In this document: positions 1 through 34,845 of the stretch, piece by piece
Position numbering within the stretch: position 1 is the stretch's first letter
Layout of the letters: the number at the start of each line of letters is the position of its first letter
Origin: Candidatus Heimdallarchaeota archaeon LC_2
Lineage (GTDB): Archaea; Asgardarchaeota; Heimdallarchaeia; Heimdallarchaeales; Kariarchaeaceae
NCBI GenBank assembly: GCA_001940725.1
Contig: MDVR01000060.1
Coordinates: 1-34,845, forward strand
Reading direction: 5' to 3'
DNA: 34,845 nt
Made by a program: the position numbers and the translations under genes
The notes under the pieces: model-generated
What the model saw: only the letters and a program-made list of their open reading frames with translations
Told to the model about the DNA's origin: nothing
The model's database searches: none

Positions 1-529
1 AATCAGAATATATAGATGATCCATCATTGGCATCAGAATAATAATTAATATTGTAGAACCTTAATGTATGAGATTCTTTATCAATAATTGTGATTCTTGA
101 AAACAACACGTTGATAAATTCACGCAGAAATACGTTGTTAAATTTCAAATGATTTAACAATTTTTGAGATAAAAAGATACCTTGATGTGATAAATCTCCA
201 ACTTCAAACGATCTTATCTTAAATTTTGTTTTTATTTTACTTATAATTACTAAACCAAGAATTTCAAGGTTCATACCATTGATTTTGCTTATTTTTAACA
301 AAATATTATTATTTTTGGTATCTCGTCCAACTTTTTTTAGAAAGGAACTAGAGGGTAAATATTTTGTTTCTTTAAGTTTTAATATCGAATCATCCCAGTC
401 GCTTAATGATTTTATTTGTGATAGATAAATATCATTAAACAACTTAAGTCTATATTGATTCTCTATCAAAATTAACACATTTTTTAAAATCTTATTGGAA
501 TAAGTACTCTTAGTTGTTATGTCACAAAT
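1..529 (-). CDS. Partial hypothetical protein, C-terminus outside window
   Basis: The minus strand is open from just after the stop of the neighbouring epimerase (539-541) to the window edge, about 176 codons without a stop. No ATG lies near the beginning; a GTG at 478-476 or TTG at 469-467 are possible starts, so the 5' limit is uncertain. The translation is Lys/Asn/Ile-rich with no signal peptide or membrane segment. It includes the stretches SLSDWDDSILKLKET and RSFEVGDLSHQGIFLSQ. I do not recognise the family. It lies downstream of the epimerase on the same strand and in the same frame, so it is probably its operon partner in surface-glycan synthesis, though a read-through or broken fusion cannot be excluded. 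Confidence 0.5.
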   Translation of the reverse strand, partial: MCDITTKSTYSNKILKNVLILIENQYRLKLFNDIYLSQIKSLSDWDDSILKLKETKYLPSSSFLKKVGRDTKNNNILLKISKINGMNLEILGLVIISKIKTKFKIRSFEVGDLSHQGIFLSQKLLNHLKFNNVFLREFINVLFSRITIIDKESHTLRFYNINYYSDANDGSSIYSD

Positions 530-538
530 ATGTTTGAG

Positions 539-1558
539 TTAGGCAATCATCTGTTTATACCAGCTAATTGTTTTCATTAACCCATCTTCAAGAGAATATT
601 CAGACTTGAAATTGGTTAGTTTTTCAAATTTCTCAGTATTTGCTAAACTGTGTTTGACGTCGCCCGCTCTTGGAGAGTCTATCAAAATTTTGGAATTTGA
701 ATTTGTCAATTCTTTGATTCTATTTGCTAACTCAATTATTGATGTTGAATTTCCTTTCGCAAAATTGTAAACTTCTCCAAAACCTATTTCCTGTTTAATC
801 AGACTAATATTGGCTTGAATTACATCTTCAACATATGTAAAGTCTCTCGAATTTGTTCCATCCCCATAGACAATCAAATCTTTATCTTGTAAAGCGTTTG
901 TTATAAATTTCGCAATAACGGCTGAGTATATTGAATGAGGATCTTGATTTGATCCAAATACATTAAAATATCTAATTGAGAATGCTTTCAAGCCATATAA
1001 ATTTGAGTAAACTTTAACATAATGTTCCCCTACTAATTTTTGGACTGCGTAAGGGGATAGAGGATTCGGTATCATGGTTTCTACTTTAGGGAGAATGTCA
1101 GAATCCCCATAGACAGAAGAGGAAGATGAATACAACATTTTTTGAATTTTCATTTTTCTAGCTGTTTCTAAAACACTTAAGGTCCCATTAACATTATTTT
1201 GGTGTGAAAATCCAGGATTTTCAATACTCCTTGGAACTGAGGGCAGGGCTGCCAAATGAAACACATAATCTGTATTTTTGAAAATGATTTCGAGTTCATT
1301 TTTATTATTGATATCAATTTCATGCAGTTGTGCTTTTGGATCGTGATTTTCTTTATTTCCTGTCAATAAATTGTCGACTAAATGGACCTCGTTAGATTTT
1401 GAAAGGATTTTTGACAGATGTGATCCTATAAATCCCATTCCACCCGTTATAACAATCTTTTTATCAACTAGAGTAAATTTATTTTTGGTTAATGACAATC
1501 CCATTAAATGACACATAAATTTTGATTTAAGTAATTTTTGGATTGTTAAATAGACCAT
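539..1558 (-). CDS. NAD-dependent nucleotide-sugar epimerase/dehydratase (extended SDR)
   Basis: This is an extended short-chain dehydrogenase of the UDP-glucose 4-epimerase/GalE-like type, a cytosolic enzyme remodelling the sugar of an NDP-sugar. The Rossmann motif GGMGFIG is at residues 39-45, the acidic NAD-ribose region (LVDNLLTG) follows at about 60-67, the Ser-rich active-site strand (YSSSSSVYG) at about 143-151 and the catalytic YxxxK as Y170/K174. The RYFNVFG motif near 197 and the length of 339 aa are typical. The first ~30 residues precede the usual start of the fold; Met15 (1516) or Met19 (1504) may be the true start. The substrate cannot be read from sequence. It is divergent from the GT4 gene at 1752. 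Confidence 0.9.
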   Translation of the reverse strand: MVYLTIQKLLKSKFMCHLMGLSLTKNKFTLVDKKIVITGGMGFIGSHLSKILSKSNEVHLVDNLLTGNKENHDPKAQLHEIDINNKNELEIIFKNTDYVFHLAALPSVPRSIENPGFSHQNNVNGTLSVLETARKMKIQKMLYSSSSSVYGDSDILPKVETMIPNPLSPYAVQKLVGEHYVKVYSNLYGLKAFSIRYFNVFGSNQDPHSIYSAVIAKFITNALQDKDLIVYGDGTNSRDFTYVEDVIQANISLIKQEIGFGEVYNFAKGNSTSIIELANRIKELTNSNSKILIDSPRAGDVKHSLANTEKFEKLTNFKSEYSLEDGLMKTISWYKQMIA

Positions 1559-1751
1559 ATATAGTTCGAACTTGTATTAAGAACATATGTAAATAAATCC
1601 GGGATTACTGAAAATAGGATGGGTCCTATAAATATGCAAATTTTAGAAGTAATAATACTATATCAGACAACTAACAATTTAATTTAACTATATTTTCAGT
1701 CATCTCATCCAAAACAATTTGAATTTAGTTTAAAATATAGGGTCATCATCT

Positions 1752-2843
1752 ATGTTTTATGTTCAATATCTTTCAAGTAATATTTTTTCAAAAATAGGTG
1801 GAAATATTACATTGGCCAGGAACATTGATTATTATTTGACACACAGTTTTCCATATATCAAAAGTCTATTAATTTATCCTCAGGATACTGTCAATGATGG
1901 AATTCCTTTCATTGATATTTTCGGATTATCAAGTGTTTCTAAATTGATTTATCTGCTACCATTTGCAGTTCGAAATAGAAAAGAAGACCCCTTGATACAC
2001 ATTCAATCTTTTAATATCGATGGTTTATTAATTGGATTATTTTTTAAATTAATAGGTTGGAAATTAATTCTTCACTCACATGGTTCAGATCTTGAAAAAT
2101 GGGGAAAAAATTCAAAAATCCATAAATATATTGCCAAGAAGGTTTTTGTTAAGGCAGATGCTGTTTTTTATGCATCAAATAGACTAAAAAAAATTGGTAA
2201 TAAAATATTTCGCAGCTCGAAGGGTGAATATATCCCAAATTTTGTTCATCCTAGTTTCAGTTCACAAATATTTAATTCAAAGATTGTTTATAATCCGCGT
2301 AGTATTAATTTAGTATTTACGGGAAGAATAGAAATCGAAAAGGGAATCATTGATTTGATTGAAGCAATGAAATTGATTAAGGACAGCTTATTCAAAAATG
2401 TTTTCAAAATACACTTAATTGGTACTGGAACGGGGTTAAAAAGGGCTGATAATCTAGTTAAGAAATATGAATTGGGAACTAATATTGTATTTCACGGTAA
2501 AATGAGTCAAAAAATGATAATTGAAATCTACAAAGTTTCAAACTTCATAATTCTACCCTCTCATAGTGAAGCACTACCTATTTCAATTCTAGAAGGAATG
2601 GTTTCAGGTCTACCTATCATTAGTACTAAGGTTGGAGAACTGAGCAAAATTGTCAAAGAATCGGGTGCTGGTATTTTGATAAATAAAATTAATAGCCCAT
2701 CAGAAATTTTCAAAACCCTAATAAATATTCAGAAAATTAATACACAGCAATATAATCAGATGAGAACAAAAACTATCATGTATGGAAAAAAATATTCTTC
2801 AGAACACTTTTTCAATATTTTAACCCACAAGAAATTGATTTAA
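1752..2843 (+). CDS. GT4-family glycosyltransferase (GT-B fold)
   Basis: This is a retaining GT-B glycosyltransferase of family GT4 that transfers a sugar from an activated nucleotide donor to a growing glycan. The N-terminal acceptor domain carries the LILHSHGSD motif near residues 105-113. The C-terminal donor domain starts at LVFTGRIEIEKG (about 187-198), continues with HLIGTGTG (221-228) and the donor-binding EX7E motif formed by E273 and E281 within SEALPISILEG, and ends with the GLPIISTKVGE strand. The 363-aa length is normal. There is no membrane anchor, so it is probably peripheral. It is followed 53 bp later by a methyltransferase, and both are probably part of one glycan-assembly unit. 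Confidence 0.9.
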   Translation: MFYVQYLSSNIFSKIGGNITLARNIDYYLTHSFPYIKSLLIYPQDTVNDGIPFIDIFGLSSVSKLIYLLPFAVRNRKEDPLIHIQSFNIDGLLIGLFFKLIGWKLILHSHGSDLEKWGKNSKIHKYIAKKVFVKADAVFYASNRLKKIGNKIFRSSKGEYIPNFVHPSFSSQIFNSKIVYNPRSINLVFTGRIEIEKGIIDLIEAMKLIKDSLFKNVFKIHLIGTGTGLKRADNLVKKYELGTNIVFHGKMSQKMIIEIYKVSNFIILPSHSEALPISILEGMVSGLPIISTKVGELSKIVKESGAGILINKINSPSEIFKTLINIQKINTQQYNQMRTKTIMYGKKYSSEHFFNILTHKKLI

Positions 2844-2896
2844 TTATAACCTGTAATTCTAATGGAAATTAATAGATTGAGAAATTGTAAATTGGA

Positions 2897-3787
2897 TTGA
2901 CTCAGCTCATAGATTTTAATAATAGATTTCATAAAGATCGAGCAGTGGCTTATAAAAATGAAACAAAAGAACAAAGATACCAAAGATATTTATTTGAAAA
3001 AGAATTTCATTTCAAAATTTTAGAAGAATCCGACGCTCAAAAACGAAAAGAACTGTATAAAATAGCTTACGCAAGATTATACAAACACAACTCCAATATA
3101 GGAATTTCCTCTGTTTCAAGAGGTTTCGCAAATTATTATTATACAACTTTTAAAAAATTAATAACAAATAAAAAATTATTAGATTTCGGATGTGGAAATG
3201 GGAACAGTACTACTCAGTTCTCGAATGATGTATCTGAAGTGTATGGGATTGATATCACATCGCAACAAATTATTGAGAACAATAAAAGGAAAAATAAGGA
3301 AAAAATACACTATTTGGTATTTTCACCTCCGGATCTCCCATTTGAAGATAAATTTTTTGATGTTGTTTATTCGAATGATGTAGCCGAACATCTACATCCA
3401 GATGATTTAATATTTCATATAAAAGAGGTTCATAGAGTTTTGAAAAATGGTGGAATATATATTTGTATTACCCCCAATAAGTTTTTAGGACCAACAGATG
3501 TTTCGCGATATTATTTAAAAAAGGGAGAAACTGCATTGGGTCTACATATTAAAGAATATTCATACTGGGAAATATCAAATATATTCATCCACAAATTTTC
3601 AGTCAAATCCTATCCAATATCAATGTATTTAGCAAATCTGTTGAAGATAAATAAATCATTGACAAATTTATTATTACCAATTCGCGTGAAAATATTAATC
3701 GAAAAGCTAGTATCAAAAAGGTTTGTTCCTGAGGTGATTAAAAGAATTTTAATTAATCCAATAGTAATTGTAGCTACAAAAAAGTGA
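2897..3787 (+). CDS. Class I SAM-dependent methyltransferase
   Basis: A Rossmann-fold methyltransferase of the Methyltransf_11/25 type. SAM-binding motif I is LLDFGCGNGN at residues 94-103, motif II ends at the acidic GID about 20 residues later, and the region FDVVYSNDVAEHLHPDD corresponds to motif IV with post-motif, followed by EVHRVLKNGG, a very common signature of this family. The N-terminal ~90 residues are a helical, charged extension that may bind the acceptor. The start is TTG at 2897; no better start was seen. Placed between two glycosyltransferases, it may methylate a sugar or glycolipid, which is inference from context. The 296-aa length is ordinary. Confidence 0.85.
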   Translation: MTQLIDFNNRFHKDRAVAYKNETKEQRYQRYLFEKEFHFKILEESDAQKRKELYKIAYARLYKHNSNIGISSVSRGFANYYYTTFKKLITNKKLLDFGCGNGNSTTQFSNDVSEVYGIDITSQQIIENNKRKNKEKIHYLVFSPPDLPFEDKFFDVVYSNDVAEHLHPDDLIFHIKEVHRVLKNGGIYICITPNKFLGPTDVSRYYLKKGETALGLHIKEYSYWEISNIFIHKFSVKSYPISMYLANLLKINKSLTNLLLPIRVKILIEKLVSKRFVPEVIKRILINPIVIVATKK

Positions 3788-3887
3788 ATTGACTTCGCAC
3801 TATGAATTTTATGAAATCTTAACTAAAATCTTATTGCTAAAGTAAATCACAAATCAGACTATTAATATTCCCAAAATACAGTATAGT

Positions 3888-4820
3888 TTACAATTTGTTG
3901 TATATCTTACGAAAATCAAGAAAATCAAATAATAATGTTGCACCAAAAAATGCTAAATTCAGTATCAAATAACTTAATTTAAATTTAATTGTCGGATAAA
4001 ATAATAAATATAATAACGGAGGAGTGAATGCTAAAATCAATGAAATTGTACTTAATAACCGTAAATATGATTGTAACCCAGAATAAGTAATTCTACCAAG
4101 CCATTCAAAAAATAGTTTTAATGATGTTGATGGAATATAAGTAAAATAATTGATATGCGAAATTTCTCCAATATTATAAATCGCTGGAATTGGAACCTCA
4201 ATGACAGATTCTCTAATTCTCTTAGTTTCTAGAAGAAAAGAATTCTCGACAAAAAATCCAAAATCAAAATTGTTAAAATCGAATTTAATGAGAAGATCAA
4301 ACGTGACCGCATAGTATCCATTTTGTGGGTCAGTGATATTCCATTGACCAGTGGAAATTCGATTAAGATATTTTAGAATAGTATTTCCAACTTTTCGAAA
4401 TGTTGGCATTGCTTCATTGTGAGCTGCTGAATGAAACCTTGTACCTTTTGTGAATTTTGTCTTTTTTAAAATTATCGGCTCAATCATTGATTTCATGTGT
4501 GATGGGCACATTTGACCATCTCCATCTATGAATACTAAAATTGAAGTATTCATGTCAATTGCATTTTTCAAAGCATAATCTTGAAGCCAAATCATACCTG
4601 AAATTAAAGCATTCCCCTTTCCCTTGTTCTTTTCAAGAGCAATTAACTCAACATCTCGATTTGCTTTCAATATTTCATTTATTGTTCGATCAGAGCTTCC
4701 ATCATCCACAACAATAATTTTGTCTACAAATTCAGGTAATGTTTCAATTGTCTTTAAGATGCCAATTTCTTCGTTGTAAGCGGGTATTAATACAAAGATT
4801 TCAGCATCTAAATGCGACAT
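3888..4820 (-). CDS. GT2 family glycosyltransferase with C-terminal membrane anchor (dolichyl-phosphate sugar synthase-like)
   Basis: This is a GT-A fold GT2 enzyme. The donor-binding start VLIPAYNEE is at residues 10-18, VVDDGSSD at 37-44, and the metal-binding DXD region is DGDGQM beginning at D99. The DPQNGYYA segment corresponds to the DPxxGF loop of polyprenyl-phosphate glycosyltransferases. Two hydrophobic C-terminal segments (about residues 252-275 and 283-305) would anchor it in the membrane. Family knowledge suggests transfer of a sugar to a polyprenyl or dolichyl phosphate on the cytoplasmic face. It is convergent with the methyltransferase gene, about 100 bp apart. The exact sugar is not predictable. 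Confidence 0.85.
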   Translation of the reverse strand: MSHLDAEIFVLIPAYNEEIGILKTIETLPEFVDKIIVVDDGSSDRTINEILKANRDVELIALEKNKGKGNALISGMIWLQDYALKNAIDMNTSILVFIDGDGQMCPSHMKSMIEPIILKKTKFTKGTRFHSAAHNEAMPTFRKVGNTILKYLNRISTGQWNITDPQNGYYAVTFDLLIKFDFNNFDFGFFVENSFLLETKRIRESVIEVPIPAIYNIGEISHINYFTYIPSTSLKLFFEWLGRITYSGLQSYLRLLSTISLILAFTPPLLYLLFYPTIKFKLSYLILNLAFFGATLLFDFLDFRKIYNKL

Positions 4821-5100
4821 ATACTCTTTTAATTATGTTTTTATTCCTTAAAATACCTTTTCGAATTAAACAAAACAAATACTATCATTACTATATATTT
4901 ATGAAATTTTTGTTAGCAAAGAATATTTCTTGATTCACTATTTGGCGAGATCTCATTAATAGAAATATTGACTTAATAGTAATGCTCAATTATTTATTTG
5001 AAATTCAAATTAGAGTGAATTTTATAGATAATTTTAAAGTAGGAAATTATTTTCAATTAGAATGAGGCATTTCTTCTTTTCAGTGTAATGCCCTTCATAG

Positions 5101-6651
5101 GTGATATCAATTACTATATTTACCCGTCGAGGTGGTTCAATCGTTTTTCTTGGATTTATGTCAATAGCTATAGCAATTGGACTTGCAGGTTATCAATCAA
5201 TATCGATATTGGCAGACACATTTCTTGGAGGTTTACTTGATTCTGCTTCTGAAGGAGGTGGACTTGATTTTACAGATGCCTACCCTAGCAATGATAATCT
5301 AGGAGCTGAAGCCTTAGGTCAAATCCTTGGTACGACAGTTATTGAAACCTTAGTTTTAATGTTATTCAATGCAATAGTAACCATAACAAATTCATTAATC
5401 TTTTACTTTATGATTTTGGGAACTATGTTAATTTTTTCAGTAGTTGCAGGGTATCCCACTTTTGCTGCTGGTGCTGGTCCCAACTCAGTAAAACTTAAGA
5501 GAATACTTGGTAAACAGAAGGCGTTTGCTGGTGATTATCTCTTAGTAGAAGTCAAAGTTAAGAACAAATCAATTAATCCTATTCCGGTCATAGAAATCTA
5601 TGATGCATATCCCGAAGTATTCGAATTAATTTTAGGTGAAAATTTTATCACAACTCAATTAGGACCAAAACAAACCGTAAGTTATGCCTATATTGTACGA
5701 ATTCCAGTTCGAGGTCGATTTTTAATAGGACCCACTAAAATTATTATGCATGATAGACAGGGTTTCTTTTCTGATGAGGCAATCCTTGCAGAGCTAACTG
5801 ATATTTTAGTATATCCTTCATATGAAGATATAAAGAAATTACAAATGCTGGGTTCTAAAAGACAGTTAGGGAAACTATTTGGATCTCATAGAACAAAAAT
5901 CAAAGGAATGGGAACTGATTTTTTTGGAATCAGAGAGTACCAACCAGGTGACCCATTAAAATACGTACACTGGTCGTCAGTTGCTAAACAGGGTGCCACG
6001 GAAAATCCAACATTACTTGTAAGAGAATTTGAATCTGAACAAAACATTCGTGTACTTCTCCTCCTTGATGGTTCTGCATCTATGGGTGCAGGGTTACCTC
6101 GTAATACCAAATTGGAATTTGCTATTAGAAGTTGTGTTATGATGGCACACTTGGCGATGGAAAGTAAAGACACGATTGGTTTAGCAGTTGCTGGAGAGGA
6201 TGTTAGAACTTGGATGGAACCTACTGGATCCAAAACATTCTTATTCAGATTTTTAGAAGAATTAGCAAATGTAGAGCCAGAAGGACAAATGCGATGGGAA
6301 GAAACAGCTAATTTTATCGTGCCAAGATTAGGGAAAGCAAGTTATGTCATTATTATTTCAGATTTAGAAGGTAATACAGACGATTTTCTCGAAGCATTGA
6401 AAATTTTCAGATCACATAAACATAGAATATTTGTAATTTCCCCATTTGGTCCTTGGTTTGAAACCAAAACATGGGATTTATCACCAACGGACAGAATAAT
6501 TGGTGAAGCAATAGAAGAAGGACTGGTTTCACAGAGAAAAGAAGTTTTCAAAATGGTTACCAAATTTGATGCCGCAGCTATAAGCGTTGGTCCCGATGAT
6601 ATATTGGCAAATGTTATGGCAGAATTTCAAAAACTAAAACAAAGAGCATAA
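5101..6651 (+). CDS. DUF58 / von Willebrand factor A-like membrane protein
   Basis: The start is GTG at 5101, with an AGGTGA stretch around it. Two N-terminal hydrophobic segments (about residues 14-40 and 80-118) flank a Gly/Asp-rich loop, then a beta-rich cytoplasmic domain leads to the DUF58 hallmark EYQPGDPLKYVHWSSVAKQG (279-298). A vWA-like fold follows with a MIDAS-type DGSASMG (D323, S325, S327). DUF58 proteins normally pair with MoxR AAA+ ATPases to assemble or activate client proteins at the membrane. The next gene is a MoxR ATPase, as expected. The 516-aa length is longer than minimal DUF58 proteins because of the extra N-terminal membrane loop. Confidence 0.88.
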   Translation: MISITIFTRRGGSIVFLGFMSIAIAIGLAGYQSISILADTFLGGLLDSASEGGGLDFTDAYPSNDNLGAEALGQILGTTVIETLVLMLFNAIVTITNSLIFYFMILGTMLIFSVVAGYPTFAAGAGPNSVKLKRILGKQKAFAGDYLLVEVKVKNKSINPIPVIEIYDAYPEVFELILGENFITTQLGPKQTVSYAYIVRIPVRGRFLIGPTKIIMHDRQGFFSDEAILAELTDILVYPSYEDIKKLQMLGSKRQLGKLFGSHRTKIKGMGTDFFGIREYQPGDPLKYVHWSSVAKQGATENPTLLVREFESEQNIRVLLLLDGSASMGAGLPRNTKLEFAIRSCVMMAHLAMESKDTIGLAVAGEDVRTWMEPTGSKTFLFRFLEELANVEPEGQMRWEETANFIVPRLGKASYVIIISDLEGNTDDFLEALKIFRSHKHRIFVISPFGPWFETKTWDLSPTDRIIGEAIEEGLVSQRKEVFKMVTKFDAAAISVGPDDILANVMAEFQKLKQRA

Positions 6652-6814
6652 TCATTATCGAATCGGCTTATTCAAAGAATTCAGAAATCAGTAAGAACAT
6701 TTTGTCGATATTCTGCAAATAATAAGTAGAACTTTTACCTTTTTGGAGAAACTTTTAGATAAGTAATTGTCACAAATTCAATAAGTAGAAAACTAGATTA
6801 GTTGAGGATAAATT

Positions 6815-7849
6815 ATGTCGAAAGCACCTACGCCACCTGACGCAAAACCAGCAAAATCAGATAAAAGTACCCCAACTTCACAATCCACATCTAGTGGAAG
6901 AGAAAAAATCAATGCAAAAGATATTCAAAGAATTTGGAAAGAATGTCACAGCGAAATGCAGAAAGTTATCATCGGGAAAGCTGATGTACTTGAGGATATT
7001 ATGATTACTTTGCTTGCAGGAGGTCATGTATTATTAGAAGGAGTTCCAGGAATTGCAAAAACAGTGATAACAAAAGCTTTTGCGGATACAATTGGTTTGG
7101 TCTTCAATCGTCAGCAATTTACACCTGACGCACTTCCATCTGATGTATTGGGAACCAATATTTACGATCCAAAAACCGGATCATTTAAACTACGAAGAGG
7201 ACCAGTATTTTGTAATTTCCTGTTAGCAGATGAAATTAATCGATCTCCTCCAAAGACTCAAGCAGCAATGCTAGAATGTATGGCAGAGACCCAAGTTACT
7301 ATTGAAGGAGAATTGTATCCATTGGATCCACCTTTTATTGTTGTTGCAACTCAAAATCCTATTGAGCAGGAAGGTACTTATCCACTTCCAGAAGCTCAAG
7401 TAGATCGTTTTTCAATGAAACTCGTACTTGAGTTGCCTGACGCTCAAGAAGAAAAAGATATTATTCATTTGAAACATAGTGGTCACTTTAAGAAAATCAG
7501 ACCGGTCACAACTGCAGCAACTGTTAATAAAATGATTGACGTTGTCAAGAAAGATATTCATATGTCTGAAGATATTATTATTTATATAAGAGACATTGTT
7601 ATGAAAACCCGAACTGATCCAAGATTAATTCTTGGTGGTTCTCCACGTGCTTCTATTGCACTTCTTATGTCAGCCAAAGCATGGGCTGCAATGCAAGGCA
7701 GGAATTATGTCACACCTGATGATTTGAAGAGGATAGTAAAATTTACAATATCTCATAGATTACAATTGAAAGCAGAAGCAGAACTAGAAGGTACAACTGG
7801 TATGATTGTTGTTGATGACATTGTAAGACAAATCACGGTACCAGTTTAA
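6815..7849 (+). CDS. MoxR-family AAA+ ATPase
   Basis: A cytosolic AAA+ ATPase of the MoxR group, thought to act as a chaperone with DUF58/vWA partners. A low-complexity Pro/Ser/Lys N-terminal tail of ~30 residues precedes the ATPase core. Walker A is GVPGIAKT (76-83), Walker B LLADEINR (136-143), sensor 1 ATQNPIEQEGTYPLPEAQ (178-195) with the arginine-bearing VDRF next to it, and the GGSPRAS sensor 2 segment lies near residue 275. All catalytic residues look intact, and the length matches the family. A GAGG Shine-Dalgarno-like motif is about 8 nt before the ATG. It sits between the DUF58 gene and a multi-TM gene, as an operon. Confidence 0.93.
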   Translation: MSKAPTPPDAKPAKSDKSTPTSQSTSSGREKINAKDIQRIWKECHSEMQKVIIGKADVLEDIMITLLAGGHVLLEGVPGIAKTVITKAFADTIGLVFNRQQFTPDALPSDVLGTNIYDPKTGSFKLRRGPVFCNFLLADEINRSPPKTQAAMLECMAETQVTIEGELYPLDPPFIVVATQNPIEQEGTYPLPEAQVDRFSMKLVLELPDAQEEKDIIHLKHSGHFKKIRPVTTAATVNKMIDVVKKDIHMSEDIIIYIRDIVMKTRTDPRLILGGSPRASIALLMSAKAWAAMQGRNYVTPDDLKRIVKFTISHRLQLKAEAELEGTTGMIVVDDIVRQITVPV

Positions 7850-7880
7850 TTATTCACATTTATTAGTTAGAGGTGTCATT

Positions 7881-9452
7881 ATGGCGACGTCAAGAAGATC
7901 TTCAGCATTAACATTTCAAAGACCCAAAGATTTCTTTAAATCTGCGACAAGAAACATTACCTTCATGCTTTGGGTTGTTAGATTAATAGCAATAGCATTT
8001 TTATTTGTGTTAATGTCAGAGACATGGGGAATTCTAGATTCAAAAGTAAGGAACTTTGATAATTTTCAAATTTTATTCAAAGTTATTATTCTCTTCTTTT
8101 TCGTAATTTTTTTGGCAATTTTGACAGTCGCCGTGTTAATTACTATTCCCATTAGTACATCATTACAGGTATCAGGACTATCTAATCAATATTTCAATGC
8201 AGCTCGGGCATTCATACTTACAAATATGTTTGGTGAAGTAGAAATGATCGATGGTTTTGATAAAGATCAATTCTTTGGTATAGGTGATGATCCTCTAACT
8301 CCTTTAGCATATTTGATAAATAAACCCCAAAGGAATTTGTATAATTCAGAGAGTCTATACGGATTCATTATTTTACTCTTCATATTGATGTTAATTACTG
8401 GAATAGGATTTATCAGGAGAAGCTCTGTTTCTTTGGCTGGTGCCACATTAGTAATCTCACAGATTGTTATTGGCTTAGCGATTATGAAAGATCTATCAGT
8501 AGAGTTAGAACTGGATCCTTCTTCTATAGGAACATTACTTGATTCTCCTCTATTCCGACTTGCTCTAATTTCTTACGCATATTTTGAATATTCTTTGCAA
8601 ACGGGTTATCTATATAGTTTGGCTGCTCCAGCTCGATCTAGACAACAGAGAGTAAGTAAACAGCTATCAAAATTATCAGAATTCAGATTAGGAATTACCA
8701 AATTAGGCACTGATGAGGAAAAAGCTTCGGACCGCGCAGCCAAAAGAAGAACTGAAGGTGATTCTGAGGAAAAAGAAGAGAAAACCTCAACGGCAATTTC
8801 TACTTCTTCAGATTCTACTTCTGCTAGAAAATTTGGAGCTGATGCATTGTTATTCTTACTTGATTCAGCTCAAGATTCGCTGTTTGCTAAACCCGGTGGA
8901 GAACAAGAAAGGCTTACTGGTCGACTCCAAAGGTATCACGATGGACTATTAGCCCATGATAGAAAAATCGATGAAAAATTAGGGGGCTCAGCAGGTAAAG
9001 GATTTAATCCATTTATTCTAGTAACAATTTTTGTTTCTATGATATTTAGAATTGCTTTAATTGTCTTGCTATCATGGATGGCATTGAACCCAGACCTTAT
9101 GTTGGAATACATTGCATTACCTGAGTCATTGACAAATTCTATTGAAATTCATGAGCCCGAGGGTATGTTACTTGTTTTAATTCCAATGGTGTTCTTTATT
9201 ATCGGATTTTCTTATTTTATCACCCGATTGCAATCCTGGATCATTAAAGCTGAAGAATTAATAATTCAAGAATCAGAAATACAAAAATTACTAAAAGCTG
9301 GTAAAGCAATAAGAAGTAGAAGTGAAGCTGAAAAAATATCTGCAGCTCGAGAAGCTCAAGGATTAGAGGGAGCAGGAATTGCTGGAAGTGCAGTATCAAG
9401 TGATTCAGCACCCATCAAAAGAAAACGAAAAAGAAAATTTAAAAAGAAATAG
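7881..9452 (+). CDS. Uncharacterised multi-pass membrane protein of the DUF58-MoxR operon
   Basis: I do not recognise this family. It has about seven hydrophobic segments: residues ~27-48, 66-92, 159-178, 184-203, 225-247, 377-401 and 429-450. Between the fifth and sixth lies a ~125-residue polar, charged and Ser/Thr-rich cytoplasmic-looking loop (250-375), and the C-terminus is a very basic tail (KRKRKRKFKKK). GAGGTG lies about 7 nt before the ATG, a good ribosome binding site. It begins 31 bp after the MoxR gene and abuts the next gene with no spacer, so it is translated from the same transcript. It may be the membrane partner or client of the MoxR/DUF58 pair; that is context only. Confidence 0.75.
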   Translation: MATSRRSSALTFQRPKDFFKSATRNITFMLWVVRLIAIAFLFVLMSETWGILDSKVRNFDNFQILFKVIILFFFVIFLAILTVAVLITIPISTSLQVSGLSNQYFNAARAFILTNMFGEVEMIDGFDKDQFFGIGDDPLTPLAYLINKPQRNLYNSESLYGFIILLFILMLITGIGFIRRSSVSLAGATLVISQIVIGLAIMKDLSVELELDPSSIGTLLDSPLFRLALISYAYFEYSLQTGYLYSLAAPARSRQQRVSKQLSKLSEFRLGITKLGTDEEKASDRAAKRRTEGDSEEKEEKTSTAISTSSDSTSARKFGADALLFLLDSAQDSLFAKPGGEQERLTGRLQRYHDGLLAHDRKIDEKLGGSAGKGFNPFILVTIFVSMIFRIALIVLLSWMALNPDLMLEYIALPESLTNSIEIHEPEGMLLVLIPMVFFIIGFSYFITRLQSWIIKAEELIIQESEIQKLLKAGKAIRSRSEAEKISAAREAQGLEGAGIAGSAVSSDSAPIKRKRKRKFKKK

Positions 9453-10205
9453 ATGATCATGAAAGAAATTCAAGCAGTTCTTTTTAGTGGCGGAAAAGGA
9501 AAACGATTATTCCCAATTGGAGATTATTACCAAAAGGTCATGATGCCGTTAGGGGAAAAAGGTATACCAGTTTTAGAATACATTATTCGACATCTTGCTT
9601 ACTATGGTGTAAACAAATTTGTTGTGTTAATTGGATACCGTGCAAACCAAATTAGAAGATATTTCGGAAATGGTGAAAAATTTGGTGTTGAAATACAATA
9701 TGTGAAAGACAAAGAAAATGTAAAGGGGACAGGGGCAGCATTATTAAATGCGAGAGAAATGATAACTGAAAAAAACATGCTTATCTATTATACTGATATT
9801 TTATCTAACTTCAATGTCAAACGATTACTGGACTTTCATAACTCGCATAAAAAAGTGGGAAGTGTATGGACAGATCCTTCTTGGAGAATCCCTGAAGGAG
9901 TTATTAAGAAAACTGCTGATAACAAAGTGACAAGTATTGATTACAATCCACAACAGATTAATGCTAATACGGGTATTTCAATACTATCAACCCGTGTATT
10001 TGATTATCTAGGTGAATTTATGGAAAACAAGGATGGAAAATTAGTGATTGATCTCTCATCAGATATATTTCCACGATTAGTTGATGAAAGGCAAATTGCT
10101 GCCTTTCCAAGTGATGAATGGTGGATAGATTTAGGTAATTTATATAGGTATAAAAGTATAAATGATACGTTACTATCGGAGAAGTATAGTCACTTTATTC
10201 GGTAA
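9453..10205 (+). CDS. Sugar-1-phosphate nucleotidyltransferase (NTP_transferase family)
   Basis: This enzyme condenses a sugar-1-phosphate with an NTP to give an NDP-sugar in the cytosol. The nucleotide-binding signature is FSGGKGKRLFPIGD (11-24) followed by the substrate-contacting lysine in QKVMMPLG (27-34). KGTGAAL (91-97) corresponds to the conserved GTAGAL motif, and YYTDIL (112-117) replaces the usual NGD metal site, with D115 as the likely metal ligand. WWIDLGNLYRY near the C-terminus is the family's W-x-D-hG segment. Its 250 aa make it a single-domain enzyme without a hexapeptide-repeat extension. The start may be ATG 9453, touching the previous stop, or ATG 9459. NTP and sugar specificity are undetermined. 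Confidence 0.88.
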   Translation: MIMKEIQAVLFSGGKGKRLFPIGDYYQKVMMPLGEKGIPVLEYIIRHLAYYGVNKFVVLIGYRANQIRRYFGNGEKFGVEIQYVKDKENVKGTGAALLNAREMITEKNMLIYYTDILSNFNVKRLLDFHNSHKKVGSVWTDPSWRIPEGVIKKTADNKVTSIDYNPQQINANTGISILSTRVFDYLGEFMENKDGKLVIDLSSDIFPRLVDERQIAAFPSDEWWIDLGNLYRYKSINDTLLSEKYSHFIR

Positions 10206-10219
10206 TGAGGTAACAAATA

Positions 10220-11080
10220 GTGGATTGGCAACCTTGGCAGCAGGAAATAGATAATTGTAAAGTAATAATAACTTATGATAAAAACCATCAATTATATCCG
10301 ATTTCAGATTGGTTACATCCAGGGTTAATTCCAATAGGAAATGGGGACTTCGATGAATTATACCAAGATCTCCCTAACTTAGAATGGTTTCTACGTCATC
10401 TTGGATGGTTAGGATTTTATAATGTGGATGTTACCTCCTCTGAAAGATTACGTGGTTTAGATCTTATAAATGAGACAATATCCAAACCGATGAATCTAAG
10501 GTTTCTTGTTGATGACTGGATCGATGAAATCATTAATATGAGTGAATCTGTTGAAAATATTATTCTTGTTTCTGGATTATATTTAACGAATTCAGATTTA
10601 CGTAAGGCAGTTCTTCATCACATCCAATCGGGCAACTCTGCGACTTTGCTAGCTGTTCGTGGATTACAATTTCAAGTGGGACTAGTTACATTTGACGAAG
10701 AAACTAATTTAATTTCTGACTTTCAAGAAAAACCAATTGATAAAACACAATTGGTAAATTCAAAAATATTAATTCTGAATTTGAAGAATGAATATTCCAA
10801 AGATTTATTGATAGAATTTCGTGAATATTTACATAAAATTTCAAATTTGAACAAACAACTGAATCAAAGTATAATTAACATTGATTACATTAATGAATTA
10901 ATTCAATTTCTTATAAAAAAGGATTTGCTAAGTACAATTGAATTGACAGGAGTTAAAGGTGAGCCATGGTTTTTAGATTTATCAAAAATAGAAACATGGA
11001 TTAAGCTTGACCCACAATTTTTTATTCAAAATTTTAAACACCTTTTTAATTGTGAGAATTTCATACTATCACCTAATTGA
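10220..11080 (+). CDS. Degenerate nucleotidyltransferase-like paralogue, probable pseudoenzyme
   Basis: It starts with GTG at 10220, with GAGGT about 9 nt upstream. The protein follows the order of the preceding nucleotidyltransferase but lacks its catalytic parts. KVIITYDKNHQLYPISDWL (14-32) lies where the neighbour has the GGxGxRL loop, with no glycine signature. LEWFLRHLGWLGFYNV matches LEYIIRHLAYYGVNKF. NIILVSGLYLTNSDLRKAV matches the DIL metal region. EPWFLDLSKIETWIKLD matches EWWIDLGNLYRYKSIND near the C-terminus. The shared layout to the end argues for homology rather than chance. Immediate adjacency suggests a regulatory or structural subunit of a heteromer, by analogy with GMPPA/GMPPB; this is inference. 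Confidence 0.6.
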   Translation: MDWQPWQQEIDNCKVIITYDKNHQLYPISDWLHPGLIPIGNGDFDELYQDLPNLEWFLRHLGWLGFYNVDVTSSERLRGLDLINETISKPMNLRFLVDDWIDEIINMSESVENIILVSGLYLTNSDLRKAVLHHIQSGNSATLLAVRGLQFQVGLVTFDEETNLISDFQEKPIDKTQLVNSKILILNLKNEYSKDLLIEFREYLHKISNLNKQLNQSIINIDYINELIQFLIKKDLLSTIELTGVKGEPWFLDLSKIETWIKLDPQFFIQNFKHLFNCENFILSPN

Positions 11081-11192
11081 CCACCTGAAAAATGATTTAA
11101 TTTCAATATCTTTGTAAAAGTTTCAAGTGTTTTTGTTCGGTTCAAGAGAAGCAATTTTATCAATGGATATAAAAAAGAAATAATGAAGACCT

Positions 11193-11969
11193 ATGAGCGA
11201 AATCCCAATGGAATATAAAGTAATGAAAAAGAAATTCTCTAAATCAGTACAGACTGCACTTAAAGAAGATCTAGTAGCAATCATTGTTTACGGTGGTGCT
11301 GCGTCAAAAAGAATTTTTTCCGGTGTATCGGATATCGATTTTTTCATTATTCTCAAATCCCTTGATAACTTGTCAAAACCATTATCTGAAACATATCAGG
11401 TTTTGAGTGAAGTTATGATGCAATACCTTGAAGACCCATTGTTTTCATCCATTTTAGATTATGATATTTTAGTAGAGGATCAGCTTCCTACAGCTGAATC
11501 TCTTAGAGGTTTTTCATCCGTGAGAGCGTTAGCATTATCAGAAGGAGAGCTACTTTATGGCGAAAACCCATTTAAGGATCTTAAAATTGATGAAACTGAA
11601 TTAAAATATGGTGCAAGAGTTATGGTACAGGACTATCTTGATAAATTGACCAGTCTTTTATTTATGCCGAATTTTGATGTTGTACCTGAAGATGGAGAAA
11701 AAGTTGAAGATGAGTCGCTGGAGGCAGAGAGAGAATTTCTAGCTGTTGATGCAATATTATCTGCAGGTCAAGCATATCAAATGGTTCAAAAGAAAGAATA
11801 TGTGAACATGCCTGATGTTGTACTATTTGGGGAAACTGACCCCATTGATGGAATTGATAATCCACTTTTACAAGATGCAGGGCTCCTTCGTCAAGGTGTC
11901 GATGTTAATGTAGATAATTTCTATAATCGAGCTATTGATTTTTGTGGTTCTATTCTTAAATTAATCTAA
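11193..11969 (+). CDS. Pol-beta superfamily nucleotidyltransferase-domain protein
   Basis: The N-terminal half carries the minimal nucleotidyltransferase signature: VYGGAASKRIFSGVSDIDFF at residues 32-51, with the helix-capping GG...S and the metal-binding pair D47/D49. The remaining ~190 residues include an acidic stretch (about 165-185, EDGEKVEDESLEAEREF) and helices suited to a four-helix substrate domain. A third metal-binding Asp cannot be assigned with confidence. Such proteins transfer nucleotides to small molecules, RNA or protein. No HEPN-domain gene is adjacent, so it does not look like a classical MNT antitoxin. It is co-directional within the sugar-activation cluster but its substrate is unknown. 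Confidence 0.7.
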   Translation: MSEIPMEYKVMKKKFSKSVQTALKEDLVAIIVYGGAASKRIFSGVSDIDFFIILKSLDNLSKPLSETYQVLSEVMMQYLEDPLFSSILDYDILVEDQLPTAESLRGFSSVRALALSEGELLYGENPFKDLKIDETELKYGARVMVQDYLDKLTSLLFMPNFDVVPEDGEKVEDESLEAEREFLAVDAILSAGQAYQMVQKKEYVNMPDVVLFGETDPIDGIDNPLLQDAGLLRQGVDVNVDNFYNRAIDFCGSILKLI

Positions 11970-12056
11970 TTGATAAATCATAAATCCAGTTTAAAAAACG
12001 CATGCCAAGAGGAGCTTAACTTAAGAATTTAATAATAATTAGATGGCATAGGTAAT

Positions 12057-13031
12057 GTGGAAACATACTTTCAAGGAAAGTCAATTGTTTTAACCGGTGG
12101 TTGTGGCTTCATTGGTTCTAACATGTTAGATCGTTTAATGACATTAAATGTAAATAAAATTACAGTAATCGATGACCTATCTGCAGGAACTACAACAAAT
12201 TACATTGATCGATATTCTGACACCAATAAAATTAGTTTTCATCAATTTGATATATCAGAGAAAACTCATTTTAATGAAATTCTGAAAATAACAAAAAATC
12301 ATGACATATTAATTCATCTAGCAGCACAACCAAGTGTTCCAATAAGCGTTTCAAAGCCTAAATTGGATTTTGATATCAATGTTATTGGTTCTTTCAACTT
12401 ATTAGAAATAGCAAGGCTGAATGATATTAATGAATTTATATTTGCTGCATCTGGAGGGACTGTTTACGGCAATGCGGAGAATTTTCCAACAAAAGAAAAT
12501 CACCAACTCAGACCAATATCGAATTATGGTGCAGCTAAGGCTGCATTTGAAATGTACCTAAGTAGTTATTCATCATTGTATGGGATTAAATGTACATCCC
12601 TTAGGTTTGGTAATGTATTTGGACCCCGTTCCCTTCATGGTGTTATGCATGATTTCTTCGTTAAGCTGAAAAATAATCCAAGAAAATTAGAAATCCTTGG
12701 GGATGGTAATCAAATAAAATCATATTTATATATTGACGATTGTATTGAAGGATTTCTATATGCAGTTACGAGGGATACTATTGGTTTTGAAACTTTTAAT
12801 ATGTCCGGTCATCCCCCAATATCAGTAAATATGATTGCAGAGCAAATTTCTAACAATTTAAAGTTAAAACCTAAATACAGCTACACAGGAGGGAAAACTG
12901 GTTGGAACGGGGACGTTGTTCGTGGTGAGCTTGATAGTTCAAAATTGAAAAAACTTGGATGGAATGAGCAAGTAAAATTTTCTGAAGGAGTAAAAAATTA
13001 TATAAATTGGCTATCTGAATATTACAATTAG
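12057..13031 (+). CDS. NAD-dependent nucleotide-sugar epimerase/dehydratase (extended SDR), second copy
   Basis: A second extended SDR in the window. The NAD motif GGCGFIG is at residues 14-20, the acidic ribose-binding IDDLSAG at 38-44, HLAAQPSVPISV near 87-98, ASGGTVYG at about 131-138, and the catalytic YGAAK gives Y157 and K161. The RFGNVFGP motif near residue 183 is also typical of GalE/RmlB/WbpP-like enzymes. It starts with GTG at 12057. It is not a recent duplicate of the epimerase at 539-1558: the shared residues are mainly family motifs. It lies downstream of the nucleotidyltransferase pair and so probably processes the NDP-sugar they make, which is context inference. Confidence 0.9.
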   Translation: METYFQGKSIVLTGGCGFIGSNMLDRLMTLNVNKITVIDDLSAGTTTNYIDRYSDTNKISFHQFDISEKTHFNEILKITKNHDILIHLAAQPSVPISVSKPKLDFDINVIGSFNLLEIARLNDINEFIFAASGGTVYGNAENFPTKENHQLRPISNYGAAKAAFEMYLSSYSSLYGIKCTSLRFGNVFGPRSLHGVMHDFFVKLKNNPRKLEILGDGNQIKSYLYIDDCIEGFLYAVTRDTIGFETFNMSGHPPISVNMIAEQISNNLKLKPKYSYTGGKTGWNGDVVRGELDSSKLKKLGWNEQVKFSEGVKNYINWLSEYYN

Positions 13032-13141
13032 TTAAAGAAATTAAAATCGAGATTTAACATTTACAATTATTCCAAATGTTAAATTTGTTGCCAATTAAAG
13101 AATGAGTTTATTAGCTGTAGTAATCTAGGTCAATATGTCAT

Positions 13142-13816
13142 ATGTCTCTCTCATTAGATGAAATTTTACCTGATTTAAAAGGTAAAACACTTGCACTTTT
13201 TGGTGATATATCAGGAAGAAGAAGTATTTTGATTAAACAGTTCATTCTTGACGGGTTACAAGGAGAAGGTACAAGCTGCATTGTGACTTTGACTGAATCT
13301 GCCGGAGATTTAATCGATGAACTTAGTAATTTTTCTTCAGATGCAAGTATTTTAGTAAATGATGCGATATTAAATGAAAGATTACAAATAATTGATATGT
13401 ATTCTTTTAGAGGAATAAAAGAGAATGAGACCATTCCAGGTGTCCATGTATTATCATCAGTAGATGAATTAACCCTTCTTTCAATTACTCTGAATAAAAT
13501 AACAAAAACTTATCCTAATTCTAGAATTATTATATGGCCATTTAGCTTATTAACAATTTATGCAAATCAAAAAGATATTGTAAATTTTACTCAAACCATA
13601 TCAGCTAGAATTGTTGACCGAAAACAATTAGGTCTCTTAATTGCAGACACTGGAGTGATGGATGAAAAAATAAAATCAATTTTAGAATCGCTCGTTGATA
13701 GCGTGATTGAAACGAGAAAAGAAGAGGTTGAAGGGGAGAGTCAAGAGACTATCAGAGTAAAATTCTTCAGAGGCGAAGAACTTGAAAGGTTTGATGTTTG
13801 GACCCCTCTTGTTTAA
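13142..13816 (+). CDS. KaiC/RecA-like ATPase-fold protein with a degenerate P-loop
   Basis: The protein has the layout of archaeal KaiC-like RecA-superfamily proteins. A strand LALF runs into GDISGRRS (21-28) at the P-loop position, followed by LIKQFILDGLQGEGTSCIVTLTES, which mirrors the QFLxxGL..GE.xLYVTLEES pattern. A second strand (RIIIWPFSLLTIY) takes the place of Walker B, and the C-terminal VIETRKEE...RVKFFRG resembles the terminal strands of that family. The P-loop lysine is replaced by arginine and the central glycine is missing, and no Walker B acidic pair is seen, so ATP hydrolysis is unlikely. It may be a regulatory or scaffold protein. It is 90 bp upstream of the CCDC47-like gene. 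Confidence 0.55.
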   Translation: MSLSLDEILPDLKGKTLALFGDISGRRSILIKQFILDGLQGEGTSCIVTLTESAGDLIDELSNFSSDASILVNDAILNERLQIIDMYSFRGIKENETIPGVHVLSSVDELTLLSITLNKITKTYPNSRIIIWPFSLLTIYANQKDIVNFTQTISARIVDRKQLGLLIADTGVMDEKIKSILESLVDSVIETRKEEVEGESQETIRVKFFRGEELERFDVWTPLV

Positions 13817-13906
13817 AATAAACTGATCATTAATTTTTATCCCAAAAAATATAAAAGTAGAAGAATAAGATATAAGGTTTGATAAACTTATGAAAAATAT
13901 GAAGAT

Positions 13907-14746
13907 GTGAGTGTTTGGATTGATTTTGTAATAAGCTTATCCCCATTTTTTATTTTTACTGGTTTATGGGCTGTTGTTTATTTTCGGGGAAGTAAAGTCA
14001 ATAAAAAATTATTAGAATCATTTGAAAATGAAATTCAAGATGTACTGGGTACCCATGTAAATGAAATTAACAAAGTCAAAATCAGATCTGATGAATACGA
14101 ATTTAGATGTAGTACAAAAAATAAGAATATCAAAGTATTAACGCTTCATCTAAAATTAGTCAGTAGATCATTCATAATACAATGGATAATCAACCTATTT
14201 TTCAAAGAACAGGACCGATTATTTATTGGAAGCAAATTCGGGACAAATCAAGGAGATGAGAACCCAGTTTACCGATTTGATATTGTACCATATCGTAAAA
14301 AATCATTCATTAGCAAAAGATTTGATACTTTCATTGCAATGGACGATATTCCTACGATCAAAAAATCAGTTGATAAGAAGTACATGTTCAAATCTGAGAG
14401 CGTAGCCTATGTTGAACATTTTGTAGATAACGAAGAATTCATTGAGTTAATAGATAATATGGAACCAATAATGGAACACTTAACCATTCATAAATCTCAA
14501 GAAGATACTGATCCTCACCTTTCAATTACTTTTGAATTTTATGCAGTAAATGAAGATGACTATTCAGTATCAGAAATGCTACAATTGTTTTTCCTAACAG
14601 CTCAATTGCATATATCAAATCATGATACCATAAAGAAAAAACTTGCGAAAGGTAAAAAAGGTAAAAGTATGACCGCCCGAAGGGGCGCTGCCAGAAGCGT
14701 TGCAAGTAGAAAGAAGAAATCAAAGAAACGATCAAGAAAGAAATAA
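13907..14746 (+). CDS. Single-pass membrane protein with basic tail, CCDC47-like layout
   Basis: It starts with GTG at 13907, overlapping the end of a 6-codon ATG ORF at 13890. One N-terminal membrane segment (about 6-26) is followed by a ~215-residue soluble domain and an extremely Lys/Arg-rich C-terminus (243-279). Read against my memory of eukaryotic CCDC47 (the PAT-complex/multipass-translocon subunit), several elements fall in the same order: KKLLESF after the TM, a Cys-bearing strand (FRCSTKNKN) leading to LHLKLVSRSFIIQWIINLFF, a strand block ending RFDIVPYRKK, HFVDNEEFIELIDNMEPI and LSITFEFYAV before an amphipathic helix and basic tail. The acidic lumenal N-terminus of CCDC47 is absent. 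If correct, it would bind ribosomes at the translocon. Otherwise it is an unknown membrane protein. Confidence 0.45.
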   Translation: MSVWIDFVISLSPFFIFTGLWAVVYFRGSKVNKKLLESFENEIQDVLGTHVNEINKVKIRSDEYEFRCSTKNKNIKVLTLHLKLVSRSFIIQWIINLFFKEQDRLFIGSKFGTNQGDENPVYRFDIVPYRKKSFISKRFDTFIAMDDIPTIKKSVDKKYMFKSESVAYVEHFVDNEEFIELIDNMEPIMEHLTIHKSQEDTDPHLSITFEFYAVNEDDYSVSEMLQLFFLTAQLHISNHDTIKKKLAKGKKGKSMTARRGAARSVASRKKKSKKRSRKK

Positions 14747-14756
14747 TATGTTTCTA

Positions 14757-16286
14757 TTATTCTCTTAGAGATTCAAGATCCATAATAACTCGGGGTATCT
14801 CGTGTATTACATCAGACGCAAGTAATGAATTACCAAATTTTTTAGCTGAATATTCACCAGCCCTACCCATTATATTTGCAGCAATCGCAGTAGCAAAGAA
14901 AGAATCTTCAATAAAGCAATTTACAGCTCCAACTAATCCTGCTAACACATCACCAGTTCCACCAACCGTCATTCCAGAATGTCCAGTTTCGTTTAATATT
15001 GTTCTTTTTCCATTGGTTATAATATCGATTTTGCCCTTAAGTAAAATGACAATACCTAGACGAGTTGCTGTTGCTTCCAAAAATGTAATTAATTCTTGCG
15101 GGTTTTCTGGAATTTTTTCTTCTAACATCATCCTCAATTCAGCTCTATGCGGAGTAATTATTGCACCACTATCTTGAAGGAGATCTAGCCTACCTCTAAA
15201 AGCACGAATAGCATCTGCATCAAGCACTATTCGAATTTTTCCCTTGATATATTCGAATAATTCCAATACAAATTTAATACATTCTGGATGATTGGATAAC
15301 CCCATCCCCATTGTTACAACATCATGCCGGTGTACTAATAACTCACGAAATCGGTTAAAACCTTTGGTGGTTAATTTATCTCCTTTTACTTTCAATACAA
15401 TAAAATCTTCTGCATATCCAGCAACAATATCTCGGATGGTTTGAGGAACAGCAATTCGAAGAGTATCAACCCCTGCTCGCAATGCCGACATGCCGGATAA
15501 CACAGGTGCGCCAGTGAAACCATCACTTCCCCCAATAACGATTATTCTCCCGTTATCCCCTTTATGACTAGTAGATTTCCTAATTGGCCAATAATTAGTA
15601 AAATGACCAGCGTTCACATAAAAAGCGGATTTTTTTGAGATTCCAATAGGTGCAACCTTAATTATTCCTTTCTCATGAAATTGCTTTAATCCTGCTTTCG
15701 TATATTCCATAGTAACGATAGAATTAGGAGTATAATTATCAGAATGCCAATTTCCGGTATTACAATCTAAACCACTTGGGACATCCACACAACAGACATG
15801 TATATCAGATAAATTTGAGAATTCAGAAAGAATTTCTGAATATGGTGATCGCACTGTCTCATTTAAACCTACACCGATTAAGGCATCTACAATTAAATCA
15901 GCTTTTTTCATCAGATCAATTGTTTCTGTTAAATCGATATCTTGATCTAATTCCTTAATCATTAATTTATTTGATTTCAGATTTCTGAACGCTTTTTTAG
16001 CTTCTTTTGTTTTTGGTTTTTTTATCAATATTAACGTAGTTTTACAATTTTTAGCTAATATTCCAGCTGCGACAATCCCATCCCCTCCATTGTTTCCTGA
16101 ACCTGCGATTACAACAATATTTTCTAACTCTAATGATAATACATGTTCTGCAATTGCCTTACCTGCATTAAACATGAGATCATAAGCTTCGATACCACTT
16201 AGAAACTCATTTGTTTCTATTGCTAGTGATTCTTCTCTTGTAATATACTCAACTGGTGATAATGAAAGATCTTCAAGTTGCCACAA
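14757..16286 (-). CDS. nnr: Bifunctional NAD(P)H-hydrate epimerase / ADP-dependent (S)-NAD(P)H-hydrate dehydratase
   Basis: This repair enzyme restores NAD(P)H damaged by hydration. The N-terminal epimerase domain (NnrE/YjeF_N) begins with YITREESLAIE and carries AGSGNNGGDG (61-70), followed by DVPSGLD near residue 168. The C-terminal ADP/ATP-dependent dehydratase (NnrD, ribokinase-like) begins around HKGDNGRIIVIGGSDGFTGA, includes ITPHRAEL, and ends with the active-site GGTGDVLAGLVG (442-453). At 509 aa both domains are full length. The start is TTG at 16286, chosen because it gives the typical short lead-in and no in-frame ATG exists upstream. It is convergent with the CCDC47-like gene, with 10 bp between stops. 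Confidence 0.95.
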   Translation of the reverse strand: MWQLEDLSLSPVEYITREESLAIETNEFLSGIEAYDLMFNAGKAIAEHVLSLELENIVVIAGSGNNGGDGIVAAGILAKNCKTTLILIKKPKTKEAKKAFRNLKSNKLMIKELDQDIDLTETIDLMKKADLIVDALIGVGLNETVRSPYSEILSEFSNLSDIHVCCVDVPSGLDCNTGNWHSDNYTPNSIVTMEYTKAGLKQFHEKGIIKVAPIGISKKSAFYVNAGHFTNYWPIRKSTSHKGDNGRIIVIGGSDGFTGAPVLSGMSALRAGVDTLRIAVPQTIRDIVAGYAEDFIVLKVKGDKLTTKGFNRFRELLVHRHDVVTMGMGLSNHPECIKFVLELFEYIKGKIRIVLDADAIRAFRGRLDLLQDSGAIITPHRAELRMMLEEKIPENPQELITFLEATATRLGIVILLKGKIDIITNGKRTILNETGHSGMTVGGTGDVLAGLVGAVNCFIEDSFFATAIAANIMGRAGEYSAKKFGNSLLASDVIHEIPRVIMDLESLRE

Positions 16287-16419
16287 TATGAAATTATTAT
16301 AGATTGAATGGTTAATAATTTATTTATGAAATTCGATAATTTTGTCTAAAACACTTTTTTCCTTTTGCTGAAAGTAATTTGATAATTTATAGCTTCTTTA
16401 TTTAAATTAATAATTTGAA

Positions 16420-17007
16420 TTATATTTGTTTTGTCGAACCATATCTTTTACCCGCTTCCTCTTCATGATCCAACTCGTCGAATACTTTTGAAATTCTAGG
16501 AATTGATTCAATGACCCTATCTTGAAAGAGTGAGAATGTTACTTGATATTCCTTTACATCATCTTGGAAATCAGTTAATGAAACTTTTTTACTACCTTCA
16601 TTAATTGAAGTAAGTGATTCTGTTAGATGATTCAATTCTGTAAACATCCTTGAATGTTGTTTTTCCTGATTATGCATAATTTCAGATAATTTATCAACAA
16701 CATTAGTGGTTGAAAATTCAAGTCCACCAATATTTTGAACGATTTCATCCATCTCTCTATGTATTTGTCCTAGATTAAACAGGACACTTTCTATTTTACC
16801 AAAAATATCATTGACTCCTTCAATTCGTCCATTCTCTAATTTAGAACGATCTACATCCAGTACCATTGGTCGTAGTTCACTTTTGGTCAACATCGCTAAC
16901 TCGGAAACTAAATCATTATATTTTCCATGAGTGTATTTCATTTCAGATCGTAGTCTAGCAGCATTGCTGCCCAAACTATCATTCTTCCTTATACTTGTGC
17001 TTGTCAT
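16420..17007 (-). CDS. Hypothetical coiled-coil protein
   Basis: A 195-residue soluble, largely alpha-helical protein that I do not recognise. It has no signal peptide or membrane segment. Heptad-like stretches run over about residues 15-45, 70-130 (FGKIESVLFNLGQIHREMD, VDKLSEIMHNQEKQHSRMF) and 140-180, so oligomerisation through coiled coils is likely. The start ATG at 17007 is supported by a TATA-like TTTTTAAATAA about 17-27 nt upstream, which would give a nearly leaderless transcript. Three short palindromes lie just above that box and may be operator sites. It follows the nnr gene on the same strand, but the 133-bp gap suggests a separate transcript. Confidence 0.7.
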   Translation of the reverse strand: MTSTSIRKNDSLGSNAARLRSEMKYTHGKYNDLVSELAMLTKSELRPMVLDVDRSKLENGRIEGVNDIFGKIESVLFNLGQIHREMDEIVQNIGGLEFSTTNVVDKLSEIMHNQEKQHSRMFTELNHLTESLTSINEGSKKVSLTDFQDDVKEYQVTFSLFQDRVIESIPRISKVFDELDHEEEAGKRYGSTKQI

Positions 17008-17023
17008 AATCTCACTTTCTCAA

Positions 17024-17034
17024 TTATTTAAAAA
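17024..17034 (-). promoter_or_regulatory. Candidate archaeal TATA box for the coiled-coil gene
   Basis: On the minus strand this reads as TTTTTAAATAA within an AT tract, centred about 22 nt upstream of the ATG at 17007. Archaeal TATA boxes normally sit around -26 from the transcription start, so this would produce a leaderless or very short-leader mRNA. It is a motif match by eye only; such motifs occur by chance in AT-rich DNA. Confidence 0.3.
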
Positions 17035-17036
17035 CT

Positions 17037-17112
17037 CCAATTTCAATTGGGAAATACGGAATGCTTCTAGAGATAAATTCTCTAGATTGAGCTTTTATCT
17101 TATTAGATAAAA
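17037..17112. promoter_or_regulatory. Cluster of three perfect short palindromes (possible operators)
   Basis: Three perfect inverted repeats lie in a row upstream of the coiled-coil gene: CCAATT-tc-AATTGG (17037-17050), TCTAGAGA-5 nt-TCTCTAGA (17066-17086) and TTTTATCT-4 nt-AGATAAAA (17093-17112). They directly precede the candidate TATA box. Their arms differ in sequence, so they would be separate sites or successive RNA hairpins, not copies of a single operator. No reading frame covers them. Confidence 0.35.
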
Positions 17113-17225
17113 CTTGACAAAAAGCATTGTGCGTAAGCATAACAAGAATTAACTTCGTTGTTCTTAATCTTTATTTAACCAGAAAGATTTTTGGAAAAAA
17201 ATTTTTGGTAATTTTTTATATATTT
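17113..17225. other. Intergenic DNA without recognised content
   Basis: The stretch between the palindrome cluster and the first tandem tRNA unit holds no convincing ORF. The only noticeable structure is an imperfect AGAATTAACTTCGTTGTTCTTAA inverted motif at about 17145-17168, followed by an A/T-rich tract with an A-run near 17197. Confidence 0.5.
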
Positions 17226-17354
17226 GAAGAATGTTAATTATTGTAAAAATTTCGATGAATGCTGTGAATTGAGTATAATATTACGGTCCCCATACTAATT
17301 TTTAGATATATTATTACTATAATTATTATCAAAGAAAATTTCAAATTAAATTCC

Positions 17355-17411
17355 TCTTATTGCTTGGTCTGTTGATAAAGAATAATTAATATTCGGAATA
17401 AAAAAACGACG
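17355..17411. repeat. Left arm of 57-bp perfect inverted repeat flanking tRNA copy 1
   Basis: Runs from TCTTATTGCTTGG to AACGACG. Its exact reverse complement occurs at 17483-17539, on the other side of the 74-nt tRNA. Because the acceptor-stem sequences continue the pairing with one G-U, the whole could fold as a stem of about 63 bp with the tRNA arms at its tip. The same left arm recurs at 17667-17723 and 17979-18035. Confidence 0.9.
17400..17406 (-). terminator. T7 run directly after tRNA-Lys copy 1
   Basis: On the minus strand the tRNA 3' end is followed by TCG and then seven T residues, a typical archaeal oligo-T termination signal. The equivalent runs after copies 2 and 3 are at 17712-17718 and 18024-18030. 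It lies inside the inverted-repeat arm, so the arm probably represents the natural trailer of the gene. Confidence 0.6.
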
Positions 17412-17483
17412 AGCTCGGAGGGATTTGAACCCACGGCCCACAGGTTAAAAGCCTGTTGCTCTTCCAAGCTGAGCTACGAGCCC
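17410..17483 (-). tRNA. trnK: tRNA-Lys(UUU), copy 1
   Basis: A 74-nt cloverleaf on the minus strand beginning GGGCTCGTAGCTCAG. The acceptor stem is GGGCTCG/CGAGCTC with one G-U pair, the D stem GCTC/GAGC, the anticodon stem ACAGG/CCTGT closing loop CTTTTAA with anticodon TTT (lysine), a 5-nt variable loop, and the T loop TTCAAAT on stem GTGGG/CCCTC. The T stem has a single T-T mismatch at 50-64. No CCA is encoded and no intron is present. Discriminator base G. Its 5' flank is an inverted copy of the trailer, so whether this copy has a promoter is doubtful. Confidence 0.93.
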
Positions 17484-17539
17484 GTCGTTTTTTTATTCCG
17501 AATATTAATTATTCTTTATCAACAGACCAAGCAATAAGA
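17483..17539. repeat. Right arm of 57-bp perfect inverted repeat
   Basis: CGTCGTTTTTTTATTCCG through CAATAAGA is the exact reverse complement of 17355-17411. The same right arm follows tRNA copy 2 at 17795-17851, but is missing after copy 3, where unrelated sequence begins at 18109. The arm therefore looks like a fold-back copy of the trailer side and not an original 5' flank. Confidence 0.9.
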
Positions 17540-17721
17540 AGAATGTTAATTATTGTAAAAATTTCGATGAATGCTGTGAATTGAGTATAATATTACGGTC
17601 CCCATACTAATTTTTAGATATATTATTACTATAATTATTATCAAAGAAAATTTCAAATTAAATTCCTCTTATTGCTTGGTCTGTTGATAAAGAATAATTA
17701 ATATTCGGAATAAAAAAACGA

Positions 17722-17795
17722 CGAGCTCGGAGGGATTTGAACCCACGGCCCACAGGTTAAAAGCCTGTTGCTCTTCCAAGCTGAGCTACGAGCCC
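17722..17795 (-). tRNA. trnK: tRNA-Lys(UUU), copy 2
   Basis: Identical to copy 1, 312 bp away, including the T-T mismatch in the T stem. Flanked on both sides by the inverted-repeat arms, so the 5' side again has trailer sequence in reverse orientation in place of an evident promoter. Confidence 0.93.
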
Positions 17796-18033
17796 GTCGT
17801 TTTTTTATTCCGAATATTAATTATTCTTTATCAACAGACCAAGCAATAAGAAGAATGTTAATTATTGTAAAAATTTCGATGAATGCTGTGAATTGAGTAT
17901 AATATTACGGTCCCCATACTAATTTTTAGATATATTATTACTATAATTATTATCAAAGAAAATTTCAAATTAAATTCCTCTTATTGCTTGGTCTGTTGAT
18001 AAAGAATAATTAATATTCGGAATAAAAAAACGA

Positions 18034-18107
18034 CGAGCTCGGAGGGATTTGAACCCACGGCCCACAGGTTAAAAGCCTGTTGCTCTTCCAAGCTGAGCTA
18101 CGAGCCC
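18034..18107 (-). tRNA. trnK: tRNA-Lys(UUU), copy 3 (likely the ancestral locus)
   Basis: Identical in sequence to copies 1 and 2. Only this copy has a unique 5' flank (18108 onward) with no inverted-repeat arm, and a TATA-like TTATTTTA on the minus strand about 55 nt upstream (around 18161-18168), which would allow a leader of roughly 30 nt. It is therefore the best candidate for the original, expressed gene. Confidence 0.93.
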
Positions 18108-18391
18108 GACACGATCAAAAGTCAATTGACAACTGAACATTTTTCCTATTCAAAAAACCTAAAATAACCTTTGTGATAATGTTCAAAGTAACATTAATTA
18201 TAAATGGTTTAAATTAATCTAATTATCAATGAAATGACACCATTATAATAAATAACCATGATTTGTAAAGATCGTCAAATTGTCAATGTTATTGATTAAT
18301 TCTTGATAATTGAGGCAAGAAGCTTTTAACAATTAATAATAATTTTCGAGATAGAAAAGTTCAAGTTTCTTGAAACAAAAGGTTAGAATCC

Positions 18392-19696
18392 ATGATTAAG
18401 ACTTTAATTATAATGACAACGTATGGGCAAATATTTTACTCCAAACAGGGTTTCTTTGGTGCTGATGTTGGTGAATCTGATATATCTCTGACTGCTGGAC
18501 TTATCAGTGCAATATATAGTATGACATCAGAAACTCAGGAACAGAAAATTACTGAACTTGAGCTTGAAGAAGATAGATCAGTGTTTCGAGAGATGCCTGG
18601 AGAAAAATTATTCATCATAACTGTTGACAAACGAATGGATACGAGTGATGCTGATGATTTACTAACAGAAATGGTTGATCGATTTGATCAAAAATATGGA
18701 GATATAGTCATGGATGGAATGATTCTGTCTGATTTTGAACCTATCGTTGACGAGATTGTTGAGAAAAAACTATGGTACAATACAACTGAAAAAAGAGCAT
18801 CTCTGAAGGATTATGCAGTTCTTTTTACATTATTACTAGGGGCTATTTTCTATCCCTACTGGTTATTAAATGGGCAGGAAAATTTAGTTGATCCGATAAA
18901 AAAGGCACTAGAGGATAATATTTTTCAGATGATTCTCAAATCGTTTATATTAGGACTATACACGATTGCCCCTATCTCTATCATAATTTACATAACTAGA
19001 AAATATTCCCATCTAAATGAACCCTTCAGGTTTTCAAAAGAGTTTCTTAAACGTCCCACAAGAGGTGGATATTCTGAGTTATTACCAAGCTGGTTCCTTG
19101 TTTTTCCGGTATTTTCAATTGTATTATTTGGTGCAGCTATCAGATTTGGAAGAGGTATACAATATGCCCTTTCTATTCAAGCCTTACCTGAAAAAGTCGA
19201 TAGTAAAATTGTCTTATCTGATGGTACTCAAGTTTTCTGGACTTTAGTATTTATTTACATCAGTTTGTATTTACTTACTTGGTTCTTATTCCTCCCAGCA
19301 ATAATTGGTTCTTTTACCCAACAATTGAACTGGAATTTTCTTAAATCTACATGGCTAATAATTGGTATTTCCTTAATTACACTTATACCAGCCCAAATCT
19401 TAGCGGGTGTGCATTATCAAGAAAGTATAGGTTACCATCCACAAAATGAGGAACTGGCGACAGAAGAAGGAAAAGAAATTGCATTTCTGTTTAAAGTAAC
19501 TCTTTTGATTAATCTATCCCTATTTGTATTTATATTTTTAGTAGGTATTGGAATCTCACAACTTATTAAGAAAAACAAAGGAAGATACCCTGTTGCTTTT
19601 GGTTTTGGATTGTTTATGACAATAGCCATCCAAAATGTATTATTTTACATTATATTTAATTCTGGATTGATATTTGAAGGCAAAACTTTTGGGTAA
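18392..19696 (+). CDS. Longin-like domain fused to a multi-pass membrane region
   Basis: The N-terminal ~120 residues read as a longin/roadblock-type domain: a first strand KTLIIMTTYGQIFYSK, a helix with ISLTAGLISAIYSM, strands ITELELEEDRSVFRE and KLFIITVDKRMD, then the helix ADDLLTEMVDRFDQKYG. A membrane region of about seven hydrophobic segments follows (residues ~144-162, 178-202, 231-248, 281-309, 318-336, 370-390, 404-425). Longin domains are typical of eukaryotic trafficking proteins and are abundant in Asgard archaea, where they meet small GTPases; a fusion to a polytopic membrane protein is unusual. AGGTT precedes the ATG by about 8 nt. The membrane part is not recognised. Confidence 0.6.
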   Translation: MIKTLIIMTTYGQIFYSKQGFFGADVGESDISLTAGLISAIYSMTSETQEQKITELELEEDRSVFREMPGEKLFIITVDKRMDTSDADDLLTEMVDRFDQKYGDIVMDGMILSDFEPIVDEIVEKKLWYNTTEKRASLKDYAVLFTLLLGAIFYPYWLLNGQENLVDPIKKALEDNIFQMILKSFILGLYTIAPISIIIYITRKYSHLNEPFRFSKEFLKRPTRGGYSELLPSWFLVFPVFSIVLFGAAIRFGRGIQYALSIQALPEKVDSKIVLSDGTQVFWTLVFIYISLYLLTWFLFLPAIIGSFTQQLNWNFLKSTWLIIGISLITLIPAQILAGVHYQESIGYHPQNEELATEEGKEIAFLFKVTLLINLSLFVFIFLVGIGISQLIKKNKGRYPVAFGFGLFMTIAIQNVLFYIIFNSGLIFEGKTFG

Positions 19697-19838
19697 TTCA
19701 CCTAGAAAATAAAACTGATTATATTGATAGTATCAGAACTTCATTAGGAGTATATATTTCTGATAAATTAGGTACATTTATAGATATCGAAAATTGTTTT
19801 ATCTTGTAGATTCACTGACTGCATTACAGGAAACTAAC

Positions 19839-20945
19839 ATGATACTTCAGCTTTCTTTAAGATATTTTTTGCTTAATCAGAAAAGAACTGTTAAAGGAAG
19901 CCAAATTGTTGCTATTGGTTTTATTGCGGTTTTCGCAACCACAGTATTGATTGGTGGATTTGCTACTGAAATATCAATTGTCACTTCAAAACTAAATAAA
20001 ACTGACGTAACTTATAGTATTATTCCAGATTCAACTGATCAGTTCAATAATGAACAGATAAAACAACTTGAAAATTTAGCGAGTGATGAAAGAGGAATAG
20101 TATATTTAAATTTTGAACGTATTGAATTTGGGTATTTCTCTTCATCAGATTATTTGGATATCGAAATGCCGATTCATTTCACAAATTTAACAAAAATTGC
20201 AGAACAAATTTTGCCAACTGGATTTGAATTTGATGATAATAGGACAACACTGTTTGCAACTCTAGATTTTAAAAATTCATTAAATCTAGGAATTGGTAAC
20301 ATTTACCACATTAAGTCAAGTAATTTTTCTATTTCAGCAGCACTAACAGAGTTTATTAACCCCGATCAACCTATTATAAATTCAGGATTGTATTTAGATC
20401 TCGAATCTACCAAACAAAAATATATCGATAGAAATAGAGCTATTATTCAATTTTCTCAAAACACAAACATCCCAAGATTACTAGGTAAAATCCGAGATAT
20501 TGAGGATATCTCCATTAATCTGATTAGAGGAGAAAATGAATTTTTAAGGTTATCAGCAGATAATATATCAAGAACCTTGTACGTTTTGCAAATAGCGATA
20601 TCTATACTTGTATTCCTTAGCATATTTAATTTAATGAATATTATTATTCTAGAGTCAAGATATGATATCCGTGTCCTCTTATCAATAGGTTATAGCAAGA
20701 ATTCAGTATGGCTTTTGTATGTATTAATTGGAGGATTGATAGGCCTGATAGGGGCTTTGTTCACATTAATTGTAAGTGTTGTAATCATATCTGCAATTTT
20801 ATCTCTACTTTCAGCTATCGGATTTCCATTCATATTGGTGAGTATTGGAATTAATCAAGTTATATCTCTATTTTTAAATATATTATTGATCACCATAGCT
20901 TCTTCTTTAATTCCAAGTTATATAGGGGTGAATTCGACTAGATGA
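19839..20945 (+). CDS. FtsX/MacB-type permease, short subunit
   Basis: The frame is open from a TTG at 19794, but the ATG at 19839 gives the usual family beginning (MILQLSLRYFLLNQKR, then the first membrane segment) and has an AGGA just upstream, so I prefer it. Residues ~20-42 are TM1, followed by a ~210-residue extracellular domain, then three C-terminal membrane segments. The cytoplasmic loop SRYDIRVLLSIGYSKNSV matches the FtsX coupling-helix motif (K/R-E-I-G-x-L-x-S-x-G). These permeases work with a MacB/LolD-like ATPase in mechanotransmission or export. No such ATPase lies in the window. Its stop overlaps the next start (ATGA), so the two are translationally coupled. Confidence 0.75.
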   Translation: MILQLSLRYFLLNQKRTVKGSQIVAIGFIAVFATTVLIGGFATEISIVTSKLNKTDVTYSIIPDSTDQFNNEQIKQLENLASDERGIVYLNFERIEFGYFSSSDYLDIEMPIHFTNLTKIAEQILPTGFEFDDNRTTLFATLDFKNSLNLGIGNIYHIKSSNFSISAALTEFINPDQPIINSGLYLDLESTKQKYIDRNRAIIQFSQNTNIPRLLGKIRDIEDISINLIRGENEFLRLSADNISRTLYVLQIAISILVFLSIFNLMNIIILESRYDIRVLLSIGYSKNSVWLLYVLIGGLIGLIGALFTLIVSVVIISAILSLLSAIGFPFILVSIGINQVISLFLNILLITIASSLIPSYIGVNSTR

Positions 20946-23900
20946 GTTACCAAATTCCCACAATAATTCCTAAATATCGATTTTGGGGGGCATTTATTGC
21001 ATTAACTATATCATCTGCAATTTTTGTAAGTTCATTTACATTGATATTCTCATTGAGTAATGCTGGAGGGGATATTTTTGGTACATCAGATAATATCCTA
21101 GTATATTATGATACAAGAGCAACAACACCATTTACTTCAAATGTACCAGAATATTTGGAAAAATCGTTTCAGCAAGTTCTAGGAGTCGAACTTGTAAATC
21201 CTGAGATCTTTCAACCAGTCATAATTGGTAAGAATACTGCCTACATAAGAGGGACCAATATAAGTAAACTGATCGATTTAGAAAATGGTAAAATTACTGA
21301 AGGGAAAATACCCGAGATAAAACAAATTTATCATGCATTGGTCGGTGAAGGACTTTCAAATCGTCTGAATTTAAATATCAATGATACAATAACCATCGAA
21401 TCAATTGTGGCCGATCAACAAATACCTATTAGGATAGTTGGTAAGTATGAAAGTGGAAATTTAGCAACTACTGACGAAATTTTGGTTAGTAAGGAAATTG
21501 CAAGAGCAATTGCAGGTGATGATGAATTTACTGTTACACACATTAGAGTTAAATTTGATCCCTTAGTTACTACAAAAGAAAAAATCATTAATGAGGCATT
21601 AAAACTTTATACAATAAATTTAGATGTGAATCTTGGAAACAATACTGTGGAAACAAACCTCTATTCTATCCAAATAATTGATCAAGCTAATCAAATTGTT
21701 TTCAACTCTAAGGTCGAAGCTTCATTTTTGATTAATTTGTTCAAGGGTACCTATATAATTAACGTGCTTAGAGGAACTTCAATTCAATCAAACCAAACAC
21801 TAGATTTAGAATCTGATGTTAATCTCTCAGTTGATTTATTAAATTACATTTTCAAATTCGATGCGTGGATTAATTACAAATTAGTTACGTTACCTGAAAT
21901 CAAATTCGAAATTCGACAGACATTTTCGGGTATCTTAAGTGAAAGTGGATTTACAGATATCAACGGTAGGATTTCTTCTGTATTACCAAGGAATAATTAT
22001 ACGATTAACGTATTTGAAGGTACCAACATTATAATTAGGACTTTTATTCTGAGTAAGCCTATTAAAATGGACATTGATGTTGATTCATTTGAAACAATAT
22101 CATTTGAAAATATGAAAAATGGCACTTTAATAACAAGAAACAATTTTATTTTAACAATCTCAAATTTACCAATTAATTTGAATTTAATGGTAAATAACGA
22201 AATTATTCATAAGTCACAAGGTAATAAGATTAATAATTATCAATTCTCTATTAATATAGATAATGGGATCCACGAATTCAGTCTTATACACTTAGAAAAT
22301 TTGGATAAGAAACTTAAATCAGTAATACTTGAAATCGATTCATCTATTATTCAACCTCAAATCTTGGAATTTCAAGATGGTGCACATTATGAACCCTCAC
22401 GTCAATTTAATATTAATACACGAGGACTTTCAAATGGAACTCTTGAAACAACAGTAGGCCAATTAACATATCTAAATGAGAATGTCACTATTTTTGAGTT
22501 ACCCAATATTGAAGGGTTTTATAATTTTACACTTTTTGGAGTTGACATTTTTGGTAGCAAGATACAATCTAATAATAAAATGATTATCGAGAATAATCCT
22601 AAGACTGGAGGTTGGAAAAAACACAATCCTCAACCACTAGTAAAAGCTGGAGATTTGCTTGATGTTTGGACCAATACAAAGTATGAAGGAATAACTGTAC
22701 AAAATGGCTCATTTGAAATAGATGCAAATCAATTAAATTATGTTGTTCCAAATTTTGCACCAGATAACTATTCAATTGAAGTGTTTCCCCAAAATGCGGA
22801 TTCATTTTTGTTAAATTTCACAATAGTTGATTCATATTCCTCATTATTTTCAGTGTTTGATGAATCTTCATCCGTTCCTTTAGAATCTGGGACAATATAT
22901 AACAGCTCTTACATTACTCTAACATATCTTAATCAAAGCTCAATATCATTTGACCGAGATTGGGAAGTTCTAATTAATATGGGTTATGGTAATTTCTCTC
23001 TATATTCAGGTCAGAATGTAAGTATACCTGGTGTGCTTGAATTAATTCCATCAAAGATCTACATTAAATCCAAAATAACAAATACAGTCGAAGTGGTTGA
23101 TGTAACTTTCGAAGATGACCCCATACCCAAACAAGATTACCTTAATCTAATATGGGGATTCCCATCTAGAGTTCTTGATGGTAAGATTAAGTCCATAACG
23201 CCTAACGGCACAATCTTGACATATGTGATTCTCAAAAACAATGATTCATATAATCCCGTAGAACTTTCTAATAATCTCATACAGCTAGGTCCTGGTAACT
23301 ACTCTGCGGTATTTACAAATTCGATCTACAGTACGCTAAATTGGGATTTTGAAGTACCATTCGCAAAAGAAATAGAAAATACGGTGAATTCTGTAGATGT
23401 ATCTTATGATTGGGGAATTATAAATAATTTCAGTGGTGAACTGGAGCTTGGTCAAGTGTTTATTAACGGAACCAGTTTCTTGGTAGAAAATACTTTAGAC
23501 CTCAATTTTGATTATTTTCGTAATATAAGCAATAATTCTATTGAATTGAAATTACATAATTTTATTGAAGGGAATATAACCATTCTATATAGTAATAATA
23601 CTCTCATTTTCTCGGAAGTTACAAGTTCTATCATATATTTGTCGTTGAATAATATAGGTGGGAATACTCACGTTGACATATCAATCAGTTCCATTTCTTT
23701 AACTGGTAACCCATATGAATTTTCAGATACAATTTTACTCAATATGACTGAAGAAGAATTCACCTTTAGTTTGAATAATGCAAGTATTAATATTGATTTA
23801 CCATACACGTTTACTTTGGAATTGTTTGAAACTAGAGAAATAATTAATTTGAGTATTGATGAGTTTAATACTACCTTCGCATTATCTTTTCTACCTCAAC

Positions 23901-24976
23901 AAAACCGTTTAACAATTTCAAATAGTAATGGTTCATTATTCAATGGAGGGATAGATCTTTTTACATCTACCTCTTTTACTTATTTCTTCGGCATTCCAAA
24001 GATAAATTTTAAGGTAGCTAATCTCAATTATCAAACGAATGCTACTGACGGGGTTGTCTCAATTAGTCTTCAAGGTGATGATGAAAATGAAATTGAAGTA
24101 TCGATAAATGACGAAATCCAACTTCCAATTGGTATCTACAATTTTGTTCTGAAGGATGGTAATTTTGAAACTTCACTAACTTTAGGAATTAACAATTCCC
24201 AACTAATTGTTGCTTCATTCGATATCAGAGAAATAAGTACAATAATAAAAATTAATGGCCTTCCTTTTGGAGATTTTACTGATTTTGAACTTCGACATCA
24301 GTTTATATCTGCCACACATCAACAACAAGTAAACACTAACGAAAATGAGGTAACTATCGAAACCTTCCCCTATGGCCCTTCAATATTGAAATTAAATGGT
24401 TCTTGGGGTACAAATGAAATAAAATTCAATCTGATCAGACCGGCCATTTCAATTGATTTGGTCATTGAAGGATCACAAAACATCCTTTCAAATATTGATT
24501 TTCGGTTTGCAGATAAAGTAGCTAATTTGCAATTGGGTGCCTCAGTTGGAGGAGAATATCTTGATACATTTTTAGCAGGATCATTATTAATTGCTAGGAG
24601 TATAATAATTACTGAAATTATAATAATATTCTTAATAGTGATTACAAATGTAATTGAAATTTTTGCAGCCATAACATATGAGAGTAAACGAGAAATTGCA
24701 ATTTTAAGAAATCTTGGATCAACAACTTTTCAAACAGTAATTGCTTCAACAAAATTTCTTTTGTTAAATGCTTTTGTCATATCTATTCTAGGACAATTAT
24801 TAGGTGGAATTGTGATTAAATTTCTTTTAGCAGGGCAATATACAGTATATTTCGGTCATCAATTTTATCCCAGTCTTTTTGTGTTTGAAATATTCATGGC
24901 TAATGTCTCCATAGTTATTTTCCTTACCTTTCTAGGTGCCTTTTACAATGTAAGAAAAGAATATAGATCAATATAA
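20942..24976 (+). CDS. FtsX/MacB-type permease with giant extracellular domain
   Basis: It has an N-terminal membrane segment (about residues 13-35), a MacB-like periplasmic region over the first ~230 residues (NILVYYDTRATTPF, ALVGEGLSNRLNLNINDT, DEILVSKEIARAI), then roughly 950 further residues rich in Asn, Ile and Ser that read as successive beta-sandwich modules with many N-x-S/T glycosylation sequons. Three membrane segments close the protein, with ESKREIAILRNLGST as the FtsX coupling motif. At 1344 aa it is several times the usual ~400. With its upstream partner it would form a heterodimeric permease whose ectodomain reaches far from the membrane. The ligand and ATPase are unknown. Confidence 0.75.
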   Translation: MSYQIPTIIPKYRFWGAFIALTISSAIFVSSFTLIFSLSNAGGDIFGTSDNILVYYDTRATTPFTSNVPEYLEKSFQQVLGVELVNPEIFQPVIIGKNTAYIRGTNISKLIDLENGKITEGKIPEIKQIYHALVGEGLSNRLNLNINDTITIESIVADQQIPIRIVGKYESGNLATTDEILVSKEIARAIAGDDEFTVTHIRVKFDPLVTTKEKIINEALKLYTINLDVNLGNNTVETNLYSIQIIDQANQIVFNSKVEASFLINLFKGTYIINVLRGTSIQSNQTLDLESDVNLSVDLLNYIFKFDAWINYKLVTLPEIKFEIRQTFSGILSESGFTDINGRISSVLPRNNYTINVFEGTNIIIRTFILSKPIKMDIDVDSFETISFENMKNGTLITRNNFILTISNLPINLNLMVNNEIIHKSQGNKINNYQFSINIDNGIHEFSLIHLENLDKKLKSVILEIDSSIIQPQILEFQDGAHYEPSRQFNINTRGLSNGTLETTVGQLTYLNENVTIFELPNIEGFYNFTLFGVDIFGSKIQSNNKMIIENNPKTGGWKKHNPQPLVKAGDLLDVWTNTKYEGITVQNGSFEIDANQLNYVVPNFAPDNYSIEVFPQNADSFLLNFTIVDSYSSLFSVFDESSSVPLESGTIYNSSYITLTYLNQSSISFDRDWEVLINMGYGNFSLYSGQNVSIPGVLELIPSKIYIKSKITNTVEVVDVTFEDDPIPKQDYLNLIWGFPSRVLDGKIKSITPNGTILTYVILKNNDSYNPVELSNNLIQLGPGNYSAVFTNSIYSTLNWDFEVPFAKEIENTVNSVDVSYDWGIINNFSGELELGQVFINGTSFLVENTLDLNFDYFRNISNNSIELKLHNFIEGNITILYSNNTLIFSEVTSSIIYLSLNNIGGNTHVDISISSISLTGNPYEFSDTILLNMTEEEFTFSLNNASINIDLPYTFTLELFETREIINLSIDEFNTTFALSFLPQQNRLTISNSNGSLFNGGIDLFTSTSFTYFFGIPKINFKVANLNYQTNATDGVVSISLQGDDENEIEVSINDEIQLPIGIYNFVLKDGNFETSLTLGINNSQLIVASFDIREISTIIKINGLPFGDFTDFELRHQFISATHQQQVNTNENEVTIETFPYGPSILKLNGSWGTNEIKFNLIRPAISIDLVIEGSQNILSNIDFRFADKVANLQLGASVGGEYLDTFLAGSLLIARSIIITEIIIIFLIVITNVIEIFAAITYESKREIAILRNLGSTTFQTVIASTKFLLLNAFVISILGQLLGGIVIKFLLAGQYTVYFGHQFYPSLFVFEIFMANVSIVIFLTFLGAFYNVRKEYRSI

Positions 24977-25073
24977 TCAATTATTGGTAAAGAAGAAAAT
25001 TGATAATATTACACCAATAGCGAATAATAAAATCGTTATACAATGTATCATTCAAAAAAGAATACTTTTTCTT

Positions 25074-25100
25074 GTAGCTATCCTATGATGCTACGATAGG
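25074..25100. repeat. Overlapping small hairpins at the 3' end of tnpB
   Basis: Three mutually exclusive inverted repeats overlap here: GTAGC (25074-25078)/GCTAC (25090-25094), CTATC (25078-25082)/GATAG (25095-25099), and CCTAT (25082-25086)/ATAGG (25096-25100). They straddle the tnpB stop codon. IS200/IS605-type elements carry subterminal hairpins at their right end and TnpB guide (omega) RNAs cover that region, so this may be the element's end or part of such an RNA. Boundaries were not determined. Confidence 0.35.
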
Positions 25101-26243
25101 GATAATGACAGGAGCCCCTCTCAGAAAACCTATAGCCTTCTGAGCTAGTTTATTCAATACATATTCATCATTAAAATATTTATCTTCAATATTACGAGAA
25201 GCATTAAGATCTGAATTAAGGTTAAAACCACAGGAAGTACACAAAAAATGAGCACCATTACGATTTTTGCGTGATATAAATGCACAATTATTACATCGTT
25301 GTGATGTATATGCAGGATCGACATAAATAATTTCGATATTTTTTTCCTTAGCTTTGTACTCTAGAAAAATTTGAAATTGATAAAAAGCCCAAGAATTCAG
25401 TTCTCTACTATGTCTTGATCTTTTGCGATACTTTGCAGTTTTCCTTATTTTGCTTAAATCTTCCAGTATTATTGTTGAGTTTAATTTCATATTTTGAATG
25501 ACTGTTTTTGTAATGCAATGGTTCTGATCCCTCTGAAACCGTCTCTCTCTACCAGCAATTTGTTTTAATCTTCTCTTTGCAGATGGAGTGCCTTTCTTCT
25601 GGAGTCCACGTTTAAGTCTAAAATATCGATTTTTTATTTCACGTAGACGTATACCATTGTAGAATTTATTTTGCGATGTTACTGCTATGTGCTTAATACC
25701 ACGATCAATACCAATAAATTTACCAGAATGTTTTCCCTCTACTTTAGAATACTTTCTGACAGCAAAATGTAGAAAATATCTATCACCTCTTTTCAATAAT
25801 TCAAAACTTCGAAATTCCCAATCAGTATATTGTTGATAACATTTCGGAAGAGAGTATTGAAGTGTCACACGTTTTTTAGTTGTGGAGAGAGTCACATATC
25901 TCGATTCATGAAATATGGTTGAACATCGGTAATCATATCGAATGGGGATTTTATGGGAGAAATTTACAAGTCGTTTTATTCTCTTTGCCTTCAAGCTCTT
26001 TATTACATCCACAGCCTTGTTTTTTGCATTAATAACAAGTTGGGAATTGAGTGAGGACTTTTCACGAACTGATTTGTAAATTGCATGATGAATTTTTATT
26101 CGATTTGAAGTATCATTGGTGTAAGCGTAGTTATATGCAGTTTGAGCCGCTTTGGAATATTCTTCAAAAGTTCTTCCCAGTTCTTTTTTGATTTGTTTAT
26201 CTGGATAAACCTGAACTCGCAAAGTTCTTGTAAGAATACTCAC
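25083..26243 (-). mobile_element. tnpB: TnpB (IS200/IS605 OrfB) RNA-guided nuclease, solo
   Basis: The split RuvC active site is intact: GIDRG with D180, LEDLSKIRK with E261 and NSDLNASRNI with D345. The zinc finger lies in between, C317-x2-C320 and C335-x2-C338, within the hallmark DPAYTSQRCNNC. The N-terminal half (VQVYPDKQIKKEL, AYNYAYTNDTS) matches the OrfB helix-turn-helix/wedge portion, and the length of 386 aa is full. TnpB is an omega-RNA-guided DNA endonuclease, ancestor of Cas12. No Y1 transposase (tnpA) is present nearby, so it would need TnpA in trans. The start is GTG at 26243. It separates the permease pair from the dehydrogenase gene. Confidence 0.93.
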
Positions 26244-26399
26244 TGTTTCATATTTGTTATTTCAAGTATTTAAGTACAGAATCAAAGAGGTGACTGAAAG
26301 TAATGTGTCCATGACTGTATAAACTCAAAGAAAAAACAATTAAAATAAGTATACAATTATAAATCATGATTTACTAAATTTTTAATTGAATTAGTATAG

Positions 26400-27767
26400 T
26401 TGGAAAATATGGCCTTACTACAGCTTTCAATAATTGAAGCCGAAAAAAACATAATAGAAAGAACTGCAAAAATCACAATTGTCGGATTGGGTAAAATGGG
26501 TCAACCTTTAGTCTTAGTCTTCACCAATGCAGGTTTTAACGTAACGGGTTTTGATATATCAGAAGAGACTGTAAATATGTTGAATGTAGGTAGGACATTA
26601 ATAATAAATGAACCTGAGGTACAAGATAGATTAGTTAATGCAGTTGCAAATGATAAATTTACAGCTACAATAAACATTGAAGAAGCAGTTAAAGATACAG
26701 ATTTCATTATAATTATAATACCGGTCTTAACAGAAAATGATGGAAATGCTGATATTAAAAATCTTCTACAACTTTATCAAGATTTAAGAGATCATTGTGA
26801 AGAAGGTGTAATCTTTATACAAGAATCAACGTTACCACCTGGGACAACATCGGGTCCGGTAAAAACAGTTTTGGAGAATAAAGGTTGGAAATCTGGGAAA
26901 GAATTTGGATTGGTTTTTGCACCTGAAAGAACTCTTTCAGGAAGAGTAATAGAGGATATTGAAGTTAGGTATCCCAAAATTATTGGTGGAGATACAGAAA
27001 ATTCCGCTAAAATTACAAAAATCCTCTATGAACAAGTTTGTAGAAAAGGTGTATTGAATCTTACAAACACAAGTACAGCTGAAGCGGTAAAAACCTTCAA
27101 AGGAGCTTATAGAGACGCGAATATTGCAATTGCGAACCAGTTTGCAATTCTAGCAGATCTATATAACATTGACATCTTAGAAATTATAGATGCTGCAAAT
27201 ACAGAACCTTTTTCTCATATTCATAAACCTGGAATCGGTGTTGGAGGTCATTGTATCCCCGTGTATCCTAGATTTTTAATAGCTCAAGGTAAAGATATGG
27301 GATACTTGCCTACATTATTTTCAACATCGCGTGAAATTAACGATTTCATGGTTGATTATGCGATTGAAGTATTTACTAAATACGCAAATCAACCAGTTGA
27401 AGATGTTTTAATTCTTGGAATTGCTTATAGAGGAGGTGTAAAAGAAATAAGACTATCACCTGCATTAAGATTAATCCCTCAATTAAGATCATTAAATATG
27501 CGTGTTAAGGCAACAGACCCTCTATACTCAACAGCAGAAATTGATAATATTTTTGGAGTGGGAACAGGAATTGAGTGGGATGAGAATTTGCTTTCCGAAT
27601 ATAAGAATCTAATTATCGTGACGGATCATGTTGAGTTTAAAGGTCATGAAAGCAAATTAAATAATCATATTATTTATGATGGAAGATATGTCATCGATCA
27701 TAATTTAGTGGATAATTCTAAACTCCTGCAACCTGGTAGACTGACTCTACAAAATAATGATCATTAA
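26400..27767 (+). CDS. Nucleotide-sugar 6-dehydrogenase (UDP-glucose/UDP-ManNAc dehydrogenase family)
   Basis: This enzyme oxidises the C6 hydroxyl of a UDP-sugar twice, using NAD, to a uronic acid. The N-terminal Rossmann motif is IVGLGKMGQPL (27-37), followed by FDIS. The middle domain has FAPERTLSGR (173-182), typical of the UDP-ManNAc/UDP-GlcNAc dehydrogenase subgroup, and AVKTFKGAYRDANIA. The catalytic cysteine is C285 in GVGGHCIPVYP (280-290). The C-terminal UDP-binding domain begins with ILGIAYRGGVKEIR. At 455 aa it is full length. The start is TTG at 26400 or ATG at 26409. The product would feed acidic sugars into the surface glycan made by neighbouring glycosyltransferases. Confidence 0.9.
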   Translation: MENMALLQLSIIEAEKNIIERTAKITIVGLGKMGQPLVLVFTNAGFNVTGFDISEETVNMLNVGRTLIINEPEVQDRLVNAVANDKFTATINIEEAVKDTDFIIIIIPVLTENDGNADIKNLLQLYQDLRDHCEEGVIFIQESTLPPGTTSGPVKTVLENKGWKSGKEFGLVFAPERTLSGRVIEDIEVRYPKIIGGDTENSAKITKILYEQVCRKGVLNLTNTSTAEAVKTFKGAYRDANIAIANQFAILADLYNIDILEIIDAANTEPFSHIHKPGIGVGGHCIPVYPRFLIAQGKDMGYLPTLFSTSREINDFMVDYAIEVFTKYANQPVEDVLILGIAYRGGVKEIRLSPALRLIPQLRSLNMRVKATDPLYSTAEIDNIFGVGTGIEWDENLLSEYKNLIIVTDHVEFKGHESKLNNHIIYDGRYVIDHNLVDNSKLLQPGRLTLQNNDH

Positions 27768-28444
27768 AATATTGACTTAAAAAATTCCCAAATCTGAGTT
27801 TTACCGATTTTAGAATCCCCAAACTCGCGACTTTTGAATATATACCCGAATTGTTCTATTTTTGCATCGCGGGGTAATATTTTTAACAAATCAAACAACA
27901 ATTTATATCCTTTTAAGGCTAATTTGTCAGATTCTAATAAGGGAGCAACCATGTCCACTTTTCCTCCAAAAAAACCACTCATAATGTCTTTTGGTCTCTG
28001 TCTTCTTCTTAATAGTAAACTGAAATAAGCAAGAACCTGAGCGGTAAATGACATCAATTTTCTTGTAAAAGGCCAGTCCTCGACTTTGACCCGATATCCA
28101 ATTACAATATCTCCATTCTTTTGAAAACAATCATAAGCATCCATTAGAGATTCTGGTGGATGTTGAAAGTCTCCATCTATTACCATGAAGTTTGGAGTGA
28201 TACAGCTTTTTATACCTTCAACGATTGAAATTGTTAGTCCATGAACGGGCTCATTCTTACGATCTAAAAGCTTAACCTGATCGTTTTTCTCTTTAACAAT
28301 TTCCTGAGTAGTGTCGGTAGAACCATCATCCACAACAATAATATTTATCTCAGGTAATAGCTTAACAATTTCATCACATAAGCGCCCAATATTAGCTTCT
28401 TCATTTAATGTCGGGATGATAATTGTTAAATCTTTAGCTTCCAC
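27764..28444 (-). CDS. GT2 family glycosyltransferase (dolichol-phosphate mannosyltransferase-like)
   Basis: A compact GT-A enzyme of the DPM1/DPMS type. It begins with LTIIIPTLNEEANIG (6-20) and VVDDGSTDTT (37-46); the DXD metal site is DGDFQHPPE starting at D90, a signature strongly linked to dolichyl-phosphate mannose/glucose synthases; and the acceptor-loop equivalent is DIMSGFFGGK. It lacks a membrane anchor, so it is probably soluble or peripheral at 226 aa. Family knowledge suggests transfer of mannose or glucose from a nucleotide donor to polyprenyl phosphate. Such lipid-linked sugars are what GT39-like enzymes such as the one at 28566 use. The stop overlaps the dehydrogenase stop by 4 bp (TTAA serving both strands). 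Confidence 0.88.
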   Translation of the reverse strand: MEAKDLTIIIPTLNEEANIGRLCDEIVKLLPEINIIVVDDGSTDTTQEIVKEKNDQVKLLDRKNEPVHGLTISIVEGIKSCITPNFMVIDGDFQHPPESLMDAYDCFQKNGDIVIGYRVKVEDWPFTRKLMSFTAQVLAYFSLLLRRRQRPKDIMSGFFGGKVDMVAPLLESDKLALKGYKLLFDLLKILPRDAKIEQFGYIFKSREFGDSKIGKTQIWEFFKSIF

Positions 28445-28565
28445 ATCTTAGCATTTTTGAAGGATTAAATAGCCTTTTAGTTTGTGATTTAATCCTAAGA
28501 GGATTTATGTTTTTCAACTGAGAAAAATCATTCCAATTAGGATCTAATTATAAAAAGGAATTTCC

Positions 28566-30845
28566 GTGATACATTTATATTTTCTACCCATAATCGCTGT
28601 ATTATCCATAGGTACATTTGGAGCTGAAATTATGCGAAAACGTAAATTCTTTGAATTTAATTTCTACGAGTGGTTTGCTGAAAGTTGGTTAATCGGATCT
28701 TTTATGTTAATTGTTCCAATGGTTTTAGTATCCCTTCTATTTGAAAGACGATTGTATCATTTTGTATATGCTTTTTATGCAGTTGCACTTCTTGTATTTT
28801 TGTATTATATTCTATATGTGACTGTTGCGATTAGACCTTCTCAAATCCTTAAACGTGACACAATTACAAAGAAAACGGATTATAAATTATATTCAATCAT
28901 CTTGACCCTATTGATTTTTGGATATACATTCATAGCGATAATCTATCCTGAAAGAGGATGGGATGCATTGCAATTTTATTTACCAAACTCATTGTATTTT
29001 TTCCTAAGTGATGATATTCCACCTTCAGTCAATCCTTTTACTTTCTTTCCAACTTTTAAACCACCTAGTAACACTTTATTCTTAACTTATTCTTTATACA
29101 CAACCCAAGGGTTCTACGCCCATTTGGTACCTATATTTTTCTTAATAGGAATTGCTTGTGCCACAATCATATTTGCGATGGATCTAGGTCTTTCAAAAAG
29201 AGAAGCTTTGATCTCTAGTATTTTTCTCTTAACAACCCCTGTTGTATATGTGACAATAACGCAGTACAGCTTTTATCAGGAATTACCGGTAACATTTTTC
29301 TTTTCCATGGCAATTATTTATTATCAAAGAGGGCATCGGACAGGTAACATATCAGATTACTTCTTGTCATCTATGGCAGCTTCATTAGCAGTTCTTTCCA
29401 AGATTTCTGGATTCACAATAATAATTTTATTGCTGGTTACTTTTCCAATCCTAAAAACAAAGTCTCAAAGAATTGGGAGGTATTGGATTTTAATACCATT
29501 AAGCATGTTTCTTGCTAGGAAGGCGAGTTACGATACTTACGTTGGAACTGGGATAGTAATCTTAATGATTGCTTTTTTAATTGGATTGCAACTTGAATAT
29601 AGCAAGAATAATGAAATCCTATCAAATAAGTATCACCGAGCAAAAGTAATAGGTTTGATATTAACTCTATTTGCATATTTGATTTCCCTTTCACTTTGGA
29701 TAAGGCATATGCTTTCCTTTCCAAGTACTATAGAATTTCTACGGAAAGTATATTTTGAACGAGATAACAATTCCATTGCATGGCATTTTTCATCCAATAA
29801 ATTAGTCAGTGAAATTTATCTAGAAAATGCCCATAGTGCTAGTTTTATCACCTCAATTTTAGCAATTTTCATTGCAAGCCAATTTGGTCTATTTTTAGCC
29901 TTACCGAAAATACTAGGAATCGTAAAATCTTACAAAAAATACCCAACAATTAATCTCTGGTTAGGAACCTTCTACATTCTATGGTTAGCCTTCCATTCAA
30001 CTGTTTCAATAAGATATCTATCAATAATTTGGATTCCACTTAGCATTACAATTGTACTTGGTATTGAAAGTATAATCAAATATTTTGAAGTCCCACAGTG
30101 GTCAAATCATATTTATCTTACATTGATTCTAACAAATTTTCTATTTTATTTTTCATTCATTCCTTTTGAATTCATCCTCATGGGATATCATGAGCGGTTA
30201 TTTGCATATCATACTTCATTATTCAATTTATTAATTTATTTAACAATATTTTGGATTGGAATGTACTATCTCCTAGTAAAACTAGGAAAACAGAAATTAG
30301 ATGATCTTGAAGTAATTTCACAAAAAAACAAAAGGAAAATAAGAAGGAAGAAAGGGGTTGTAGTTCTACTTTCAATGATTATTGTTATTGCACCTGTTGC
30401 AGAACAATTGATAGTTTTAACATACACTGGGTTTGACATTGATGAATTTCAAAGTATAATGGTTCATGATAATCGGGGAACAGTAAGAGAACTTGTTGAT
30501 TTTATGAAGGAACTAAATTTTGGATTTGACAGAATAACAATAGTAGTAAATATCCCCGGCTTAGGTTATTGGCTAAATCGTCCTGTGATTGATTTACTTT
30601 TTGTTGATAGTTATTTGGAATTAAATGGCAGTTCTGTTTTTGATAATTCAAATATTACACAAGTATTTTATGATTTAAAGGAAAATGATGTTGAGTATGT
30701 AGTTAAATTACTAGAGAATCATGTATTTTATCAAAGCTACAAAGAACGATATATTTTGAAATATCCATTTCTTGGGGGTTTGAACTCAACGTTTGGTGAA
30801 AGTATATTTATAAACGAAGAATTTGAACTATGGGCACTTAAATAA
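28566..30845 (+). CDS. GT39/PMT-like polytopic membrane glycosyltransferase, copy A
   Basis: A 759-residue protein with about a dozen hydrophobic segments spread over residues 1-600, ending in a soluble ~140-residue C-terminal domain. The first extracellular loop has ERGWDALQFYLPNS (129-142), with D133 in the position of the acidic catalytic residue of GT-C enzymes (ArnT/PMT-like), and VNPFTFFPTFKPPSNTL (155-171). These enzymes move sugar from a polyprenyl-phosphate donor to a protein or glycan outside the membrane. The start is GTG at 28566. It is divergent from the DPMS-like GT2, a likely donor-forming partner. It is a paralogue of the gene at 32583; both contain EFNFYEWFAESWLIGSF. Confidence 0.7.
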   Translation: MIHLYFLPIIAVLSIGTFGAEIMRKRKFFEFNFYEWFAESWLIGSFMLIVPMVLVSLLFERRLYHFVYAFYAVALLVFLYYILYVTVAIRPSQILKRDTITKKTDYKLYSIILTLLIFGYTFIAIIYPERGWDALQFYLPNSLYFFLSDDIPPSVNPFTFFPTFKPPSNTLFLTYSLYTTQGFYAHLVPIFFLIGIACATIIFAMDLGLSKREALISSIFLLTTPVVYVTITQYSFYQELPVTFFFSMAIIYYQRGHRTGNISDYFLSSMAASLAVLSKISGFTIIILLLVTFPILKTKSQRIGRYWILIPLSMFLARKASYDTYVGTGIVILMIAFLIGLQLEYSKNNEILSNKYHRAKVIGLILTLFAYLISLSLWIRHMLSFPSTIEFLRKVYFERDNNSIAWHFSSNKLVSEIYLENAHSASFITSILAIFIASQFGLFLALPKILGIVKSYKKYPTINLWLGTFYILWLAFHSTVSIRYLSIIWIPLSITIVLGIESIIKYFEVPQWSNHIYLTLILTNFLFYFSFIPFEFILMGYHERLFAYHTSLFNLLIYLTIFWIGMYYLLVKLGKQKLDDLEVISQKNKRKIRRKKGVVVLLSMIIVIAPVAEQLIVLTYTGFDIDEFQSIMVHDNRGTVRELVDFMKELNFGFDRITIVVNIPGLGYWLNRPVIDLLFVDSYLELNGSSVFDNSNITQVFYDLKENDVEYVVKLLENHVFYQSYKERYILKYPFLGGLNSTFGESIFINEEFELWALK

Positions 30846-30921
30846 ATAATTTTGAAATTAGTGAAGAAAAATTCATTTATAGATTAACCATTCCACAAAT
30901 ATCCGCTTTTAAGATTCCCTT

Positions 30922-32265
30922 TCATTTTAATCGTTTTCTAATTACGATTATTGGAGCGAATATTCCAATCCAAATTGAAATGAGAATAAAATCATCTCGA
31001 GAGATCCTTTCAGATTTATTATTGTCTGCACCTGTTAATTCGGTTGACTTAGTATTTGAATTCAAATCTGTATTAGTGGTTGAATTGGTACTACTCGATG
31101 AAGTTGAACTGGTACTACTTGATGAAGTCGAACTGGTACTACTTGATGAAGTCGAACTGGTACTACTTGATGAAGTTGAACTGGTACTACTTGATGAAGT
31201 CGAACTGGTACTACTTGATGAAGTTGAACTGGTACTACTTGATGAAGTTGAACTGGTACTACTTGATGAAGTCAAACTGGTACTACTAGTTGCGACTTCA
31301 CCTTCAGTACCAAAACTACCCCATTGTGAAAGATAGTTTCCTGTGCTATTAAATTTTTGGATTCTGTGATTATTCCAATCTGTAACATAAACATCCTCAT
31401 TTGAATCCGATACAATTCCACTTGGAAGGTTAAATTGACCATCACCTGTACCAAAATTACCCCATTGTCTTAGATAACCACCCGTATTATTGAATACTTG
31501 TATTCGATGATTCCCATTATCCACAACATAGATATTACCACTTACTCCAATATTGATACTACGAGGGCTAATAAATTGACCATTTCCAGAACCACTGGTT
31601 CCATATTTTAAAAGAAGGGTGCCATTTTGATCAAATTTTTGAATTCGCTGATTTATAGCTCCAGCTGTATACACATTTCCAGATGAATCCACTACAACAT
31701 CCATAATAGATTGAAATTGTCCATCACCTGTTCCAAAATCACCCCATTGTGTTAAATACGTCCCAGTATTATCGAAAACTTGTATTCTGTTATTTCCTTG
31801 ATCTGCAACATATAAACTCCCATTCACATTAATTGCAATTCCATAGGGATTATTGAATTCTCCATCACCAGTACCTAACCCAAAACCAATTTGCCTTATG
31901 AATATACCATTACTAGAAAATTTTTGAATCCTATTATTTCCTTGTTCTGAGACAAATATATCACCATTTACGTCTATTGCAATTCCGTAAGGTCGATCCA
32001 ATTGACCGTCCAAACTGCCACTCGTCCCAAATTGGAAAAGAAGTGTTCCATTTTGATCAAATTTTTGAATTCTATCATTTCCCCAGTCAGTTACATAAAT
32101 ATTTCCGCCTGAATCATTAGCCAGAGACATAGGAGTAGAGAATTCAATATTTAAACTTTCAATTGTAGAATTAATGGGGTTTATATTGCTATTTGATGTC
32201 TCTATTAACATTGAAATCAAAAGTAATAATACAAGCAAACGCAAAACATGTATTAATGATCTCAA
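30922..32265 (-). CDS. Secreted NHL-repeat protein with Ser/Thr-rich stalk and C-terminal membrane anchor
   Basis: The start is TTG at 32265, followed by a signal-peptide-like hydrophobic stretch (residues 5-20). Six NHL repeats, each with a NxRIQKF-type segment (around residues 63, 110, 158, 205, 252 and 299) and GTGDGQF-type loops, fill about 45-325 and would form a six-bladed beta-propeller. Residues ~327-400 are an almost pure Ser/Thr stalk of 8-residue repeats (SSSTSSTS), a natural O-glycosylation substrate. A C-terminal hydrophobic segment (~425-441, ILISIWIGIFAPIIVI) ends with RKRLK, giving a cell-surface, outward-facing propeller. It lies between the two GT39/PMT-like genes, which might glycosylate the stalk. 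Confidence 0.88.
   Translation of the reverse strand: MRSLIHVLRLLVLLLLISMLIETSNSNINPINSTIESLNIEFSTPMSLANDSGGNIYVTDWGNDRIQKFDQNGTLLFQFGTSGSLDGQLDRPYGIAIDVNGDIFVSEQGNNRIQKFSSNGIFIRQIGFGLGTGDGEFNNPYGIAINVNGSLYVADQGNNRIQVFDNTGTYLTQWGDFGTGDGQFQSIMDVVVDSSGNVYTAGAINQRIQKFDQNGTLLLKYGTSGSGNGQFISPRSINIGVSGNIYVVDNGNHRIQVFNNTGGYLRQWGNFGTGDGQFNLPSGIVSDSNEDVYVTDWNNHRIQKFNSTGNYLSQWGSFGTEGEVATSSTSLTSSSSTSSTSSSSTSSTSSSSTSSTSSSSTSSTSSSSTSSTSSSSTSSTSSSSTSSTSSSSTNSTTNTDLNSNTKSTELTGADNNKSERISRDDFILISIWIGIFAPIIVIRKRLK
31082..31292. repeat. 24-bp minisatellite encoding the Ser/Thr stalk
   Basis: About nine head-to-tail copies of a 24-bp unit reading GAAGTYGAACTGGTACTACT plus TGAT, differing mainly at one C/T position and in the edge copies. 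On the coding (minus) strand each unit encodes eight Ser/Thr residues. Because the period is a multiple of three, the array keeps the reading frame when copies are gained or lost, and it is also open on the other strand. Confidence 0.92.
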
Positions 32266-32582
32266 GTTATTTCTAGATATGATTAGATAATCAAAATACT
32301 TTTGAATTTAAACGTAAATTTCGTTATCTTATATCTAAATTTATTATATTTTATTTCATTATTTTTAGATATTGATGACTTAAATCATCAATCCAATTCA
32401 GATATTTTTGATAAAAATTGTTTTTTTCAATTATTGTTAAATCTTTGATCTCAACAGGTAAGTGTTTTTCAATTAATAATAGCGATTCAAAATAGGATTT
32501 AATCTATGGAAGATTTAAAAAAATCTGACATTGAATACCATATTCATAAATCCTCAATTTATAATATATACAGAGGTTTTAG
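32266..32582. other. Intergenic region between divergent genes, no recognised content
   Basis: 317 bp of AT-rich DNA separates the NHL gene from the second GT39-like gene. A 34-codon ATG ORF at about 32504 overlaps the next start but has no ribosome binding site or recognisable content. Both promoters are expected here; no single box stands out. Confidence 0.5.
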
Positions 32583-34316
32583 ATGTTTCTTGCATACTTC
32601 TTACCATTAACTGCTGTATTTGCAGTTGGTACATTCGGAGCCGAAAAATTGAGGAAAAAGCAATTCATTGAATTCAATTTTTATGAATGGTTTGCGGAAA
32701 GCTGGTTGATTGGTTCCTTTTTTCTAATAATTCCAATGGTTCTAGTTTCATTATTTATGAAAAATCATCTTCACCATGTTGTGTACACGTATTATTCAAT
32801 TGCACTTCTAATTTTACTTTATTACATTCTAAATGCTAGTGCTTCAATAAAACCTTCACAGATTGTAAATAAAGGCACTATTAAAGGGATTAGAGAGTAT
32901 AATTCCTATACTCTTCTCTTGATTTTTCTATTACTTGGTTATAGTTTTATTGCATTATTATTACCTCAAAGAGGTTGGGACGCATTACAATTTTATTTAC
33001 CCAATTCAATATATTTTTTCTTAAAGGATGATATACCGTCGACAGTCAATCCCTTTACATTTTTTCCAACCTTTAAGCCCCCATCTAATACATTGTACTT
33101 AGTGTATTTATTGTATACTACAAAAGGGTTTTATGCCCATTTGCTTCCAGTAGTTTTTCTAGTTGCAATTGTGTGCGTTACAATAATATTTGCGATGGAT
33201 CTAGGATTGTCAAAGCGTCATGCTAAACTCGCCAGTATATTCCTACTTACAACGCCCTCAATTTACATCACAATGATTGAATATAGCTTTTATCAAGAAT
33301 TTCCTCTTACATTTTTTTATTCAATGAGTTTGGTTTATTATCAAAAGGGATTGAAAACGGGGGATAAGAGTAATTTTATCCTATCTTCATTTGCAGTTTC
33401 ATTGGCTGTATTATCCAAACTATCAGGTTTTACAGTAATTATCATGTTAATAATTTTATTTCCAATAACTGCGAAAAAAAATGAAATTTGGATTAAGTAC
33501 TTAGGACTCCTAGTTTTCGGCATATTTCTAGCCCGTAAAGCTGCATATGACACTTTTATAGGTACTGGATTAGTCATACTAATTATCTCAATAGGTTTAG
33601 GATTACAATTAAGAGAGATCAGACGAAAGGAAATAATATCTTACTCAAAGCTCAAATCAAACTCAAAAGGTTTCATTTTAGCAATTTCTATGTATTTGAT
33701 TTCTTTGATTATATGGATCCAGCATATGTTAAAATTTCCAAATACAATGAAATTTTTACGAAATCTATACTTTGAAAGAAGTAATTCTTCAATATCATGG
33801 CATTTCACGACTAATAAAATAATAAATGAGACCTACTTCGAGAATGCACATGCGGTTAATTTTTTTACATCTGTTTTCCCAATATTGATTGCAAGTCAGT
33901 TTGGTTTATTTCTGCTTCTACCCAAAATTCTTGGAATAAAGAAAGCTTTTGAAAAATATCCCCTAGTCAATCTTTGGTTGGGAACTTTCTATATTTTTTG
34001 GTTAGCGTTTCACTCACAAGTCTCAATTCGATATCTTTCTGTAATTTGGATCCCCATGGTAATAATAACAGTTCTTGGTATCGAAGAAATAATTTGTTAT
34101 TTTAAAATTCAGCAATATTCAGATCTGATTTATTTAATGCTTATATTAACGAATTTCTTGTTTTATTATTCATTTATTCCAATTGAATTCATTAATCTAG
34201 ATTTTCACTCAAGGCTTTACCAGTATCATGTTTCATTATTTCGCCTATTATTATATTTCACTGTATTTTGGGGTATCATGATGATATTGAAGAATTACTT
34301 CTTTCTATGTATTTGA
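32583..34316 (+). pseudogene. GT39/PMT-like polytopic membrane glycosyltransferase, copy B, broken by direct duplication
   Basis: This is the paralogue of the gene at 28566. It begins MFLAYFLPLTAVFAVGTFGAE and shares EFNFYEWFAESWLIGSF, RGWDALQFYLPNS (catalytic-type Asp) and VNPFTFFPTFKPPSNTL. The reading frame parallels copy A to about residue 570 (LYQYHVSLFRLLLYFTVFW), then ends after NYFFLCI at 34316. That end is not natural: at 34302 the sequence jumps back to an exact second copy of 33685 onward, in another frame, so the C-terminal ~190 residues present in copy A are missing. It is either a real 617-bp duplication that inactivates the gene or an assembly error; in the latter case the gene is intact. 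Confidence 0.75.
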
Positions 34317-34845
34317 TTTCTTTGATTATATGGATCCAGCATATGTTAAAATTTCCAAATACAATGAAATTTTTACGAAATCTATACTTTGAAAGAAGTA
34401 ATTCTTCAATATCATGGCATTTCACGACTAATAAAATAATAAATGAGACCTACTTCGAGAATGCACATGCGGTTAATTTTTTTACATCTGTTTTCCCAAT
34501 ATTGATTGCAAGTCAGTTTGGTTTATTTCTGCTTCTACCCAAAATTCTTGGAATAAAGAAAGCTTTTGAAAAATATCCCCTAGTCAATCTTTGGTTGGGA
34601 ACTTTCTATATTTTTTGGTTAGCGTTTCACTCACAAGTCTCAATTCGATATCTTTCTGTAATTTGGATCCCCATGGTAATAATAACAGTTCTTGGTATCG
34701 AAGAAATAATTTGTTATTTTAAAATTCAGCAATATTCAGATCTGATTTATTTAATGCTTATATTAACGAATTTCTTGTTTTATTATTCATTTATTCCAAT
34801 TGAATTCATTAATCTAGATTTTCACTCAAGGCTTTACCAGTATCA
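33685..34845. repeat. Exact 617-bp-offset direct repeat inside copy B
   Basis: Bases from 33685 (TTTCTATGTATTTGATTTC) recur from 34302 and remain identical by eye through the window end (34302-34845 equals 33685-34228). The offset is 617 bp, not a multiple of three, so the second copy is read in a different frame. The join follows AAGAATTACTTC at about 34290-34301. No insertion-sequence ends or target duplications are visible at the join. Confidence 0.92.
34307..34845 (+). pseudogene. Duplicated internal fragment of copy B, running off the window
   Basis: From the ATG at 34307 the frame encodes the same MYLISLIIWIQHMLKF... membrane segments as copy B residues 370 onward, identical through the last base. 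It could continue past the window into the missing C-terminal part. It lacks the catalytic first loop, so alone it should not be an active glycosyltransferase. Confidence 0.7.

Follow-up and report, generated by a model that had tools for sequence, protein, structure and literature searches.

The window, by which we mean the whole 34,845-nucleotide stretch of DNA analyzed here, encodes what is almost certainly an archaeal homolog of CCDC47, as seen from its sequence family, predicted fold, conservation, and distribution among Asgard genomes. CCDC47 (calumin; Pfam family PF07946, formerly DUF1682) is a subunit of the PAT complex in the multipass translocon of the endoplasmic reticulum (ER), with Asterix as its PAT partner. 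By analogy, we propose that the archaeal protein, composed of a membrane anchor, a domain, and a basic tail, is a putative membrane insertion factor on the SecY and ribosome side, a reading to which we assign a probability of roughly 0.65. Because an Asgard protein carries the CCDC47 signature and the predicted shape, part of the ER insertion machine may predate eukaryotes.

Gene and predicted protein

The gene is an open reading frame of 279 codons with GTG as its start codon. Its product is divided as follows.

13907..14746, plus strand: CCDC47-like gene (PF07946 match; fold match to CCDC47 chains)
13919..13987, plus strand: N-terminal transmembrane helix, approximately residues 5 to 27 (hydropathy; helix 2 to 47 in the model)
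13988..14647, plus strand: cytosolic alpha/beta domain, approximately residues 28 to 247, beginning at G28 (model; conservation)
14633..14743, plus strand: Lys/Arg tail, residues 243 to 279 (20 of 37 residues are Lys or Arg; pLDDT under 50 from residue 253)

A preliminary description of this DNA had read the protein as a single N-terminal membrane helix, a cytosolic alpha/beta domain, and a 37-residue Lys/Arg tail, and all three parts were recovered. Nineteen-residue windows with a mean hydropathy of at least 1.6 start only within residues 1 to 8, giving one hydrophobic stretch, and the structural model places a helix at residues 2 to 47, followed by an alpha/beta domain from approximately residue 51 to residue 247. 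The tail contains no Asp or Glu. Because basic residues follow the N-terminal helix, the positive-inside rule leads us to expect the rest of the protein in the cytosol, with the helix as a single N-out anchor. Five segments likened to CCDC47 in the preliminary description are all present in the order given there (residues 33 to 39, 80 to 99, 123 to 132, 171 to 188, and 205 to 214).

The gene is conserved, with 14 database proteins retrieved at an E value of ≤0.01 and identities of 49 to 99%. Two of these carry organism names, Heimdallarchaeota (P0005) and Kariarchaeaceae (P0007). We take the archaeal kingdom Promethearchaeati to be the Asgard group. NCBI taxonomy places Kariarchaeaceae in this kingdom. 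The window itself most likely derives from an Asgard archaeon related to these.

Sequence relationship to CCDC47

PF07946 is the sole Pfam-A family above its cutoff for the window protein (E value, 8.8e-9; 35.4 bits versus a curated cutoff of 27.7). The alignment pairs residues 15 to 275 with profile positions 9 to 286 of 326, so that the resemblance proposed in the preliminary description is borne out at the profile level. The bare core (residues 30 to 240) scores 20.8 bits, under the cutoff. The tail is not needed for a high score, with relatives P0020 and L048 reaching 37.9 bits (residues 14 to 195) and 35.8 bits (residues 24 to 204), respectively.

At an E value of ≤0.01, PF07946 was matched by 7 of 15 close members and 24 of 34 diverse members of the family; among the latter, another family reached that level in one member only. 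DRY_EERY was matched weakly in two of the 15 close members. Several relatives score under the PF07946 cutoff, and the Pfam scan gave no CCDC47 match for P0014, L008, L036, or L046 and an E value of only 0.17 for L014.

Predicted fold and conserved residues

In a structural search with the model of the window protein, CCDC47 chains were the best matches and stood clear of unrelated rows, which agrees with the fold that the preliminary description had anticipated. Modeling and fold searches repeated with the divergent member P0035 again gave a single transmembrane helix and a CCDC47-type cytosolic alpha/beta domain.

In the reverse direction, PDB sequences were compared with A8, a broader family profile in which genomes of a single Asgard phylum set supply 44 of the 51 rows. 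It retrieved mammalian CCDC47 (7tm3_4; E value, 0.013) and human CCDC47 (6w6l_7; E value, 0.024), with alignments that start at the membrane helix and cover chain residues 130 to 282 and 130 to 281, respectively. Two designed coiled-coil proteins were also matched (E values, 9.5e-5 and 0.02), their best stretches covering only the helix and what comes after it. Within A8, all 51 rows have Gly in the G28 column, 38 have Asn at N32, and 50 have Arg at R87. By hand count, the alignment to CCDC47 sets G28 and N32 (G-x3-N) on G156 and N160 of the PDB chain and R87 on R227. Taken alone, this register is a weak, sequence-level indication; it agrees with the structural alignment.

The family has more than one C-terminal form. 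In one group, the protein ends in a charged helix resembling the latch region of CCDC47 (residues 254 to 300 in the model of P0035), where the window protein has its basic tail instead. Named members with the charged helix belong to Heimdallarchaeota and Heimdallarchaeaceae and, once, to an Asgard group archaeon. Latch helices are absent from the model of the window protein, in which residues 253 to 279 have pLDDT values of <50 and form no long helix.

Distribution in Asgard genomes

We searched 227 genomes, which constitute the phylum of genome G003. The A8 profile detected the family in 79 of them; the first profile had found it in 46 and the A4 profile in 78, a progression that indicates that the count has leveled off. 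The other 148 genomes, for which completeness is not stated, have no A8 match. PF07946 itself was matched at an E value of ≤0.1 in 50 genomes and reached its cutoff in 7. All 16 PF07946 rows at an E value of ≤0.001 fall on A8 loci, with some weaker rows elsewhere, and no PF07946 match was found in 14 control genomes that include archaea and Escherichia coli.

The last protein search matched 63 proteins, and the 21 with an organism name are all of Asgard type. These names comprise Heimdallarchaeota, Heimdallarchaeaceae, and Hodarchaeales, Hodarchaeota, or Hodarchaeum, together with one member each labeled Thorarchaeota, Odinarchaeota, Promethearchaeota, and Asgard group archaeon.

Gene neighborhood

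Neighboring proteins at 60 loci (two each from G043, G178, and G227) were clustered by single linkage. Among the clusters listed, the following genes of the window belong to recurrent ones.

11193..11969, plus strand: nucleotidyltransferase-like protein, 258 aa, upstream, cluster 4 (weak PF01909 match, E value 0.0029, below cutoff; synteny)
13142..13816, plus strand: KaiC/RecA-like ATPase domain protein, 224 aa, upstream, cluster 2 (PF06745, E value 2e-10; synteny)
14757..16286, minus strand: NAD(P)HX epimerase/dehydratase (Nnr), downstream and convergent, cluster 1 (PF03853 and PF01256; synteny)
16420..17007, minus strand: coiled-coil-like protein of unknown function, 195 aa, cluster 3 (no family over cutoff; synteny)

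Within 9 kb of the family gene, Nnr occurs at 24 of the 60 loci, the KaiC-like protein at 16, the coiled-coil-like protein at 15, and the nucleotidyltransferase-like protein at 14. The order nucleotidyltransferase-like, KaiC-like, CCDC47-like, and convergent Nnr is common to the window, L035, L037, and others; in the window variant, an epimerase gene lies between the nucleotidyltransferase-like and KaiC-like genes. Since the L035 and L037 proteins share no more than 21% and 18% identity, respectively, with the window protein, this common order indicates that divergent members are orthologs. The neighborhood had been put forward as a test of the CCDC47 assignment, and a conserved locus was indeed found; on the other side, Pfam scans of the window genes and ten neighbor proteins recognized no translocon gene as a recurring neighbor. 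The conserved gene order does not point to translocation.

A further protein (cluster 18) lies near the CCDC47-like gene at L035, L037, L038, L040, L094, and L043 (10671 to 11507, minus strand). The L043 protein has a PCI-domain score of 24.4 against a cutoff of 22 and weakly matches E3 UFM1-protein ligase, below cutoff (E value, 0.0022). Eukaryotic UFMylation acts on translocon-bound ribosomes.

Elsewhere in the window, three tRNA-Lys(TTT) genes stand in tandem (17408 to 18108, minus strand) with an even 312-base spacing, forming a tandem triplication. A 447-aa protein (30922 to 32265, minus strand) combines repeated beta-propeller-like motifs, a long Ser/Thr repeat, and then a C-terminal hydrophobic stretch. 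An open reading frame of 386 aa (25083 to 26243, minus strand) presumably encodes a TnpB/IS605 OrfB-type protein. The 434-aa protein at 18392 to 19696 (plus strand) has no Pfam family over cutoff; we take its N terminus, which precedes membrane helices, to resemble small Asgard longin/roadblock-type domains.

Translocon partners in the Asgard genomes

EMC3/TMCO1-type insertases (PF01956) were matched in 214 of the 227 genomes, 212 of them over cutoff. The same profile matched 3 of the 14 controls and is therefore not specific, and it does not separate TMCO1 from EMC3. EMC6/OPTI-type proteins (PF07019, which we take to cover OPTI) were found in 69 genomes, 52 over cutoff, and SecY was found in all three genomes tested. 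Asterix (PF03669) was over cutoff in none of the 227 genomes, being a short membrane protein that could be missed. Rows for Asterix at an E value of ≤1 (119 genomes) were discarded as noise because comparable matches occur in 4 of the 14 controls, including E. coli. TMEM147, a BOS subunit (PF09767, which we take to be the TMEM147 family), was likewise over cutoff in 0 of 227 genomes; its one match (1.7e-4) has internal stops. In genome G167, one contig (C96) carries both an EMC3/TMCO1 match (6463 to 6933, minus strand) and the CCDC47-like gene (12403 to 13134, minus strand).

Proposed role and alternatives

We propose an organizer on the ribosome and SecY side because the archaeal anchor and domain match those of eukaryotic CCDC47 and the Lys/Arg tail of the window form is suited to rRNA, which it may bind. 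The anchor would tether the domain to the cell membrane behind SecY, and the domain and tail would bind the large ribosomal subunit close to the tunnel exit. Emerging membrane segments would pass to a nearby EMC3/TMCO1-type insertase and not only through SecY. In the group that has it, the charged C-terminal helix could also act as a latch that braces SecY closed. Binding to SecY and the ribosome and cooperation with an insertase are thus putative activities.

The main rival accepts homology by fold and descent and assigns the protein a nontranslocon job in Asgard archaea, with eukaryotes alone having recruited CCDC47 to the translocon. It could serve another membrane machine, for instance as a scaffold for a membrane enzyme or for a lipid or surface-polysaccharide transporter, as mycobacterial TtfA does for MmpL3. 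In the fold searches, the best CCDC47 chain scores clearly above TtfA (PDB 6t84) and aligns over more residues (236 versus 159), but the human CCDC47 entry 6w6l is about equal to TtfA in score (12.7 versus 11.9). CCDC47 is also the only Pfam family that recurs among the 34 diverse members, and either a basic tail or a charged C-terminal helix suits rRNA binding. On balance, we consider such a nontranslocon role less likely than the one proposed.

If Asgard archaea had acquired CCDC47 from eukaryotes by a late transfer, in place of vertical inheritance, the patchy distribution of the family would fit, but identity to the window protein drops to as little as 10% among members, and several retain the gene order at 18 to 21% identity. 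In addition, at most 72 residues, membrane helix included, precede the conserved Gly in the 51 A8 rows, so that these proteins lack the long N-terminal part of the eukaryotic form. Divergence, retained gene order, and a short N terminus fit a great age in archaea and make a transfer very improbable. Equally hard to credit is a convergent fold, in which an unrelated membrane-anchored domain matches Pfam by chance or composition: the structural alignments show 8 to 15% identity to CCDC47, and three of four family profiles (A1, 15 members; A4, 34; A7, 49) failed to retrieve CCDC47 from PDB sequences, but the likeness exceeds chance, as the preliminary description had left in doubt, in the above-cutoff Pfam match and its recurrence across the diverse members, in the agreeing registers of sequence and structure, and in reversed-sequence controls, none of which (0 of 7 members) matched PF07946.

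Novelty and implications

The NCBI automatic label "DUF1682 domain-containing protein" is already attached to P0020, P0035, and P0046. Among the papers listed by literature searches with CCDC47, calumin, and DUF1682, none was seen to report an archaeal CCDC47, and a prior listing elsewhere is possible; the DUF1682 literature found concerns plants. The available portions of PMC12572126, PMC7505659, PMC11186639, PMC9630114, PMC13261788, and PMC8745461 do not report one either. One paper, in its available portion, describes prokaryotes as lacking PAT components. A homolog in 79 of 227 Asgard genomes contradicts this absence for the CCDC47 half of PAT.

The homolog adds to the Asgard set of oligosaccharyltransferase (OST) and TRAP subunits and makes the assembly order of the ER insertion machinery testable in archaea, and it offers structural work a minimal version of CCDC47. 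More tentatively, and at somewhat under even odds, we suggest that a simple multipass translocon of SecY, an EMC3/TMCO1-type insertase, and a CCDC47-like factor was already at work in the archaeal ancestor of eukaryotes, with a charged latch helix of the CCDC47 type present in an Asgard line (Heimdallarchaeaceae), Asterix and BOS as eukaryotic additions, and a core common with TtfA. If true, that common core would make the domain older still, a general cytosolic organizer for membrane machines.

Comparison with known systems

The archaeal protein would reside in the cell membrane, whereas CCDC47 resides in that of the ER. It lacks the long N-terminal lumenal region of CCDC47, and the latch helices of CCDC47 give way in the window protein to a basic tail modeled with low confidence. 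According to the available parts of PMC7505659 and PMC12572126, the globular domain of CCDC47 touches the large ribosomal subunit, and its C-terminal helices, which sit between Sec61 and the tunnel exit, keep the channel shut; the part of PMC13261788 available adds that CCDC47 steers the chain to a cavity behind Sec61. TtfA, whose partner is the lipid transporter MmpL3 (PMC6593404, available part), has a lower fold score, with no Pfam link seen. Asgard homologs of OST and TRAP subunits, described as translocon-linked eukaryotic signature proteins in the available part of PMC10307638, share the theme of ER translocon accessory parts; they are different proteins, and CCDC47 is not named in that part. 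In the fungus Chaetomium thermophilum, CCDC47 belongs to the SND3 translocon (PDB 9i78), where it works with SND3 and TRAP (PMC12572126, available part); chain 4 of that entry is probably CCDC47, its residue range from 76 onward fitting the range given there.
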